Shown: positions 1 through 64,000 of the stretch, one piece after another | Layout: each line of letters begins with the position of its first letter | Position numbering within the stretch: position 1 is the stretch's first letter | Assembly: GCF_001813675.1 (NCBI RefSeq) | Contig: NZ_KV813650.1 | Coordinates: 191,114 to 255,113 of the forward strand | Origin: Streptococcus sp. HMSC078D09 | GTDB lineage: Bacteria; Bacillota; Bacilli; Lactobacillales; Streptococcaceae | Direction of reading: 5' to 3' | Length of the DNA: 64,000 bases | Position numbers and translations under genes: made by a program | Notes under the pieces: model-generated | The model's database searches: none | Told to the model about the DNA's origin: nothing | Seen by the model: only the letters and a program-made list of their open reading frames with translations

Positions 1-40
1 GAGGCTAGGATTTTTGTCCCAGCCTCTTTTCTTGTTAATG
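1..40. repeat. Right end of dispersed ~180 bp intergenic repeat
   Basis: The first 40 bases match the right-hand end of the repeat copies at 7578-7760 and 9419-9593 (an aggctaggac-like segment, then ttgtcccagcctc and a T run). The rest of this copy lies outside the window. It sits just beyond the stop of rex, so in the rex direction it would be its 3' untranslated region. The short inverted pair gaggct/agcctc around tttgtccc could act as a transcription terminator. Confidence 0.7.
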
Positions 41-49
41 TATAAATCT

Positions 50-697
50 TTATTCTTCGTTTTTTCGCATGAAATAAAGGAGTGTTTGCAATTCACTAGT
101 GAGATCGACATATTGGACAACAACGTCTTTAGGAACTGTCAGATGGACCGGAGAAAAGCTTAGAATTCCTTTGACACCGGCATCTACTAAAAGACTAGCA
201 ACTTCCTGCGCTTTAATACTTGGGACAGTTAAAATTGCTGTTTGAATGCCTTCTTTTTTGAGATTCTCTTTGATCGTAGAAATCCCATAAATGGGGATCC
301 CATCCTTACTTTTGGTATTAATCAGTTCATGATCATCTACATCAAAAGCCATGACAATTTTCATCTTATTGCGTTCATGGAAGCGATAGTTGAGGAGCGC
401 ACTTCCCATATTTCCGATCCCCACAATAGCGACATTGGTAATGGCATTGTCATTCAAGAGATCTGCAAAGAAGTTCATCAGTTTTTTTACGTCATAACCA
501 AATCCACGTCTTCCTAATTCACCAAAATATGAGAAATCTCGTCGAACAGTAGCAGAGTCAATCCCAATTGCATCAGCAATTTGCTTGGAATTGGCGCGCT
601 CTATTTTTTCAGAGTTAAAACGTTTAAAAATGCGGTAGTAGAGCGATAAGCGTTTTGCTGTTGCGCGTGGAATTGGAGTATTTTTATCATGTTTCAC
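50..697 (-). CDS. rex: Redox-sensing transcriptional repressor Rex
   Basis: Rex senses the NADH/NAD+ ratio and represses fermentation and NADH-recycling genes when NADH is low. The N-terminal ~80 residues form a winged helix ([14 protein letters not shown], then [13 protein letters not shown]). A Rossmann NAD(H) domain follows with the glycine motif VGIGNMGSA, and the end is the usual C-terminal helix ([11 protein letters not shown]). I chose the GTG at 697 because family alignment begins near [15 protein letters not shown] and an AAAGG site lies 10 bases upstream. A longer in-frame reading to 748 adds a poorly Rex-like stretch. At 215 residues the length is normal. High confidence in identity, moderate in the start. 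Confidence 0.95.
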
Positions 698-780
698 AAT
701 ATCACAACCTTTCCCTCTTATTGTATAGGAAGATTGTGAAAAAATCAACTATCTTGAACGGTTTTTCAAAAATATTTTTG

Positions 781-829
781 TCTAAAGAAAAAGCTGATGG
801 TGATGGGAGAGTTCCATCAGCATCAGCTT
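781..829 (-). terminator. Rho-independent terminator of the desulfurase operon
   Basis: A 16-base stem (791-806 with 814-829, one mismatch, 7-base loop) overlaps the stop codon of the DUF4649 gene and on the minus strand runs into tttctttaga. It would end transcription coming from prs2/desulfurase/DUF1831/DUF4649. Confidence 0.85.
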
Positions 830-1043
830 AGTTTTCAGCTTGCTCTACCTTTTTCAAAAAAGCATAGAGCCCATCGACTCTCCCCTTATAGGGGAGTTTT
901 TCTCCCTTGTATTCAATGGATACGATTGAGTAAGAGTCAGGCAGGGTTACACAGCCTGAAAAATCTAGGATGCAGGCTGCAAGGTCGGGATAAGTAGTCG
1001 TTCGTTCTACTTGGTAAGCATCGATATAAGTTAGGGTTACCAT
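828..1043 (-). CDS. DUF4649 family small protein
   Basis: This 71-residue protein begins MVTLTYIDAYQ and resembles the small streptococcal proteins grouped as DUF4649. The function is unknown. The ATG at 1043 is preceded by AGAGG at a normal distance and begins one base after the stop of the upstream DUF1831 gene, so the two are surely co-translated. A longer reading from 1082 would overlap DUF1831 and has no better ribosome site. It has no signal peptide, membrane segment or cysteine pair motif. Its constant position behind a cysteine desulfurase suggests a link to sulfur transfer, but this is inference. Confidence 0.75.
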   Translation of the reverse strand: MVTLTYIDAYQVERTTTYPDLAACILDFSGCVTLPDSYSIVSIEYKGEKLPYKGRVDGLYAFLKKVEQAEN

Positions 1044-1044
1044 A

Positions 1045-1392
1045 TTAGGCCTCTGTTTTGTTGAAAATTTCTCTTTCGACAAGACTATCCATTAAGAAAT
1101 AGAATTTTTGTTGGATAATGTCATTTTCTGGATTTTTAAAGATATTAACCAGGCGAAGCCCAGACTTGTCTGTAATATTGATCTTAAAACCTGTCAAATC
1201 TTTATTGAAAATGATTTTAAGTAGGAAGCCTTCGCCGCTATTTGGAACGGCTTCGAGCAAACGATTTAACTCATAATTTCCAACTTTTGTAACGGCGAAT
1301 GTATTGTCACATAAGGTATATTTTTTTACATTTGGGTGTAGACTATAGGTATATTTGCAGTCTTTCAATGAAACACTTGTTTCAAAAGCCAT
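1045..1392 (-). CDS. DUF1831 family protein
   Basis: A 115-residue cytosolic protein (starts MAFETSVSLKDC) matching the DUF1831 family of lactic acid bacteria, which is typically encoded directly after a NifS-like desulfurase. No catalytic motif is visible. The gap to the desulfurase stop is 9 bases and to the next gene 1 base, so it is the middle member of an operon. It may assist sulfur transfer or tRNA thiolation, but nothing in the sequence proves this. Confidence 0.8.
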   Translation of the reverse strand: MAFETSVSLKDCKYTYSLHPNVKKYTLCDNTFAVTKVGNYELNRLLEAVPNSGEGFLLKIIFNKDLTGFKINITDKSGLRLVNIFKNPENDIIQQKFYFLMDSLVEREIFNKTEA

Positions 1393-1401
1393 ATTGTTCT
1401 C

Positions 1402-2514
1402 CTATGATAAAATTTCTTTAAGTTTTGAAAGGAAGTCTTGAACCTCCTCTACGGTATTGAGTTCTGAAAAACTAATTCGAAGGGATTCTTTTAAGCGTGA
1501 GCTATCTTTTCCATAGAGTGCCTCAAGGACATGGCTGGGTTGAACTGTACCAGCGGTACAAGCAGAACCTGTAGAGACAGAAATTCCAGCAAGATCGAGT
1601 CGCATCAGTAAAACGTCATTTTGGACACCCGGAAAGCCAAGATTCCAAACAAATGGAAGATGATCTTCATTCGCATTAACGTAGTAGTCGTAGGCTGCTA
1701 AACCATTGACTAGTTCTTGGCCCAGTTTTTGAACCTGGTTGAAATTTTCTTCTTGATGAAGTGTAGCTTGCTGAAGCGCGGTTGCCATCCCTACAATAGA
1801 AATGAGATTTTCCGTGCTGGCTCTCATCTTACTTTCCTGATCCCCACCATGGATGAGATTATCAAAATCTGGGACGGCTGCATAAAGGAAGCCGACTCCT
1901 TTTGGTCCGTGGAATTTGTGGGCAGAAGCACTGAGAAAATTAATTCCCAACTCTTCGGGATTGACGGGGACCTTTCCGATTGCTTGGACAGCATCAACGT
2001 GAAAGGCAGCTGGATGATCTTTTAAGAGTTCTCCGATTTCTTTAATCGGTAGAAGATCGCCTGTCTCGTTATTGGCAAACATGGTAGAGACAAGAATGGT
2101 ATCTGGTCTAAGAGCCGCCTTGATATCACTAGCCTGAATGCGTCCATCTCTTGGTTGGACGATCGTAACTTCAAATCCGAAACGTTCTACAAGATATTCG
2201 ATGGGTTCTAGAACCGCATGGTGTTCCAAAGCAGTCGTAATGATGTGTTTGCCATCCGCTTGGTGTTTCAAGCAATAGCCTTTTATAACGGTATTATTAC
2301 TTTCTGATCCACCTGAGGTGAAGAAGATACGATTTGGAAGAGTATGGAGTGACTGAGCAATCTGCTCGCGAGATTCTCGAAGGAGTTTACTAGCCATCCG
2401 TCCATGAGCATGAAGGCTCGATGGATTTCCAAAAGTGGTCTTCATGGTTTCAGACATTTTATCAATGACTTCAGGTAGAAGGGGAGTTGTTGCGGCATTA
2501 TCAAAATATATCAC
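1402..2514 (-). CDS. iscS: Cysteine desulfurase, NifS/IscS type
   Basis: A PLP enzyme that takes sulfur from cysteine, giving alanine and an enzyme persulfide for tRNA thiolation or Fe-S assembly. Visible marks are the N-terminal YFDNAATTP, the histidine in LEHHAVL (about 98-99), the PLP lysine in SASAHKFHGPKG (K200) and the active cysteine in STGSACTAG (C319) on a short loop. At 370 residues it is the usual streptococcal length. It lies 9 bases after prs2 and before DUF1831/DUF4649 in one operon. No SufS-type long insertion is seen. Which sulfur acceptor it serves (for example MnmA) cannot be read from the sequence. Confidence 0.93.
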   Translation of the reverse strand: MIYFDNAATTPLLPEVIDKMSETMKTTFGNPSSLHAHGRMASKLLRESREQIAQSLHTLPNRIFFTSGGSESNNTVIKGYCLKHQADGKHIITTALEHHAVLEPIEYLVERFGFEVTIVQPRDGRIQASDIKAALRPDTILVSTMFANNETGDLLPIKEIGELLKDHPAAFHVDAVQAIGKVPVNPEELGINFLSASAHKFHGPKGVGFLYAAVPDFDNLIHGGDQESKMRASTENLISIVGMATALQQATLHQEENFNQVQKLGQELVNGLAAYDYYVNANEDHLPFVWNLGFPGVQNDVLLMRLDLAGISVSTGSACTAGTVQPSHVLEALYGKDSSRLKESLRISFSELNTVEEVQDFLSKLKEILS

Positions 2515-2523
2515 ATTAAGACC

Positions 2524-3480
2524 TTATTTCTTGTGGTAGGCAAATAGAGGACTAACAGGTTTTCTTTCTTGAATGCGAACAATAGCTTCAGCGATCAGTT
2601 CGCTAGCTGTCAGATAGTTAATATTTTTAGGAGTTGGTCCGTTTGGAGCAACAGAATCGGTTACTAAGATTTCTTTGATCGGAGCTTGGTCTAATAACTC
2701 GACAGCACCTTTTACAAATAAACCATGGCTTGATACAGCATAAATTTCAGTAGCTCCTTCTCGTTCGACGATTTTCGCAGCTTCTGAGAATGTCTTACCG
2801 GTATTGAGGATATCGTCAATCAAGATCGCTTTCTTATCTTTGACATCCCCGATAATATAGCCATAATCACGGTTCGCATCATCTTGCTCGTAATCAATGA
2901 TCGCAATCGGTGCATCAAGATATTCAGCTAAACTACGAGCTCGTTTGACACCAGAGTTTTTAGGGCTGACGACGACGACATCAGGCCCTGTTAGACCTTT
3001 GTTGATGTAGTGTTCTGCAAAAAGTGGAATGGTAAAGAGGTTATCCACGGCAATATCGAAGAAACCTTGAACCTGAACAGCATGGAGATCCAGTGTGACA
3101 ACGCGATCCACCCCAGCTTTGACCAACATGTTTGCGACGAGCTTAGCTGTGATTGGTTCGCGAGGAGCAGCAGTCCGGTCTTGGCGGGCATAACCGAAGT
3201 AAGGCATGACCACATTGACAGTATTTGCGCTGGCCCGTTGGCAAGCATCTACCATAATTAACAGTTCCATCAAGTGATTGTTGACAGGGAAACTGGTTGA
3301 TTGAATGATATAAATATCATATCCACGAACACTTTCCTCAATATTGACTTGGATTTCACCATCTGAGAATTGACGGGATGAAATTTTCCCAAGTGGAACC
3401 CCAGCGTGATCCGCAATCTTTTGCGCAATCTCTGGATTTGAATTGAGAGAGAAGAGCTTCATATTTTTTTTATCTGACAT
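2524..3480 (-). CDS. prs2: Ribose-phosphate pyrophosphokinase, second paralogue type (Prs2)
   Basis: Makes PRPP from ribose 5-phosphate and ATP for nucleotide, His/Trp and NAD synthesis. The family core is clear: the N-terminal [10 protein letters not shown], the catalytic-loop region [11 protein letters not shown], and the PRPP-binding loop [18 protein letters not shown]. The segment that is usually SPDHGG in class I enzymes reads [11 protein letters not shown] here, as expected for the divergent second Prs of streptococci next to the desulfurase and relQ. The paralogue prs1 is not in this window. It starts the minus-strand operon, facing away from the CYTH gene. Confidence 0.92.
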
Positions 3481-3552
3481 GTGATTCCAACCTCATTTAG
3501 ATTTTTGATCTTAGCACTATTTTAGCAAAAATTTGCGATAATTTCAGCTATT

Positions 3553-4110
3553 TTACAATCTTTCCGCCAATCTGGCGATTTTATTTTTAGCAGCTTTGTA
3601 GACGATTCCATGCTCTTTGATGAACTGATGGAAATTTTCTTCCTGCTCAGCAGTTTCGACCTCGATTTCTAATTCATAATCTTCAGTGTCTAGATAGAGA
3701 CTGCGGTCTAGTGCTACTAAGCCTGCATCAGTTTCTTTTTCGAATCGTTCTGTTGTAAGGCTTCCCCAGACCGCGAGTTGCTCAACTGGGATTTCTTTAG
3801 ATTTCAAGAGTTTTTTGATTTCTCCGTCAGGAAACTGTTGTTGTTGAAGAATCTCCTTGGTTTCTTCTGGGTTGAGGTCTTGATTGTACTCGAAATGGCC
3901 AACATCTTCAGGGACTTTGAGAGTCAATTCAGCCTGATCTGTGAAAGTACGCACCCGCAAGGCCATTTTTTCCTTACGGATGAGCTGGTCGGGTGTATCG
4001 ATATAGTGATTGGTTTGGACAACCAATTCTGTATCAGCAAAAAGTGGAAGGAGGGATTGGTATTCCTCCTTGTCTAGCATGGTTTTGTATTCAATTTCTA
4101 AATGGTTCAT
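3553..4110 (-). CDS. CYTH domain protein (inorganic triphosphate-type hydrolase)
   Basis: A CYTH/triphosphate tunnel protein of 185 residues with the defining N-terminal EIEYKTMLD (ExExK signature) and alternating charged strands (ALRVRTF, ELTLKVPE, ELEIEVE). Family members hydrolyse tripolyphosphate or thiamine triphosphate; here the substrate is unknown. It stands divergently next to relQ, the alarmone synthetase, as in other streptococci, so a role in polyphosphate/nucleotide balance is plausible but inferred. The start at 4110 is the only sensible one. Confidence 0.88.
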   Translation of the reverse strand: MNHLEIEYKTMLDKEEYQSLLPLFADTELVVQTNHYIDTPDQLIRKEKMALRVRTFTDQAELTLKVPEDVGHFEYNQDLNPEETKEILQQQQFPDGEIKKLLKSKEIPVEQLAVWGSLTTERFEKETDAGLVALDRSLYLDTEDYELEIEVETAEQEENFHQFIKEHGIVYKAAKNKIARLAERL

Positions 4111-4205
4111 TTTGTGGTCCTTTGCTTTTTTTCAAAAGCGATTCATGATATAATAAGAGATGTGTTTATTGTATACAAAAATGGTTCAGATTACAAGGTG
4201 GTAGG

Positions 4206-4877
4206 ATGGCAATTGATTGGGAAAACTTCTTAGATCCGTATATCCAAGCAGTTGGGGAATTAAAAATCAAACTGCGTGGGATTCGTAAGCAATATCGTAA
4301 GCAACAAAAGCATTCTCCAATTGAGTTTGTTACAGGACGGGTCAAGCCGATTGAGAGCATTCGCGAAAAGATGATCCGAAGAAATATTTCTGAAGAAAAT
4401 CTGGCTCAGGATATGCAAGATATTGCTGGTCTTCGCATCATGGTCCAGTTTGTGGATGACGTCGAAGAGATCCTAGAGGTTCTGAGACAACGGCAGGATA
4501 TGCGCGTGGTCCAAGAGCGAGATTACATCCGCCACAAGAAATCAAGTGGCTACCGGAGTTACCACGTCGTGGTCGAGTATCCGGTCGATACCATTGATGG
4601 AAATGAAACGATCTTAGCAGAGATTCAAATTCGGACCTTGTCCATGAATTTTTGGGCAACCATTGAACACTCGCTTAATTATAAATATAAAGGAGACTTT
4701 CCAGACGAGATCAAAAAACGCTTAGAGACGACAGCAAACCTGGCCTATCTCTTGGATGAAGAGATGGGGGCAATTCGGGATGCGATTCAGGAGGCTCAAG
4801 CCCTGTTTGATCCACTTCATCGTAAGTTAAATGATGGCGTTGGAAATAGTGATGACACAGATGAAGACTACAGGTAA
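4206..4877 (+). CDS. relQ: Small alarmone synthetase RelQ (GTP pyrophosphokinase)
   Basis: Transfers pyrophosphate from ATP to GTP/GDP to make (p)ppGpp. It consists of a synthetase domain only (223 residues), with no HD hydrolase and no TGS/ACT regulatory domains. Conserved pieces are [15 protein letters not shown], the GLRIMVQF strand, [13 protein letters not shown] and [18 protein letters not shown] promoter with an extended -10 (TGATATAAT, -10 at 4149-4154) precedes it. It overlaps nadK by 17 bases, starting an operon relQ-nadK-rluD, probably extending to pta. Confidence 0.95.
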
Positions 4878-5679
4878 AAAAGTATCCATTATTCGCAATC
4901 GCAAGCGTCAAAGTGAAGAGGTTTTTCAGCAGTTGCGCTACAAGCTTCGGAAAAATAATTTTATTTTGACGGAGAAGCACCCGGATATTGTGATTTCAAT
5001 TGGTGGCGATGGGATGTTGTTATCAGCCTTTCACAAGTATGAACACCAGTTGGATCGGGTGCGATTTGTTGGCGTCCATACCGGACACTTAGGATTCTAT
5101 ACGGATTACTTAGACAGTGAAATCGATAAGCTGGTTGAGAATTTGAAATATGATACAGGCGCTAAGGTTTCTTACCCTATTTTGAATGTCAAGATTACTT
5201 TCGAAAATGGGGAAACCCGTACCATGAGAGCTTTGAACGAAGCAACGATTAAGAGAAGCGACCGAACCATGGTTGCTGATCTCACGATTAATGGAGTGGA
5301 TTTTGAGCGCTTCAGAGGAGACGGGATCACCGTTTCGACTCCTACAGGAAGTACGGCTTACAATAAATCCTTGGGAGGAGCAGTCCTTCACCCAACTATT
5401 GAGGCGCTGCAAATCGCTGAGATCGCCAGTCTCAACAACCGTGTTTATCGTACCTTGGGTTCTTCTGTCATTGTCCCTAAAAAGGATAAGATCGAGATTA
5501 CACCGACGAGACCTGGCTTCCACATTATCTCTGTCGATAATTCAACCTATTCTTACCGCAATATTGCAAAAGTAGAGTATCAGATCGACAACCATAAGAT
5601 TAATTTTGTGGCAAGTTCCAGTCACACCAGTTTCTGGAATCGGGTCAAGGATGCCTTTATCGGAGATGACGGAGAATGA
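4861..5679 (+). CDS. nadK: NAD kinase
   Basis: Phosphorylates NAD to NADP using ATP or polyphosphate. The kinase glycine motif [12 protein letters not shown], the NE/D motif in [14 protein letters not shown] and the C-terminal domain signature [16 protein letters not shown] are all present. I prefer the ATG at 4861 (MKTTGKK..., 272 residues) because family proteins begin there. In-frame ATGs at 4831, 4834 and 4852 would only lengthen the overlap with relQ. Coupled translation with relQ and with rluD (ATGA overlap) is likely. Confidence 0.95.
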
Positions 5680-6569
5680 GATTTGAATTCATTGTCGATG
5701 AGCATGTCAAGGTTAAGACCTTTCTGAAAAAGCACGAGGTTTCTAAAGGCCTTTTGGCTAAGATTAAGTTTCGTGGAGGCCAGATCCTTGTCAATGGTCG
5801 TCCGGAGAATGCGATTTATTTGTTGGATATTGGGGATCACTTGGTCATAGACATTCCAGCAGAAGAAGGTTTTGAAACCCTAAAACCTATGGATCGACCT
5901 TTGGATATTTTGTTTGAAGATGATCATTTTTTGGTCTTAAACAAACCTTTTGGCATCGCCTCGATTCCAAGTGCGATTCATTCTAATACTTTAGCAAATT
6001 TTGTAAAAGGCTATTATGTGAAGCAAGGCTATGAGAACCAGCAGGTCCACATAGTCACTCGCCTGGATAAAGATACGAGTGGCGTTATGCTCTTTGCCAA
6101 ACATGGCTATGCCCATGCCCGTTTAGATAAGCAATTGCAAGCCAAAACGATTCAGAAACGCTATTACGCCTTGGTCAAGGGATCTGGGAAGCTTGATCCT
6201 GTCGGAGAGATTATTGCTCCGATTGCGCGTGATGAAGATTCAATTATCACCCGCAAGGTAGCTAAAGGTGGAAAATACGCTCATACAAGCTACCAGGTTG
6301 TTCAATCTTTTGGTGATATTCACCTAGTGGATATTCAGTTACACACAGGCCGAACCCATCAGATCCGTGTTCATTTTTCCCATATTGGTTTTCCACTTTT
6401 GGGAGATGATCTCTATGGCGGGAGTTTAGAAGACGGCATTGAGCGCCAAGCCCTTCATTGTCATCGTCTATCCTATTATCACCCATTTCTAGAGGAAGAG
6501 TTGGTCATAGAAAGTCCACTGCCTCCAGATTTTCAAGCTGTATTAACACAGCTTCAAACAAGTTATTAA
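5676..6569 (+). CDS. rluD: RluA-family 23S rRNA pseudouridine synthase
   Basis: Isomerises uridine in rRNA (RluD/RluA family). The catalytic aspartate lies in the motif [14 protein letters not shown] and the family end motif [14 protein letters not shown] is intact. The N-terminal ~75 residues resemble the S4-like RNA-binding region ([17 protein letters not shown]). The start codon overlaps the nadK stop as ATGA. Site specificity (RluD versus RluC/RluA) cannot be decided from sequence reading; the symbol follows the usual annotation at this locus. Confidence 0.9.
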
Positions 6570-6590
6570 TTATTAAAAGGAGTAAAACTC

Positions 6591-7565
6591 ATGGAAGTTT
6601 TTGAAAATCTCAAAGCCAACCTCGTTGGTAAGAATGCTCGTATTGTGTTACCAGAAGGGGAAGAACCTCGTATTCTGCAAGCAGCGAAACGCATTGTTAA
6701 AGAAACAGACGTGACACCTGTCTTGCTTGGTAATCCAGATAAGATTCGGATTTATCTTGAAATTGAAGGAGTCTTGGATGGATACGAAGTCATCGACCCG
6801 CATTCTTACTCAGGTTTTGAAGAGATGGTTGCTTCCTTAGTTGAGCGCCGTAAGGGTAAAATGACAGATGAAGAGGCACGTCAAATTTTGAAAGACGATG
6901 TCAACTACTTTGGTGTCATGTTGGTACATTTGGGAATCGTTGATGGTATGGTTTCAGGTGCCATTCACTCAACTGCTGCAACTGTTCGTCCTGCCCTTCA
7001 AATCATCAAAACTCGTCCAAATGTCAAACGAACCTCAGGTGCCTTCCTCATGGTACGCGGAACTGAACGTTACTTGTTTGGGGACTGTGCCATCAATATT
7101 AATCCAGATGCAGAAGGCTTGGCTGAAATTGCCATCAACTCAGCTATCACAGCCAAGATGTTTGGAATTGATCCCAAAATTGCCATGTTGAGCTATTCAA
7201 CAAAAGGTTCTGGTTTTGGCGAAAGTGTTGATAAAGTAGTGGAAGCAACAAAAATCGCTCATGAACTTCGTCCAGACCTTGAAATTGATGGAGAATTGCA
7301 ATTTGACGCTGCCTTTTTACCAGAAACAGCAGCCTTGAAAGCTCCAGGAAGCAAGGTAGCAGGTCAAGCTAATGTCTTTATCTTCCCTGGTATTGAAGCA
7401 GGTAATATTGGATATAAGATGGCAGAACGTCTTGGTGGCTTTGCGGCGGTAGGTCCTGTCTTGCAAGGGTTGAACAAACCAGTCAATGACCTCTCTCGTG
7501 GATGTAATGCAGATGACGTTTACAAATTGACCTTGATTACTGCAGCTCAAGCCGTGGAACAATAA
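6591..7565 (+). CDS. pta: Phosphate acetyltransferase
   Basis: Interconverts acetyl-CoA and acetyl phosphate, the first step of the Pta-AckA ATP-yielding acetate pathway. The protein is the short (324-residue) Gram-positive form without the N-terminal regulatory domain. Family stretches include VLPEGEEPRIL near the start, VSGAIHSTAATVRPALQII, and GCNADDVYKL near the C-terminus. A good AAAGGAGT site precedes the ATG, 21 bases after rluD. The gene is followed directly by a copy of the dispersed repeat, which probably ends the operon. Confidence 0.96.
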   Translation: MEVFENLKANLVGKNARIVLPEGEEPRILQAAKRIVKETDVTPVLLGNPDKIRIYLEIEGVLDGYEVIDPHSYSGFEEMVASLVERRKGKMTDEEARQILKDDVNYFGVMLVHLGIVDGMVSGAIHSTAATVRPALQIIKTRPNVKRTSGAFLMVRGTERYLFGDCAININPDAEGLAEIAINSAITAKMFGIDPKIAMLSYSTKGSGFGESVDKVVEATKIAHELRPDLEIDGELQFDAAFLPETAALKAPGSKVAGQANVFIFPGIEAGNIGYKMAERLGGFAAVGPVLQGLNKPVNDLSRGCNADDVYKLTLITAAQAVEQ

Positions 7566-7577
7566 GAAATGCATTTA

Positions 7578-7760
7578 GAGAGTGGGACAGAAATTGGTAA
7601 TTCGTTAGAATTCGATTTCGTCGTCCCACCTCCGCACAGTTGAGTAGGGCTGTAAAAGCTGATGAAATCAGCGTAGTAGAGCCCACTCAACCACTGCGTC
7701 TTGCTCAACAATCTAAAGACAATTGAGAGGCCAGGACTTTTGTCCCAGCCTCTTTTTCTT
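7578..7760. repeat. Dispersed ~180 bp structured intergenic repeat, copy A
   Basis: Nearly identical to 9419-9593 over its whole length, and its right end matches bases 1-40. The ends are imperfect inverted repeats (gagagtgggacag... against ...ttttgtcccagcctc). Inside, gtgggac/gtcccac pair, and a nested long stem (gttgagtagggct with agcccactcaac around agctgat/atcagc) can form. The right end carries a T run, so it can terminate pta. It encodes no convincing protein. It looks like a non-autonomous repeat or structured RNA element of oral streptococci. Confidence 0.85.
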
Positions 7761-7796
7761 TATAAAATCAGAATTTCTAAACTCTAACCCATTCTA

Positions 7797-7811
7797 TGGT
7801 ATACTAGGAAT
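7797..7811 (+). promoter_or_regulatory. Extended -10 promoter of mutY (leaderless)
   Basis: TGGTATACT (TG at 7797-7798, -10 hexamer 7800-7805) lies six bases before the ATG at 7812. The expected transcription start coincides with the start codon, leaving no room for a ribosome binding site. No clear -35 is seen, as usual for extended -10 promoters. Confidence 0.6.
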
Positions 7812-8966
7812 ATGTTAGATTTAAAAGATTACGGGATTATCATGTGGGAGGAGGAAAAAATTGCTTCCTTCCGTGAAAAGTTATTAGCCTGGTATGATGC
7901 CCATAAACGGGATCTCCCTTGGAGAAGGACGCAGGATCCTTATAAAATTTGGATTTCAGAAATTATGCTCCAGCAGACACGTGTCGATACGGTGATTCCT
8001 TATTATGAGCGTTTTCTGAATTGGTTTCCGACAGTTGCTGATTTGGCTCAGGCATCTGAGGAAAAGCTCTTAAAAGCTTGGGAAGGCTTGGGGTATTACT
8101 CACGTGTCCGCAACATGCAGAAGGCTGCCCAGCAAATCATGGAGGAGCATGGGGGAGTGTTCCCATCAAGCTACGAGTCTATCTCAAAACTGAAGGGCAT
8201 TGGGCCTTATACAGCTGGTGCCATTGCTAGTATTGCTTTTGGATTGCCAGAGCCGGCAGTAGATGGCAATGTCATGCGTGTTTTAGCTCGTTTGTTTGAG
8301 GTCGACTACGATATCGGAATCCCAACCAATCGTAAGATTTTTCAAGCTATGATGGAACTCTTGATTGATCCAGACCGTCCTGGTGATTTTAATCAGGCTT
8401 TGATGGATTTGGGCTCAGATATTGAGTCCCCAGTCAATCCACGGCCAGAAGAAAGTCCTGTCAAGGAATTTAGCGCGGCCTACCAACATGGGACCATGGA
8501 TCGTTATCCCATTAAGGCTCCTAAAAAGAAACCGGTACCTGTCTATCTAACAGCCTTTATTATCAAGGATAGTCAAGGACGCTACTTGCTGGAGAAAAAT
8601 GAGCGAGAAGGACTCTTGTCAGGCTTCTGGCATTTCCCCTTGATCGAAGTGGATAGCCTATCTGAGAACCTAGGTCAATTATCTCTATTGGATGGGAAGG
8701 GGGATGCAGAGAGTAACCCAGAAATTCTTTCTTTTGAACAGGACTATGACTTGGCCATTGAATGGCAGGACAGATCGTATCCTATCGTCCAGCATATCTT
8801 TTCGCATCGCAAGTGGCAGGTTCAGATTCGTTACGGCCTAGTAAAAGAAGGAGAGCAACCAGCAAGCGAATCGACTGTTTGGTTAACACCAGAAGAATTT
8901 TCGTACTATCCTTTTGCTAAACCCCAGCAGAAGATTTGGACGACTTTTTCGGAAAATGAAAAATAG
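7812..8966 (+). CDS. mutY: Adenine DNA glycosylase MutY, lacking the Fe-S cluster cysteines
   Basis: Removes adenine mispaired with 8-oxoguanine. The helix-hairpin-helix region (LKGIGPYTAGAIASIAF), the catalytic aspartate region (EPAVDGNVMRVLARL) and LQQTRVDTVIPYY are present, followed by a C-terminal NUDIX-like 8-oxoG recognition domain (about 235-384, HFPLIEV, HIFSHRKW). The usual four cysteines after MDLG are absent: the segment reads DIESPVNPRPEESPVKEFS. Clusterless MutY is known in Lactobacillales. The start at 7812 (MLDLKDYG) follows the conserved streptococcal N-terminus although no ribosome site exists. Confidence 0.93.
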   Translation: MLDLKDYGIIMWEEEKIASFREKLLAWYDAHKRDLPWRRTQDPYKIWISEIMLQQTRVDTVIPYYERFLNWFPTVADLAQASEEKLLKAWEGLGYYSRVRNMQKAAQQIMEEHGGVFPSSYESISKLKGIGPYTAGAIASIAFGLPEPAVDGNVMRVLARLFEVDYDIGIPTNRKIFQAMMELLIDPDRPGDFNQALMDLGSDIESPVNPRPEESPVKEFSAAYQHGTMDRYPIKAPKKKPVPVYLTAFIIKDSQGRYLLEKNEREGLLSGFWHFPLIEVDSLSENLGQLSLLDGKGDAESNPEILSFEQDYDLAIEWQDRSYPIVQHIFSHRKWQVQIRYGLVKEGEQPASESTVWLTPEEFSYYPFAKPQQKIWTTFSENEK

Positions 8967-8993
8967 CTAGAGATTATTCTCTAGCTAATTTTT

Positions 8994-9341
8994 TTATAGA
9001 TGAGCGAATGCTTTGATTTCTTCTTCAGACATGGATGAGTCGCAACGAACAGTGACTTCACCAGATTCGACATGTAAAAATCCTGGGACAGTTGGGATGC
9101 CGTAAGTTGAGCGGAAGGCTTGTAATGCGTCTAGCTGACTTGGTTCTTCACTATTAATAAAATAGATATGAGCTTTTGTTTCAGCTACGACAGTTGCTAA
9201 CTTACTAGCAAACTTCCGGCAGTAAGGACAAGTCTTGCGTCCGATAAAGAAGGTTGCTGTTTCTTTTTTGTCAATCGCTTCTTGCGCACGCGCAACAGTT
9301 GTAACTTCAAGATCTTTAATATCTTCTAAAAATTGTTCCAT
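8994..9341 (-). CDS. Thioredoxin-like (bacteriocin transport accessory-type) protein
   Basis: A 115-residue thioredoxin-fold protein with the active motif CPYC in GRKTCPYCRKF and the cis-proline region YGIPTVPGFLHV. It belongs to the PedC/BrcD-like group often called bacteriocin transport accessory protein, but no bacteriocin genes are near. It has no signal peptide, so a cytosolic thiol-disulfide role is more likely. It is a single gene, convergent with mutY, with the ~30 bp between them able to serve both as terminator. Confidence 0.85.
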   Translation of the reverse strand: MEQFLEDIKDLEVTTVARAQEAIDKKETATFFIGRKTCPYCRKFASKLATVVAETKAHIYFINSEEPSQLDALQAFRSTYGIPTVPGFLHVESGEVTVRCDSSMSEEEIKAFAHL

Positions 9342-9418
9342 GAGATTACCTCGCTTTCTTCTAAATCTAGTATGCCATATTTTCTAAAAAATCGCTGGTA
9401 TTTGCTACGAAAGAAAGA

Positions 9419-9593
9419 GAGAGTGGGACAGAAATCGGTCATTCGTTAGAATTCGATTTCGTCGTCCCACCTCCGCACAGTTGAGTAGGGCTGTAAAAGC
9501 TGATGAAATCAGCGTAGTAGAGCCCACTCAACCACTGCGTCTTGCTCAACAATCCAAAAACAATTAAAAGGCTAGGACTTTTGTCCCAACCTC
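9419..9593. repeat. Dispersed ~180 bp structured intergenic repeat, copy B
   Basis: Second full copy of the element at 7578-7760, in the same orientation, with scattered substitutions (aaattggtaa against aaatcggtca, caatct against caatcc) and a degraded right end (cccaacctcatg). It fills the space between the thioredoxin-like gene and the 3' end of pgm. Substitutions lie mostly outside the inner stem, consistent with structure being kept, but two copies are too few to prove covariation. Confidence 0.85.
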
Positions 9594-9598
9594 ATGTT

Positions 9599-11314
9599 TT
9601 AGCCTACAAAAGCATTGATTTCTGCTTCGATATTCGCAATTTTTTCTTTAGCATCTGCTTCAGATTCACCAACTGTAGCAATGTAGAATTTGATTTTTGG
9701 TTCTGTACCTGAAGGACGAACGGCAAACCATGAATCATCAGCCAAGATGTATTTCAATACGTTACTTGGAGGAGTTGTTAATTTTTCAACGCCGTCAGCA
9801 GTAGTAGCTGTTTGTTCCAAGAAGTCTTCTGTCTTAGCAATGTCTGTGTTGTTGAATTGTTTAGGAGCGTTACCACGGAATTTATCCATGATTTTCTTGA
9901 TTTCAGCAGCTCCATCCACACCTGAAAGGGTAACAGAGATAGTCTTTTCTGCGAAGTAACCATATTGTTTATAGATTTCTTCGATACCATCTGCCAAAGT
10001 CATACCACGTGAGCGGTAGTAAGCTGCGATTTCAGCAACGATAAGAACGGCTTGGATAGCATCTTTGTCACGTACGAATGGTTTGATGAGGTAACCGAAG
10101 CTTTCTTCAAAACCAAGCATGTAAGTGTGGTTGTGTTGTGTTTCAAATTCATGAATTTTTTCACCGATAAATTTGAAACCAGTCAAGACGTTAAACATAG
10201 TTGCGCCGTAGCTTTTTGCAATCTTGGTCACCAACTCAGTGGATACGATGGATTTACAAAGAGCAGCATTTGCAGGAAGAGTACCAGCTGTTTTGTGAGC
10301 TTCAAGAATATATTTAGCAATGATCGCTCCGATTTGGTTACCAGAAAGGTTGAGGTAAGAACCATCTGGTTGGCGGATTTCAACACCAAGGCGGTCAGCA
10401 TCTGGGTCAGTTGCGACCAATACATCAGCATCTACTTTGCGACCAAGTTCTTCAGCAAGAGCAAAAGCAGCTTGGTTTTCAGGGTTTGGAGATTTAACAG
10501 TTGAGAAATCAGCATCTGGAACAGCTTGAGCTTCAACAACTTGAACTGCTTCAAATCCAGCTTGTGCAAGAGCACGACGAGCCAACATTTCACCTGTACC
10601 ATGAAGAGGAGTGTAGACAATCTTCATGTCGCGACCGTACTCATTGATCAAGTCTTGGTTGATGTTAACGCCTTTCACTTCTTTCAAGTATTCAGCATCG
10701 ACGTTTTCACCGATAACTTCAATCAAGCCATTAGCTTTGCTTTCTTCAAGGTCAGCCAATTGCACAGTGAAAGGATTTTTGATCGCACGGATGTAATCTG
10801 TCAAAGCATCGGCATCTGCAGGTGGCATTTGTCCACCGTCTTCACCATAAACCTTGTATCCATTAAATGGAGCAGGGTTGTGGCTAGCTGTTACCATGAT
10901 CCCAGCAAATGTGTGGAGGTGGCGAACAGCAAACGACAATTCAGGTGTTGGACGAAGGCTTTCAAATACATACGATTTGATCCCATGAGCAGCCAAGACT
11001 TGAGCAGATTCAAAAGCAAACTCAGGAGAGAAGTGACGGCTGTCATAAGCAATGGCAACTCCGCGTTTTTTAGCTTCTTCCCCTTTTGATTCGATCAATT
11101 GGGCCAATCCTTCAGTTGCTTGGCGAACAACATAAATGTTAATACGATTGGTACCAGCACCGATTAACCCACGCATACCAGCTGTACCAAACTCTAAGTT
11201 GGTATAGAAGGCATCTTCTTTGGTTTTTTCGTCCATTGCGACCAACTCTTCACGAAGGTAAGCTGGTAATTCAGCAAAGTCGAGCCATTTTTGGTAGTTT
11301 TCTTGATAAGTCAT
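9599..11314 (-). CDS. pgmA: Phosphoglucomutase/phosphomannomutase
   Basis: Interconverts glucose 1-phosphate and glucose 6-phosphate, feeding UDP-glucose, capsule and cell-wall sugars. The phosphoserine loop (MVTASHNPAPFNGYKVYG), the metal-binding loop (ATDPDADRLGVE), the sugar-binding GFEESFGYL and the C-terminal phosphate loop (AVRPSGTEPKIKFY) are all intact in 571 residues, the usual length. It is monocistronic, preceded by AAGGAGACG. Identity is certain; sugar preference is inferred from close homologues. Confidence 0.95.
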   Translation of the reverse strand: MTYQENYQKWLDFAELPAYLREELVAMDEKTKEDAFYTNLEFGTAGMRGLIGAGTNRINIYVVRQATEGLAQLIESKGEEAKKRGVAIAYDSRHFSPEFAFESAQVLAAHGIKSYVFESLRPTPELSFAVRHLHTFAGIMVTASHNPAPFNGYKVYGEDGGQMPPADADALTDYIRAIKNPFTVQLADLEESKANGLIEVIGENVDAEYLKEVKGVNINQDLINEYGRDMKIVYTPLHGTGEMLARRALAQAGFEAVQVVEAQAVPDADFSTVKSPNPENQAAFALAEELGRKVDADVLVATDPDADRLGVEIRQPDGSYLNLSGNQIGAIIAKYILEAHKTAGTLPANAALCKSIVSTELVTKIAKSYGATMFNVLTGFKFIGEKIHEFETQHNHTYMLGFEESFGYLIKPFVRDKDAIQAVLIVAEIAAYYRSRGMTLADGIEEIYKQYGYFAEKTISVTLSGVDGAAEIKKIMDKFRGNAPKQFNNTDIAKTEDFLEQTATTADGVEKLTTPPSNVLKYILADDSWFAVRPSGTEPKIKFYIATVGESEADAKEKIANIEAEINAFVG

Positions 11315-11429
11315 GCAAGCGTCTCCTTTTTGCTATATATTTAATCGCTTTCATTATAGCAAATTTTTTCAGAAAATTCTAGCGATAATTGTAAATCTTT
11401 TCAAAAATAAAGAGGGAATTTAGGATAGA

Positions 11430-11460
11430 TAAAAGGTCAAGACAAAACTGTCTCGACCTA
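11430..11460 (-). terminator. Terminator of the coaB-coaC-panT operon
   Basis: The hairpin aggtcaagac/gtctcgacct (11434-11443 with 11450-11459) on the minus strand is followed by a tttta run, six bases beyond the panT stop. Confidence 0.8.
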
Positions 11461-11465
11461 GCTTT

Positions 11466-12032
11466 TTATTTTAATTTTTCAAGGGATGGAACGACTGCAC
11501 TAGTAATGAGTACTGTCGCAATGACTTCGATGAGTGAGTTAGTAGACACAATCAAGCCAAGGAAATTTTGAATTCCCCCTCCAAAACTGTTGCCAAAGAA
11601 GAAGTAAATCCCGCTTAAAACGAAAACAGTATTGGTCATAGAGCCGACAATTCCAGCGATCATAAGTCCTGTACGATTGCGAATCCAGCGATAGACGAAG
11701 TAAGGGGTTACCCCAATGAGAATCCGAGGGACTATGGCAATGATAAGGGAGTAGAGATTCCCGTGAGGGACAAAGGGACTAAAGAGATAGCTGGCTGGTG
11801 TTATAACCAGGGTATTCATGGTGAGGCTAAAGAGTCCCATGAGGAGTCCTAGAATTGCTCCAGTTCGAGGTCCGTAGATAATAGAAGCGATCACGACAGG
11901 AATATGAACCAAGGTTGGTTGAATTCCTGATGGGACAAATTGCAAAATGAAGGACGTCACAAAGTGAATGGTGATCATCACGGCAAAAAAGATGGCAATT
12001 CGTGAAATAGAGGCTGATTTTCTCATAAACAA
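11466..12032 (-). CDS. panT: ECF transporter substrate-binding (S) component, probably for pantothenate
   Basis: A 188-residue membrane protein with five to six hydrophobic helices and the S-component features of ECF vitamin transporters (SGIQPTLVHIPVVIASIIYGPRTGAILGLLMG). It would bind a vitamin outside and share an energising EcfAA'T module encoded elsewhere. It is the last gene of coaB-coaC-panT and overlaps coaC by 10 bases, so uptake of pantothenate or a CoA precursor is the natural inference. The ligand is not proved by sequence. Confidence 0.85.
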   Translation of the reverse strand: MFMRKSASISRIAIFFAVMITIHFVTSFILQFVPSGIQPTLVHIPVVIASIIYGPRTGAILGLLMGLFSLTMNTLVITPASYLFSPFVPHGNLYSLIIAIVPRILIGVTPYFVYRWIRNRTGLMIAGIVGSMTNTVFVLSGIYFFFGNSFGGGIQNFLGLIVSTNSLIEVIATVLITSAVVPSLEKLK

Positions 12033-12562
12033 TTCTCCTTAACAGCTTGGATGATAGTGTCGACAGTGGCTAGAGCTCCAGAACCTTGATCTCCACAAGC
12101 GAGAGTAGCCTCTCGAGGTTGGATGATCTGGTAACCATAGTCTTGTAAGAGTTTTAGATTTCGTTGGGTAGCAGGATGATCTAGCATTTTTGTATTCATA
12201 GCAGGGGCCAGTAATTTTTTAGTCCTTTGAGGCAAGGCTAGAGCTGTGCTTGTGACCATATTATCTGCAAGTCCCATGGCCAATTTAGCAATGGTATTGG
12301 CACTGGCCGGCGCTACAAGAAAGAGGTCAGTTTCTTTCCCAATGTCGATGTGCTCGATCCGCTGTGGATCGTCTTCCACCATAACCTCTAGGCCTACTGG
12401 ATTTTTTGAAAGAACTTGCAAGGTTAAAGGGGTGATAAATTTTTGGGCTGAAGGAGTCATGAGGACCTTCACTTCAAATCCCAATTTGGTTAGTTGGCTG
12501 GTAATATCAGCAGCCTTATAGGCGGAAATACTACCGGTAACCGCTAAAGTAATGTGTGTCAT
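12023..12562 (-). CDS. coaC: Phosphopantothenoylcysteine decarboxylase
   Basis: FMN enzyme that decarboxylates 4'-phosphopantothenoylcysteine to phosphopantetheine in CoA synthesis. The N-terminal TGSISAYKAADI, the catalytic histidine region RIEHIDIGKE, the motif LVAPASANTIAKLA and the PAMNTKML substrate loop are present; the C-terminal ACGDQGSG carries the conserved cysteine. As in many streptococci CoaC is separate from CoaB. It is 10 bases after coaB and overlaps panT. Confidence 0.94.
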   Translation of the reverse strand: MTHITLAVTGSISAYKAADITSQLTKLGFEVKVLMTPSAQKFITPLTLQVLSKNPVGLEVMVEDDPQRIEHIDIGKETDLFLVAPASANTIAKLAMGLADNMVTSTALALPQRTKKLLAPAMNTKMLDHPATQRNLKLLQDYGYQIIQPREATLACGDQGSGALATVDTIIQAVKENCL

Positions 12563-12572
12563 ATGTACCTTT

Positions 12573-13250
12573 TTATTTGATATAACGTAGGATAGCCTCT
12601 GCGATTTCTGTTTTCGTAGAAGCTTCTAGAACGTGATCATCTGTTACTAGATAGGCTTGATGCTGACCGTTCTGAATCTTGGTCAGATCATTGGCAACGA
12701 TCATGCTGGCATGATTTTTAACCAGGCTTTCACGCGCTACCTGGATCAACTCTTCAGAAGAAACGTCGACTAAAAGCTTAAAGCCGATCAGTTGAATGGC
12801 AGGGTTCCATTCTTTGACGAGCGAGATAATCTTCGGATTTTTCTTTAAGAAGAGCACCTGATATTCTTCTTTCGAAGAGATTTTGGTTTCGTGATTTTCG
12901 CGATGGATAAAGCTATGAAGGTCTTTAGCCTTCTCAACCTCCTCAAGGCCTGTCATGTAAACAGGCGTATAGTCTGAGACTGCCATAGCATGGATTAATA
13001 CCTGGTGACGAGGAACTTCCTTTTTCATTTGAGAGAGAAGTTCCTCAACATTGTCGATCAATAGAAGTCGAAGCTGTGGGTGAGGGTCGGGTTTAAGAGC
13101 GGTAGGCGTTGTGATCAAGGTCACCTGATGTCCCTTAGCAAGAGCCGTTTCTGCAAGGATTTTCCCTAGGCTCCCGGTGGAATGATTGGTGATCGAACGA
13201 ACACTATCAATGGCTTCGCTCGTCCCGCCTGATGTAATTAAAATATGCAT
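12573..13250 (-). CDS. coaB: Phosphopantothenate--cysteine ligase
   Basis: Joins phosphopantothenate and cysteine (CTP-dependent in the usual family) ahead of CoaC. It shows the N-terminal ILITSGGTSEAIDSVR and NHSTGSLG nucleotide-binding signature, AMAVSDYTPV, and the C-terminal KNHASMIVANDL typical of the CoaB domain. At 225 residues it is the stand-alone form. It is the first gene of the CoA operon, divergent from fhs. No T-box or riboswitch is visible in its short leader. Confidence 0.93.
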   Translation of the reverse strand: MHILITSGGTSEAIDSVRSITNHSTGSLGKILAETALAKGHQVTLITTPTALKPDPHPQLRLLLIDNVEELLSQMKKEVPRHQVLIHAMAVSDYTPVYMTGLEEVEKAKDLHSFIHRENHETKISSKEEYQVLFLKKNPKIISLVKEWNPAIQLIGFKLLVDVSSEELIQVARESLVKNHASMIVANDLTKIQNGQHQAYLVTDDHVLEASTKTEIAEAILRYIK

Positions 13251-13334
13251 ATGCTTATTTTACACAAAAAAGATACATAAGTAAAGTTCTGAAGCTATTA
13301 GGATTAGCTATGTGTAGCCATAAAATTTACATAA

Positions 13335-13397
13335 AAAACGAACGTTCGATTCAAAAGGTGGAAAAACCATGTCATTTTCGCGAATTTTAGGTATAAT
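13335..13397 (+). promoter_or_regulatory. PurR box and -10 promoter element of fhs
   Basis: The palindrome CGAACGTTCG (13339-13348) resembles the lactococcal/streptococcal PurR box (AWWWCCGAACWWT, here aaaaacgaacgtt, two departures). The -10 TATAAT is at 13392-13397. The G of CGAAC is 52 bases before the -10, exactly the distance found in front of guaC (35812 to 35864). Confidence 0.65.
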
Positions 13398-13425
13398 AGA
13401 CCTATCAAATATAAAGGAGTCCCTT

Positions 13426-15096
13426 ATGAAAACAGATATCGAAATTGCTCAAAGCATTGAACTCCAACCGATTGTGGACGTTGTTAAGAAGATCGGTTTG
13501 GTAGACGATGATCTTGAATTGTATGGAAAATACAAGGCGAAATTGAGCTTTGATAAGATTCGTGAAGTTGAGAAAAATCCAGTAGGAAAACTTATCTTAG
13601 TCACTGCGATCAACCCAACTCCAGCTGGAGAAGGGAAATCAACCATTACCATTGGTCTAGCAGATGCTTTGAATAAAATCGGTAAAAAAACCATGATTGC
13701 CATTCGCGAACCTTCTTTAGGTCCAGTTATGGGGATTAAAGGTGGTGCTGCTGGTGGTGGCTATGCCCAAGTTCTACCGATGGAAGACATCAACCTTCAT
13801 TTCACAGGGGATATGCATGCCATCACAACGGCTAATAACGCTCTCTCAGCATTGATTGATAATCATTTGCATCAAGGAAATGAGCTAGGTATTGACCAAC
13901 GTCGGATTATCTGGAAACGGGTAGTGGACTTGAATGACCGTGCTCTTCGTCATGTCTCTGTCGGTCTTGGCGGTCCTTTAAATGGGATTCCGCGTGAAGA
14001 CGGATTTGATATTACCGTTGCTTCTGAGATTATGGCCATCCTTTGCTTGGCGACAGATATTGAAGATTTGAAAGGCCGTTTGGCTAATATTGTTATTGGC
14101 TACCGTTATGATCGTAGCCCGGTCTATGTCCGTGATTTGGAAGTGGAAGGGGCACTTGCCTTGATCCTCAAAGATGCGATCAAGCCAAACTTGGTTCAAA
14201 CCATCTATGGTACACCTGCCTTTGTTCACGGTGGTCCATTTGCCAATATCGCCCATGGATGTAACTCTGTGTTAGCAACGACGACAGCTCTTCATTTAGC
14301 GGACTATACAATTACAGAAGCAGGTTTTGGTGCTGACCTTGGTGCTGAAAAATTCCTCGATATTAAAACGCCAAACTTGCCAACTTCACCAGATGCTGTT
14401 GTAATCGTAGCAACACTTCGTGCTCTTAAGATGAATGGTGGAGTGACCAAGGATGCTCTGACTGAAGAAAATGTAGAGGCTGTTCGTGCTGGTTTTGCCA
14501 ACTTGAAACGCCACGTTGAAAATATCCGTAAGTTTGGTATTCCTGCGGTAGTAGCTATCAATGAATTTATCACCGATACAGAAGCAGAAATTGCTGCTTT
14601 GAAAGAATTGTGTGCTGAAATTGAGGTACCAGTAGAGCTTGCGAGCGTATGGGCGAATGGTGCTGACGGTGGGGTTGACCTTGCTGAAACGCTGGTTCAA
14701 ACCATCGAAACAAGTCCAGCTACCTACACACGTTTGTATGATAACAACCTTTCTGTAGAAGAAAAAATTGAAAAAATTGTGACGGAAATTTACCGTGGTA
14801 GCAAGGTAAACTTTGAGAAGAAAGCTAAGACACAAATTGCCCAAATCGTGAAAAATGGTTGGGATAAGTTGCCAATCTGTATGGCCAAAACACAATATAG
14901 CTTCTCCGATAATCCAAACGCCTTGGGAGCTCCGGAAAACTTTGAAATTACTATTCGTGAAGTGGTTCCAAAATTGGGAGCAGGCTTTATTGTCGCTTTG
15001 ACTGGGGATGTCATGACCATGCCTGGTCTACCAAAACGTCCAGCTGCTTTAAATATGGATGTGGCTGCTGACGGAACAGCGATCGGCTTGTTCTAA
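13426..15096 (+). CDS. fhs: Formate--tetrahydrofolate ligase
   Basis: ATP-dependent synthesis of 10-formyl-tetrahydrofolate, used in purine synthesis and fMet formation. The nucleotide loop [34 protein letters not shown], and [16 protein letters not shown] are characteristic; the total is 556 residues. The start at 13426 has AAAGGAGT upstream and matches family N-termini (MKTDIEIAQ). An earlier in-frame ATG at 13369 lies upstream of the -10 and is not used. The PurR box upstream fits its place in purine metabolism. Confidence 0.96.
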
Positions 15097-15111
15097 TAGA
15101 CGCCTGATGAC

Positions 15112-15147
15112 AAAAAAACTTCTGTTCAAATGAGCAGAAGTTTTTTT
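15112..15147. terminator. Bidirectional terminator between fhs and MATE gene
   Basis: A symmetric hairpin aaaaaaacttctg/cagaagttttttt (15112-15124 with 15135-15147) gives a T run on both strands. It serves fhs from the left and the MATE gene from the right. Confidence 0.9.
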
Positions 15148-15166
15148 ATTATGGACTCGTCGAGTG

Positions 15167-16510
15167 TTATGATGCAAGAAGCTGATGACTGGCTTTGTGG
15201 TAGGTAAACCAAAGTTGAAGGGTCATTGGAACCCAAATGAGAGGCTCGCAAAGAATGACTCCTATATAGCCTGTGTGAGGGATAATGAAAAGTACAAAGA
15301 GAATTTTTCCTGTTAACTCGATAAAGCTAGAAATCAAAGGGGTCAATTTTCGGCCGATACCTTGGAGGGAATTCCCTAAAATCAAGAGGCATCCTAAGAC
15401 CGGATAGAAGTAGGAGCTGATTTGCAGATAGAGACTGGCATTTGCGATCAAGTTAGGATCGCTAGATCCAGATATGAGGCTTGTTAAGAAGGGGCTTGTA
15501 AAGAAGAGGAGGATGGCAACAATGATCGACCAAACGAAGGAGAGAAGACAAGCTTGTTTGACCCCTTTTTGAATCCGTCGAAAGCGTTTAGCACCAAAGT
15601 TTTGCGAGGTAAAGGTCGTCATACTAGTGGAAATAGCAGCCATTGGTAGGAGGGCAAAGGACATGATCCGACGCGCTGAGATATGAGCACTAATGATGGT
15701 CATTCCAAGCTTATTGATAGCTGATTGTAAGATGACTGTTCCGATAGAGACAATAGAAGACATGAGCCCCATGGTAAATCCCTGACTGATTAAGTCCTGA
15801 TAGAGCCTTTGATCCCAAACAAAATCGTTTCGATTTGGCAGGAGGAAAGGCACTTTTTTGCGAATATAAAAGAAACAAAGAAGTGCAGAAAAACTTTGCG
15901 CAATAATGGTCGCAATCCCAGCGGATTGGACTCCGAGATGGAGTTGGGTAATAAAATAAAGATCAAGAAGAATATTGAGAATGGCAGCGATAATCAAGAA
16001 GTAGAGTGCCGCTAAGCTATCGCCAACCGCTCGAAGAAGTCCGGCACAAAGATTATAGGCAAAGGTCACAGCTACACCATTGACTATGGTGGAGATATAG
16101 AGATAGGACTGAGCTATAATAGCTTGTGGGGTCCCTAAAAACTGGAGAAGGGGATAAAGACCCACAACACCAATAGATATCACGAAGAGACTGAGGATGC
16201 CGCCAATAACAGCAGTTGCTGCGACAGATTTTCGTAATTGGTCATCGTTTTTAGCTCCATAATTTCTCGCGATAATGATGCCCATCCCATTTCCAACACC
16301 GACAGCAAATCCAACAATCAGATCAAAAATAGCGGAGGTCGCACCAACGGCGGCCAATGATTTTTGACCTAAAAATCGTCCTACAATCATGACATCCGAG
16401 GTATTGTAGAGTTGTTGGAAGATATTGGATAAAAGAATAGGAAAGGCAAAACTTAAAAGAGTGGGTAAAATAGGACCATCTATGAGGTTCACACGTTGAA
16501 TTCTTTTCAT
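15167..16510 (-). CDS. MATE family efflux transporter
   Basis: A 447-residue polytopic membrane protein with about 12 helices and the duplicated MATE layout: the N-terminal PTLLSFAFPILLSNIFQQLYN, DVMIVGRFLGQKSLAAVGATSA, VGNGMGIIIARNYGAK, and in the second half INKLGMTIISAHISARRI and SMTTFTSQNFGAKR. Such pumps export cationic drugs or metabolites using Na+ or H+. The substrate is unknown. It is a single gene, head-to-head with the GNAT gene at 16606. It is distinct from the second MATE gene at 39063. Confidence 0.9.
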   Translation of the reverse strand: MKRIQRVNLIDGPILPTLLSFAFPILLSNIFQQLYNTSDVMIVGRFLGQKSLAAVGATSAIFDLIVGFAVGVGNGMGIIIARNYGAKNDDQLRKSVAATAVIGGILSLFVISIGVVGLYPLLQFLGTPQAIIAQSYLYISTIVNGVAVTFAYNLCAGLLRAVGDSLAALYFLIIAAILNILLDLYFITQLHLGVQSAGIATIIAQSFSALLCFFYIRKKVPFLLPNRNDFVWDQRLYQDLISQGFTMGLMSSIVSIGTVILQSAINKLGMTIISAHISARRIMSFALLPMAAISTSMTTFTSQNFGAKRFRRIQKGVKQACLLSFVWSIIVAILLFFTSPFLTSLISGSSDPNLIANASLYLQISSYFYPVLGCLLILGNSLQGIGRKLTPLISSFIELTGKILFVLFIIPHTGYIGVILCEPLIWVPMTLQLWFTYHKASHQLLAS

Positions 16511-16605
16511 AGTGCCATTATACCAACTTCAGTAACCAGCGACAAGCATCGGTAGTTGAATCCCCTTACATTTTTTGATATAATCGTGTCAGAAAAGGAG
16601 GCCTT

Positions 16606-17160
16606 ATGAGCTTAACGAGCCAATTAATCACGGAAACGTTCCCAGATCTGGATAAGGTCGAAAGGCTGAATATCGAAGCATTTCCAGAAGAAGAGCGTGT
16701 TCCTTTGTCAGAATTTTTACGCTATACGGACAATGACGATGCCAATTTCTTTGCTTTTTATAACGACGAAGAATTTGTCGGATTTGCTTTTTCAATCTAT
16801 AATCAGAAAGCTTTTTATGTCAGTTTCTTTGCCATTATGCCACATTTAAGAAGCCATGGATATGGTCAAGAAATCATTGAAAAATTGGTGGAATTTTACC
16901 AAAGGACCATGATTCTTGAAGTGGAACGTTTAGATGAAGAATGCGACAATATAGAGCAGCGTCAGTCTCGGATGGATTTCTATAAGCGAAATGGATTTAA
17001 AACTGCTAATGCTTTTTTAGAATACGATGATCTGAGTTTTGAGATTCTTTATCGAGGCGATCAATTTGATGAAGAGGCTTATCGGGACATCTTCCATAAA
17101 CTGCAAGCAGAGAATTACTTTGATTTCCGTATTGAATACCGACGCTTCAGTGATCATTAG
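16606..17160 (+). CDS. GNAT family N-acetyltransferase
   Basis: A 184-residue acetyltransferase. The acetyl-CoA motif A is recognisable around YVSFFAIMPHLRSHGYGQEIIEKLVEF (about 75-103), and motif B around DFYKRNGFKTANAFLEY. An AAAAGGAGG site and the -10 TATAAT (near 16579) precede it. The substrate cannot be inferred; the acidic N-terminus (DLDKVERLNIEAFPEEERVP) is common in small-molecule acetyltransferases of this group. Confidence 0.85.
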   Translation: MSLTSQLITETFPDLDKVERLNIEAFPEEERVPLSEFLRYTDNDDANFFAFYNDEEFVGFAFSIYNQKAFYVSFFAIMPHLRSHGYGQEIIEKLVEFYQRTMILEVERLDEECDNIEQRQSRMDFYKRNGFKTANAFLEYDDLSFEILYRGDQFDEEAYRDIFHKLQAENYFDFRIEYRRFSDH

Positions 17161-17169
17161 ACATGATAT

Positions 17170-17205
17170 AAAAAAGTTCTCAGCTAATTTGCAGAGAATT
17201 TTTTT
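17170..17205. terminator. Bidirectional terminator
   Basis: The hairpin aaaaagttctc/gagaatttttt with a central pairing agct/gc serves the GNAT gene and, on the other strand, the ydcF-like gene. Confidence 0.8.
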
Positions 17206-17207
17206 GG

Positions 17208-17855
17208 TTAGTAAATAAAGAAATAGTTCACGATACTCATGATTTGTGAAAAGAACCAAGGCAGAAATAGAAAAGCTAAGAAAGTAGCATGCCATTTCCA
17301 ATAGAGAGAAACTAGCTCAACCGTTTCTCGGATCCAAGCCGATGGGAGATAATAAAAAGCTGTTTTTGAACCGACACTGCGTCCAGGGATTTTTAATCGT
17401 CTCATAAAGACACCAGCCCGAAGAGCGTGAAAGGAATTGGTCACCACAAGGACACTCTTTTCTAGTCCCTGATCTTCAAGAATAGCCTTGCTAAAGATCA
17501 GATTTTCAAAAGTCGTTCGAGAACGATTCTCAATCAAAATATCTTCCTGTAGTACACCCTGTTCCATCAGGTAGTTTGCCATAGCTTCCGCCTCTGAGGT
17601 TAACTCATCAGCACCTTGTCCGCCAGAAACAATTAGTTTTGATCGTCCCTCGAACTGCTCATAGATAGTCTTTGCTTTAGTTAGACGATGGGCTAGAAGT
17701 GGTGGGACTTTATTCCCAATTAGACCGGAGCCAAGGACGATGATAGCATCCGGTTCCTTACGGATGGGGAAAAAATTACAAAAGGTCCCATAAAAGACAT
17801 AAGAGAGATAAAGAAAGGTCGAGTAAAAGAGGGCGAAGTCTGTTGGGTAAATCAA
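17208..17855 (-). CDS. YdcF-like DUF218 domain protein, C-terminal part of a split gene
   Basis: Carries the DUF218/ElyC-SanA-YdcF domain: AIIVLGSGLIGNKVPPLLAHRL, LIVSGGQGADELTSEAEAM, ENRSRTTFENLIFSK and VTNSFHALRAGVFM, then a C-terminal membrane helix (YWKWHATFLAFLFLPWFF). Family members act in envelope carbohydrate metabolism. The reading starts with TTG at 17855 preceded by AGGAA, and overlaps the upstream membrane piece by TTGA. In other streptococci these two parts form one ~340-residue protein, so this may be a frameshifted gene; see the N-terminal part. Confidence 0.75.
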   Translation of the reverse strand: MIYPTDFALFYSTFLYLSYVFYGTFCNFFPIRKEPDAIIVLGSGLIGNKVPPLLAHRLTKAKTIYEQFEGRSKLIVSGGQGADELTSEAEAMANYLMEQGVLQEDILIENRSRTTFENLIFSKAILEDQGLEKSVLVVTNSFHALRAGVFMRRLKIPGRSVGSKTAFYYLPSAWIRETVELVSLYWKWHATFLAFLFLPWFFSQIMSIVNYFFIY

Positions 17856-18229
17856 GATATATTTCCTGGGAAATGAGGAAGGAAATGTAGCGCCAAGGCT
17901 CCGATAATAAAAATCCCATATAGGAGTGAGAGGAGGTTAGCCAGCCTTTTTCCTTCATAGGTCATCATTTGACGGCCGTTAAAAAGAAGAAAAACAGTTG
18001 AGAAAATAATACTGAGTAAAACAAGAATAGCAAGTACTGAAAAAACAATGATACCAATCTGCTGGTTAAACCAGATCCTTGTCCGTACGACCAGTAAAAG
18101 TGCTGAAATAAGGAGGAAAAGGCCTAAGCTTACTGAAAAGAGGTAAGCATTGATCAGTCGTCTGCGGTCGTTCAAAAAGAAAAATAAAAAAATGGTAGCT
18201 GGAACCAACCAGAATATATTTAGAAACAT
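17852..18229 (-). CDS. N-terminal membrane part of the split YdcF-like protein
   Basis: From the ATG at 18229 (AGGAG six to nine bases upstream) this gives 125 residues made almost wholly of four hydrophobic helices (FLNIFWLVPATIFLFFFL, YLFSVSLGLFLLISALLL, GIIVFSVLAILVLLSIIF, LLSLLYGIFIIGALAL). It ends ...FPGNIS-stop exactly where the DUF218 reading begins one frame back. The intact family has this same membrane half fused to DUF218. Either a one-base indel near 17853 broke the gene, or the two halves are now made as translationally coupled subunits. Confidence 0.7.
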   Translation of the reverse strand: MFLNIFWLVPATIFLFFFLNDRRRLINAYLFSVSLGLFLLISALLLVVRTRIWFNQQIGIIVFSVLAILVLLSIIFSTVFLLFNGRQMMTYEGKRLANLLSLLYGIFIIGALALHFLPHFPGNIS

Positions 18230-18424
18230 GATGACTCCTAGATGTAGTAGTAGTTTAATTGTAACACAATTGGCTAAAAGGTGCTTATGAACTACACAAT
18301 CGTTCAATGTTGTTAAAAGCCTTAACTGCTAATTGAGAAAATCAATAGATTCAGAAAAAAGGAATTGCCGTGGCGGATAAAAGCTGTTATACTAGAGAAG
18401 ATTGACAAATGTAAAGGAGAACAC

Positions 18425-19738
18425 ATGTTACGAAAAGGTTCCTTAACAGGTTTGCTGTTATTTGGTATTTTCTTTGGTGCAGGGAATTTGATCTTTCCAC
18501 CTGCGCTAGGTGCCCAGTCGGGTAGCCATTTTTGGCCAGCTATTGCTGGATTTGTCTTATCAGGAGTAGGGATTGCGATTATCACCTTGATTATTGGGAC
18601 ACTCAATCCTAAAGGGTATATCCATGAGATTTCACGAAAAATTGCTCCTTGGTTTGCCATCGTTTATCTGGTAGCCTTGTATCTGTCTATTGGTCCCTTC
18701 TTTGCGATTCCAAGAACAGCTACCGTTTCCTACGAAGTTGGGATTGCCCCCTTGTTAGGAAATGCCAATGGAGGACTTGGTCTCTTCATTTTTACCTTGA
18801 TCTATTTCTGTTTGGCCTATTTGATTGCCTTGTATCCTTCTAAAATCCTAGATAGTATTGGTCGGATTTTAACACCTGTCTTTGCTATCTTGATTGTTGT
18901 ACTCGTTGTCCTTGGTGCTCTCAACTACAGCGGACACGCGCCTCAAGTGGCAACAGAAGCCTACCAAGCATCTGCCTTTGGGCAAGGTTTCCTCGAAGGG
19001 TACAATACCTTGGATGCCCTTGCTTCAGTGGCTTTTAGTGTGATTGCGGTGACCACCCTCAATCAACCTGGTTTCACCAGCAAGAAAGAATACATTAAAA
19101 CCATCTGGATCGTTGGGATCGTCGTAGCCATTGGCTTTAGTATTTTGTATATTGGATTGGGTTATCTTGGAAATCACTTCCCAATTCCAGCAGAAGTGAT
19201 GGCTTCCGATGCCAATAAGGGTGTTTATGTCCTCTCAGAAGCAACCAAGGCTATCTTTGGCCCAGTTGCTCAAATTTTCCTTGCAGGTATGGTGACGGTG
19301 ACTTGCTTTACCACAACAGCCGGTTTGATCGTATCGACAGGGGAATTCTTCCATAACACTTTCCCTAAAATTTCCTACAAAATCTATGCAACCCTCTTTA
19401 CCTTGATTGGATTCTCCATTGCTAATCTTGGTTTGAGTGACATTATTGCCTATTCATTGCCTGTTTTGATGATTCTTTACCCAATCACCATTACCATTGT
19501 ATTGATTGTCATTGTGAATAAATTTACTCAACTATCAAAACCAGGAATGCAGCTGACTATTTTCCTAGTTAGCTTGGTTGCGATTGCAGATGTTCTGGCA
19601 AGTACCTTTAAACTTGCAGGACTCGCTAATATCATTAAGCACTTGCCGTTTGCTGCCCAATCCCTCCCATGGTTATTACCAGCAGTCGTTGGTATTGTCC
19701 TTGCTCTGTTCTTGCCTAATAAACAAAGTGCAGAATAA
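18425..19738 (+). CDS. brnQ: Branched-chain amino acid carrier BrnQ (LIVCS family)
   Basis: A Na+/H+ symporter for leucine, isoleucine and valine: 437 residues, about 12 membrane helices, with the N-terminal family signature LLFGIFFGAGNLIFPPALG, then GPFFAIPRTATVSYEVG and FTTTAGLIVSTGEFF. The ATG at 18425 follows AAAGGAG; a longer reading from 18365 overlaps promoter-like sequence (TTATACTAG). Single gene with a strong terminator behind it. A weak CodY-like sequence lies upstream but is not convincing. Confidence 0.94.
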   Translation: MLRKGSLTGLLLFGIFFGAGNLIFPPALGAQSGSHFWPAIAGFVLSGVGIAIITLIIGTLNPKGYIHEISRKIAPWFAIVYLVALYLSIGPFFAIPRTATVSYEVGIAPLLGNANGGLGLFIFTLIYFCLAYLIALYPSKILDSIGRILTPVFAILIVVLVVLGALNYSGHAPQVATEAYQASAFGQGFLEGYNTLDALASVAFSVIAVTTLNQPGFTSKKEYIKTIWIVGIVVAIGFSILYIGLGYLGNHFPIPAEVMASDANKGVYVLSEATKAIFGPVAQIFLAGMVTVTCFTTTAGLIVSTGEFFHNTFPKISYKIYATLFTLIGFSIANLGLSDIIAYSLPVLMILYPITITIVLIVIVNKFTQLSKPGMQLTIFLVSLVAIADVLASTFKLAGLANIIKHLPFAAQSLPWLLPAVVGIVLALFLPNKQSAE

Positions 19739-19751
19739 TAAGATTTACTAG

Positions 19752-19784
19752 AAACTCTAAAGTTACCTGCTTTAGAGTTTTTTT
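19752..19784 (+). terminator. brnQ terminator
   Basis: Stem aaactctaaag/ctttagagttt with loop ttacctg and seven T residues, just after the brnQ stop. Confidence 0.9.
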
Positions 19785-19898
19785 GATTTTGAAACTAGTA
19801 ACGAAATGGATTCTTTAAAACCAAAACGTAGCAGAAATTTTTAATTTAAGGAAGGGCATGTTATACTATTTCTAACATATCAATATACGGAGCATTTT

Positions 19899-20606
19899 AT
19901 GAATCAAATCGTTTTCTCTTTCACTGTCTTTCTGGCAGGGATTCTCTCCTTTTTCTCTCCCTGTGTCTTTCCTTTGCTCCCGGTCTACATAGGCGTTTTG
20001 CTAGGAAGTGATCAGGAAAAATCCGTTCAGATTTTTGGGAAAAAGATACGCTGGCATGGCATCGTTAAGACCTTGTGTTTTATCGCAGGTATTTCTGTTA
20101 TTTTCCTTATCATAGGTTTCGGAGCTGGCTTATTGGGGCAGGTTATGTATACCAACTGGTTCCGCTACGTGATGGGAGCGCTGATCATTATCCTTGGTCT
20201 TCATCAGATGGAAGTCTTTCATTTTCATTTCCTTGAGAAGCAAAAATCAGTAGATTTTGGAGCCAACAAACAGAAGAATGAGTTGTTTTCAGCCTTTCTT
20301 CTTGGTCTTGGATTTAGTTTTGGTTGGACGCCTTGCATTGGTCCTGTATTAGGATCGGTTCTAGCATTAGCAGCATCCAATGGACAAGATGCCCTCGTGG
20401 GTGCTCTCTATCTCTTTATCTATACATTAGGGATGGCCATCCCATTCTTGCTCTTAGCACTGGCATCAGGCCTTGTATTGCCTTATTTCAATCGTCTCAA
20501 ACCCCATCTCTTGTTGCTGAAGAAAATCGGTGGAGCCATCATCATTATTATGGGGATTCTATTACTCTTGGGACAATTAAATAGCTTGTCTTCAATCTTT
20601 TCATAA
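19899..20606 (+). CDS. ccdA: CcdA-type thiol-electron transporter
   Basis: A six-helix membrane protein (235 residues) that carries reducing power from cytosolic thioredoxin to surface thioredoxin-like proteins. The two conserved cysteines lie in FFSPCVFPLLPVY and GWTPCIGPVLGS, at equivalent places in the two halves. The tlpA-like lipoprotein gene follows 22 bases later, its probable electron acceptor. This matches the CcdA2-Etrx2 type pair of pneumococci; no msrAB gene follows here. Confidence 0.93.
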   Translation: MNQIVFSFTVFLAGILSFFSPCVFPLLPVYIGVLLGSDQEKSVQIFGKKIRWHGIVKTLCFIAGISVIFLIIGFGAGLLGQVMYTNWFRYVMGALIIILGLHQMEVFHFHFLEKQKSVDFGANKQKNELFSAFLLGLGFSFGWTPCIGPVLGSVLALAASNGQDALVGALYLFIYTLGMAIPFLLLALASGLVLPYFNRLKPHLLLLKKIGGAIIIIMGILLLLGQLNSLSSIFS

Positions 20607-20628
20607 ATCAAATGGAGGTATTATACCT

Positions 20629-21198
20629 ATGAAATTTATCAAATATACGTGTTTTTCAATCCTCTCAATCGCTTTACTGTCTGCTTGTTCGATGGAGCAA
20701 TCAAGTGAGAGCGGTATGAACAATATGAGCAATCAAACCATGACCAACACAACCTCAAGTAAACATCCCTTAGTAGGAAAAGAAGCAAGTGACTTCGAAC
20801 TAAAAGACATGAAGGGGAACACAGTTAAGCTTTCACATTATAAAGGAAAAAAGGTTTACTTGAAATTTTGGGCTACCTGGTGTGGTCCTTGTCGTCAAAG
20901 CATGCCTGAACTTAATGAATTGGTTGAAGAAAAGGATAGAGATTTTGAGATTCTCACGGTTATGGCACCGGGAATGCAAGGGGAAAAAACAGAAGAAGAG
21001 TTCGTCGAATGGTTTGCCCAACAAGATTATCCATCAGTGCCCGTCTTGTATAATCCAGATGGCTCTGCCTTTGCGAACTATCAAGTACGTTCCATTCCTA
21101 CAGAAGTCTTCATTGATAGCCAAGGGAAGATTGGTCATGTGCAGCTAGGGGCAATTTCAAACGAAGATGCTAAGAAGATTATCAAGGAGTTAAAATAA
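20629..21198 (+). CDS. Surface thioredoxin-like lipoprotein (TlpA/ResA/Etrx type)
   Basis: A 189-residue lipoprotein with lipobox LLSA-C20 and a Ser/Asn/Met-rich linker (about 21-45), followed by a TlpA-type redoxin domain with the active CGPC in FWATWCGPCRQSMPEL and the cis-proline region VRSIPTEVFID. Anchored outside the membrane, it should receive electrons from CcdA just upstream and reduce proteins such as methionine sulfoxide reductases. Those clients are not in the window. Comparable to pneumococcal Etrx2, which is inference from layout. Confidence 0.9.
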   Translation: MKFIKYTCFSILSIALLSACSMEQSSESGMNNMSNQTMTNTTSSKHPLVGKEASDFELKDMKGNTVKLSHYKGKKVYLKFWATWCGPCRQSMPELNELVEEKDRDFEILTVMAPGMQGEKTEEEFVEWFAQQDYPSVPVLYNPDGSAFANYQVRSIPTEVFIDSQGKIGHVQLGAISNEDAKKIIKELK

Positions 21199-21228
21199 AA
21201 AAATGAAGCACGTAGCTTCATTTTTTTA
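21197..21228. terminator. Bidirectional terminator
   Basis: Stem aaaaaaatgaagc/gcttcattttttt with loop acgta, between the convergent tlpA-like and FMN reductase genes. Confidence 0.9.
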
Positions 21229-22473
21229 TTAGTTGCTTGCACCAGAAGTGGCATCAGCATCTCCGTGGCCTCCGTCACCATGTCCTCCAGCATCAGAAGC
21301 ACCAGAAGTTGCATCTGCATCACCATGACCACCAGCAGGAGCAAATGGTCCGCTACCACCTACAAGGCGTTGACCTGTTGTTTGCAGGTACCAGTCTAAC
21401 CATGGTTTGAAGTTGAAGACAATTTCATTGATACCAGCGTAAGAACCATCTTCATAATACATAGCTTGGTAGTTGTGGGTGTTGATCACGCCTTCAGGAG
21501 ATCCTGGAACAATGGTTCGAACATATTCTTGGTTTCCGTTGCGAAGAGTGCCGATTACCCATTCAACGTTTTTCATACGTGCTGGTGGAAGGGATCCGTG
21601 AACGGTTGACATTCGGCTACCAGATTGAGGTGGCACGCGTTTGGCAAACATGGTATCTGGATCTTGATGAGCATTGTTGTAGTAGAGGAATTGGTTGTTA
21701 TCATCGGCATAGGTCAACTCAAATGGCATGGCCTTCAAGAACATATTAATTTGGTCAACGGTTAGGATACCGTGGTCAAGTTTGACATAAGTATCTCCAG
21801 AAACAGCACCTGTAAGTTCAGCTACTTTTTCAACCCAATCTGGATCATCCGGATCGATCTCAGTAATAGTTGTAGCAATTGGATGATTACAATCTAAATC
21901 TTCTGGTTCAATTGGTTTTGGTTTTTTCAATTTAGATACAACCTCAACGTATTTCATAAAATTATCCAAGCAGGTTTCGAGGAATTTGACGGTTCCTTCG
22001 TTGATGATATTGCCGTTTTCGTCAAAAGCTTCTTTTGCTTTTCCAAGAAGGAATTCATTACCTGGAAGAGTATAAGCATTGACACCTGGAGCATCAAGGA
22101 TCTTGCGGAGGTGAACCTGAGCACGTGATGTCCCTTGATCATAGTAGGAAGCACCAACGATCATTACTGGTTTGTTTTCAAATGGATGCACCTCAAAAGA
22201 TAGCCATTCAAGAACAGATTTAAGAGCAGCAGAGATCGTATGGTTGTGCTCTGGAGTAGCAATGATGACACCATCTGCTCGAGTAATTTTATTGTACAAA
22301 AGACGTAATTGGAAACTTTCGTCCCATTTTTCATCTTGGTTAAACATTGGAACTTCATCGATTTCAAGAACTTCCAATTCAAATTTGATCTTAAATTGGC
22401 GGCGAATGAATTCCAAGAGTTTACGGTTATATGATTGATCGTAGTTTGATCCTACAAGTCCTACAAATTTCAT
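21229..22473 (-). CDS. NADPH-dependent FMN reductase fused to a DUF438-like PAS domain with His/Asp-rich tail
   Basis: Three parts are visible. Residues 1-~190 are a flavodoxin-like NAD(P)H:FMN reductase (KFVGLVGSNYDQSYNRKLLEF, ATPEHNHTISAALKSVLEWLS, VGASYYDQGTSRAQ). Residues ~240-375 resemble the PAS-type domain of DUF438 proteins (TVDQINMFLKAMPFELTYAD, FLYYN, then a conserved-type histidine in STVHGSLPPARMKNV and a closing strand EIVFNFKPWLDWY). The last ~35 residues are a Gly/His/Asp repeat (GGHGDADATSGAS twice). It is last of three flavin genes after apbE and a second reductase. Function is probably redox sensing or flavin/metal reduction; not established. Confidence 0.85.
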   Translation of the reverse strand: MKFVGLVGSNYDQSYNRKLLEFIRRQFKIKFELEVLEIDEVPMFNQDEKWDESFQLRLLYNKITRADGVIIATPEHNHTISAALKSVLEWLSFEVHPFENKPVMIVGASYYDQGTSRAQVHLRKILDAPGVNAYTLPGNEFLLGKAKEAFDENGNIINEGTVKFLETCLDNFMKYVEVVSKLKKPKPIEPEDLDCNHPIATTITEIDPDDPDWVEKVAELTGAVSGDTYVKLDHGILTVDQINMFLKAMPFELTYADDNNQFLYYNNAHQDPDTMFAKRVPPQSGSRMSTVHGSLPPARMKNVEWVIGTLRNGNQEYVRTIVPGSPEGVINTHNYQAMYYEDGSYAGINEIVFNFKPWLDWYLQTTGQRLVGGSGPFAPAGGHGDADATSGASDAGGHGDGGHGDADATSGASN

Positions 22474-22491
22474 TCTTTTCTGTCTCCTATC

Positions 22492-23097
22492 TTACAAGTT
22501 TTCCCAGTCAAACTCTTCAGCATCTTTGCGAAGCAATTCTTGGGCGTTGCGTAATTTGTCTGTGATTTTTACAAACACACGGAAATCATTGAAGATGGCA
22601 TCTAATTTTTGAATAACATCCAAATCTACTAAGTCTCCATTTTGATCAAAGGCTTGTAATGAATGAGATAGCAAGAATTCATCTGGCAAGACATTCGCCT
22701 TAATTTCTGGAGCGTTTAAGATTTGACGGAGTTGGAGTTGGGCGCGTGAAGATCCCAAGGTACCGTATGATGCCCCAGTAATCATGACTGGTTTGTTCAA
22801 CAATGGGAAGACTCCGTATGAGAGCCAAGCTAGAGCACTCATCAAGACCGCTGGAATAGAGTGGTCGTATTCTGGAGTCCCAATAATGACTCCATCAGCC
22901 TCCTCAATTTTTGCAACAATATCCAAGACAGCGTCAGGCACTTGTTTGTCGGCTGGTTTGTTAAAGACAGGGATATCTTTAATTTCGACCAATTCGATCT
23001 CAGCCTTATCAGCAAAATGTTTTTGCATGTATTGAAGCAGTTGACGGTTTGTAGAACGTTTGGAGTTAGTCCCCACAATCGCAATAAGTTTTACCAT
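22492..23097 (-). CDS. NADPH-dependent FMN reductase
   Basis: A 201-residue flavodoxin-fold reductase homologous to the N-terminal half of the downstream fusion (KLIAIVGTNSKRSTNRQLLQY, GTPEYDHSIPAVLMSALAWLS, GASYGTLGSSRAQLQLRQIL). The start at 23097 has AAAGGAAA upstream; a longer reading to 23145 would run into apbE. It lies 25 bases after apbE and 18 bases before the fusion gene, so the three form an operon. Members reduce FMN, azo dyes, quinones or chromate; the real acceptor is unknown. Confidence 0.9.
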   Translation of the reverse strand: MVKLIAIVGTNSKRSTNRQLLQYMQKHFADKAEIELVEIKDIPVFNKPADKQVPDAVLDIVAKIEEADGVIIGTPEYDHSIPAVLMSALAWLSYGVFPLLNKPVMITGASYGTLGSSRAQLQLRQILNAPEIKANVLPDEFLLSHSLQAFDQNGDLVDLDVIQKLDAIFNDFRVFVKITDKLRNAQELLRKDAEEFDWENL

Positions 23098-23122
23098 GGA
23101 AATTTCCTTTCTGATAACAGAA

Positions 23123-24046
23123 TTATAAATAAGATTGAAGCCCACTTGTATAGGCGATCTTGCCTGATTGTGAAACCAATAAGGTCTCTATACCAGGAAG
23201 TGATTCAATAGTGTTGAGGATAGAAGTAGAAGAGTCCCCGAACAGGCGGGTAGTCCATATCTCCCCGTCTACGGATCGATCAGATATAATGGTGATACTG
23301 GCTAAGTCTGTCTCTACCGGATAGCCTGTCGCGCTATCAAAGATATGGTGAAACGACTGGCCGTCGACTTCTAAATGACGTTCGTAGATGCCAGAGGTGA
23401 CAACAGACTTATCCTTGATCGAGAGGACTAGTAAGTGATTTCCTCTTTTTTCGACAGGATTTTGAATACCAATCCGCCAAGGTTGCTGTTTAACAGGGTG
23501 TTGACCGACGGTTAGGATATTTCCTCCAAGATCGATCAAGGCATCCTTGATTCCCTTACCTCTCAGATAGGTAGCAATTAGATCTGCACTATAACCTTTT
23601 GCTAAAGCTCCCAAGTCAATCTTCATTCCAGGACGTTTCAAAAAGACTGTATAGTTTTCTTGGTCTAGTTGAATCTGCTGGGGATCGATCTTTAAAAGCG
23701 CTTGTTCGATTTCTTCTGGTGCAGGCCGTCTGGCATCTGAAAATCCGATCCGCCAGGTTTGCACAAGAGGGCCGATAGCAATGTTTAAATGGCTATTTTT
23801 AGCTTGACTATGCAAGGTACCTAATGCAATCAGTTCAAAAAGATCTGGATGAACTCGAACAGGAGCAATACCAGCTTGGTGATTGATTTCCATGAGTTCA
23901 GAACTTGCATCATTAGCACTGAAGCGATGTTCGTAGGAACGAAGAAGTTCAAAGCAATGCGTAAGGAGTTCATCCGCTTGTGGGTCACAGATCGAAACGG
24001 TGATGGTGGTTCCCATCAGACGTTCGGATCGACTACTTAGGTCCAC
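23123..24046 (-). CDS. apbE: ApbE-type FAD:protein FMN transferase
   Basis: Attaches FMN covalently to a threonine of target proteins outside the cytosol, using FAD and Mg2+. Recognised by RLMGTTITVSI near the N-terminus, the region KIDLGALAKGYSADLIA, DLGGNILTVGQ and HHIFDSATGYPVETDLASITI. No signal peptide or lipobox is seen. I chose the GTG at 24046 because GGAAAGGAT lies 10 bases upstream and an extended -10 (TGGTATACT, 24082-24090 on this strand) places the transcript start about 28 bases ahead. GTG at 24073 would be virtually leaderless. No obvious flavinylation target is encoded here. Confidence 0.88.
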   Translation of the reverse strand: MDLSSRSERLMGTTITVSICDPQADELLTHCFELLRSYEHRFSANDASSELMEINHQAGIAPVRVHPDLFELIALGTLHSQAKNSHLNIAIGPLVQTWRIGFSDARRPAPEEIEQALLKIDPQQIQLDQENYTVFLKRPGMKIDLGALAKGYSADLIATYLRGKGIKDALIDLGGNILTVGQHPVKQQPWRIGIQNPVEKRGNHLLVLSIKDKSVVTSGIYERHLEVDGQSFHHIFDSATGYPVETDLASITIISDRSVDGEIWTTRLFGDSSTSILNTIESLPGIETLLVSQSGKIAYTSGLQSYL

Positions 24047-24271
24047 TAAAAATCTATCCTTTCCAATTTTCACTTACTTACAGTATACCAAATAGAGACC
24101 GTTTTCACAATCCTTTCGGACAAATTATTTGACATTTTATGAAAGCTGTGAGAGGAAGCTTTCAGAAGGTTTGAAGAAAAGATCACAAATATTGAGCAAA
24201 TATCTTGTAACCGATATCATTTTTATGATATACTCAAGAAGTAAATTTTAATTAAAGGTAGGATTTATTCT

Positions 24272-25648
24272 ATGAGTAAAATCGTTGTTGTAGGGGCAAA
24301 CCATGCCGGAACAGCTTGTATCAACACTATGTTAGATAATTTTGGAAATGAAAATGAAATTGTGGTTTTTGACCAAAACTCAAACATTTCATTCCTTGGA
24401 TGCGGGATGGCACTTTGGATCGGTGAGCAAATCGATGGTCCAGAAGGTCTCTTCTACTCTGACAAAGAAAAATTGGAAGCAAAAGGTGCAAAAGTCTACA
24501 TGAACTCTCCTGTTCTTTCAATTGACTATGACAACAAAGTGGTAACTGCAGAAGTTGATGGAAAAGAACACAAAGAATCTTATGAAAAATTAATCTTTGC
24601 GACTGGATCAACACCAATCATTCCTCCAATTAAAGGAGTTGAAATCGTTCCTGGTAACCGCGAATTCAAAGCAACTCTTGAAAATCTTCAATTCGTTAAA
24701 TTGTACCAAAACGCTGAAGAGGTGATCGAAAAATTGAAAGACAACAGCAAACACTTGAACCGTATCGCCGTAGTTGGTGGTGGTTACATCGGTGTAGAAC
24801 TTGCTGAAGCTTTCGAACGTCTTGGTAAAGACGTTGTCTTGGTGGATATCGTAGACACTGTCTTAAACGGCTACTATGACAAAGACTTTACTGACATCAT
24901 GGCGAAAAACTTGGAAGACCACAACATCCGTTTGGCTCTTGGACAAACTGTTCAAGCAGTTGAAGGAGATGGTAAGGTAGAACGTCTTGTAACCGATAAA
25001 GAAACCTTCGATGTAGACATGGTCATCTTGGCTGTTGGTTTCCGTCCAAATACAGCTCTTGCAGATGGTAAGATTGAACTCTTCCGCAACGGTGCCTTCC
25101 TTGTTGATAAGAAACAAGAAACGTCACTTCCAGGTGTCTATGCAGTTGGTGACTGTGCGACTATCTATGACAATGCACGTGGTGAAATGAGCTACATCGC
25201 ACTCGCATCTAATGCGGTTCGTTCAGGTATTGTTGGTGCCTACAATGCGACTGGTCATGAATTGGAAGGAATCGGTGTTCAAGGTTCTAACGGTATCTCT
25301 ATCTATGGCCTTCACATGGTTTCAACTGGTTTGACTCTTGAAAAAGCAAAAGCTGCCGGCTTCAATGCTACTGAAACAGGCTTCAATGACCTTCAAAAAC
25401 CTGAATTTATTAAACATGATAACTATGAGGTTGGTATCAAGATTGTTTATGACAAAGACACTCGTCAAATCCTTGGAGCTCAAATGGTATCACGTGATAG
25501 CGCCATCTCAATGGCCATCCACATGTTCTCACTTGCTATTCAAGAACACGTGACGATTGATAAGTTAGCCTTGACTGACTTGTTCTTCTTGCCACACTTC
25601 AACAAACCATATAACTACATCACAATGGCAGCTTTAACTGCTGAATAA
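24272..25648 (+). CDS. nox: NADH oxidase, water-forming
   Basis: FAD enzyme reducing O2 to water with NADH, regenerating NAD+ under aeration. The N-terminal FAD motif [13 protein letters not shown], the redox-active single cysteine C44 ([10 protein letters not shown]), the second nucleotide motif [15 protein letters not shown] and the FAD motif [10 protein letters not shown] are present in 458 residues. Single gene with its own promoter region (tatgatatactc) and strong terminator. In streptococci nox is a common Rex target, but I could not find a full Rex palindrome here. Confidence 0.95.
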
Positions 25649-25660
25649 TGGCTAAATGAA

Positions 25661-25694
25661 AAACAAAGCTAGCGGTGCTAGTTTTGTTTTTTTT
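25661..25694 (+). terminator. nox terminator
   Basis: Stem acaaagctagc/gctagttttgt with a ggt loop followed by a run of T. Confidence 0.85.
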
Positions 25695-25765
25695 GTCTTT
25701 CCAAGTATTCAGAGTCAGTGAAATAAGGTATAATGAATAGGATAAGAGTTTGAAGGAGTTAGGGA

Positions 25766-27310
25766 ATGTCTGAAAAAGAAGAAGCCTTAAAAAATGAATT
25801 TCGTTTTGCCTCTAGTTCGATTGTGGCCCATATTGTCAGAGGTGTTCTGGTTGGGATCGTTGTGGGCTGTGTCGTCTCTAGTTTTCGCTTTTTAATCGAA
25901 CATATTTTTCATTTTGTTCAAGGCGTCTACAAGGAGATGTCTGGTCAACCACTTTATTTGCTGGCGATGCTGTTGGGGTATGGGGTGATCGTACTGATTG
26001 CTGGTCGTCTCATAAGCACCAATCGGGATATCAAGGGATCGGGAATTCCGCAAGTCGAAGCAGAGCTCAAGGGTCTTTTGGCGGTGAGCTGGTGGGATAC
26101 CTTGTGGAAGAAGTATATTTTAGGTGTCTTGGCCATCGGAAGTGGCTTGATGCTTGGTCGTGAAGGTCCTAGTATTCAATTAGGGGCTATGGGTGGAAAA
26201 GGAGTGGCCCATCATTTGAAGGTCAGCCCAGTTGAAGAGCGGTCTTTGATTGCAAGTGGAGCTGCTGCAGGCCTTGCAGCCGCCTTTAATGCACCTATAG
26301 CAGGACTTTTATTTGTCGTGGAAGAAGTCTACCATCATTTTTCTCGATTCTTTTGGATTTCGACCTTGGCCGCTAGTCTGACTTCTAATTTTATTTCACT
26401 CAATGTCTTTGGTCAAACACCCGTACTTCATATGCCGCAAAATATTCCGCCGCTCCATTTGTCTCAGTACTGGATTTACCTTTTTCTTGGAGTCTTTTTG
26501 GGGGCAGCAGGTTATGTCTATGAAGTAGTGGTGCTGAATATTGGTCGATTGTATCGTTTACTTGAAAAGATTTTTCATGTTCCCTCTCATTACTCTTCCT
26601 TATTTGCCTTTGTCTCGATTCTTCCAATCGGCTATTTCCTTCCACAAATTCTTGGTGGCGGGAACCAATTGGTTTTGGATTTAGCTCGAGTACCGTATCC
26701 AGTTCTATCGATCCTTCTCTATTTTACGATCCGGTTTATCTGGAGTATGTTGAGCTATGGTAGTGGTCTACCTGGCGGAATTTTCTTGCCCATTCTAGCT
26801 TTAGGATCTCTTTTAGGCGCGATCGTTGGAACTTTCCTCCAAAATATTGGCTTTATCTCTCAAAATCAATTACCTCTCTTCATTATTTTAGGAATGAGTG
26901 GGTATTTTGGGGCTATTTCGAAAGCTCCTTTAACAGCTATGATTTTGGTAACAGAGATGGTCGGTGATATTCGTAGTTTAATGCCACTGGGTATGGTCAC
27001 CTTGCTGGCTTACATGATTATGGATCTCTTCCATGGTGCGCCAGTCTATGAAGCCATGCTGGAGCAACTCTTACCTGATAAGGCGCAAGAAGAAGGAGAG
27101 TTGACCTTGATTGAGATTCCTGTATCCGAAAAGATTGCAGGGAAACAAGTTCATGAACTCGAACTCCCTCAAGATATTTTGATTACTACGCAAATGCGAA
27201 GTGGCAAGAGCTATACGGTCAATGGTGCGACCCGCTTGTATCTAGGTGATAGCATCTTTGTGGTGGTGAAAGAATCTGAAATTGGACGAGTCAAGGATAT
27301 TCTTTTGTAA
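25766..27310 (+). CDS. ClC family H+/Cl- exchange transporter with TrkA-C domain
   Basis: A voltage-gated-chloride-channel family antiporter. The selectivity motifs are intact: GSGIPQVEAEL, GREGPSIQLGAMGG (the gating glutamate within GREGP), and GSGLPGGIFLPILALG. VVEEVYHHF holds the inner proton glutamate region typical of exchangers. Residues ~435-514 form a cytosolic RCK/TrkA-C-like domain (EIPVSEKIAGKQVHELELP, GDSIFVVVKESE). Probably involved in acid resistance or ion balance. Single gene, 120 bp after nox and about 110 bp before the efe operon. Confidence 0.92.
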   Translation: MSEKEEALKNEFRFASSSIVAHIVRGVLVGIVVGCVVSSFRFLIEHIFHFVQGVYKEMSGQPLYLLAMLLGYGVIVLIAGRLISTNRDIKGSGIPQVEAELKGLLAVSWWDTLWKKYILGVLAIGSGLMLGREGPSIQLGAMGGKGVAHHLKVSPVEERSLIASGAAAGLAAAFNAPIAGLLFVVEEVYHHFSRFFWISTLAASLTSNFISLNVFGQTPVLHMPQNIPPLHLSQYWIYLFLGVFLGAAGYVYEVVVLNIGRLYRLLEKIFHVPSHYSSLFAFVSILPIGYFLPQILGGGNQLVLDLARVPYPVLSILLYFTIRFIWSMLSYGSGLPGGIFLPILALGSLLGAIVGTFLQNIGFISQNQLPLFIILGMSGYFGAISKAPLTAMILVTEMVGDIRSLMPLGMVTLLAYMIMDLFHGAPVYEAMLEQLLPDKAQEEGELTLIEIPVSEKIAGKQVHELELPQDILITTQMRSGKSYTVNGATRLYLGDSIFVVVKESEIGRVKDILL

Positions 27311-27344
27311 AAGACAGTTTCTTAGAAAAGTCTTTCTATTATTA

Positions 27345-27389
27345 AATTTTCAGACAATTGTTGAAAAATGAGAAAACTTCTGGTAAAAT
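27345..27389 (+). promoter_or_regulatory. Promoter of the efe-tat operon with CodY-like box
   Basis: AATTTTCAGACAATT (27345-27359) differs from the CodY consensus AATTTTCWGAAAATT at one position. It abuts the -35 TTGAAA (27361-27366), followed by a 17-base spacer and -10 TAAAAT (27384-27389). The placement would let CodY block the promoter. Confidence 0.55.
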
Positions 27390-27420
27390 AAGTCCAAGAA
27401 CAAAAGAGGAGAAGTCTTTC

Positions 27421-28293
27421 ATGAAAAAATATAGTCTACTCTTATTGAGTGTTGCTCTTTTAGCAGGGTGTGCGAATTCTACTAGCAAACAGTCGAATCA
27501 AAAGACGCAAACCAGCTCAACGGTGCAGTTGTCAAAGGCTGACCAGAAGACCTTGGACAATGCGACAGCTGAATACAAAGACTTTGTTGAAATGCAAATT
27601 GACCAATTGCTCAAGGATACAGAAGGATTCCGAGCTACCCTAAAAGACGGTAATTTGGAAGAAGCTAAAAAGCAATATCCCTTGATCCGTATGGCCTATG
27701 AACGTTCCGAACCGATTGCTGAAACCTTCGGAGAATCAGATGTCAAGATCGACTACCGTTTGGTGGATTATGTGGATGAAAATAAATCAGAAGATGGCTG
27801 GTCAGGTTTCCACCGGATTGAGCGTATCCTTTGGGAAAACAATACTACAGATGGAACAGACAAATACGCTGACCAACTGGTGAACGATATTAAGGAGTTG
27901 AAAGCTAAAATTGCTACAGTAGAAGTAACACCGGATATCATGTTGACCGGAGCTGTTGATTTGCTCAATGAAGTGGCAACGCAAAAGATTACAGGTGAAG
28001 AAGAAGTCTTCTCTCATACAGATCTTTACGACTTCCGCGCCAATATTGAAGGGGCTGAAAAGATCTTCTCTCTCTTTAAACCTTTGATTGAGAAAAAAGA
28101 TTCTAAATTGGTTAAAACCTTGGAAGCAGAATTCAAAAATGTCAATGCTCTATTGGACAAACACATGACAGATGATTCAAACTATAAGTCTTACACAGAC
28201 TTATCCAAGGAAGATACCAAGGAATTGGCAGAAGCTGTGACCAAACTTGGTGAACCCTTGTCTCAAATGGGTGTGATTTTAGATGGGAAATAA
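27421..28293 (+). CDS. efeO: EfeO-type (M75/imelysin) iron-uptake lipoprotein
   Basis: Extracytoplasmic component of the EfeUOB ferrous/ferric/haem iron system. The 290-residue protein starts MKKYSLLLLSVALLAGC with lipobox cysteine 17, followed by a helical M75 (imelysin) domain with the metal-type HxxE motif in SGFHRIERILWEN. It lacks the cupredoxin domain of E. coli EfeO. The start at 27421 has AAGAGGAGAAG upstream; a longer reading from 27358 would precede the -10. First gene of efeO-efeB-efeU-tatC-tatA. Confidence 0.92.
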   Translation: MKKYSLLLLSVALLAGCANSTSKQSNQKTQTSSTVQLSKADQKTLDNATAEYKDFVEMQIDQLLKDTEGFRATLKDGNLEEAKKQYPLIRMAYERSEPIAETFGESDVKIDYRLVDYVDENKSEDGWSGFHRIERILWENNTTDGTDKYADQLVNDIKELKAKIATVEVTPDIMLTGAVDLLNEVATQKITGEEEVFSHTDLYDFRANIEGAEKIFSLFKPLIEKKDSKLVKTLEAEFKNVNALLDKHMTDDSNYKSYTDLSKEDTKELAEAVTKLGEPLSQMGVILDGK

Positions 28294-28298
28294 GAAAA

Positions 28299-29504
28299 AT
28301 GGCTGACGAAAAATTTTTAGATAAAAAAATGGACCGTCGTGAATTTCTTAAAAAAGCAGGTATTGGAGGGGCTGGTCTAGCGCTGGGCCTCTCTGGTGCA
28401 TCTGCTTTTTTCGCTAATCAAGACAGTTCCAGCAAAAAAGCTTATGATGGGGATGAAGACATCTCCTTTTATGGCAAGCACCAAGCAGGGATTACAACGG
28501 CCATGCAGAAGGCTTGCTACTTGGTGGTGTTAGACCTTCACACGACGGACAAAAAAGAAGTCATCCAGCTCTTTAAAGACTGGACCGATTACAGTAGTAA
28601 ATTAGTCGAAGGAGAATTGGTCAAAAAAGATGGTTCGAATGCCCTCTTGCCACCAACAGATACAGGTGAAACAGTGGGACTCAACCCCTATCGTTTGAGC
28701 TTGACTTTTGGAGTTTCGGCTTCCTTTCTAAAGAAACTAGGCTTGGAGTACAAACGTCCGAAACTCTTTCGTGATTTGCCTCCATTTCCAAAGGAGCAGT
28801 TGCAGGACAAATACACTGGTGGTGATATCGTCATTCAAGCCTGTGCAGATGATGAGCAAGTAGCCTTTCATGCGGTGCGAAATCTGATTCGTAAGGGTCG
28901 AAATACCATTACCATGAAGTGGAGCAAATCCGGTTTTGCGGCTATTGGCGACCGAAAAGAAACGCCGCGCAACCTCTTTGGTTTCAAGGATGGAACAGCA
29001 AATGTCACGACTGAGAAAGACTTTGACAAGGTCGTCTGGACTGACAGCAAGGATTGGATGAAGGGTGGTTCTTATATGGCTCTTCGCCTAGTGCAAATGC
29101 ACTTGGAAACTTGGGATCGAACCAATTTGCAGGAGCAAGAAAACACCTTTGGTCGCTACAAGGAGTCCGGTGCTCCCTTTGGTAAAACCAACGAATTTGA
29201 TGAAGTAGATTTATCTAAACTACCAGTAGATTCACATGTCCGTTTGGCCAAAGAAGTGGATCGACCGATTTTACGCCGGTCATATTCCTATTCGGATGGC
29301 ATCAATGAACAGACTGGGCAATTTGATGCTGGCTTGATCTTTATCGCCTTTCAAAAGGATCCGAACAGCTTTGTCAAAATCCAAACCAACTTAGGCGCAG
29401 TAGACAAAATGAACGAGTACATCACCCATATCGGAAGTGGACTCTTTGCTTGCTTTGCAGGCGTTGAGAAAGGAGGGTACCTTGGTCAAGCACTCTTTGA
29501 ATAA
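28299..29504 (+). CDS. efeB: EfeB-type Dyp peroxidase, Tat-exported
   Basis: Haem-dependent DyP-type peroxidase that works with EfeO/EfeU in iron acquisition. A twin-arginine signal MDRREFLKKAGIGG (RR about residues 13-14) followed by a hydrophobic stretch with ALGLSGASAFFA explains why tatC and tatA follow in the same operon. The DyP signature GFKDGTAN (GxxDG) and the C-terminal RRSYSYSDG are intact, and the length of 401 is normal. It begins five bases after efeO and overlaps efeU. Confidence 0.93.
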   Translation: MADEKFLDKKMDRREFLKKAGIGGAGLALGLSGASAFFANQDSSSKKAYDGDEDISFYGKHQAGITTAMQKACYLVVLDLHTTDKKEVIQLFKDWTDYSSKLVEGELVKKDGSNALLPPTDTGETVGLNPYRLSLTFGVSASFLKKLGLEYKRPKLFRDLPPFPKEQLQDKYTGGDIVIQACADDEQVAFHAVRNLIRKGRNTITMKWSKSGFAAIGDRKETPRNLFGFKDGTANVTTEKDFDKVVWTDSKDWMKGGSYMALRLVQMHLETWDRTNLQEQENTFGRYKESGAPFGKTNEFDEVDLSKLPVDSHVRLAKEVDRPILRRSYSYSDGINEQTGQFDAGLIFIAFQKDPNSFVKIQTNLGAVDKMNEYITHIGSGLFACFAGVEKGGYLGQALFE

Positions 29505-31167
29505 ATTCTTGATCTTATTAGGCCTTCTTGCCTTGTTCTGGACTCATCCAGTGGCTGCGGACTCTTATAGCGATCTCTTTATCAAGATCACGGATGCAAC
29601 AACCGCTGTAGAAAATAAGAATCAGGATAAGGCCAAGGCATTAATCGCTGCGATTCAGTCTGATTTTGAATCAAAAGACCACCATGATTCCAAGGCAGGG
29701 AAAAAAGTTAGCCAAGCCTTAGCAATAAAAGGGGAGGTAAGAAAAGAGGATCTTACCAAGATCTCATCAGCCTTGCTCACTTTTGAAAAAGAGCAAAATC
29801 CGGTCGATTTAGAGGCGGAAAAAGACAAACTCGTGAGTCGCCTCTCACCTTATTTTAAGAACCTACAAGAGGCCATTACAGCTAAGGATCTGGATAAAAC
29901 CCGTCAAACCTATGCAGATCTCAATAACACATGGACGCGAAACGAAGCGGTGGTAAGAGATCACAGCACAGCCTACTATGGCAAAATCGAGACGGCTATT
30001 TCGCTCTTACGCAGTAGCATTGAAACAGAGCCTACCGATTTCACCAACATCCAGTCCTCTTATGATGACCTCAAAAATGGGATTGATGCCTTTGTAAAAG
30101 GAGAAGCCATTAGCAGTGCCAGTACGGATTTGACGTTGAACGATGGGATCAAGCTTTTGGAGAAGGCGCAAAGCCAATTCCAATCCGGCGACGATAAGTC
30201 TGCTGCAGCGACTATGAAGCAGTTCATCACGATCTGGCCAACTATCGAAGGGGATGTTAGCACGACCAATCCCAGTCTCTACACGCGCGTAGAAAGTGAA
30301 TCCCCGGTCATTATGGTCAAGGGGAAAGAAAAGTCCTATCAAGAGAAATTACAAGCCTTGATCAAGGACCTGTCTGCGATCGATACTACAGCTTCTTACA
30401 ACGCTTTTGATGCCATGTTGATTCTTCTGCGTGAAGGAGTAGAAGCGCTGCTGATTGTCATGGCGCTTGTGACGACCCTTAAGGCCGCTAAGATGAGGAA
30501 AGGCCTCAAATGGGTCTACGGTGGAGCCATTGCTGGTGTTCTTGCCAGTGCAGCGATCGCTCTTGTTTTGCAAGTAGCTTTTCCAGCCGTTACTTCGGGG
30601 GCTAACCGGGAAATCATTGAAGGTGGCGTTGGAATTTTCGCTGTGGTCATGATGATTCTCATAGGAATTTGGCTCCACAGCAAGTCCTCTGTCAAACAGT
30701 GGAATGCCTTTATGGACCGTCAGATGAAGACCGTGACGGCTACTGGAAGCTTTGTCTCGATGTTTGCCCTCAGTTTCTTAGCAGTCTTTCGTGAAGGGGC
30801 TGAGACCATTCTCTTTTATGTCGGGATCATTCCACGGATTACAACCGCGAATTTCTTACTGGGAATCGGGCTTGCTATAGCTGTTCTCATCATCATTGCA
30901 GTGGCTATGACTAAGGCTAGTCAAGCTATCCAACCTCATCGAATCTTTTTCATTTTGACGTGGTTGATTTACGCCTTGGCCTTCAAGATGCTCGGTGTCA
31001 GCATTCACGCCCTGCAGTTGACCAATATCCTCCCTAGCCATTTGGTCAATGGACTTCCAACCATCGATTGGGCGGGCATCTATCCAAGCTGGGAAGTTCT
31101 TCTTCCTCAAGGAATCTTTGTGGCCTTGATCGCACTCGTTACGGTGAGACAACATGACAAAGAGTAG
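29482..31167 (+). CDS. efeU: FTR1-family iron permease EfeU with long extracytoplasmic N-terminus
   Basis: A 561-residue iron permease. Residues 1-27 are a signal peptide (KFLILLGLLALFWTHPVAADS), then ~290 residues of helical extracytoplasmic region, then an FTR1 domain with seven helices and the two REGxE iron-binding motifs (LLREGVEALLIV, VFREGAETILFY). The start is a TTG at 29482 with AGGAGGG eight bases upstream; this overlaps the end of efeB by 23 bases. The long N-terminal domain is typical of Gram-positive EfeU/FepC. Confidence 0.92.
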   Translation: MVKHSLNKFLILLGLLALFWTHPVAADSYSDLFIKITDATTAVENKNQDKAKALIAAIQSDFESKDHHDSKAGKKVSQALAIKGEVRKEDLTKISSALLTFEKEQNPVDLEAEKDKLVSRLSPYFKNLQEAITAKDLDKTRQTYADLNNTWTRNEAVVRDHSTAYYGKIETAISLLRSSIETEPTDFTNIQSSYDDLKNGIDAFVKGEAISSASTDLTLNDGIKLLEKAQSQFQSGDDKSAAATMKQFITIWPTIEGDVSTTNPSLYTRVESESPVIMVKGKEKSYQEKLQALIKDLSAIDTTASYNAFDAMLILLREGVEALLIVMALVTTLKAAKMRKGLKWVYGGAIAGVLASAAIALVLQVAFPAVTSGANREIIEGGVGIFAVVMMILIGIWLHSKSSVKQWNAFMDRQMKTVTATGSFVSMFALSFLAVFREGAETILFYVGIIPRITTANFLLGIGLAIAVLIIIAVAMTKASQAIQPHRIFFILTWLIYALAFKMLGVSIHALQLTNILPSHLVNGLPTIDWAGIYPSWEVLLPQGIFVALIALVTVRQHDKE

Positions 31168-31873
31168 AGCAGATGAAATGACCATTGTTGAACATTTGGT
31201 CGAATTTCGAAAACGATTGTTCGCAGTGGTCTTATGTTATATTATCGTCTTTCTGGTGGCTTTTGTATTTGGTGGAGAACTCTACCAAGCCTTGACTGCT
31301 AGCTTCCATCAAAAACTGCTGGTACTGGGACCGAATGATATCCTCTGGATCTATGTAGCGCTCGCTAATCTCACGGCTTTTAGCCTGACCCTGCCCTTTA
31401 TTGTCTACCAGGTTTGGCAATTTGTAAGGCCGGCTTTGAAGGAGAAAGAGGCGCGTGCAGTCTTTGCCTACATCCCAGCTAGCTTTATTTGCTTTGTACT
31501 GGGGCTTGCATTTGGTTATTTCTTTGTCAGTCCAGCTATTTTAGAGGTCCTGATGCGCTTGGGAGAAGGGCTGTTTGATACCCAATTGACGGCACAAAAT
31601 TATTTAACCTTCTTATGGCACACCACCTTGCCTTTAGGGGTCTTGTTTGAGTTACCAGTTTTGGTCGCTTTTCTGACCTCGATTGGGATCTTGACACCAC
31701 AGTTTTTAATAACCTACCGACGTTACGCTTACTTTGTTCTGCTGGTCTTAGCCGTCGTGCTAACCCCTGCAGACTTTATCAGTGACTTGGCCATGACACT
31801 CCCTTTGATCCTCTTATTTGAAGTCAGTGTCGCCATCAGTAAAGTCATCTATTCAAGAAAAAGGAGAAACTAA
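31154..31873 (+). CDS. tatC: Tat translocase subunit TatC
   Basis: Six-helix core of the twin-arginine protein export system; it recognises the RR signal. Family marks are the N-terminal MTIVEHLVEFRKRLF and, in the first periplasmic loop, ...FVRPALKEKEARAVF. The 239 residues are normal. It overlaps the end of efeU by 14 bases and abuts tatA by a one-base overlap (31873). EfeB is the only obvious Tat substrate in the window, so this is probably a dedicated Tat system, as in staphylococcal fep-tat. Confidence 0.94.
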   Translation: MTKSRADEMTIVEHLVEFRKRLFAVVLCYIIVFLVAFVFGGELYQALTASFHQKLLVLGPNDILWIYVALANLTAFSLTLPFIVYQVWQFVRPALKEKEARAVFAYIPASFICFVLGLAFGYFFVSPAILEVLMRLGEGLFDTQLTAQNYLTFLWHTTLPLGVLFELPVLVAFLTSIGILTPQFLITYRRYAYFVLLVLAVVLTPADFISDLAMTLPLILLFEVSVAISKVIYSRKRRN

Positions 31874-32070
31874 TGGGAATTTTACGTGATATTGGAGCAC
31901 CAGGTTTGATCATCATCATCCTGGGCGCCCTCTTGATTTTTGGACCAAAACGCCTACCAGAGTTGGGCCAATCCATCGGCAAAATGTTTGCTGAATTTAA
32001 GACAGCTGTCAACAAAGGCAGTGAAGAAGCCGATCAAGACACCAAAGAAGCTAAAGAAGAAAAAGAATAA
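31873..32070 (+). CDS. tatA: Tat translocase subunit TatA
   Basis: A 65-residue pore-forming Tat component: a short N-terminal membrane helix (APGLIIIILGALLIFGP), the hinge FGPKRLPELGQSIGK, an amphipathic helix and an acidic/lysine-rich tail (EEADQDTKEAKEEKE). No TatB gene is present, as expected in Gram-positive minimal TatAC systems. It ends the efe-tat operon; I see no strong hairpin right after it and transcripts may continue into the microprotein gene. Confidence 0.94.
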   Translation: MGILRDIGAPGLIIIILGALLIFGPKRLPELGQSIGKMFAEFKTAVNKGSEEADQDTKEAKEEKE

Positions 32071-32092
32071 TCAGACAATTTTCAAAATTCTA

Positions 32093-32121
32093 TTGAGTTC
32101 GATTGCATAAAAAGGTATAAT
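32093..32121 (+). promoter_or_regulatory. Promoter of the 36-residue microprotein gene
   Basis: -35 TTGAGT (32093-32098), 17-base spacer, -10 TATAAT (32116-32121), located 35 bases before the ATG at 32157. Confidence 0.65.
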
Positions 32122-32156
32122 AAGACAAGTACTTGCAATCGACGAAGGAGGAAACC

Positions 32157-32267
32157 ATGATTATTACGATTTTGTCACTCATTTTCTATTTCAGCTATAT
32201 CGGATTCTTATGCTGGTTGGTCGTAAAAATTGTCGAAAAATTGTTCAATTTCTTGTTGAACCGTTAA
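32157..32267 (+). CDS. Putative single-helix membrane microprotein (36 residues)
   Basis: A complete short reading frame with a perfect ribosome site (GAAGGAGGAAACC-ATG), its own promoter at 32093-32121 and its own terminator at 32277-32308. The protein MIITILSLIFYFSYIG... is mostly one hydrophobic helix followed by a basic amphipathic end (VKIVEKLFNFLLNR). Aromatic residues (F, Y, W) are abundant. I do not recognise the family. It could be a regulator of the neighbouring Tat/iron permease, a small stress protein, or a toxin-like peptide; none of these is shown. Confidence 0.7.
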   Translation: MIITILSLIFYFSYIGFLCWLVVKIVEKLFNFLLNR

Positions 32268-32276
32268 TAAAGAAAC

Positions 32277-32308
32277 AATCCATTTCACCCTGAGTGAGTG
32301 GATTTTTT
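32277..32308 (+). terminator. Terminator of the microprotein gene
   Basis: Nested stem aatcca/tggatt enclosing tcac/gtga around a short loop, followed by tttttt. Confidence 0.85.
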
Positions 32309-32780
32309 GTGTCCAATTCAGTTAGAAAGATTCAAACAAAGAGGTTTTAACGGTCTCAGATTGAAGATAAAGTCATATAAAAAACTTTCCTTAAGTGAGT
32401 ACGAACGTCAGCGAACTTATTAGAAGTTCCATTACTAAATCAAAATACAAAGGGCGTCTGCGGATAAAGTCAAAAGAGGAAATTAGAAAGCAAGTGAAAC
32501 AACACAACAAAACCATCGTTTTACTGACTGTTTTGTTTATTGCTATGCTTTCCATTTAAATGTTTTTATATCTTTCAACTTCTAGTATTTCTTGTTACTA
32601 GTGATGGACTATATCGTTTGTTTTTCTTATTTATTTTAAAAGAATGTTAAGCTTAATAGAAATACAGTAATTACAAGATTGTAATATATTCTGTTATAGC
32701 TTTATGTGGCATGGGTATAAATTGATATGACTTTTATTATCTATGGTATAATGAGATAAATTTGGAGTTGTAGAGGCGAG
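32309..32780. other. AT-rich intergenic stretch with degraded coding remnant and promoter of the SAP gene
   Basis: Between the microprotein terminator and the next gene lie ~470 AT-rich bases. From about 32316 to 32560 two overlapping frames read as pieces of a basic protein (…LERFKQRGFNG…LSEYERQRTY-stop, then one frame over ELIRSSITKSKYKGRLR…). This looks like a frameshifted remnant, though neither piece is recognised. Near the right end an extended -10 TGGTATAAT (32745-32752), with a possible TTGATA 19 bases upstream, should drive the SAP-type gene. Confidence 0.5.
32395..32559 (+). pseudogene. Possible small ORF or C-terminal gene remnant (54 codons)
   Basis: A GTG-initiated frame of 54 residues: a basic N-terminal part (ELIRSSITKSKYKGRLRIK, then KEEIRKQVKQHNK) and a hydrophobic end (TIVLLTVLFIAMLSI). 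It has no ribosome site. An adjacent frame upstream continues the same basic character until a TAG at about 32421, which suggests one older gene broken by a frameshift. Alternatively it is a fortuitous frame. I cannot name a family. Confidence 0.3.
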
Positions 32781-32783
32781 CAT

Positions 32784-33401
32784 TTGGAAGAACATAGACC
32801 TGATTTTAGAGATATAAAATCATTTGAAGAATTTAACAGATACTACTGGTATCGAGAAGAGCTTTCACAAATTTGTAAGTACCTTGGATTAGAATACAGA
32901 TGTACAAAAAAAGAATTAAATCATATTATAGAACAATATTTTAGGGGAAATAGAGTAGAAAAAGTTTTGAGGAAAAGAAACAAAAATCAAACCGAAATAA
33001 TAACCCTAAATACATCATTACTTGAATGTGGGTTTTCCTTTAATCAGAAATTTCGTGATTATTTTTCAGCTGTAACAGGTGTTAATCCGTTTAAGTTTAA
33101 TGCTGATATGGCAACTGCTTGGAGAAAAGTAAAACGGGACAACAACATAAATTTTACAATCCAAGATATGATTAAAATATACTATGGAGAGTCAGACTAC
33201 GCCAAGTATGATAATTCAGCTTGCCAATGGAATCAATTTCTAAAAGACTTTTGTGCCGATGAATTTAGCAATCATTACTCCAACAAGTTAAAAGTTGCGG
33301 CTATCCTTTGGAATGAAGTTAGAGATTCAAAAAATAAAAAAATTTATTCACGGGGACTTCTAAAAGAATATAGCTACAAAATAGAGGAGTACTGTAAGTA
33401 A
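32784..33401 (+). CDS. SAP-domain/DUF6434-like protein
   Basis: A 205-residue soluble protein with TTG start (TTGGAAGAAC, weak AGAGGCG upstream). Residues ~10-55 fit a SAP-like helix-extended-helix unit (YYWYREELSQICKYLGLEYRCTKKE, then IIEQYFRG). The rest (TLNTSLLECGFSFNQKFRDYF, IKIYYGESDYAKYDNSACQWNQF, FCADEF, KLKVAAILWNEVRDS) resembles the conserved C-terminal part of small SAP-domain proteins labelled DUF6434. DNA or RNA binding is the usual suggestion, with no proven role. Base composition is clearly more AT-rich than the flanking core genes, consistent with transfer. Confidence 0.65.
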   Translation: MEEHRPDFRDIKSFEEFNRYYWYREELSQICKYLGLEYRCTKKELNHIIEQYFRGNRVEKVLRKRNKNQTEIITLNTSLLECGFSFNQKFRDYFSAVTGVNPFKFNADMATAWRKVKRDNNINFTIQDMIKIYYGESDYAKYDNSACQWNQFLKDFCADEFSNHYSNKLKVAAILWNEVRDSKNKKIYSRGLLKEYSYKIEEYCK

Positions 33402-33446
33402 ACAACTTCAAGTTTGTCGAACGGAATATAAAGTATTAAAGACGAT

Positions 33447-33476
33447 AGCACTCTGTTTTTGCAGAGTGCTTTTTTG
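33447..33476 (+). terminator. Terminator of the SAP-type gene
   Basis: Stem agcactctg/cagagtgct with a tttttg-type loop, followed by TTTTT. Confidence 0.9.
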
Positions 33477-33479
33477 TTT

Positions 33480-33592
33480 TATAGAATATAAGAGAATGTG
33501 GGATACTTGCTTTCTCTGCTAGATGATCGAGCAGAGAAAGATTTATTAGATATGACATCAGTCAGCTAAACCCTTTTAGCTGGCTTTTTTGT
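33480..33592 (+). ncRNA. Candidate small structured RNA
   Basis: Between two terminators lies a 113-base segment with a perfect hairpin (ctttctctgct at 33510-33520 with agcagagaaag at 33530-33540), a ~20-base single-stranded linker (atttattagatatgacatc) and a terminator hairpin (agtcagctaaa with tttagctggct, then TTTTTT, 33560-33590). No reading frame accompanies the second terminator, so it must terminate something non-coding or a read-through transcript. The promoter is not evident. Speculative. Confidence 0.35.
33560..33590 (+). terminator. Second terminator in the gap
   Basis: Eleven-base stem with one G-U pair (33560-33570 with 33575-33585), short loop cccttt, then a T run. Confidence 0.85.
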
Positions 33593-33715
33593 TAGCGACT
33601 CGGTCATTAACTTGCTTGTCAAAATATAATTCGGTATCATAGATATATAATGTTTGGTAAGTAAGTCCTATTGTCAGTTCGGAACAAGTAGATAGGAGAA
33701 GGGGAGAAAAAACTA

Positions 33716-34252
33716 GTGAATAAAGACCAATTGATAGAGAAACCAGAAATAAATATTGTTGGGGTTATTGCAAATCATCAGTTTAACTGGTATATTTGTT
33801 CAAACGAAATGTGGACAATGGATATCGATAAATATATTCAGGCATACCAGGAAGCAGGTCTGGATGTTGATTTCTCCTATTTACCTGAGATTCAGCAGAA
33901 TCTTCATGTGATTACAAAAAGCAATCTTGAGAGCTACTTAGAAATGTATAAAGATGATTGGCTGAAGGTGACGGTTGAAGAATTGATCTCAATGATCAAA
34001 CGTTCAATGGAAGAGGAGAACTTGAATTCAGAGATTATTCTGGAAGGAAAAGCCTTGCTTCCGGATCTTTTCATCGATTTTGATAAAGAAGAATTTTATT
34101 CAAACCATCTGGGGATGAAAAACTACGAAAGATATGTGCCAAACGGATGGAAGTTTTTTTCAGGACGTTTTGATCATTTGATCCCCAAAGAGGAGCAATA
34201 TTGGATTGAAGAGACCAAGAAAACTGAAGGAACTAGTCTTCTATTCATATAA
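33716..34252 (+). CDS. Unknown protein, 178 residues
   Basis: GTG start with the strong site GGAGAAGGGGAG. The protein is acidic and soluble with many aromatic residues (FNWYICSNEMWTMDIDKY, PNGWKFFSGRFDHLIP, EEQYWIEETKK). No signal peptide, membrane helix or known motif is visible. The compact acidic make-up and accessory setting would suit an immunity or antitoxin-type protein, but no toxin partner is adjacent, so this is only a thought. A weak hairpin without T run (about 34262-34302) follows. Confidence 0.75.
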   Translation: MNKDQLIEKPEINIVGVIANHQFNWYICSNEMWTMDIDKYIQAYQEAGLDVDFSYLPEIQQNLHVITKSNLESYLEMYKDDWLKVTVEELISMIKRSMEEENLNSEIILEGKALLPDLFIDFDKEEFYSNHLGMKNYERYVPNGWKFFSGRFDHLIPKEEQYWIEETKKTEGTSLLFI

Positions 34253-34402
34253 AAATAATACAGTTTAAAAGTATTTCATGAGACTGTGAAATGCTTTAAA
34301 ATTTCGCCACATTTCAAATCTTTATATTCCGTTTCGTTAGGAATAGCGATGGAAAGCCAACCAAATATGCTATACTGAAGTAGATAGAAGGAGGAGCGAC
34401 TG

Positions 34403-34999
34403 ATGAGCAGAAAGTGGGTAAAGATCATTGCTATTTTAATTTTCATCCTATCCGGTAGTTACTTTGTCTACAATAAACTAACGAAGCCGAATCTTGGACC
34501 GAAAACAACAAAGCTCTATAAGCATGGTTTTCTTTTGCTAGAAGAACAAATCGGAACCTACATCAAAGAACACTATACTGGGATTGAGAAGATTGAGTTC
34601 TCCCCAATCTACGTTACTGAAGAAGGGTCAACATTCTCAAATGCCTATGTGCGTCCGACGATCTATGACAAGTATGGAAATAAAGCTACTCTGGGAGATA
34701 AAATAAAGAAATTTATTCCATTAAGTTATGGATTGATTTCAGACATTGTTCTTGATTTTGATGGAGGTGGCAATGAAGTCATTGAGTTACTGGACTCAAA
34801 TGGCAAACCTGTAGACGTTTCAAATGAGGAGCATTTGCCTAAGAGAGCTATACTCACAGAGGCAAGTAGTACAGATGAAAATATTGAATTATTAGTAGAA
34901 GATGGTCAGTTAATAGGAGTCGTAAAGGATGATAAAGGAAGCCCTGGTGCAGAAATTGTTTATAATACGGAACTCCATAAAGGAGACGCGAGAGAGTAG
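34403..34999 (+). CDS. Unknown membrane-anchored exported protein
   Basis: A 198-residue protein with a short basic start and one N-terminal hydrophobic helix (IIAILIFILSGSYFVYN, no lipobox), so it is probably anchored with the bulk outside. The outer part is mixed alpha/beta with an acidic C-terminal half (IVLDFDGGGNEVIELLDSNGKPVDVSNEEH). The family is not recognised. GAAGGAGGAG precedes the ATG, and TATACTG 25 bases earlier may be the -10. The next gene starts 42 bases on and may be co-transcribed. Confidence 0.75.
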   Translation: MSRKWVKIIAILIFILSGSYFVYNKLTKPNLGPKTTKLYKHGFLLLEEQIGTYIKEHYTGIEKIEFSPIYVTEEGSTFSNAYVRPTIYDKYGNKATLGDKIKKFIPLSYGLISDIVLDFDGGGNEVIELLDSNGKPVDVSNEEHLPKRAILTEASSTDENIELLVEDGQLIGVVKDDKGSPGAEIVYNTELHKGDARE

Positions 35000-35041
35000 C
35001 GCTAACCAATGAAATAGAATGAAAAAGAAAGGACAAAACAC

Positions 35042-35767
35042 ATGCAGTATTATTTTATTGGTGGCCTCGGTAGCAATAGCTACCATCTGGCTCCACTTAT
35101 TGATGAGCTAGGCTTTCCTGTGACCTTTCTAGATCCCTATAGGGAAATGATTCAGACAGAAAACGATCTTCGTGATTGGTTCCAAGGTCGGGTTGGCCAG
35201 GTGGGAGAAATCTGTTTATTGGGTCATTCCTTAGGTGGAGATTTGGCTCGTTATCTGGCTAGTGAGTTTCCTCAGATTCAGGCTTTGATTCTCCTGGATG
35301 GGGGGTATCTGGATATGGAAAAGATCCTGCCTCTTGAAGAAGAACTAGAAGGAACGGCGTCTTTCATGAAGCAGCAAGTTTTTGCGACTTTAGAAGAGGC
35401 TGTGTTATCAGAACTTGGTGATGGAGCAGATCCTACTCCTATAGCGCGAAAAGCAGTAGAGGCTAGCTATCGTTGGAATCCAGTGAGTGAACAATATGAA
35501 TTAAATCTGGATCTCGAAAAGGTCATGGCCTTATTGCGTCTACGGCGTCAGATCAAAGCTAACCAGATTTCAGTTGCAGACAAGCCTGTCCTATTTATCG
35601 GGCCTCGATACCAAGAAGAGCCTGAATGGAGAAAAGAAGCTCTGAAGCAACTAGATCCCCAGATCGAGCAAGTCTTGCTAGATGGTTTGGGGCACGAACT
35701 GTATACAGAGGCGCCTGAAATTGTAGCTAGAGAAGTGAACAATTGGCTCCAAAATGTTCATAAATAA
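35042..35767 (+). CDS. Alpha/beta hydrolase
   Basis: A 241-residue soluble hydrolase with the nucleophile elbow GHSLGGDLAR (serine about 63), the oxyanion strand YYFIGGLGSNSY, a catalytic acid candidate in DKPVLFIGPRY and the histidine in DGLGHELYTEAPE near the C-terminus. The fold resembles small esterases/lipases; the substrate is unknown. AAAGGAC ahead of the ATG. It ends with a clear terminator. Neighbours give no pathway hint. Confidence 0.85.
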   Translation: MQYYFIGGLGSNSYHLAPLIDELGFPVTFLDPYREMIQTENDLRDWFQGRVGQVGEICLLGHSLGGDLARYLASEFPQIQALILLDGGYLDMEKILPLEEELEGTASFMKQQVFATLEEAVLSELGDGADPTPIARKAVEASYRWNPVSEQYELNLDLEKVMALLRLRRQIKANQISVADKPVLFIGPRYQEEPEWRKEALKQLDPQIEQVLLDGLGHELYTEAPEIVAREVNNWLQNVHK

Positions 35768-35798
35768 AACCTGTTTCTCTTTTTGAAACGGGTTTTTG
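35766..35798 (+). terminator. Terminator of the hydrolase gene
   Basis: Stem aaaacctgtttc/gaaacgggtttt around tctcttttt, followed by TTTTTG. Confidence 0.85.
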
Positions 35799-35805
35799 TC
35801 TTGTA

Positions 35806-35869
35806 ATTTCCGAACGTTATTTCCTATAAAATCATTCCCATTGCATTAGGTCCGTATCTTTGGTATAAT
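35806..35869 (+). promoter_or_regulatory. PurR box and promoter of guaC
   Basis: ATTTCCGAACGTT (35806-35818) matches the PurR box AWWWCCGAACWWT at all but one position. The promoter is -35 TTGCAT (35841-35846), 17-base spacer ending in TGG, -10 TATAAT (35864-35869). The box-to-minus-10 distance is identical to that in front of fhs. The ~75-base leader that follows holds a small perfect inverted repeat (atgcgcttgcgcat, about 35899-35912). Confidence 0.75.
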
Positions 35870-35949
35870 CTATCAAGGAAACGTCAAGAGACGTAGCGAT
35901 GCGCTTGCGCATAGGTAGGTCAGTTTTTAGAAAAGAGATTTTTCAATCT

Positions 35950-36933
35950 ATGTTAAATGAATTTCCTATTTTCGACTATGAAGATATTCAGTTGATTCCC
36001 AACAAATGTATCATCAATAGCCGGTCAGAAGCAGATACAACCGTCCAATTTGGAAAGCATACCTTCAAGCTTCCAGTCGTTCCGGCTAATATGCAGACGA
36101 TCTTGGATGAGAGTGTAGCAGAGCAGTTGGCGCGTGGTGGGTATTTCTATATCATGCACCGGTTTGATGAAGCAGGTCGGATTCCTTTTGTCAAACGCAT
36201 GCATGATCAAGGTTTGATCGCTTCCATTTCGGTTGGTGTTAAGGAATACGAATACGACTTTGTGAGTCAATTAAAGGCAGATGCGCCTGAGTACATCACT
36301 ATTGATATCGCACACGGTCATGCGGATAGTGTCATTCGGATGATTCAACACATCAAGAAAGAATTGCCAGATACCTTTGTCATTGCTGGAAATGTTGGAA
36401 CTCCTGAAGCTGTTCGTGAATTAGAAAATGCGGGAGCTGATGCGACTAAGGTCGGAATCGGCCCTGGTAAGGTTTGTATCACCAAAGTGAAGACTGGATT
36501 TGGTACAGGTGGTTGGCAATTGGCTGCCCTTCGCTGGTGCTCAAAAGCAGCGCGTAAGCCAATTATTGCGGACGGTGGGATTCGGACCCATGGTGATATT
36601 GCCAAATCGATTCGTTTCGGGGCGTCTATGGTCATGATTGGTTCTCTTTTTGCAGGTCATATCGAAAGTCCTGGTAAAACAGTAGAGATCGATGGAGAGT
36701 CTTTCAAAGAGTACTATGGATCTGCTTCAGAGTACCAAAAAGGCGCTTATAAGAACGTCGAAGGCAAGAAGATTTTATTGCCTGCCAAGGGTCATTTGCA
36801 AGATACCTTGACAGAAATGGAACAAGATTTGCAAAGTTCGATCTCTTATGCAGGAGGCCGAAAATTAGCAGATTTGAAACACGTTGACTATGTGATCGTT
36901 AAGAATTCTATATGGAATGGCGATGCACACTAA
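35950..36933 (+). CDS. guaC: GMP reductase
   Basis: NADPH-dependent deamination of GMP to IMP, returning guanine nucleotides to the adenine branch. The (beta/alpha)8 IMPDH/GMPR fold shows [29 protein letters not shown] with the catalytic cysteine, and [14 protein letters not shown]. It lacks the CBS domains of IMPDH, and the length of 327 is right for the GuaC2 type. The ATG at 35950 ([15 protein letters not shown]) is the family start; an earlier ATG at 35899 lies in the leader. Faces the riboswitch-controlled xpt-pbuX operon downstream. Confidence 0.95.
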
Positions 36934-36938
36934 TTGAA

Positions 36939-37005
36939 TTACTTATTTATTTCACGAATGGGCGTGATGTTTCTACAAGGTGCCGGAACACCTAACAATA
37001 AGTAA
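36939..37005 (+). promoter_or_regulatory. Purine (guanine/xanthine) riboswitch aptamer
   Basis: Classic three-way junction: P1 ttacttatt/aataagtaa (36939-36947 with 36997-37005), P2 cacg/cgtg closing loop aatggg, joining segment with the invariant GTTTCTAC, P3 aggtg/cacct closing ccggaa, and J3/1 aacaa, whose cytosine would pair with guanine or xanthine. The loop-loop contact bases GG and CC are present. It controls xpt-pbuX. Confidence 0.93.
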
Positions 37006-37037
37006 GTCAGGATTATTTCTCTTTCTAGAGAGATTTC

Positions 37038-37062
37038 AAGGCTTGCTTAGCAGGCCTTTTTG
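37038..37062 (+). terminator. Riboswitch-controlled terminator
   Basis: Stem aaggcttgc/gcaggcctt (one G-U) with loop tta and TTTTT. It lies ~33 bases after the aptamer and would form when purine is bound, shutting off xpt-pbuX. An alternative pairing with the P1 3' strand region is expected but not obvious by eye. Confidence 0.8.
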
Positions 37063-37108
37063 TGTTTTGTGAATGAAGTACAGGATTTTTTAAAAAGTAG
37101 GAGGAAGT

Positions 37109-37690
37109 ATGAAATTACTTGAAGAGCGCATCTTAAAAGACGGTAACGTTTTAGGTGAGAATATCCTCAAGGTGGACTCCTTTTTGACCCACCAAGTGGA
37201 TTTCAAATTGATGAAAGAAATTGGTCAGACTTTTGCGGATCAGTTCAAAGATGCTGGTGTGACCAAAGTCGTGACCATTGAAGCGTCTGGAATTGCACCA
37301 GCCCTTTATGTAGCAGAAGCCCTGGATGTTCCTATGATCTTTGCTAAGAAGGCGAAAAACATCACGATGAATGAGGGTATTTTGACGGCTGAGGTTTATT
37401 CCTTTACCAAGCAAGTCACCAGCACAGTTTCGATTGCTGGTAAATTCTTGGATCCATCAGATAAGGTTTTGATCATTGACGATTTCCTTGCAAATGGGCA
37501 AGCAGCCAAAGGCTTGATTCAAATCATCGAACAAGCTGGTGCTCAAGTCGAAGCGATTGGGATCGTGATTGAAAAATCCTTCCAAGATGGACGGGGATTG
37601 TTAGAAGAGTTGGGATATCCAGTTGTATCCCTTGCACGTTTGGACCGTTTTGAAAATGGTCAGGTTGTATTTAAGGAGGCAGACATCTAA
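37109..37690 (+). CDS. xpt: Xanthine phosphoribosyltransferase
   Basis: Salvages xanthine (and guanine) with PRPP to XMP. The type I PRTase PRPP loop is in [18 protein letters not shown] and the acceptor region is [17 protein letters not shown]; the N-terminal [12 protein letters not shown] is the Xpt signature. The 193 residues are normal. AGGAGGAAG precedes the ATG. First gene of the riboswitch operon, overlapping pbuX by one base. Confidence 0.95.
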
Positions 37691-38952
37691 TGCAAAAACA
37701 AGAAAGCCATTCACAGGCGGCCATTCTAGGCATGCAACACCTTTTGGCCATGTATTCGGGATCTATTTTGGTGCCGATCATGATCGCAGGAGCTTTGGGC
37801 TATAATGCTCATCAACTAACCTATCTCATCTCTACAGATATCTTCATGTGTGGGGTTGCGACTTTCCTTCAAGTGCAGCTCAATAAATACTTTGGGATCG
37901 GTCTTCCGGTAGTCCTTGGGGTTGCCTTCCAGTCTGTGGCACCTCTCAGCATGATCGGGGCTAGCCATGGTAGTGGTGCCATGTTTGGTGCCTTGATTGT
38001 CTCAGGGATTTATGTCATCCTTGTCTCTGGTTTCTTCTCTAAGATTGCCAATCTCTTCCCATCAATTGTAACGGGATCCGTTATTACCACCATTGGTTTG
38101 ACCTTGATTCCAGTAGCGATTGGAAATATGGGAAATAATGCGCCAAAACCAACCGTTCAAAGCTTGATTTTGGCTGTAGTGACCATTCTCATCATTTTAG
38201 TTGTTAATATCTATACGACTGGTTTTATTAAATCCATTTCAATTTTGATTGGTTTGATCGCAGGGACTGCCATTGCGGCTTCTATGGGCTTGGTAGACTT
38301 CACACCTGTGGCTCAAGCACCAGTTGTTCACGTTCCAACGCCTTTCTTCTTTGGAGCTCCTAAGTTTGAAATCACCTCAATCGTCATGATGTGTATCATC
38401 GCGACAGTTTCTATGGTTGAATCAACAGGTGTTTATCTTGCACTTTCTGATATTACTAAAGATCCAATTAATAGCACGCGCCTTCGCAATGGTTACCGCG
38501 CTGAAGGGTTGGCCGTTCTCCTCGGTGGTATCTTCAACACCTTCCCTTACACCGGATTCTCACAAAACGTTGGCTTGGTGAAATTGTCTGGTATCAAGAC
38601 TCGTCTTCCAATCTACTATGCGGCTGGTTTCCTTGTTCTTCTTGGTCTCCTTCCTAAGTTTGGAGCTTTGGCACAAATCATTCCAAGTCCAGTTCTTGGG
38701 GGAGCGATGCTTGTCATGTTTGGTTTTGTATCGATTCAAGGGATGCAGATTCTTGCGCGTGTTGATTTTGAACACAATGAGCACAACTTCTTGATCGCTG
38801 CTGTATCGATTGCTGCAGGGGTTGGTTTGAACAACAGCACCCTCTTCAATGGCCTTCCAACAGGATTCCAAATGTTCTTTGCGAACGGAATTGTCGTTGC
38901 CAGTGTCTTGGCGATCATTCTCAATGCTATTTTAAACCGCAACAAAAACTAA
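37690..38952 (+). CDS. pbuX: Xanthine permease
   Basis: A nucleobase:cation symporter-2 family transporter, 420 residues with about 12-14 helices. Marks include the N-terminal GMQHLLAMYSGSILVPIMI, VVLGVAFQSVAPLSMIG, and the NCS2 signature ESTGVYLALSDIT followed by NTFPYTGFSQNVGLV. Its partner Xpt, and the purine riboswitch ahead, fix xanthine (or guanine) as the probable substrate. Translation is coupled to xpt. Confidence 0.94.
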   Translation: MQKQESHSQAAILGMQHLLAMYSGSILVPIMIAGALGYNAHQLTYLISTDIFMCGVATFLQVQLNKYFGIGLPVVLGVAFQSVAPLSMIGASHGSGAMFGALIVSGIYVILVSGFFSKIANLFPSIVTGSVITTIGLTLIPVAIGNMGNNAPKPTVQSLILAVVTILIILVVNIYTTGFIKSISILIGLIAGTAIAASMGLVDFTPVAQAPVVHVPTPFFFGAPKFEITSIVMMCIIATVSMVESTGVYLALSDITKDPINSTRLRNGYRAEGLAVLLGGIFNTFPYTGFSQNVGLVKLSGIKTRLPIYYAAGFLVLLGLLPKFGALAQIIPSPVLGGAMLVMFGFVSIQGMQILARVDFEHNEHNFLIAAVSIAAGVGLNNSTLFNGLPTGFQMFFANGIVVASVLAIILNAILNRNKN

Positions 38953-38956
38953 TCTC

Positions 38957-38990
38957 ACATGAACCGGAGGTCCTTGGATCTTCGGTTTTT
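38957..38990 (+). terminator. xpt-pbuX terminator
   Basis: Stem aaccggag/cttcggtt around gtccttggat followed by TTTTTT. The pairing is imperfect but placed right after the pbuX stop. Confidence 0.75.
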
Positions 38991-39062
38991 TTGACTTTTA
39001 AAGAAACATATAGTAGAGTGGAAGAGGATAAAATCTTATTTGATGAGAAGAGAGTTAGAATC

Positions 39063-40406
39063 ATGTATGTAACCTATTACTTTAAAGAGCGCTTGCGCTT
39101 GTTTTTGAGTCTATTTTTGCCGATTTTAATCTATCAATTGGCCAATTATTCGGCCAGCTTTGTCGATACAGCCATGACTGGTCAGTACCGGACCCTTGAT
39201 TTGGCTGGTGTTTCTACAGCTACCAGTCTGTGGAATCCATTTTTTACTTTCCTGACAGGGATTGTCTCCGCACTGACGCCGATTGTTGGGCATCATTTAG
39301 GCAAGGGAAATAAAGAAAGGATTGCTGGCGATTTTTACCAATTCCTCTATATGTCATTTGGTATGGCTATTCTCTTAATAGGCTTTGTTTGGGGGATTGC
39401 GCCCATGATTCTCAAGCAGATCGGCTTAGAAAATGTTGTTGCTCAAATAGCCATTCGCTACTTATATTTCCTTTCTCTAGGGATCTTACCCTTGTTGCTC
39501 TTTAGTATCGTGCGGACCTTCCTCGATACCTTGGGAATGACGCGTCTATCCATGTACTTGATGCTCTTGCTTTTGCCTCTCAATGCTTGTTTTAACTATA
39601 TCCTGATCTATGGGGCATTTGGTTTTCCTGAGATGGGAGGAGCAGGAGCAGGTCTTGGAACCTCTCTGGCCTACTGGGTCTTGCTGGTTATTGCGGTTTT
39701 GATCTTGTGCAAGCATCCCAAGGTAGCACCTTTCCAATTGTGGAAGCCGCAACCTTATGATTTTCAAGGGATGAAAGAAGTATTGCGCCTTGGGCTTCCA
39801 ATCGGTGGAATTGTTTTTGCAGAAGTCATCATCTTCTCGCTCGTTGGTTTGTTAATGGCAAAATTCCCATCACTGACCATTGCTAGTCACCAATCGGCCA
39901 TGAATTTTTCTACCCTGATGTATGCTTTCCCAGTTAGTATCTCCAGTACCATGGCGATTATCGTATCTTACGAACTGGGAGCAGGAAGACCAGAAGTGGT
40001 CAAACAATATTGCCGTTTGGGACGGCTGACAGCCTTTGGCTTTGCCATTGTCACCCTGGTCTTTCTCTATACATTCCGCTTCCAACTAGCAGGACTATAC
40101 GGGAAGGATCCAGTCTTTGTGCAGCAAACAGCGATTTTCATGACCTATAGTTTATTTTTCCAAGTAGCCGATACCTTTGCTGCACCCTTACAAGGGATTT
40201 TGCGGGGCTATAAGGATACAACGGTTCCGTTCTTATTAGGTGTCTTTAGTTATTGGTGTATCTCTATCCCACTAGGGATTTTCCTTGATCATGTGATCAA
40301 CCTTGGTCCCTATGCCTATTGGATTGGCCTAATTTCTAGCCTTGTCGTGAGTGGAATTTGCTACCAACTTCGGCTCTGGCAGATCGAAAAAAAGCAAACA
40401 AACTAA
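39063..40406 (+). CDS. MATE family efflux transporter (NorM/DinF-like)
   Basis: A second multidrug/toxic compound extruder, 447 residues from the ATG at 39063 (MYVTYYFKERLRLFL). It has about 12 helices with FVDTAMTGQYRTLDLAGVSTA, ALTPIVGHHLGKGN and the second-half equivalents AEVIIFSLVGLLMAK and IIVSYELGAGRPE. The reading is open from 38991 but that adds a charged leader without a ribosome site, whereas 39063 has the AGAAGAGAG stretch. The exported substrate is unknown. Confidence 0.88.
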   Translation: MYVTYYFKERLRLFLSLFLPILIYQLANYSASFVDTAMTGQYRTLDLAGVSTATSLWNPFFTFLTGIVSALTPIVGHHLGKGNKERIAGDFYQFLYMSFGMAILLIGFVWGIAPMILKQIGLENVVAQIAIRYLYFLSLGILPLLLFSIVRTFLDTLGMTRLSMYLMLLLLPLNACFNYILIYGAFGFPEMGGAGAGLGTSLAYWVLLVIAVLILCKHPKVAPFQLWKPQPYDFQGMKEVLRLGLPIGGIVFAEVIIFSLVGLLMAKFPSLTIASHQSAMNFSTLMYAFPVSISSTMAIIVSYELGAGRPEVVKQYCRLGRLTAFGFAIVTLVFLYTFRFQLAGLYGKDPVFVQQTAIFMTYSLFFQVADTFAAPLQGILRGYKDTTVPFLLGVFSYWCISIPLGIFLDHVINLGPYAYWIGLISSLVVSGICYQLRLWQIEKKQTN

Positions 40407-40407
40407 A

Positions 40408-40436
40408 ATGAAGTCTGGGAAACCAGGCTTTTTGTG
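40408..40436 (+). terminator. Terminator after the MATE gene
   Basis: Stem agtctgg/ccaggct with loop gaaa and TTTTT. Confidence 0.75.
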
Positions 40437-40452
40437 TACCGTGAATATTATA

Positions 40453-40496
40453 AATTTTCTGAAAGTTCTTGACAATTGATGTCAAAGTGGTAAGAT
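40453..40496 (+). promoter_or_regulatory. CodY box and promoter of ilvD
   Basis: AATTTTCTGAAAGTT (40453-40467) differs from the CodY consensus at one base. It touches the -35 TTGACA (40469-40474), followed by a 16-base spacer and -10 TAAGAT (40491-40496). CodY control of branched-chain amino acid synthesis is well known. Confidence 0.8.
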
Positions 40497-40532
40497 TAGG
40501 AGGTAGAAATGAAGAACTAGAAGGAGAACAAG

Positions 40533-42251
40533 ATGAGAAGTGATATGATCAAAATGGGGATCGACCGAGCACCAGCGCGTGGTCTCCTCTATGCAACAGG
40601 GCAAGTAAAATCAGCAAAGGATATGCAAAAGCCCTTTATTGCCATTTGTAACTCCTATATTGATATCGTTCCAGGCCATGTTCACCTGCGTGAATTAGCA
40701 GATGTTGCCAAGGAAGCTATTCGCGAGGCTGGTGGGATTCCTTTTGAATTTAATACCATCGGTGTCGATGACGGGATTGCGATGGGCCATATCGGGATGC
40801 GTTATAGTTTGCCATCTCGTGAGTTGATCGCAGATGCTGCTGAAACGGTCATCAATGCCCACTGGTTTGATGGTGTTTTCTATATTCCCAACTGTGATAA
40901 GATTACACCAGGTATGATTTTGGCAGCCATGCGGACCAATGTGCCTGCCGTATTTTGTTCTGGTGGACCCATGAAGGGTGGCGTTGACATGACGGGGCAT
41001 CAGGCGACTCTCTCAAGTTTGTTTGAAGCTGTAGGTACTTATCAAGCTGGTGATATGGGCATAGATGAGCTGGATTTCTTGGAAAAAAATGCCTGCCCAA
41101 CCTGTGGTTCTTGTTCTGGTATGTTTACTGCCAATTCCATGAACTGTTTGATGGAAGTATTAGGTCTTGCTCTTCCTGGAAATGGTACCATCCTAGCGGT
41201 TTCAGATGAACGTCGTGAATTGGTTCGTCAAGCAGCCAAACAATTGGTAGAGAATATTAAAAAGAGTATCCGTCCACGGGATATCGTGACCAAAGAAGCC
41301 ATCGATGATGCTTTTGCGCTTGATATGGCCATGGGTGGTTCAACCAATACGGTGCTTCATACGCTGGCTATTGCGCGTGAAGCAGGGATTGACTATGATC
41401 TCAAAGATATCAACGAGATTGCCAAGAAGACACCTTATCTTTCTAAAATTGCCCCTTCAAGTGTTTATACTATGCATGATGTGCATGGAGCTGGTGGTGT
41501 TCCAGCCATTATCAATCAGTTGATCAAAAAAGGTGCCATTAAGGGTGATCGTATCACAGTTACTGGTAAAACCTTGAAAGAAAACGTAGCTGGTGCTGAA
41601 ATCAAAAATGAAGAAATTATCCATCCAATTGAGCATCCGATTTCACCTGTAGGTGGTTTATCGATCCTTTATGGAAATATCGCTCAGGATGGGGCTGTTA
41701 TCAAGGTCGGTGGGGTCGATCCATCTGTGACCACTTTCCGTGGTAAAGCTATTTGTTGTGATTCACAAGATCAAGCCCTTGAGTTGATTGACAATGGAAC
41801 AGTTAAGAAGGGACATGTCGTTGTCATTCGTTACGAAGGTCCTCAGGGTGGACCTGGTATGCCAGAGATGCTAGCGCCAACCTCTAAGATTGTCGGACGC
41901 GGTCTTGGTAAGGATGTGGCACTGATTACGGATGGTCGTTTCTCAGGAGCTACTCGTGGGATTGCTATTGGTCACGTTTCTCCAGAAGCAGCAGAAGGTG
42001 GAAATATCGCCCTAATTGAAGATGGGGATGAAATCGTGATTGACCTTCCAAATCGTACTATTGATTTGATTGTCGATGATGCCACTCTTGCAGAACGTCG
42101 CAAACATTTGAAACCTTTCAAATCAAAAATCTCCAGCGGTTGGTTGCGTCGCTATACAGCCTTTGCTAAATCAGCTAATGTCGGCGGAACCTTGATGAGT
42201 GACGAAGAATTCGAAGAACGGAAAGCAGAACGTCAAGCCCAAGAAAAATAA
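40533..42251 (+). CDS. ilvD: Dihydroxy-acid dehydratase
   Basis: Fe-S dehydratase giving the 2-keto acids of valine and isoleucine. The three cluster cysteines are visible ([12 protein letters not shown], and [18 protein letters not shown]). Other family stretches are [10 protein letters not shown] and, at the C-terminal end, [23 protein letters not shown]. The 572 residues are normal. The rest of the ilv genes are elsewhere. GAAGGAGAACAAG precedes the ATG. CodY-type box upstream. Confidence 0.95.
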
Positions 42252-42252
42252 G

Positions 42253-42299
42253 AAAAAACCTTTCCTGCTATGTGATATCACAAGCAAGAAAGGTTTTTT
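42253..42299. terminator. Bidirectional terminator between ilvD and tautomerase
   Basis: Stem aaaaaacctttc/gaaaggtttttt with inner partial pairing gatatc, giving T runs on both strands. Confidence 0.85.
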
Positions 42300-42309
42300 A
42301 GTGGAACCA

Positions 42310-42492
42310 TTATTTGGTGCGCATTTCACCTTGAGGGAAGTAGGTTCCTTCAGGCATATCGTTAATGATGACGTGAACAGCTGACTGAGGAGCACCAGTA
42401 TTGCGGACAACAGCTTCGGTTACTTCCTTGGCCAAGGCTTTCTTTTGTTCCAAGGTGCGTCCTTCAAATAGGTCAATTCGTACAAATGGCAT
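42310..42492 (-). CDS. 4-oxalocrotonate tautomerase family enzyme
   Basis: A 60-residue member with the catalytic Pro-1 after Met removal (MPFVRIDLFEGRTLEQKKALAKE) and the arginine region typical of the fold. These hexameric enzymes tautomerise enol/keto acids; the physiological substrate in streptococci is unknown. AGGAGGTGG precedes the ATG. It stands alone, divergent from tdk, a pairing often seen in streptococci. Confidence 0.9.
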   Translation of the reverse strand: MPFVRIDLFEGRTLEQKKALAKEVTEAVVRNTGAPQSAVHVIINDMPEGTYFPQGEMRTK

Positions 42493-42606
42493 ATGGCCAC
42501 CTCCTAAATTTTTTATAGGACTATTTTATCACATTTTGGGATACAAAGCTTAGCAAAATTATGGTAAAATGATAATGAAACACATTTTAGAGAGAACAGA
42601 AGGAAA

Positions 42607-43191
42607 ATGGCACAATTATATTATAAATATGGGACCATGAACTCAGGGAAAACCATTGAGATCTTAAAAGTGGCCCATAATTATGAAGAGCAAGGCAAGA
42701 GCGTCGTCATCATGACCTCAGCAATCGACACCAGAGATGGAGTAGGAGTGGTTTCTAGCCGAATCGGTATGAAACGAGAAGCCGTTGCAATTGAAGACGA
42801 TACGGATATCTTTGGCTTTATTAAAAACCAAGCAATCAAACCTTACTGTGTCTTAATCGATGAAGCTCAATTTTTGAAACGCCACCATGTCTATGACTTG
42901 GCAAGAGTCGTGGATGAACTGGATGTGCCGGTCATGGCTTTTGGCCTCAAAAATGATTTCCGAAATGAACTCTTTGAAGGTTCCAAACACCTCCTCTTAT
43001 TAGCCGACAAGATCGAGGAGATCAAAACTATTTGCCAATACTGTTCCCGCAAGGCGACCATGGTCTTGCGTACCCAAGCGGGTAAACCTGTCTATGATGG
43101 AGAGCAGATCCAGATCGGTGGACACGAGACCTATATCTCGGTTTGCCGCAAGCATTATTTTAATCCAGACATACCAACCGAAAGCGTCTAG
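42607..43191 (+). CDS. tdk: Thymidine kinase
   Basis: Type II thymidine kinase (194 residues) making dTMP from thymidine. The P-loop GTMNSGKT (about 9-16), the DEAQF Walker B motif with the catalytic Glu, and a structural zinc site (CQYC and later CRKHYF) are present. Preceded by AGAAGGAAA. It heads the conserved series tdk-(GNAT)-prfA-prmC-sua5. Confidence 0.95.
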
Positions 43192-43212
43192 AACGTTTTA
43201 GAGAGGATAATA

Positions 43213-43692
43213 ATGTCTATTTGTTTAAAAGATATTACGATAGAGAATTATTTTGACGTTTTAAATCTAGAAGTTCATCCAAATCAAAGGAATTTTATTG
43301 CATCCAATTCCATTAGCTTAGCTGAAGCCTATGTATATGATAAAAATGGTGATTTTATAGCTCCCTTAGCAGTTTATGATAAGGAAGTATTAGTTGGTTT
43401 TGTTATGATTGCCTATGACCAGAAAATTGGGATCAGCAAGGGAAATTACTTGTTATTTCGCTTTATGATCGATAAACGATTTCAAGGTTTAGGCTATTTT
43501 AAACCGACTATGGATGCAGTCATTGACTTTGTTCGAACAGAGCCAGCTGGAAAAGCAACAAGTCTTTGGCTATCTTATGAACCGGAAAATAATCAAGCGA
43601 GATCTTGCTATCTCCATTATGGATTTAAAGAAACTGGCGAAGTCATAGAAAACGAAATTGTAGCAATCTATGATCTAACAACCAATAATTAA
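43213..43692 (+). CDS. GNAT family N-acetyltransferase
   Basis: A 159-residue acetyltransferase with RFMIDKRFQGLGYFKPTMDAVIDFV as acetyl-CoA motif A and ENNQARSCYLHYGFKETGE as motif B, the pattern of the SpeG/YhfO-like diamine acetyltransferases. The specificity is unproved. It lies between tdk and prfA, 21 and 9 bases from them. The text is more AT-rich than both neighbours, so it may be an insertion into this core operon. Confidence 0.85.
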   Translation: MSICLKDITIENYFDVLNLEVHPNQRNFIASNSISLAEAYVYDKNGDFIAPLAVYDKEVLVGFVMIAYDQKIGISKGNYLLFRFMIDKRFQGLGYFKPTMDAVIDFVRTEPAGKATSLWLSYEPENNQARSCYLHYGFKETGEVIENEIVAIYDLTTNN

Positions 43693-43701
43693 GGAGCAAA
43701 C

Positions 43702-44781
43702 ATGAATATCTATGATCAACTACAAGCTGTAGAAGACCGTTACGAAGAGTTAGGAGAATTACTGAGTGACCCAGATGTGGTCTCTGATACCAAACGCTTT
43801 ATGGAGCTTTCAAAAGAAGAGGCTTCCACTCGTGATACGGTGACAGCATACCGAGAGTACAAGCAAGTCCTTCAAAACATTGTTGACGCTGAGGAAATGA
43901 TTAAGGAAGCAGGCGGCGATGCGGACTTGGAAGAAATGGCTAAGCAAGAGCTAAAAGATGCAAAGGCTGAAAAGGAAGAGTACGAAGAAAAACTGAAGAT
44001 CTTACTTCTTCCAAAAGATCCAAACGATGACAAGAACATTATCTTGGAAATCCGTGGGGCAGCAGGAGGAGACGAAGCCCAGTTATTTGCTGGCGACCTC
44101 TTACAAATGTACCAAAAATACGCGGAAAGCCAAGGCTGGCGCTTTGAAGTCATGGAAGCTTCCTACAATGGCGTTGGTGGAATCAAAGAAGTCGTAGCCA
44201 TGGTTTCTGGTCAATCGGTTTATTCAAAACTCAAGTATGAATCTGGTGCCCACCGGGTACAACGCGTTCCTGTGACAGAAAGCCAAGGTCGTGTCCATAC
44301 TTCAACTGCTACAGTTCTGGTCATGCCAGAAATCGAAGAAGTCGAGTACGACATCGATCCAAAAGACCTTCGGATCGACATCTACCACGCATCTGGTGCG
44401 GGTGGACAGAACGTCAACAAGGTCGCAACAGCCGTTCGTATCGTCCACTTGCCAACCAATATCAAGGTAGAGATGCAAGAAGAACGGACCCAACAGAAGA
44501 ACCGCGAAAAAGCCATGAAGATCATCCGTGCGCGTGTGGCTGACCACTTTGCTCAGATTGCCCAAGATGAGCAAGACGCTGAGCGGAAGTCTACGATCGG
44601 TACTGGTGACCGTTCAGAGCGGATCCGAACTTATAACTTCCCTCAAAACCGTGTGACCGATCACCGGATTGGCTTGACCCTTCAAAAACTGGATACTATC
44701 TTATCTGGTAAATTAGATGAAGTGGTCGATGCTTTGGTCTTGTATGACCAAACACAAAAACTAGAAGAGTTGAATAAATAA
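43702..44781 (+). CDS. prfA: Peptide chain release factor 1
   Basis: Releases finished peptides at UAA/UAG. The catalytic GGQ is in [18 protein letters not shown] and the stop-codon reading PxT-type loop region precedes it ([18 protein letters not shown]). The N-terminal ~90 residues form the helical domain rich in Lys/Glu. The 359 residues are standard. prmC begins on its last base, so the methylase that modifies the GGQ glutamine is translationally coupled. Confidence 0.97.
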
Positions 44782-45617
44782 TGTTGTTGGGACCATTTTT
44801 AGCCCAGTATGAAGAAGAATTAATAGCCGTTGGAGAGGAAGCAGAAAGCCTCTCCTTCGCGTATCGTGCTTTAAAAAACTGGACCTTTACAGACTTTGTC
44901 CTTGCCTTGCAAAAAGAAGTGGAAGTAGAGGATCAGGCCTTGCTTCTATCCATATTTGAGCAGCTGAAACATCACGTTCCTTCCCAATATATTATTGGGA
45001 GCGCAGAATTTTGTGGCCATGTTTTTACAGTGGATGAGCGCGTGCTGATCCCACGACCTGAAACGGAAGAATTGGTCGCTCTCATTCTCGAAGAAAACGA
45101 TGAGAAAGCCTTACGAGTTCTGGATATTGGAACAGGAAGTGGGGCCATTGCTATTAGCTTAGCCCTTGCTAGACCTAACTGGCAGGTTCAAGCTAGTGAT
45201 GTCTCAGAAGAGGCTTTAGCCCTGGCTCAAGAAAATGCCAAGCAATTAGAAGCTGTCCTTGAATTCAAGTCGTCAGATGTACTGGACGAACTAGAAGGTC
45301 CTTATGACCTGATTGTGTCCAACCCTCCCTATATCTCTCATGATGATGTAGAAGAAGTCGGAGCCAATGTTTTAGCCTCTGAACCCCACTTAGCTCTTTT
45401 TGCGGATCGTGATGGATATGCCATCTACGAAAAGATTGCCCAGCAAACACCAAGTCTTTTAACAGCAGATGGTAAAATTTACCTAGAAATTGGTTATAAG
45501 CAAGGAAGCAAGGTAAAAGAGCTTTTTCAAGAGGCGTTTCCCAACAAACAAGTTCGCGTTCTGAAAGACCAATTTGGACAAGATAGAATGGTAGTAGTAG
45601 ACAATGGATCACATTGA
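44781..45617 (+). CDS. prmC: Release factor glutamine methyltransferase
   Basis: Methylates the GGQ glutamine of RF1/RF2 using SAM. The SAM motif VLDIGTGSGAIAISLALA, the NPPY motif in IVSNPPYISHDD and the RPETEELV signature are intact (278 residues). Overlaps prfA by one base and sua5 by 14 bases. Confidence 0.96.
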   Translation: MLLGPFLAQYEEELIAVGEEAESLSFAYRALKNWTFTDFVLALQKEVEVEDQALLLSIFEQLKHHVPSQYIIGSAEFCGHVFTVDERVLIPRPETEELVALILEENDEKALRVLDIGTGSGAIAISLALARPNWQVQASDVSEEALALAQENAKQLEAVLEFKSSDVLDELEGPYDLIVSNPPYISHDDVEEVGANVLASEPHLALFADRDGYAIYEKIAQQTPSLLTADGKIYLEIGYKQGSKVKELFQEAFPNKQVRVLKDQFGQDRMVVVDNGSH

Positions 45618-46215
45618 GAAAGAATTAGAAGCAGGACGTGCGGTTATTCTGCCAACTGAAACAGTCTATGGTATTTTCGCTAAAGCTTTGGATCAAGAGG
45701 CAGTTGATTACATTTACGAATTAAAACGTAGACCAAGAGACAAGGCTCTGAATTTAAATGTAGCCGACGAAAAAGTGATTCGATTTTATTCGAAAAATCA
45801 ACCTGGTTATTTATCAAAACTGATTGATTCATTTTTACCAGGGCCTCTGACTATTATTCTTCAAGCGAATGACAAGGTGCCAGACTGGATTCATTCAGGA
45901 TTGGATACAGTTGGTTTCCGTATTCCGGCTCACCCAAAAACGTTGGAATTAATTCGTAAATTCGGCCCTTTGGTTGGTCCTTCGGCCAATCTTTCAGGTC
46001 ATGCAAGTGGAACAAAGTATCAGGATATTATAAGCGAGTTTGATCAAGTGGTTCCTGGTGTCGAGGATGATGACTTCTTGACTAGACAAGATTCAACTAT
46101 TTTGGATATCTCTGGTTCCAAGGCCAGGATTTTGCGGCAAGGTTCGATTACTAAAGCTGATTTGCTTGCACAAGTGCCGGAGCTTTCTTTTGAGGAAGAT
46201 GAACTTCCTCAGTGA
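45604..46215 (+). CDS. tsaC: L-threonylcarbamoyladenylate synthase (Sua5/YwlC/YrdC)
   Basis: Makes threonylcarbamoyl-AMP from Thr, bicarbonate and ATP for the t6A37 tRNA modification. YrdC-domain marks are PTETVYGIFAKAL, KRRPRDKALNL, PGPLTIIL and GPSANLSGHASGT. At 203 residues it lacks the C-terminal Sua5 domain, so it is the short TsaC form. Starts within the prmC end, pointing to coupled translation. Confidence 0.92.
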   Translation: MDHIEKELEAGRAVILPTETVYGIFAKALDQEAVDYIYELKRRPRDKALNLNVADEKVIRFYSKNQPGYLSKLIDSFLPGPLTIILQANDKVPDWIHSGLDTVGFRIPAHPKTLELIRKFGPLVGPSANLSGHASGTKYQDIISEFDQVVPGVEDDDFLTRQDSTILDISGSKARILRQGSITKADLLAQVPELSFEEDELPQ

Positions 46216-46253
46216 TAATGTACATAAATAATTTTTTATAAAGGAGTAGACCG

Positions 46254-47510
46254 ATGATTTTTGATAAAGAAGATTACAAAGCTTATGATGCAGACCTATG
46301 GAATGCGATCGCTAAAGAGGAAGAGCGTCAACAAAACAATATTGAGTTGATTGCTTCTGAAAATGTTGTCTCTAAGGCAGTGATGGCTGCTCAAGGGTCT
46401 ATTCTGACAAATAAATATGCCGAAGGCTATCCTGGTCGTCGTTACTATGGCGGGACAGATGTGGTCGATGTGGTCGAAAGTCTCGCGATCGAACGGGCCA
46501 AAGAAATCTTTGGCGCTAAATTTGCGAACGTTCAACCGCATTCAGGAAGTCAGGCAAACTGTGCTGCCTATATGGCCTTGATTGAGCCTGGTGATACCGT
46601 CATGGGGATGGATCTAGCTGCCGGTGGGCATTTGACGCACGGAGCTTCTGTGAGCTTCTCTGGTCAAACCTATAACTTTGTGTCCTATAGTGTAGATCCT
46701 GAAACAGAGCTCTTGGATTTTGATGCCATCCTAAAACAAGCCCAAGAAGTGAAGCCAAAACTCATCGTTGCTGGTGCCTCAGCCTACTCTCATATCATTG
46801 ATTTCTCTAAATTCCGTGAGATTGCAGATGCAGTAGGAGCTAAGCTCATGGTTGACATGGCCCATATTGCTGGTCTCGTGGCAGCGGGTCTTCATCCAAG
46901 TCCAGTTCCTTATGCCCATATCACGACTACGACCACTCACAAGACCCTTCGTGGACCTCGTGGAGGTCTGATCTTGACCAATGACGAGGAATTAGCTAAG
47001 AAAATAAACTCTGCTATTTTCCCTGGTATTCAAGGAGGACCGTTGGAGCATGTCATTGCAGCCAAAGCTGTCGCTTTCAAAGAAGCGCTGGATCCTGCCT
47101 TTAAAGAGTATGCAGCTAACGTGATTAAGAACAGTCAGGCTATGGCTGATGTCTTCTTGCAAGATCCTGATTTCCGTGTCATTTCAGGCGTAACAGAGAA
47201 CCACCTTTTCCTTGTCGACGTCACTAAAGTCGTTGAAAATGGGAAAGTGGCGCAAAACTTGTTGGATGAAGTCAATATCACCCTCAACAAGAACTCTATT
47301 CCTTATGAAACCTTGTCTCCATTTAAGACCAGTGGGATTCGGATTGGTGCAGCAGCTATCACCGCTCGTGGTTTTGGTGAAAAAGAAAGTCGCACCGTTG
47401 CTGAACTAATGATCAAAGCGCTTAAGAATGCGGACAAGCAAGAAGTATTAGACGAAGTACGTAGCCAAGTCAAAGCCTTGACAGACGCCTTTCCACTTTA
47501 CGAGGACTAA
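46254..47510 (+). CDS. glyA: Serine hydroxymethyltransferase
   Basis: PLP enzyme converting serine plus THF to glycine plus methylene-THF. The PLP lysine is in [14 protein letters not shown], and other marks are [13 protein letters not shown] and [13 protein letters not shown] (418 residues, usual length). AAGGAGTAG site. Follows sua5 by 38 bases and precedes the nucleoid protein gene by 8 bases. Confidence 0.97.
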
Positions 47511-47518
47511 ACCATCTT

Positions 47519-48493
47519 ATGGATATTTACGTAAAAAAAGCCATCATTCATCAATTTAGCCCTGACGATACCGATCTCTATCTAGCAGATAAATTTCTCA
47601 ATATCACACCTAAAATCGAGGAATACTTGCGTAAGAAGATTGAACGGGTCTACTCTGATGAAGCCAGGACCGGTATTTTCGAAGAGGACAATCCTTTTCT
47701 TGAGATGATTTCAGATGACCTATTAGAAACTTCGGTAGCAGTAGCGAATCGTTGGAAGGAAGAATTTGTCGTCTCTGAGAATCAAAAAACCAACGATTTG
47801 GTGTTCATTCAATTCTCAAAAGAAGGGGTGGACCATTTTGCCTTTCTTCGGATTGCCTTACGGGAAACCCTGACGCATCTTGGTGGTGAAGTGGATAATC
47901 CGATTAAGCTGACGCAAAATAATCTACCTGGTTTTGGCACTGGTGCTGATGAGGCCTTGGTCATCAATCTTCAAAGTCGCAAATACCACTTGATTGAAAA
48001 ACGGATCAAGTACAACGGGACTTTCTTGAACTATTTTTCTGAGAATCTGTTGCAGACGCAACCCAAGATCTCTCCTAAAAAATCGATCAAGGCACTAGAA
48101 AAAACAGCCCAGAAGATTGCGGAAAGCTTCAACACAGATGATTTTCAATTTCAATCAAAGGTTAAATCAGCTATTTTTAACCATATTGAGGAAGAAAATA
48201 AACTCTCTCCTGAGAAATTAGCGGATGATCTCTTCGATGACAATCTGACTGCTCGCTTGAGTTTTATTGACCAAGTTAAAGAAGCTGTACCAGAGCCTGT
48301 CACCTTTGAAGAGATTGATGCAAGTCGCCAGTTGAAGAAGTTCGAAAATCAGAAATTGTCATTGTCAAATGGAATTGAACTGATCGTTCCGAATAATGTC
48401 TATGAAGATGCCGAATCTGTTGAATTTATTCTAAACGAGAACGGAACCTATTCTATTTTGATCAAAAATATTGAGGATATACAGAGTAAATAA
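47519..48493 (+). CDS. Nucleoid-associated protein, NdpA/YejK (37 kDa) family
   Basis: A 324-residue soluble protein of the NdpA family (PF04245), with the N-terminal IKKA-type start ([15 protein letters not shown]) and [21 protein letters not shown] typical of the family. Such proteins associate with the nucleoid; the molecular role is not defined. The ribosome site is weak (ccatctt), and being 8 bases after glyA it may rely on coupling. It abuts the next gene by one base. Confidence 0.85.
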
Positions 48494-49095
48494 TGATTAA
48501 ACGTATAGTGAAGATCTTCTTATTCATCTTACTAATATTTGGAATCTACAAGGGGGTTCAGATCCACCATGACGTCAAACAAGTCATGCAGTACCGCTCC
48601 CTGGTTAGAGAAGTCCTTGCTGAAGAGGACACCACGGCCAATGAAAATCTCATTCTTGCTATGATCTATACTGAGACCAAAGGCAGAGAAGACGATGTCA
48701 TGCAGGCGAGTGAGAGTGCAAGTGGTGAGACCAATACTATTAGTGATAATAAGGCCAGTATTCGCCAAGGAATTCAAACTCTTTCAGATGAGTTAAAAGA
48801 AGCTAAGAAAAAAGGCGTTGATAGCTGGACTGCAGTTCAAGCCTATAATTTTGGGAAAGACTACATCGATTACGTCGCAAAACACGGTGGAACAAATTCC
48901 TTAGAGTTGGCCCGCGCTTATTCGCGGGATGTGGTAGCGCCAAGTCTTGGCAATGTAACTGGTGAAACTTATCTTTACCTCCACCCTATCTCTCTTTTAA
49001 ACGGGATGGAACTCTACATTAATGGTGGCAATATTTATTATTCCCGTTTGGTAGAAACCAATATGACGATTATGAAGTTATTTTCATGGTTTTAA
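48493..49095 (+). CDS. Surface lysozyme-like protein (PvaA-type)
   Basis: A 200-residue protein with an N-terminal membrane anchor ([17 protein letters not shown]) and a lysozyme-like domain (PF13702 type). The catalytic-type Glu is in [17 protein letters not shown], and [20 protein letters not shown] and [17 protein letters not shown] are typical. It corresponds to the pneumococcal vaccine antigen A homologues and to muralytic domains in conjugation proteins. Probably acts on the cell wall. Overlaps the upstream gene by one base and ends with a terminator. Confidence 0.88.
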
Positions 49096-49104
49096 TCATT
49101 TTCC

Positions 49105-49128
49105 AGAGAGCCGATTGGCTCTTTTTTT
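49105..49128 (+). terminator. Terminator after the lysozyme-like gene
   Basis: Stem gagagcc/ggctct with a 4-base loop and seven T residues. Confidence 0.9.
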
Positions 49129-49191
49129 AGCTGATCAGTTCTGCCTCCGATTTTGAGGGATAATAAAAATGTCATGCATTCTTAAAAGAAC

Positions 49192-49224
49192 TGTAAGCTA
49201 GTTTTAAGAAATCAACTGTATAAT
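49192..49224 (+). promoter_or_regulatory. CiaR-box promoter of the DUF1002 gene
   Basis: The direct repeat TGTAAG-CTAGT-TTTAAG (49192-49208) fits the CiaR binding pattern NTTAAG-N5-WTTAAG with one departure. It stands 10 bases before the -10 TATAAT (49219-49224), the usual placement in CiaR-activated pneumococcal promoters. Confidence 0.7.
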
Positions 49225-49333
49225 GAAAATCGAAGTGGGTAATCTCTTTATTTACTTCTTTTTTCATCTCTAGTGAGGTGAGAAAGGTAATATGAGATGC
49301 CCAGAGTTGATTTGAGTTAGAAAGAAGAAAAAG

Positions 49334-50344
49334 ATGAAATTAAAGAAGATTGCATTGTTTGTAACGACGACTTTGGCCTTGTTTACCGCTATCCCGCGAG
49401 TTTCCGCAGATAGCAATGTGCAGAAAGTCATTGATGAAACCTATGTCAAGCCAGACTATGTTTTGGGCTATTCGCTGGACCAAAGTCAAATCGAACAAAC
49501 CTTAAGTCTCTTGAACTACGATAGTTCGAAAGATAAAGAGGAGTGGAAGACCATGACACCAGAGGTTTATTCTTCGATTATGAACGTTGCCAACGATGAT
49601 AGTTTGGAACTTTATTCCTCTGTCAAAATTCAAAAATTAGGCAAAAATAAGCCACTAGAAGTCAATATCGTGACACCTCAAAATATCACCAAGGTCACTG
49701 CAGATATGTATCGTAATGCAGCCGTTACACTTGGATTGGAGCATGCTCAAATTACAGTAGCTTCCCCTATCCAAGTGACCGGAGAAAGTGCCTTGGCTGG
49801 GATCTATTACTCGCTTGAGAAAAATGGTGCCAAAGTTTCTCAAGAAAGCAAGGATCTAGCCCAAGAAGAGTTAAAGACTCTATCCGGAATCAATGAAGAA
49901 AACGCGGGTAAGAAAAACTTCGATGCGGATAAGTTAAACGTAGCATTGACCGACATTAAAACAGCAGTAGCCAATGCCAAACAGAACAATCAGGATTTAA
50001 GCAAGGATGATATTCGAAAGATCGTCGAAGAAATCCTGAAAAATTATAAGCTGGATACAACTGTGACAGGTGATCAGATTAATTTGATCGTGAATTTCGC
50101 AGTCAACCTCTCAAAGAGTAGTGTTATCAGTAGCAAAAGCTTTACTAAAACCTTGTCGGACTTGAAAGATAGTATCGTAGACAAGGCAGGCGATACCTTT
50201 AATAATATCAATCTCAATTTTGATACAAATGCTATTCTAAAAGACAGTGGAAACTTCTTCACAAATGCGTGGAATGCCATTGCTGGCTTCTTCGGAGCCA
50301 TCTGGAATGCCATTGTCAAATTCTTTAGTGGTTTAGTTGGCTAA
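49334..50344 (+). CDS. DUF1002 family secreted protein
   Basis: A 336-residue exported protein: signal peptide 1-25 ending PRVSA, then the DUF1002 domain (YVLGYSLDQSQIEQTLSLLNY, VTADMYRNAAVTLGLEHAQITVASP, VTGESALAGIYY), a helical region, and a C-terminal hydrophobic/amphipathic end (NAWNAIAGFFGAIWNAIVKFF). No LPxTG or lipobox is seen. The promoter carries a CiaR box, and the homologous pneumococcal gene (spr0931) is a reported CiaR target, from memory. A long ~100-base leader precedes the ATG. Function unknown. Confidence 0.88.
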   Translation: MKLKKIALFVTTTLALFTAIPRVSADSNVQKVIDETYVKPDYVLGYSLDQSQIEQTLSLLNYDSSKDKEEWKTMTPEVYSSIMNVANDDSLELYSSVKIQKLGKNKPLEVNIVTPQNITKVTADMYRNAAVTLGLEHAQITVASPIQVTGESALAGIYYSLEKNGAKVSQESKDLAQEELKTLSGINEENAGKKNFDADKLNVALTDIKTAVANAKQNNQDLSKDDIRKIVEEILKNYKLDTTVTGDQINLIVNFAVNLSKSSVISSKSFTKTLSDLKDSIVDKAGDTFNNINLNFDTNAILKDSGNFFTNAWNAIAGFFGAIWNAIVKFFSGLVG

Positions 50345-50356
50345 AAATAGCACGAA

Positions 50357-50389
50357 AGCACTGCAGACAATAAGTCAGAGTGCTTTTTG
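50357..50389 (+). terminator. Terminator after the DUF1002 gene
   Basis: Stem agcact/agtgct around a 16-base loop followed by TTTTT. Confidence 0.75.
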
Positions 50390-50454
50390 TGTGTTTAATG
50401 ATTCTTATATTTTATAAGACATTTTTAGGGTTGCTAAATTCTAATTTTAAGCTA

Positions 50455-50538
50455 GTGAAAAAAAGGTCCCCTGGACCTTAAAACTCGCTTTGCTAATTTT
50501 TGGCTCGTGAAAAAAAGGTCCCCTGGACCTTTTTTTTA
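50455..50538. terminator. Duplicated palindromic terminator (two copies, 52 bp apart)
   Basis: The 24-base block gtgaaaaaaaggtcccctggacct occurs at 50455-50478 and 50507-50530. Each is a perfect hairpin aaggtccc/ggaccttt-type palindrome with A/T flanks. Upstream bases (ctaatttt-agctagtg against ctaattttt-ggctcgtg) are also similar, so the unit of ~40 bases has been duplicated in tandem. It terminates guaA on the minus strand and possibly read-through on the plus strand. Confidence 0.85.
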
Positions 50539-52101
50539 TTCCCACTCTACAGTTGCAGGTGGTTTGCTTGTGATATCGTAGACGATGCGGTTGACGTGGT
50601 CAACTTCGTTTACGATACGGACTGAGATTTTTTGGAGGACTTCCCATGGAATCTTCGCAAAGTCAGCTGTCATTCCATCGATAGAAGTGATAGCACGAAT
50701 GGCAATCGTGTAGTCGTAAGTACGGCCATCTCCCATAACCCCTACTGAACGAACGCCAGTGTTGACTGTGAAGTATTGCCAGATATCGCGGTCAAGACCA
50801 GCTTTGGCGATTTCTTCACGGAGGATAGCGTCAGATTCACGAACGGTTTCGAGTTTTTCTTCAGTGATTTCTCCCATAACACGGATAGCAAGACCTGGTC
50901 CTGGGAATGGTTGGCGCCATACGATGTGGTCTGGCATACCAAGCTCAGTACCAAGTGCACGAACTTCATCTTTATAAAGAGTGTTGAGTGGCTCGATGAG
51001 TTCAAACTGCATATCTTCTGGAAGTCCACCCACATTGTGGTGAGACTTGATGGTTTGAGCAGTATCCGTACCAGACTCGATCACGTCAGTGTAGAGAGTT
51101 CCTTGTGCCAAGAATTTCACATCTTTGAGTTTACTTGCTTCGTCATCAAAGACATATACAAACTCATTACCGATGATCTTCCGTTTTTTCTCAGGATCAG
51201 ACACACCAGCCAATTTATCAAGGAAACGTTTAGCAGCATCTGCTTTGACAATGTTCAAACCAAACTTGCCACCAAGCATATCCATCACTTGATCGGCTTC
51301 CCCTTTACGAAGAAGACCGTGGTCTACAAAGATACAGATCAATTGGTCGCCGATGGCTTTTTGAAGGAGAACCCCAACAACAGAAGAGTCAACACCACCT
51401 GAAAGACCAAGAAGGACACGTTTGTCTCCGACGGTTTCACGGATTTTTTTGATCTGCATGTCAATGAAGTTGTCCATGGTCCAGTCACCTTTAGCCCCAC
51501 AGATGTTCAAGGCAAAGTTACGCAAGATGTCATAACCGTGAACAGAGTGACGAACCTCAGGATGGAATTGGATTCCGTAGATTTTCTTGTCTGGATTTTC
51601 AATCGATGCAAATGGACAGTCAGCAGAAGTACCAGTGCGGATAAAGTCAGCCGGAATTTCTGTAACAGCATCCCCGTGGCTCATCAATACCAATTGTTTG
51701 TCTGGTGTGCCGGCAAAAAGAGCAGAAGATTCTGTCAAAGTCAATTCAGATTGACCGTATTCGCGGTTACCAGCATCACCTGCAGGAACGACCTTCCCAC
51801 CCAATTTATGGGTTAACAATTGCATCCCGTAACAGATTCCAAGAATTGGAATACCGAGTTCAAAAATTTCAGGATCGATATCAAAAGAACCTTCCTCGTA
51901 TACAGAGTTTGGTCCACCTGAAAGAACGATCCCAACTGGATTGATTGCACGAACTTCATCAGCAGAAATCTTATGGCTCTTCAACTCTGAGAAGACTCCA
52001 ATTTCACGAATCCGACGTGAAATAAGCTGATTGTATTGGCTACCGTAGTCAAGCACGATGATTTTTTCAACATCATGCAAATCAGTTGATAGGTTTGTCA
52101 T
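50536..52101 (-). CDS. guaA: GMP synthase (glutamine-hydrolysing)
   Basis: Converts XMP to GMP using glutamine and ATP. Class I amidotransferase domain (catalytic Cys in [10 protein letters not shown], His/Glu in [10 protein letters not shown]), then the ATP pyrophosphatase domain with P-loop [14 protein letters not shown] and the C-terminal dimerisation domain ending [16 protein letters not shown]. The 521 residues are usual. Divergent from the GntR gene. With guaC, xpt and pbuX the window holds much of guanine metabolism. Confidence 0.97.
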
Positions 52102-52229
52102 CTTATCCCCTTCTTAAAGAAATTTACTTTCCTCTATTCTAACACAAAAGCCTTGTCTTTACCAATCTCTGATTGAAGAATTAGGAATTTTACGCTACAA
52201 TAGAGATAACACAGAGAAAGAGCAAGGTT

Positions 52230-52928
52230 ATGATTCCAGCTTACATTCAAATCCATGATCAGATTAAGTCTGAGATTGATCAAAAAATATGGAAAATCGG
52301 GGAGCGTCTTCCCAGCGAACGCGATCTAGCTGAGAAATTTCAAGTGAGTCGGATGACGCTTCGTCAGGCCATTACCCTTCTGGTTGAAGAAGGAGTGCTT
52401 GAAAGACGAGTAGGAAGTGGCACCTTTATTACCAGCACGCGCGTCCAAGAAAAAATGCGAGGCACAACCAGTTTTACAGAAATTATGAAATCGCAAGGCA
52501 AGGAACCTTCTAGTCAAGTGATTTCTTACCGGAAAACCATTCCTAGCCTCCAAGAAGTGGACAAATTGGGCATCGATAAGACCGAAACCATCATTCGGAT
52601 GGAGCGGGTCCGGTATGCTGATGGGATCCCTGTTGTTTATGAAGTGGCCTCTATTCCAGAGAAATTTATTAAGAATTTCAATCGCGAAGAGGTTACCAGC
52701 CATTTCTTCCAAACCTTGGAACGTCATGGCTATAAGATTGGAAAATCGCATCAGACAATCTATGCTCGATTAGCCAAAGATAAGATTGCGGACTATTTAC
52801 AGATTTCAAAAGGACAGGCTATTTTAGGTCTGACACAGGTTTCCTATTTTGAAGATGGGACGGCTTTTGAGTATGTAAAAAGTCAGTATGTCGGTGAGCG
52901 GTTCGAATTTTATTTGGAAAATAACTAA
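52230..52928 (+). CDS. GntR/HutC-family transcriptional regulator
   Basis: A 232-residue regulator with an N-terminal winged helix (WKIGERLPSERDLAEKFQVSRMTLRQAITLLVEEGVLERRVGSGTFI) and a C-terminal UTRA ligand domain (RMERVRYADGIPVVYEVASIP). It resembles NagR/YvoA-like repressors for amino-sugar phosphates, but the ligand is not determined. It is regularly found next to guaA in streptococci. It could also control the biosynthetic operon that follows 240 bases later, though a GntR site there is not evident. Confidence 0.88.
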   Translation: MIPAYIQIHDQIKSEIDQKIWKIGERLPSERDLAEKFQVSRMTLRQAITLLVEEGVLERRVGSGTFITSTRVQEKMRGTTSFTEIMKSQGKEPSSQVISYRKTIPSLQEVDKLGIDKTETIIRMERVRYADGIPVVYEVASIPEKFIKNFNREEVTSHFFQTLERHGYKIGKSHQTIYARLAKDKIADYLQISKGQAILGLTQVSYFEDGTAFEYVKSQYVGERFEFYLENN

Positions 52929-52953
52929 GCTCGCAATTCACAGTAATAAAAAA

Positions 52954-53007
52954 ACTCTTCAAATGTTTGGGAGACTTTCTCTCTTTGGCATTTGGGAGCT
53001 TTTTTTT
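52954..53007 (+). terminator. Terminator after the GntR gene
   Basis: Imperfect stem ctcttcaaatg/catttgggag closing a larger loop, followed by eight T residues. Confidence 0.7.
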
Positions 53008-53044
53008 GGTTGAAGTCATTCTTTCTAAATAGTGATAGTACGGT

Positions 53045-53110
53045 CAAAAATAAAAGATTTAAAAAAATTTAAAAAATTTTTATTTTTTCTTCAATTTTTG
53101 ATTTTTTTAC
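53045..53110. promoter_or_regulatory. Extreme A/T tract upstream of the biosynthetic operon
   Basis: About 65 bases of nearly pure A and T runs (for example aaaaaaatttaaaaaattttt) precede the first gene of the operon by 60-120 bases. Such A-tracts bend DNA and can act as UP elements. I see no clean -35/-10 pair; the promoter is unassigned. AAGGCAGG serves as ribosome site for the first gene. Confidence 0.5.
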
Positions 53111-53166
53111 GAATTAATAGATAGAAGCTAGTTTTAGATCTAAAAAAAGATATAAGGCAGGAAAAA

Positions 53167-54444
53167 ATGAAAAAAATTAAAATCGATGTGGTAGCTGTTC
53201 CCTTGAGTGGGCATCTGTACCCAACTTTAAATCTCGTTAAACCCTTATTAGATGATCCTTCGATGGAGATCCGGGTTTTCACAGGACCTCAGAAAAAGGC
53301 CGTTACAGAAAGTCTTGGCTTCACTGTCGTTCCGATTCTAGAGGACAAAGTAGAAGAATTTGAACGTGCGGCGAATAACGATAAGAAACTCAATCTCTTT
53401 TCAGCTTATCGGCAATTGTCCAAAAGTCTTGATTTGATTAATCATGTATCAGATCAATTGCTAGAGGAGTGGTGCGTCAATCGTCCAGATATTGTCATTG
53501 CTGATTTTATCACTCTATCAGCTGGCTTTGTGGCAGAAGAGTTAGAAATTCCTTGGATTACCACAATGGCAACCCAATTTGTAATCGAAACTCCTTATGG
53601 TCCTCCTTGCTTCTTCGGAGGGATGGGAGTCGCGCGCACGAAGAAGGAAGAGAAGATACAGGCACTATGCCGTAAACTCACGCGCATTGGAAAATACTGT
53701 GGCGCTTTCCTCTTATGCAAACGCTTAAAACGTTACAATTTCAAGTTGTACAATCAAAATGGAGTGGAGACCATCTACTCTCCTTATGCTATCTTTGGAA
53801 TTGGTATGATGGAGCTGGAGTTGAAAACACACTTCCCTCATCAATATGCCTGGCTTGGCCCTTTGGGGACTTCTATTGAAAAAGCAGAAGATTATCCTTT
53901 AGATCTCAGTCCTTACGAGGACAAGACGAAGGTACTCGTGACATGTGGAACCCAGTTGCCTTGGGCAAAAGAGAACTTGCTCCAGCAAACCCAGCAGTTG
54001 GCCAAAGACCATCCAGAATGCCACTTTTTCGTCACCTTAGGAGATGGGGCAAAGAAATTCTCTGAAGAAGAAGTAGCGCCAAATGTGACGGTCGTCTCTT
54101 ATCTACCTTACAAAGAATATATTCCGCAGATGGACTATGTCATTCACCATGGAGGAGCTGGAATCTTTTATCAGTGTATTGAATTTAAAAAACCAGCCTT
54201 GATCTTGCCACATGATTATGACCAATTTGACTATGCGATTCGAGGAGTAGAAGCAGGAATTGCTTTTCAAGCTCATCGCAATCGCACCGAAGAGATTCAA
54301 GCAGGTTTTAAGGCTCTATTAGAAAAAGAATCTTGGCAAAAGTTAGAAAGACTAAACAAACTTTCAAAAACCTACAAGCCGTTGGATACCTTGGAGTTTG
54401 AGATTCAACGATTATTAAGACGTGGAACGGATGGGAAACTATGA
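53167..54444 (+). CDS. UGT/MGT-like glycosyltransferase (GT-B), gene 1 of lipid-pathway-like operon
   Basis: A 425-residue GT-B enzyme of the macrolide/UDP-glycosyltransferase type: the N-terminal VAVPLSGHLYPTLNLVKPLL (acceptor-binding His) and the C-terminal donor motif HHGGAGIFYQCIEFKKPALILP followed by DQFDYA. It has no signal peptide. These enzymes move a sugar from a nucleotide sugar to a small hydrophobic acceptor such as a lipid alcohol, sterol or polyketide, not to cell-wall polymers. The next gene starts on its stop (ATGA), so it is the first of five coupled genes. Neither acceptor nor sugar is known. Confidence 0.88.
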   Translation: MKKIKIDVVAVPLSGHLYPTLNLVKPLLDDPSMEIRVFTGPQKKAVTESLGFTVVPILEDKVEEFERAANNDKKLNLFSAYRQLSKSLDLINHVSDQLLEEWCVNRPDIVIADFITLSAGFVAEELEIPWITTMATQFVIETPYGPPCFFGGMGVARTKKEEKIQALCRKLTRIGKYCGAFLLCKRLKRYNFKLYNQNGVETIYSPYAIFGIGMMELELKTHFPHQYAWLGPLGTSIEKAEDYPLDLSPYEDKTKVLVTCGTQLPWAKENLLQQTQQLAKDHPECHFFVTLGDGAKKFSEEEVAPNVTVVSYLPYKEYIPQMDYVIHHGGAGIFYQCIEFKKPALILPHDYDQFDYAIRGVEAGIAFQAHRNRTEEIQAGFKALLEKESWQKLERLNKLSKTYKPLDTLEFEIQRLLRRGTDGKL

Positions 54445-55409
54445 AAATTCTTGTAACAGGTGCGACTGGCTTCCTTGGAAAATATGTGATCGATGAGTTG
54501 TTGGCTCACGATTATTCCATTGTAGCCTTTGGCCGAAACGAAAAAATTGGTAAGGCTATGGAAAGTGAGCGCGTTCAATTTGTGAAAGGGGATTTGAGCT
54601 CTATTGAGGAATTAAAACAAGCCTTTCAGTCTGTTGATGCTGTGGTTCACGCTGGAGCTTTATCCACTGCCTGGGGACCTTGGAAGGCCTTCTATCAGGC
54701 GAATGTAGTTGGTACTCAAAATGTCCTTGACTTGTGCCGTGAATATGCGGTAAAACGCTTGGTTTACGTATCTTCTCCCAGTATTTACGCAGCTGGAAAA
54801 GACCAATTAAACATCAAGGAAAGCGATGCTCCAACAGAAAATCACCTCAACAATTACATCCGAAGTAAATTGGCGTCTGAAAAACTTTTTTCTGACTATC
54901 CGGATGTGCCAAGTATCATCTTGCGTCCTAGAGGATTATTTGGTGTGGGGGATACCAGTATTTTACCTCGTGTCTTACGCCTCAGTCGAAAAATTGGAAT
55001 TCCTTTGATTCGAGGAGGAGAGCAGCTCATGGATATGACCTGTGTGGAAAATGTCGCCCTAGCCATTCGCTTGGCTCTGGAAGCAAAAGAAGCTCACGGA
55101 CAAGTATATAATATTACAAATGGGGAACCAAAGACCTTTAAGTATTTGATCGAAACCACACTAAAAGGATTGGGAGAGCCGATTCGCTATCGGAAAATTC
55201 CAGCAGGTCTTGTAGCAGGTGTGGCTTATAGCCTTGAAGGGGTGTATCGATTCTTTCATCTGAAAGCTGAACCCCCGTTGACTCGCTATACCTATTATCT
55301 CCTTCGATATAGCCAAACTCTCGATATTCAAAAGGCCCAAACAGAACTTGGCTACTATCCAAAAATGACCATTGAAGAAGGGATTGACAACTATGTCCAA
55401 CATGATTAA
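54441..55409 (+). CDS. NAD(P)-dependent extended SDR (3-beta-HSD/OleD-like), gene 2
   Basis: A 322-residue extended short-chain dehydrogenase: Rossmann motif TGATGFLG (6-13), VVHAGALSTAWGPW, catalytic Ser in YVSSPSIYA, and YxxxK at Y139/K143 (YIRSK). The GALSTAWGPW segment recalls the AA..WG pattern of 3-beta-hydroxysteroid dehydrogenase-like reductases, the family of OleD, which reduces the beta-keto acid in bacterial olefin synthesis. Probable role: ketone/alcohol interconversion on the operon's product. Overlaps the genes on both sides. Confidence 0.88.
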   Translation: MKILVTGATGFLGKYVIDELLAHDYSIVAFGRNEKIGKAMESERVQFVKGDLSSIEELKQAFQSVDAVVHAGALSTAWGPWKAFYQANVVGTQNVLDLCREYAVKRLVYVSSPSIYAAGKDQLNIKESDAPTENHLNNYIRSKLASEKLFSDYPDVPSIILRPRGLFGVGDTSILPRVLRLSRKIGIPLIRGGEQLMDMTCVENVALAIRLALEAKEAHGQVYNITNGEPKTFKYLIETTLKGLGEPIRYRKIPAGLVAGVAYSLEGVYRFFHLKAEPPLTRYTYYLLRYSQTLDIQKAQTELGYYPKMTIEEGIDNYVQHD

Positions 55410-56220
55410 GCGCATTGATTATTTCCCAGCAGGCTATTGTAGTAGTCATTCTGGTCTCTTATTTAAAGGGATTCCGAATGAAAAAATGCAATTTCCAGCA
55501 GGTGTCTTTTTGATTCATCACCGTGAAAAAGGCTATATTTTGTACGATACCGGCTATCACTACGAGATTAAGAAAAAAGCTCGGTATTTCTGGTACCGTC
55601 TAGCCACCCCAATGCAGATGAAAAAAGAAGACCAGATCGATTATTTATTGCAAGAGCGTGGGATTGATCCAGCAGAAATTACTTATGTGATTCTTTCTCA
55701 TTTGCACCCTGATCATCTCGGTGGAGCAGCCCTTTTTCCAAATGCTCATTTCTTTGTCAGTCAGGAAGTCTATGAGGTGTACCAAAAACCGAAATTTAAA
55801 GATCTAATTTTTAAAGAGTTTTTGCCAGCTGATTTCAAGGATCGGGTGACTTGTCTCAAAGCAAATCAAAGGCATCCTGCTTTCCCTTACCGCCCGACTG
55901 CGGATCTTTTTGGGGATGGGAGCATTCTTGTTTCGTCCATCGATGGGCATGCGAGAGGGCAAGGCTGTCTTTATCTGGATGAGCTCAAGCTCTTTATTGG
56001 AGCAGATCTTTCTTGGGGAGTAGACCTCTTGCCTTACACATGGCAAATGCGACTGATTCCTTCCTTGGTTCAGGATGATAAGAAGGCTTATCTTAAAGGA
56101 GCTGATTTGCTGGAAACACTCTTGCAAGAGGGTATTCAAGTTGTTGTCAGCCACGACCCGCAAGAACGGATTGAAAGGATTTTAAATGAAAAAAACAGTC
56201 TTTCTGAAAACCTTTATTGA
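55393..56220 (+). CDS. Metallo-beta-lactamase-fold hydrolase, gene 3
   Basis: A 275-residue MBL-fold enzyme with the metal motif HLHPDH (103-108), DTG at about 52-54, the third-site histidine in DGHARGQG and the bridging Asp in GADLSWG, ending SHDPQE. These fit a two-metal lactonase/esterase such as AHL-lactonase-like enzymes. The start is uncertain: ATG at 55393 has GAAGGG nine bases upstream, while ATGs at 55372 and 55402 are alternatives. It overlaps gene 2 and gene 4. It may hydrolyse a lactone or thioester in the pathway. Confidence 0.85.
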   Translation: MSNMIKRIDYFPAGYCSSHSGLLFKGIPNEKMQFPAGVFLIHHREKGYILYDTGYHYEIKKKARYFWYRLATPMQMKKEDQIDYLLQERGIDPAEITYVILSHLHPDHLGGAALFPNAHFFVSQEVYEVYQKPKFKDLIFKEFLPADFKDRVTCLKANQRHPAFPYRPTADLFGDGSILVSSIDGHARGQGCLYLDELKLFIGADLSWGVDLLPYTWQMRLIPSLVQDDKKAYLKGADLLETLLQEGIQVVVSHDPQERIERILNEKNSLSENLY

Positions 56221-57451
56221 AACCAGATGGTGCCACCGATTCCGTTCAAAAGAGGCCTTGAAGCGATACCAAGATAAGCAATTGGCACGCTACCATGCAT
56301 TTATCACTTCTCAATCTCCCTATTTTCAAACCCATTCTCCCGAATCCTTTGGAACAATGGATAAAACCTTCATGATGACACATTTCAATGAACTCAATAC
56401 CCTAGGGGTGGATCGAGATCAGGCTTTAGAAATGGCGATTCGCGGAGAACAGACGCGAGATTTTACTGAGATGAATGGAGAATTAGCAGTAGGCTTGTCT
56501 TCTGGGACTTCAGGCCACCGAGGAGTTTTTGTCACCACAGAAAAAGAAAGAAGCATGTGGGCTGCAGCGATCTTAGCCAAGATGCTGCCAAAAGGAAAAC
56601 TCTTTGGTCATCGCATTGCCTTTTTCTTACGAGCGGACAATGAACTCTATCAAACCATTAATTCAGGCCTTATCCGATTGGAATATTTTGATATTTTCAA
56701 GGATAGCAAGGAGAATTTAGAGCGTCTCAAAGACTATCAACCAACCATTGTAGTCGCACCAGCTTCGACCTTGATTGAGTTAGCTAACTATGTCAGCAAT
56801 CAGCAACTTGAGATTCAACCTGTCAAGGTTGTCTCTGTCGCAGAGATCCTAGAAGATCGAGATGCTCAGACCATCGCCAAAGCTTTTCAACTAGACAAGG
56901 TTGATCAGGTCTACCAAGCGACAGAGGGATTTTTAGCTTGTACCTGTTCAGAAGGCAATCTACATTTTAACGAAGATATTTTGTATGTCGAAAAAGAGTA
57001 TCTTGATGATAGCCGCTTTTATCCGATTATTACGGATTTCAAACGAACGAGTCAACCCATCTATCGCTACCGACTCAATGATATTCTGGTGGAAGAAAAG
57101 TCCCCTTGTCCTTGTGGCTCCATCTTTACTCTAATCGCAAAGATCGAAGGACGATCAGATGATATCTTCTATTTCAAAAAAGAAGATGGCAGTAGCCAGA
57201 TGATCTATCCGGATTTTATTCGACGGTGCATTCTCTTTGTCGAAAATATTCAGGACTATCAAGTAACTCAGTTGGCAGATGGATCCATTACCATTGCCTT
57301 GAGTCACCGGACAGAGTCTATGGAGCAAGCGATCTTTACTCAATTTGAACTCTTAGCTCAGCAAAAACAATTCATTCTCCCAAGTATTCTATTTATCGAT
57401 TACCAATGGGACTCAACACGTAAATTAAAACGTGTTCAACGACTTCAATAA
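56186..57451 (+). CDS. Adenylate-forming enzyme (PaaK/CapK-like, F390-synthetase-related), gene 4
   Basis: A 421-residue ANL-superfamily protein of the phenylacetate-CoA-ligase/CapK branch. It has the phosphate loop LSSGTSGHRGVF (104-115), YQATEG (243-248), YRYRLNDI (293-300), a CPCG motif (308-311) as in CapK/PaaK relatives, the hinge-like EGRSDD (321-326) and a final lysine cluster (TRKLKRVQR). It resembles the family annotated as F390 synthetase-related/putative adenylate-forming enzyme. It should activate a carboxylate as acyl-AMP; the acceptor is unknown. The start is in the last 35 bases of gene 3. Confidence 0.85.
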   Translation: MKKTVFLKTFIETRWCHRFRSKEALKRYQDKQLARYHAFITSQSPYFQTHSPESFGTMDKTFMMTHFNELNTLGVDRDQALEMAIRGEQTRDFTEMNGELAVGLSSGTSGHRGVFVTTEKERSMWAAAILAKMLPKGKLFGHRIAFFLRADNELYQTINSGLIRLEYFDIFKDSKENLERLKDYQPTIVVAPASTLIELANYVSNQQLEIQPVKVVSVAEILEDRDAQTIAKAFQLDKVDQVYQATEGFLACTCSEGNLHFNEDILYVEKEYLDDSRFYPIITDFKRTSQPIYRYRLNDILVEEKSPCPCGSIFTLIAKIEGRSDDIFYFKKEDGSSQMIYPDFIRRCILFVENIQDYQVTQLADGSITIALSHRTESMEQAIFTQFELLAQQKQFILPSILFIDYQWDSTRKLKRVQRLQ

Positions 57452-57463
57452 AAGGAGAATCCT

Positions 57464-58408
57464 ATGACTACCGTAAAAAGACATTTGCAAATTAAAGGCT
57501 ATGGAACAGCGCTTCCAGCTCATACAGTAACTTTCAAAGACCAGACTCGTTACCGCGTGAAAGAAGGAGAAGAAACACAGATTGATCTTGCAGCGCGTGC
57601 GATTGAGGCAGCTTTAAAACATGCAGGACTTGATATGACAGACATCGACTGCCTGATTTCTGCTAGTGCGGTTGGTGTTCAGCCCATTCCTTGTACAGCA
57701 GCTCTTATACATGAGCGCGTGGCCAAGGGACTGACGATTCCTGCTATGGATATCAATACCACTTGTACCAGTTTTGTATCAGCTTTGAGCACTGTTTCTT
57801 ATCTGATTGAAGGTGGTGAATACCAACGGGTTCTGATTGTATCCAGTGAAGTAGGAAGCCTAGGGCTTAATCCCAAACAAAAAGAAAGCTTTGAACTGTT
57901 TAGCGATGGCGCTGCAGCCTTTATTTTTGAAGCAACAAAGGAAGATAAAGGAATCATTGCCAGTATGCAACGTACCTGGTCTGAGGGAGCCCACGATACC
58001 GAAATTCGTGGTGGTTTGACAGCTTATCATCCGAAATTGTACTCTGAAGCAACCAAGACTGATTTCATGTTTGACATGAAAGGGAAGAAAATTCTTTTGC
58101 TTTCTGCCCGTGTTATTCCAGAAATGTTCCAAAAATTCCAAGAAAAATCAGGCATTTCTAAAGATGCTGTTGACTATATTATTCCCCACCAAGCAAGTCG
58201 CGCTTTGCCACTCGTCATGGATAAATTGGGAGTTAGCAAAGACAAGTACCTCAATATTGTCAGTGATTATGGAAATATGGTTTCGGTAGCCGTGCCTTTC
58301 GGCCTAGCCTATGCACTGGATCATGGCTATGTGAAGGAAGGAGATACCATCTTCTTGATGGGAACTGCAGCAGGGATGACGGTCAATATGTTGGCACTGA
58401 AACTTTAA
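57464..58408 (+). CDS. KAS III-like (FabH/OleA-type) condensing enzyme, gene 5
   Basis: A 314-residue thiolase-fold enzyme with the complete KAS III triad: Cys101 (INTTCTSF), His242 (IIPHQASRA) and Asn271 (DYGNMVSVAVP). It is not the housekeeping FabH, which lies in the fab cluster elsewhere in streptococci, and its surroundings differ. Relatives condense acyl-CoA/ACP with malonyl-ACP or, as OleA, join two acyl-CoAs head to head. AAAAGGAGAATCC precedes the ATG. It closes the operon, with a strong terminator 40 bases on. Confidence 0.88.
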   Translation: MTTVKRHLQIKGYGTALPAHTVTFKDQTRYRVKEGEETQIDLAARAIEAALKHAGLDMTDIDCLISASAVGVQPIPCTAALIHERVAKGLTIPAMDINTTCTSFVSALSTVSYLIEGGEYQRVLIVSSEVGSLGLNPKQKESFELFSDGAAAFIFEATKEDKGIIASMQRTWSEGAHDTEIRGGLTAYHPKLYSEATKTDFMFDMKGKKILLLSARVIPEMFQKFQEKSGISKDAVDYIIPHQASRALPLVMDKLGVSKDKYLNIVSDYGNMVSVAVPFGLAYALDHGYVKEGDTIFLMGTAAGMTVNMLALKL

Positions 58409-58447
58409 TGATGAATCCTCTTACTTCAAGCTCAAAAAGCATCAAGT

Positions 58448-58473
58448 CCCGCTAGTCTTTAGCGGGCTTTTTT
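58448..58473 (+). terminator. Terminator of the biosynthetic operon
   Basis: Stem cccgcta/tagcggg with loop gtctt and TTTTTT. The T run merges into the extended -10 of ylxM. Confidence 0.92.
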
Positions 58474-58488
58474 GATATAATGAAAGGT
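58473..58488 (+). promoter_or_regulatory. Extended -10 promoter of ylxM (leaderless)
   Basis: TGATATAAT, with the -10 hexamer at 58476-58481, ends seven bases before the family-typical ATG at 58489, so the message would begin at the start codon. The region of a -35 lies inside the preceding terminator stem and is poor (TAGTCT). Confidence 0.6.
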
Positions 58489-58821
58489 ATGGAAATTGAG
58501 AAAACCAACCGAATGAATGCGCTCTTTGAGTTTTATGCAGCGCTCTTGACGGACAAGCAGATGAACTACATCGAGCTTTATTACGCAGATGACTACAGCT
58601 TGGCTGAGATTGCAGAAGAGTTTGGAGTGAGCCGTCAAGCTGTTTATGATAATATCAAGCGGACGGAGAAAATCCTAGAGGATTATGAGATGAAATTGCA
58701 CATGTACTCGGACTACATTGTACGCAGCCAGATTTTTGATCAGATTTTAGAACGCTATCCGGAAGATACTTTTCTACAAGAGCAGGTTGAAATTTTATCA
58801 AGCATTGACAATCGGGAGTGA
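58489..58821 (+). CDS. ylxM: YlxM-type DNA-binding/SRP-associated regulator (UPF0122)
   Basis: A 110-residue helix-turn-helix protein of the sigma-70 region-4-like type ([36 protein letters not shown]). It is always next to ffh, and streptococcal YlxM binds SRP components and stimulates Ffh/FtsY GTPase. I chose the ATG at 58489 ([15 protein letters not shown]), as in relatives; an in-frame ATG at 58480 lies within the -10 itself. The next gene overlaps closely (stop at 58821, start at 58824). Confidence 0.9.
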
Positions 58822-58823
58822 TT

Positions 58824-59039
58824 ATGGGCAGTCTCGTCATTTATCAAGGAATACCTTGCAAACTATTAGTAGCAGAGGAAGTATTTCCTACTCGACTACA
58901 GATTATCTCGCCCAATGATATCTCCAAAGCTATGCAAATAGGTTTTAGCTGTTGGGGATATCCAAATGAAATCATGAAAGAAGTCACACCCGAAGAACTA
59001 GAATGTTTGCAACATTTCGAACGATTTCCACTGAATTGA
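58824..59039 (+). CDS. Small unknown protein between ylxM and ffh
   Basis: A 71-residue acidic soluble protein (MGSLVIYQGIPCKLL, SCWGYPNEIMKEVTPEELEC) with three cysteines that do not form a known metal motif. The ATG at 58824 has CGGGAGTG upstream; a GTG at 58818 is the alternative. It sits two bases after ylxM and 18 bases before ffh, thus inside the SRP operon. No family recognised. Confidence 0.75.
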   Translation: MGSLVIYQGIPCKLLVAEEVFPTRLQIISPNDISKAMQIGFSCWGYPNEIMKEVTPEELECLQHFERFPLN

Positions 59040-59056
59040 AAAAATAGGAGAAAATA

Positions 59057-60628
59057 ATGGCATTTGAAAGTTTAACCGAACGTTTACAAAACGTCTTTAA
59101 AAATCTTCGTAAGAAAGGGAAAATCTCTGAAGCGGATGTCCAAGAGGCAACCAAAGAGATTCGTATAGCCCTCTTAGAGGCCGACGTTGCCCTTCCTGTT
59201 GTAAAAGACTTCATCAAACGGGTCCGCGAACGGGCTGTAGGGCATGAAGTCATCGAAACCCTCAACCCTGCCCAACAAATCGTGAAGATTGTTGATGAAG
59301 AATTGACAGCGATTTTAGGTTCAGAAACAGCAGAAATTATCAAATCTCCAAAGATTCCAACCATTATTATGATGGTCGGTCTTCAAGGGGCTGGTAAAAC
59401 AACCTTTGCGGGGAAATTAGCTAACAAATTGGTCAAGGAAGAAAACGCACGTCCTTTGATGATTGCGGCCGATATTTATCGTCCAGCAGCCATTGACCAG
59501 TTGAAGACCCTTGGTCAACAGATCAATGTCCCTGTCTTCTCACTTGGTACAGAAGTCCCTGCAGTAGAGATCGTTCGTCAAGGTTTGGAGCAAGCAAGAG
59601 CCAACCACAATGACTATGTCTTGATCGATACGGCTGGTCGCCTGCAAATCGATGAAAAACTCATGGGCGAGTTGCGGGATGTCAAAGCCCTTGCCGAGCC
59701 AAATGAAATCCTCTTGGTTGTCGATGCTATGATTGGTCAAGAGGCAGCCAATGTGGCGCGTGAGTTCAATGAACAGCTCGAAGTGACCGGGGTCATCTTG
59801 ACCAAGATCGATGGGGATACCCGTGGTGGTGCAGCCCTTTCTGTCCGTCAGATTACTGGGAAGCCAATCAAATTCACTGGTACTGGTGAAAAAATCACTG
59901 ATATCGAAACCTTCCACCCAGACCGTATGTCTGGTCGGATCCTCGGTATGGGGGATATGCTGACGCTGATCGAGAAGGCTTCTCAAGAATACGATGAGAA
60001 ACGCTCTCTTGAACTCGCTGAAAAAATGCGGGAAAATACCTTCGATTTCAATGACTTCATCGATCAATTAGACCAGGTTCAAAATATGGGACCAATGGAA
60101 GATCTGCTCAAGATGCTTCCAGGTATGGCCAACAACCCAGCTATGAAGAACCTCAAGGTTGATGAACGAGAAATTGCTCGCAAACGTGCGATCGTATCAT
60201 CCATGACCCCAGCTGAACGGGAAAATCCAGATCTCTTGAATCCAAGCCGTCGACGTCGGATTGCTGCTGGTTCAGGAAATAGCTTTGTCGAAGTCAATAA
60301 ATTCATCAAGGACTTTAACCAAGCCAAACAGATGATGCAAGGCGTCCTCTCTGGCGATATGAACAAGATGATGAAACAAATGGGGCTTAATCCAAATAAC
60401 ATGCCGAAGAATATGCCTGGTGGCATGCCTGATATGTCTGCCCTCGAAGGTATGATGGGACAAGGTGGCATGCCTGACTTGTCAGCTCTTGGTGGAGGCG
60501 CTGGAATGCCTGATATGAGCCAAATGTTTGGTGGTGGTCTCAAAGGAAAAGCCGGCGAATTTATGATGAAACGGGCGATGAACAAGATGGCCAAACAAAT
60601 GCGCAAGAATAAGAAAAAACGGAAATAA
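59057..60628 (+). CDS. ffh: Signal recognition particle protein Ffh (SRP54)
   Basis: GTPase and signal-peptide-binding subunit of SRP. NG domain with G1 GLQGAGKTT, DTAGRLQIDEKLM (G3), TKIDGDTRGGA (G4) and the closing GTGEKITDIETFHPDRM. The methionine-rich M domain (~300-435) contains the RNA-binding SRRRRIAAGSG. The C-terminal tail (~440-500) has three GMPD(M/L)S repeats and a basic end (QMRKNKKKRK). The 523 residues are normal for streptococci. The 4.5S RNA gene is not in the window. Confidence 0.97.
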   Translation: MAFESLTERLQNVFKNLRKKGKISEADVQEATKEIRIALLEADVALPVVKDFIKRVRERAVGHEVIETLNPAQQIVKIVDEELTAILGSETAEIIKSPKIPTIIMMVGLQGAGKTTFAGKLANKLVKEENARPLMIAADIYRPAAIDQLKTLGQQINVPVFSLGTEVPAVEIVRQGLEQARANHNDYVLIDTAGRLQIDEKLMGELRDVKALAEPNEILLVVDAMIGQEAANVAREFNEQLEVTGVILTKIDGDTRGGAALSVRQITGKPIKFTGTGEKITDIETFHPDRMSGRILGMGDMLTLIEKASQEYDEKRSLELAEKMRENTFDFNDFIDQLDQVQNMGPMEDLLKMLPGMANNPAMKNLKVDEREIARKRAIVSSMTPAERENPDLLNPSRRRRIAAGSGNSFVEVNKFIKDFNQAKQMMQGVLSGDMNKMMKQMGLNPNNMPKNMPGGMPDMSALEGMMGQGGMPDLSALGGGAGMPDMSQMFGGGLKGKAGEFMMKRAMNKMAKQMRKNKKKRK

Positions 60629-60694
60629 TCGTTTCTAATATGGGCCTGGAACACACTGTTCTGGGTTCTTTTAGAAACTACTACTAGAGAAAAC

Positions 60695-61462
60695 ATGTTA
60701 AAAAAACTATTTCAACAAGTCATTCGTTTCTTTGCAAGATTGTTTTCTTCGCACAGCAAGCCCTTTGAATTCCCAAAAGGGTCAAAGAAACCTCCGATCA
60801 GACCGATTATCTTTGTACCTGGGAGTTCAGCCAGTATCCAGCGATTCAACGGAACCATCCGCATGCTCCATCGCTTTTCTAGAAAAAAGCAAAGTCTCTT
60901 AAAAATAAAGGTCAATAAAGATGATTCTATAGAGATGGAAGGAAGACTAAATACAAAAGAGCCAAACCCTATGATTGTGATTGGCTTTGAGAATAATCGA
61001 GATGGCTACAGCAATATCAAGCAGCAAATCGAATCCCTTAAAATTGCTTTAACCTATCTCCTTGATCACTATTATTTTACAGAGTTCAAGGCAGTCGGGC
61101 ACTCCAATGGTGGACTAGTTTTGACTGGTTTATTGGAAAGTGGCTTTTTAGAAAAGAAAAAACTGACCGTAAGGAAGCTCGCTATTATTGGCAGTCCTTA
61201 CCAATTCAATCAAGAAATGTATGAAGATTTTCAAAAATGGAAGCATCGATTAGATAAAGAAGTAGAGGTCCTTAACTTTGTCGGTAGCTTTGCTGGGAAA
61301 TCAGACGGGATCGTCCCCCTTTCTAGTGCACAAGCAGCACAATCTATTTTTGAGAAACAAGCCTATACAGAAGTAAATTTAAAAGGACGCAAGGCTCATC
61401 ATTCAGCTTTACCCACTAATCCAGATCTAGTGAAACAATTAAGTCTATTTTTGAATCTATAA
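60695..61462 (+). CDS. DUF915 alpha/beta hydrolase
   Basis: A 255-residue protein with an N-terminal basic/hydrophobic stretch (LFQQVIRFFARLF) that may bind membrane or serve as a weak signal. A DUF915 hydrolase domain follows, with the oxyanion strand PIIFVPGSSAS, the nucleophile elbow GHSNGGLVLTG (Ser about 148), Asp in GKSDGIVPL and His in RKAHHSALP. The substrate is unknown, possibly a lipid or peptide ester at the surface. The ribosome site is weak. Separate from ffh by 66 bases with an imperfect hairpin (gcctggaaca/tgttctggg). Confidence 0.82.
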   Translation: MLKKLFQQVIRFFARLFSSHSKPFEFPKGSKKPPIRPIIFVPGSSASIQRFNGTIRMLHRFSRKKQSLLKIKVNKDDSIEMEGRLNTKEPNPMIVIGFENNRDGYSNIKQQIESLKIALTYLLDHYYFTEFKAVGHSNGGLVLTGLLESGFLEKKKLTVRKLAIIGSPYQFNQEMYEDFQKWKHRLDKEVEVLNFVGSFAGKSDGIVPLSSAQAAQSIFEKQAYTEVNLKGRKAHHSALPTNPDLVKQLSLFLNL

Positions 61463-61464
61463 GT

Positions 61465-61498
61465 AAATTACATAATTTCGGTTATGTAATTTTTATTT
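61465..61498 (+). terminator. Terminator after the DUF915 gene
   Basis: Perfect stem aaattacataa/ttatgtaattt with loop tttcgg, then TTTATTTG. Confidence 0.85.
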
Positions 61499-61567
61499 GT
61501 CTCTTGCAATCCTTAAGTAAATATGGTACATTTTTGGTAGCGATTACACATACTTAAGGAGGATTTT

Positions 61568-62551
61568 ATGAAAGATCCCAAATTATTAGAAACAATGAAA
61601 GATTATAAGGGACGAGATGAGGTTCCCGCAGATTTTGATACCTTTTGGGATCAAGCCCTAGCAAAGATGACTGAACTGCCTGAATACAAGCTTGAAGAAC
61701 GAGATTTCAGCATTCCAAATGTTGCTTGTTATGAATTAACCTTTAAAGGAACACGAGATGGATCCGTTTATGCGCGGGTTGTTTTCCCAAAAACGGATCA
61801 AAAGGTTCCCGTTATTTTCCATTTTCATGGCTATATGGGCCGTTGTTGGGATTGGGCTGACATGCTGGCTTATACAGTAGCCGGCTATGGTGTTGTGTCT
61901 ATGGATGTAAGAGGTCAGTCGGGCTTTTCAACCGACGGAGATCGTTCACCACTTGGAAATACGGTAAAAGGACAGATTATCCGTGGCGCCGTGGAAGGTC
62001 CGGACCAGCTCTTTTATAAGGATGTCTATTTAGATCTTTACCAGTTAATTGAAATTGTAGCCAGCCTTCCTCAAGTAGATGACAGCAAACTTGCCAGCTA
62101 CGGAGCCTCTCAAGGCGGTGCCCTGGCCCTGGTTGCTGCTGGATTGAATCCTCGTATACAACGAACGGTAGCCATTTATCCATTTTTATCGGATTTCAGA
62201 CGTGTATTAGAGATCGGGAACACCAGCGAGGCCTATGACGAGCTTTTCCGTTATTTCAAGTTCCATGATCCATTCCACGAAACCGAAGATCGTTTGATGC
62301 AGACTTTGGCCTATATTGATGTAAAAAATTTTGCCCATCGTATCAAAGGACAAGTTCACATGATTACCGGGCTAGATGATGATGTCTGTCATCCTGAAAC
62401 ACAGTTTGCCATTTATAATCGATTAGAATGTCCAAAAGAGCATTTAATCATGCCAGAATATGCCCACGAAGCCATGAACGTTCAAGTCAATGATCGAGTC
62501 TATAATTGGCTCTGTGGTAGCAAGATTTCATTTCAATATGTAGAAAAATAA
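61568..62551 (+). CDS. axe1: Acetyl xylan esterase / cephalosporin-C deacetylase family (CE7)
   Basis: A 327-residue CE7 carbohydrate esterase: RGQSG motif (MDVRGQSGFS), nucleophile GASQGGALAL (Ser about 183), Asp in GLDDDVCHP and His in YAHEAMN near the C-terminus, plus FHFHGYMGR. Removes acetyl groups from small sugars or oligosaccharides; hexameric and cytosolic in relatives. CTTAAGGAGGA site. A half CiaR-like CTTAAG upstream is not convincing. Single gene, followed by the TGTACA-rich gap. Confidence 0.9.
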   Translation: MKDPKLLETMKDYKGRDEVPADFDTFWDQALAKMTELPEYKLEERDFSIPNVACYELTFKGTRDGSVYARVVFPKTDQKVPVIFHFHGYMGRCWDWADMLAYTVAGYGVVSMDVRGQSGFSTDGDRSPLGNTVKGQIIRGAVEGPDQLFYKDVYLDLYQLIEIVASLPQVDDSKLASYGASQGGALALVAAGLNPRIQRTVAIYPFLSDFRRVLEIGNTSEAYDELFRYFKFHDPFHETEDRLMQTLAYIDVKNFAHRIKGQVHMITGLDDDVCHPETQFAIYNRLECPKEHLIMPEYAHEAMNVQVNDRVYNWLCGSKISFQYVEK

Positions 62552-62928
62552 GTTAGAAAAGAAAATAATCAGTAGATCCATGTGATTTGCTGATTGTAAA
62601 ACTAAAAGTTTATGTACAATTGACCAAACAAGACCTAAACCATTGATACAACTAAATTAGAAGCATAAAGTACATTCTTTAAAAAGTGTACTTTATTTTT
62701 ATTTTGTACATTATTTTGGAATGGTATTTTGTATGTTTGCTAGTGCATAATATCAGCTAATCGAAGAAATTGATTTGTACATTTTTTTACTCTAGTAACG
62801 GTAGAAGAAGTGGTGGTTCAATTGTACATTTTATTTAAAATATTTATAGTTATAAGATTAGTATTTGAAGCATAAATAAAGTAGATACAGTGGTATAATA
62901 GTGTCAAAAGACTTTCAGGAGAAATGAC
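62552..62928. other. AT-rich gene-free stretch with TTGTACATT repeats and SIR2-gene promoter
   Basis: About 380 bases without a gene. TGTACA occurs exactly at 62613, 62705, 62776 and 62823, the last three within TTGTACATT. The inverted pair aaagtaca/tgtacttt (62667-62674 with 62687-62694) followed by an AT/T run can act as the terminator of axe1. An extended -10 TGGTATAAT (-10 at 62894-62899) and CAGGAGAAATG serve the next gene. Confidence 0.6.
62667..62704 (+). terminator. Probable terminator after axe1
   Basis: Stem aaagtaca/tgtacttt with a 12-base A/T loop, followed by atttttatttt. Confidence 0.55.
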
Positions 62929-63951
62929 ATGAGATCGCACACAGTTATTCTAGGTGCTGGTGCTACTATTGCAGCAATTCCAGATGGTGATAAAAACGGC
63001 AAAAGTTCTTCAGTTATGAATGGATTGCTAAAAAAACTAAATTTAGAAGAAATTCTTGCTGGTGTTGAATTACAGACAAAGAGCGAAAATTTAGAAGATA
63101 TCTATTCAGAATTATTTGAGAGAGAAGAGTGCTCCGAAATAGTTAAAAAACTAGAAGAAAGACTCTATGATTATTTTGCTTCGTTGGAGTTACCTGATGA
63201 ACCAACAATTTATGATCTTTTAATATTAAGTTTAACTAATAAAGATTGCATAGCTACGTTTAATTGGGACCCTTTACTTATACAAGCTTATGTTCGCTGT
63301 TCAAAAATTACTCTGAACCTGCCACAAATTCTTTGTTTACATGGGAATGTAGCTGTCGGTTTTTGTGAAGAACATACTGAGTTTGGAACAGTAGATTACT
63401 ATTGCCCAACATGTTATAAAAAATTAAATCCAACAAAATTATTGTATCCCGTAAAAAACAAAGACTATTCTTCCGATGGATACATAAATTGGTGTTGGAA
63501 AGCATTAGATTACTTTGTCGATCATTCATATATGTTAACTATTTTTGGATACAGTGCTCCTAAGAGCGATGTAGATGCTGTTAATTTAATGAAAAAAGCA
63601 TGGGGAAATATTGAAGACCGACCACTTGAAGAAGTTTCCGTAATAGATATTATAGACGAAGAGACTATGCTAAATACATGGAAAGACTTTATTCATAGCC
63701 ATCATTATAGGTATTCAAATTCATTTTTTGATTCTTACTTAGCAAAATTTCCAAGAAGAACTTGTGAAACCGTATTTGCAACATTTTCATTAAATGTTCC
63801 TTCTGATGGTAGTAGAGGATTTAAAGAGAATTTTAATTGGGACATGATAAAAGAGTTTTTATCTGATATGTTAGTTGAAGAACAGGAAAATAAAGGAAAA
63901 TCAAATTTAAAATCGAGATATTTAGTTTGGGGTGAAGATGTTAACAAATAA
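62929..63951 (+). CDS. SIR2-like NAD-binding protein, probable defence gene
   Basis: A 340-residue protein with the landmarks of the SIR2-like fold: N-terminal glycine motif LGAGATIAA (8-16), TFNWDP with Asn112/Asp114, LHGN with His138, and FGYSAPKSD (206-214). A zinc-ribbon-like set (C146, H149, C159, C162) lies between, as in sirtuin-type folds. In phage-defence SIR2 proteins the Asn and His are the NADase residues. The remainder (~225-340) is unrecognised. The gene is AT-rich, has an extended -10 and a good ribosome site, and overlaps the following gene by 14 bases. A histone-type deacetylase role is unlikely. Confidence 0.75.
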   Translation: MRSHTVILGAGATIAAIPDGDKNGKSSSVMNGLLKKLNLEEILAGVELQTKSENLEDIYSELFEREECSEIVKKLEERLYDYFASLELPDEPTIYDLLILSLTNKDCIATFNWDPLLIQAYVRCSKITLNLPQILCLHGNVAVGFCEEHTEFGTVDYYCPTCYKKLNPTKLLYPVKNKDYSSDGYINWCWKALDYFVDHSYMLTIFGYSAPKSDVDAVNLMKKAWGNIEDRPLEEVSVIDIIDEETMLNTWKDFIHSHHYRYSNSFFDSYLAKFPRRTCETVFATFSLNVPSDGSRGFKENFNWDMIKEFLSDMLVEEQENKGKSNLKSRYLVWGEDVNK

Positions 63952-64000
63952 TCCAATTAATCATAGTGTACTTAAATTGTCAATGGATTTCGATAATGCT
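63938..64000 (+). CDS. Start of an unknown gene coupled to the SIR2-like gene (truncated by window end)
   Basis: An open frame begins with the ATG at 63938, inside the end of the SIR2-like gene, and runs to the window edge (21 codons, MLTNNPINHSVLKLSMDF...). The 14-base overlap suggests coupled translation and a two-component locus. Too short to name; a HerA-like ATPase or other effector partner is only one possibility. Confidence 0.5.
   Translation, partial: MLTNNPINHSVLKLSMDFDNA

Follow-up and report, generated by a model that had tools for sequence, protein, structure and literature searches.

A conserved four-gene core with exchangeable accessory genes, predicted to direct a hydroxyacyl-lipid pathway, in Streptococcus and other bacteria

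Comparative sequence analysis of an operon from Streptococcus sp. HMSC078D09 shows a four-gene core, encoding an extended SDR, an MBL-fold hydrolase, an F390-synthetase-related adenylate-forming enzyme and a KAS III-type condensing enzyme, to be a conserved functional module whose active sites are intact and which has been inherited as a unit in several phyla. The initial annotation had treated five genes as one streptococcal set; the unit is rather the four-gene core, found in at least three phyla, and the glycosyltransferase (GT) that precedes it here is lineage-specific. We lean towards a pathway in which the core would make, reduce, release and activate a β-hydroxyacyl lipid that the GT would glycosylate, core and tailoring together forming one biosynthetic unit.

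The window analysed is a stretch of 64,000 nucleotides (contig NZ_KV813650.1, positions 191,114 to 255,113). Within it, five intact open reading frames on the + strand occupy 53167-58408, overlapping or near-touching, and are flanked by two strong terminators:

52945..53010, + strand: Rho-independent terminator, upstream, after a GntR gene (hairpin of -20.3 kcal/mol, z -3.8, then a T run)
53167..54444, + strand: MGT/UGT-type GT, 425 aa (Pfam EryCIII-like_C and Glyco_tran_28_C); tailoring, outside the conserved core
54441..55409, + strand: extended SDR of OleD/3beta-HSD type, 322 aa, core gene 1 (Pfam Epimerase/3Beta_HSD; OleD the best NCBIfam model)
55393..56220, + strand: MBL-fold hydrolase, 275 aa, core gene 2 (Pfam Lactamase_B; AHL-lactonase-like)
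56186..57451, + strand: F390-synthetase-related, PaaK-like adenylate-forming enzyme, 421 aa, core gene 3 (TIGR02304)
57464..58408, + strand: KAS III-type condensing enzyme, 314 aa, core gene 4 (Pfam ACP_syn_III and ACP_syn_III_C)
58440..58480, + strand: Rho-independent terminator, downstream (hairpin of -13.6 kcal/mol, z -4.1)

Neighbouring frames overlap by 4, 17 and 35 bp, and the last junction, between the adenylating enzyme and the KAS III, is a gap of 12 bp; coordinates and spacings are exactly those first claimed for five head-to-tail coupled genes between two terminators. The MBL gene starts with the ATG at 55393, its open frame reaching further, to a TTG at 55372. For each terminator, none of 200 shuffles folded as well. 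Furthermore, dN/dS was ∼0.04-0.13 in 14 of 15 gene-by-strain comparisons covering all five genes in strains of the S. parasanguinis group, the outlier (0.29, KAS III against L039) being uninformative with a dS of just 0.009. Purifying selection acts on each of the five genes, and the operon layout, terminators and selection are together far beyond chance. The closest named matches were S. parasanguinis contigs, with the adenylating enzyme 95-98% identical, and by this sequence similarity the host is assigned to the Streptococcus parasanguinis group.

The GntR gene (52230) was considered as a dedicated regulator and set aside, since it adjoins guaA, precedes the terminator and is absent from the other sites of the core in the genus. 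A phage or defence role was also dropped: the sole phage match was weak and partial, and PADLOC profiles for anti-phage defence matched none of the five proteins.

The gene neighbourhood was compared at 31 loci, picked by the presence of the adenylating gene, from Streptococcus, other Lactobacillales, Paenibacillus, Pontibacillus, Fusobacterium, E. coli, Burkholderia, Paraburkholderia, Pseudomonas, Paracoccus, Ketogulonicigenium, Rhizobium and Shinella. The hosts thus span Bacillota, Fusobacteria and alpha-, beta- and gammaproteobacteria, with counts beyond Bacillota limited to E. coli and plasmid records. Homologues scattered without co-occurrence, the pattern that the initial annotation had named as contrary to its proposal, were not found: in every one of the 30 complete loci the SDR, MBL, F390-related and KAS III genes share a strand and lie within 4-6 kb, a result that should not be read as 30 independent events, because the loci were picked by one of these genes and several are near relatives. 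The 31st locus (L086) shows three core genes before its contig ends. Co-occurrence holds for the four core genes and not for the GT, which several streptococci lack or keep only in decayed form.

Three core orders were seen. SDR-MBL-F390-KAS is found mostly in Lactobacillales and Fusobacterium; KAS-SDR-MBL-F390 in Proteobacteria, Paenibacillus and Pontibacillus; and SDR-KAS-MBL-F390 in one locus. Of 147 Streptococcus genomes, 40 carry the F390-related gene, and its MBL partner (E ≤9e-81) is present in exactly the same 40; a 41st MBL match, in G020, is a remote relative at 30%. The core occupies at least three sites in the genus, namely GntR/ylxM-ffh, alcohol dehydrogenase/cardiolipin synthase-like and rpsD/TetR, and these differing chromosomal positions indicate that it has moved as a block. 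In E. coli a version of the core lies between narI and purU in 674 of 5,426 complete genomes, about one in eight, and being so common this form may have been noticed elsewhere. Pairwise distances of the four core families are correlated (Pearson 0.93-0.94), as co-inherited genes should be, but this is supportive only, since a shared species phylogeny also yields such values in part.

The genes beside the core differ from lineage to lineage. Remnants of the GT lie next to an intact core in S. rubneri, S. australis and another relative, in three different fragment patterns (the C-terminal 84 residues; the N-terminal 65 residues; an N- and C-terminal pair), and the streptococcal group with rpsD beside the core has no GT. 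One Streptococcus (G033) carries an ATP-grasp and a GNAT-like gene in place of the GT, and another (G130) a longer set of a short SDR, GT21, a 211-aa protein and an MGT. In E. coli and Burkholderia stagnalis the core is joined by PAP2, an OlsE-like hydroxylase and an acyl-CoA desaturase; in Paenibacillus, Pontibacillus, Paraburkholderia, Rhizobium and Shinella by ATP-grasp and/or GNAT genes, with or without a Rieske protein; in Paracoccus and Ketogulonicigenium by a divergent sulfotransferase and a TetR gene; and in one Rhizobium by DUF3419. MGT/GT21 and ATP-grasp/GNAT genes never occur in the same locus (0 of 32 loci compared). Taken together, these arrangements mark the GT as an optional tailoring add-on, swapped or lost elsewhere, and not part of the core. 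Judged by their family names, GT21 with the short SDR, the hydroxylase, the desaturase, PAP2, the sulfotransferase and DUF3419 would be lipid- or hydroxyl-directed, and other lineages appear to put a different polar group on the same backbone.

The first family calls for the five proteins held in Pfam and NCBIfam profile searches, and the description of the locus as one operon of lipid- or polyketide-type enzymes was upheld. Against the OleD model NF042422 the SDR scored 219 bits (cut-off 580), still the best of 54 families. Its S111, Y139, K143 and R32 are present in 31 of 31 sequences; the placement of R32, just past the second Rossmann strand, would favour NADP(H), and the enzyme is probably an NADP(H) β-ketoacyl reductase. 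The GT reached 62 bits against TIGR01426 (macrolide glycosyltransferase), under the curated cut-off of 260, and its nearest solved chains are YjiC-type UGTs and sterol 3-beta-glucosyltransferases.

At 533 bits against a curated cut-off of 251.9, the adenylating enzyme falls within TIGR02304, a family whose name reflects mere resemblance to coenzyme F390 synthetase. With only 16 bits against TIGR03335, coenzyme F390 synthetase itself (cut-off 459), coenzyme F390 chemistry was dropped as an unlikely function for this member. A Pfam search gave no match, and the best solved relative is PaaK (4r1l, E 3e-8). The SxGTSG loop and the C-terminal K413 are each kept in at least 93% of the 31 sequences, and the protein is a predicted adenylate-forming enzyme, F390-synthetase-related and PaaK-like.

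The MBL protein has the HxHxDH motif and dinuclear metal ligands, as other MBL hydrolases do, and H103, H105, D107, H108, H186, D205 and H254 are at least 93% conserved in the 31 sequences. It scored 79 and 55 bits against the AHL lactonase models AttM and AiiA (cut-offs 375-390), with 4-pyridoxolactonase also among its closest relatives. A poor AlphaFold2 model (pLDDT 56.1, pTM 0.64), built with seven close relatives, retrieved PqsE structures among the best fold matches at a TM of about 0.4, a ranking that is weak owing to the low confidence of the model. The protein is probably a thioesterase or lactonase, and both PqsE-type thioesterases and AHL lactonases are plausible guides to its step. 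The initial annotation had included a lactone in the pathway; that element has lost ground, the one point in its favour being the sequence similarity of the MBL protein to AHL lactonases, whose fold is common to PqsE-type thioesterases.

The KAS III retains the C101, H242, N271 triad in 31 of 31 sequences. Its nearest PDB relatives are MxnB and CorB (4v2p, E 3e-36; 4yuc, E 8e-34), PqsC/PqsD-type chains also match in the structure-chain search, and its AlphaFold2 model, again with seven close relatives, is poor (pLDDT 43.6). Against TIGR00747, the housekeeping FabH, it scored 152 bits, under the cut-off of 292. The FabH of this genome lies on another contig, in the fab operon between a MarR-like regulator and ACP, and the KAS III is 29% identical to it. 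With a normal FabH also present in the genome, this additional KAS III points to a role outside housekeeping fatty acid synthesis.

We infer all of the chemistry given here, including substrates and step order, while the module, its intact active sites and the optional nature of the GT are seen in the sequences. In the preferred pathway, the KAS III would condense a second unit with an acyl thioester, giving a β-ketoacyl intermediate whose keto group the SDR would reduce using NADPH. By hydrolysing the thioester, or else a lactone, the MBL protein would release a free β-hydroxy acid, and the PaaK-like enzyme would use ATP to activate a carboxylate, either of the starter fatty acid or of the released hydroxy acid for onward transfer. 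Addition of a sugar to the free hydroxyl by the GT would yield a glycosylated hydroxyacyl lipid. As the operon has no carrier protein, the substrates would come from the ACP or CoA pool of the cell. Since sugars, sulfate and amino-acid-type groups must all be able to attach to the core product, the simplest candidate is a lipid bearing both a carboxyl and a free hydroxyl; the acceptor of the GT could nonetheless be a non-lipid, given the promiscuity of the SDR and MBL superfamilies and a GT score far under the macrolide cut-off.

The known systems closest in logic are OleABCD/oleACD (olefins, β-lactones; the lipstatin lst cluster), which likewise cluster a thiolase/KAS III-fold enzyme, an OleD-type SDR, an adenylate-forming enzyme and a hydrolase. 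By analogy, the KAS III would join two acyl chains head to head, the SDR would reduce the 2-alkyl-3-keto acid, the adenylating enzyme would close a β-lactone, the MBL protein would open it and the GT would glycosylate the result. We regard this route as unlikely, even though OleD is the best model for the SDR and the nearest solved relatives of the KAS III, MxnB and CorB, join two acyl chains. In the operon an MBL-fold hydrolase and a PaaK-type enzyme replace OleB and OleC: OleB, an α/β-hydrolase decarboxylase of the olefin branch only, is absent from it, and profile and structure-chain searches of its proteins gave no match to the β-lactone synthetase OleC. The SDR, moreover, stays well under the OleD cut-off. 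In OleA, Glu117, followed by Pro, is reported to be essential for the Claisen condensation (PMC7064751); when OleA residues were read from PDB chains, the residue preceding the conserved Pro at the equivalent site of the KAS III was Ile in 22 and Leu in 9 of the 31 sequences, and Glu in none. The Cys-His-Asn triad, common to all FabH-like enzymes, is not diagnostic of OleA. MxnB and CorB also have no Glu at this position (Val in MxnB), and the KAS III may perform head-to-head condensation by a mechanism other than Glu117; those ketosynthases, however, make alpha-pyrones and terminate large PKS/NRPS lines on carrier proteins, whereas the operon has no PKS genes. One ole cluster, in Actinoplanes atraurantiacus, includes a glycosyltransferase (PMC7064751), so that a GT joined to ole-like chemistry is not in itself new. 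The Ole analogy drawn in the initial annotation consequently stands as a likeness of logic and fails at the catalytic Glu117-Pro, and the operon is judged from its sequences not to be an OleABCD system.

A Pqs-like signal is a rather improbable alternative: the adenylating enzyme would convert a small acid, aromatic or short, into its CoA thioester, which the KAS III would extend, the MBL protein release and the SDR reduce before the GT glycosylated a diffusible product. The alkylquinolone pathway PqsA/PqsD/PqsBC/PqsE combines an adenylating CoA ligase, KAS III-type enzymes and an MBL-fold thioesterase, and apart from the SDR, which it does not have, its enzyme types are those found here. The PqsE and PqsC/PqsD matches are consistent with such a scheme, as is the restriction of solved relatives of the adenylating enzyme to aryl- and hydroxyacyl-CoA ligases such as PaaK. 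The ligase of the Pqs pathway, however, is of a different branch, the PqsE ranking derives from the weak MBL model, and the operon has no anthranilate genes, with no aromatic-acid genes nearby; desaturase, OlsE-like hydroxylase and GT21 accessories indicate long-chain lipids instead. The similarity of the MBL protein to AHL lactonases and 4-pyridoxolactonase, together with the frequently catabolic role of PaaK-type ligases, would also fit a degradative or detoxifying operon, in which a lactone, ester or glycoside taken up by the cell would be opened, activated as a thioester and degraded, with the KAS III and SDR running in reverse (thiolase-like). We consider this very improbable, since KAS III enzymes are biosynthetic and the core is accompanied by biosynthetic tailoring genes and not by a transporter, dehydratase or acyl-CoA dehydrogenase.

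The preferred hydroxyacyl-lipid pathway resembles GT21/UGT glycolipid synthesis (ceramide-, hopanoid- and sterol-type) in the glycosylation of a lipid hydroxyl, and GT21 and MGT accompany the core in other Lactobacillales and in one Streptococcus. Sphingolipid or ceramide synthesis was rejected, as the loci inspected contain no serine palmitoyltransferase and have a KAS III core instead; hopanoid genes were likewise absent from them.

The absence of a defined product for this gene set, as first claimed, agrees with the open-access literature, which yielded nothing on the cluster, its product or the function of TIGR02304; with subscription papers and preprints outside the search, "undescribed" is provisional. 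Compared with known pathways that combine KAS III, SDR, adenylation and hydrolase functions, the cross-phylum core with exchangeable tailoring is unusual. As a tentative extension, falling somewhat short of an expectation, the core could specify a membrane or secreted lipid of a class not yet described, with a KAS III-derived backbone and a lineage-specific polar group (sugar, amino-acid type, sulfate or other) added by an exchangeable module, in oral streptococci, enterococcus-like bacteria, fusobacteria, soil proteobacteria and about one complete E. coli genome in eight. If so, a general, testable pathway would supersede a single odd streptococcal operon, core variants would predict the head group of each lineage, TIGR02304, named by resemblance only, would gain a function, and common human oral and gut bacteria would carry a new lipid on their surface or in their secretions.

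Two kinds of adenylating-gene match looked solitary. A low-scoring match (290 bits) in the metagenome-assembled genome G670 is without partners on its short contig and may belong to another subfamily. On two Pseudomonas megaplasmids with a seemingly lone F390-related gene, all four core genes lie within ∼20 kb, apparently split by inserted genes.

The glycosyltransferase gene that opens the streptococcal operon persists as remnants in three related streptococci, each adjoining an intact core (SDR, MBL-fold hydrolase, F390-synthetase-related adenylating enzyme and KAS III; coordinates within each compared locus):

L050:5793-6253, glycosyltransferase remnant
L051:6050-6238, glycosyltransferase remnant
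L052:5907-6158, glycosyltransferase remnant

These deletion remnants all differ and point to independent, still ongoing loss of the gene. A further neighbour, adjoining guaA ahead of the operon's upstream terminator, was absent from the core's other sites compared within Streptococcus:

window:52230-52928, GntR/UTRA regulator gene

Inserted genes split the core on two Pseudomonas megaplasmids, pMPPla107 (L035) and pBASL58 (L133), and on the latter the SDR match falls in two pieces, suggesting decay.

Core-associated GNAT-like proteins (~380-530 aa), without a Pfam match, are usually accompanied, with the core, by a PRK06849-type ATP-grasp gene:

L114:2666-4264, GNAT-like protein
L125:10467-11600, GNAT-like protein
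L128:9285-10496, GNAT-like protein

Directly upstream of the core, a short SDR, GT21, a ~211-aa protein belonging to no known family and, except in Fusobacterium, an MGT constitute a longer, glycolipid-like set:

L122:10182-14040, extended set
L123:1832-5652, extended set
L118:601-4365, extended set
L037:3231-5831, extended set

The E. coli version, for which the open-access literature searched reports no function, is present in 674 of 5,426 complete genomes of that species, flanked by narI and purU:

L136:3001-9882, core with PAP2, OlsE-like hydroxylase and acyl-CoA desaturase
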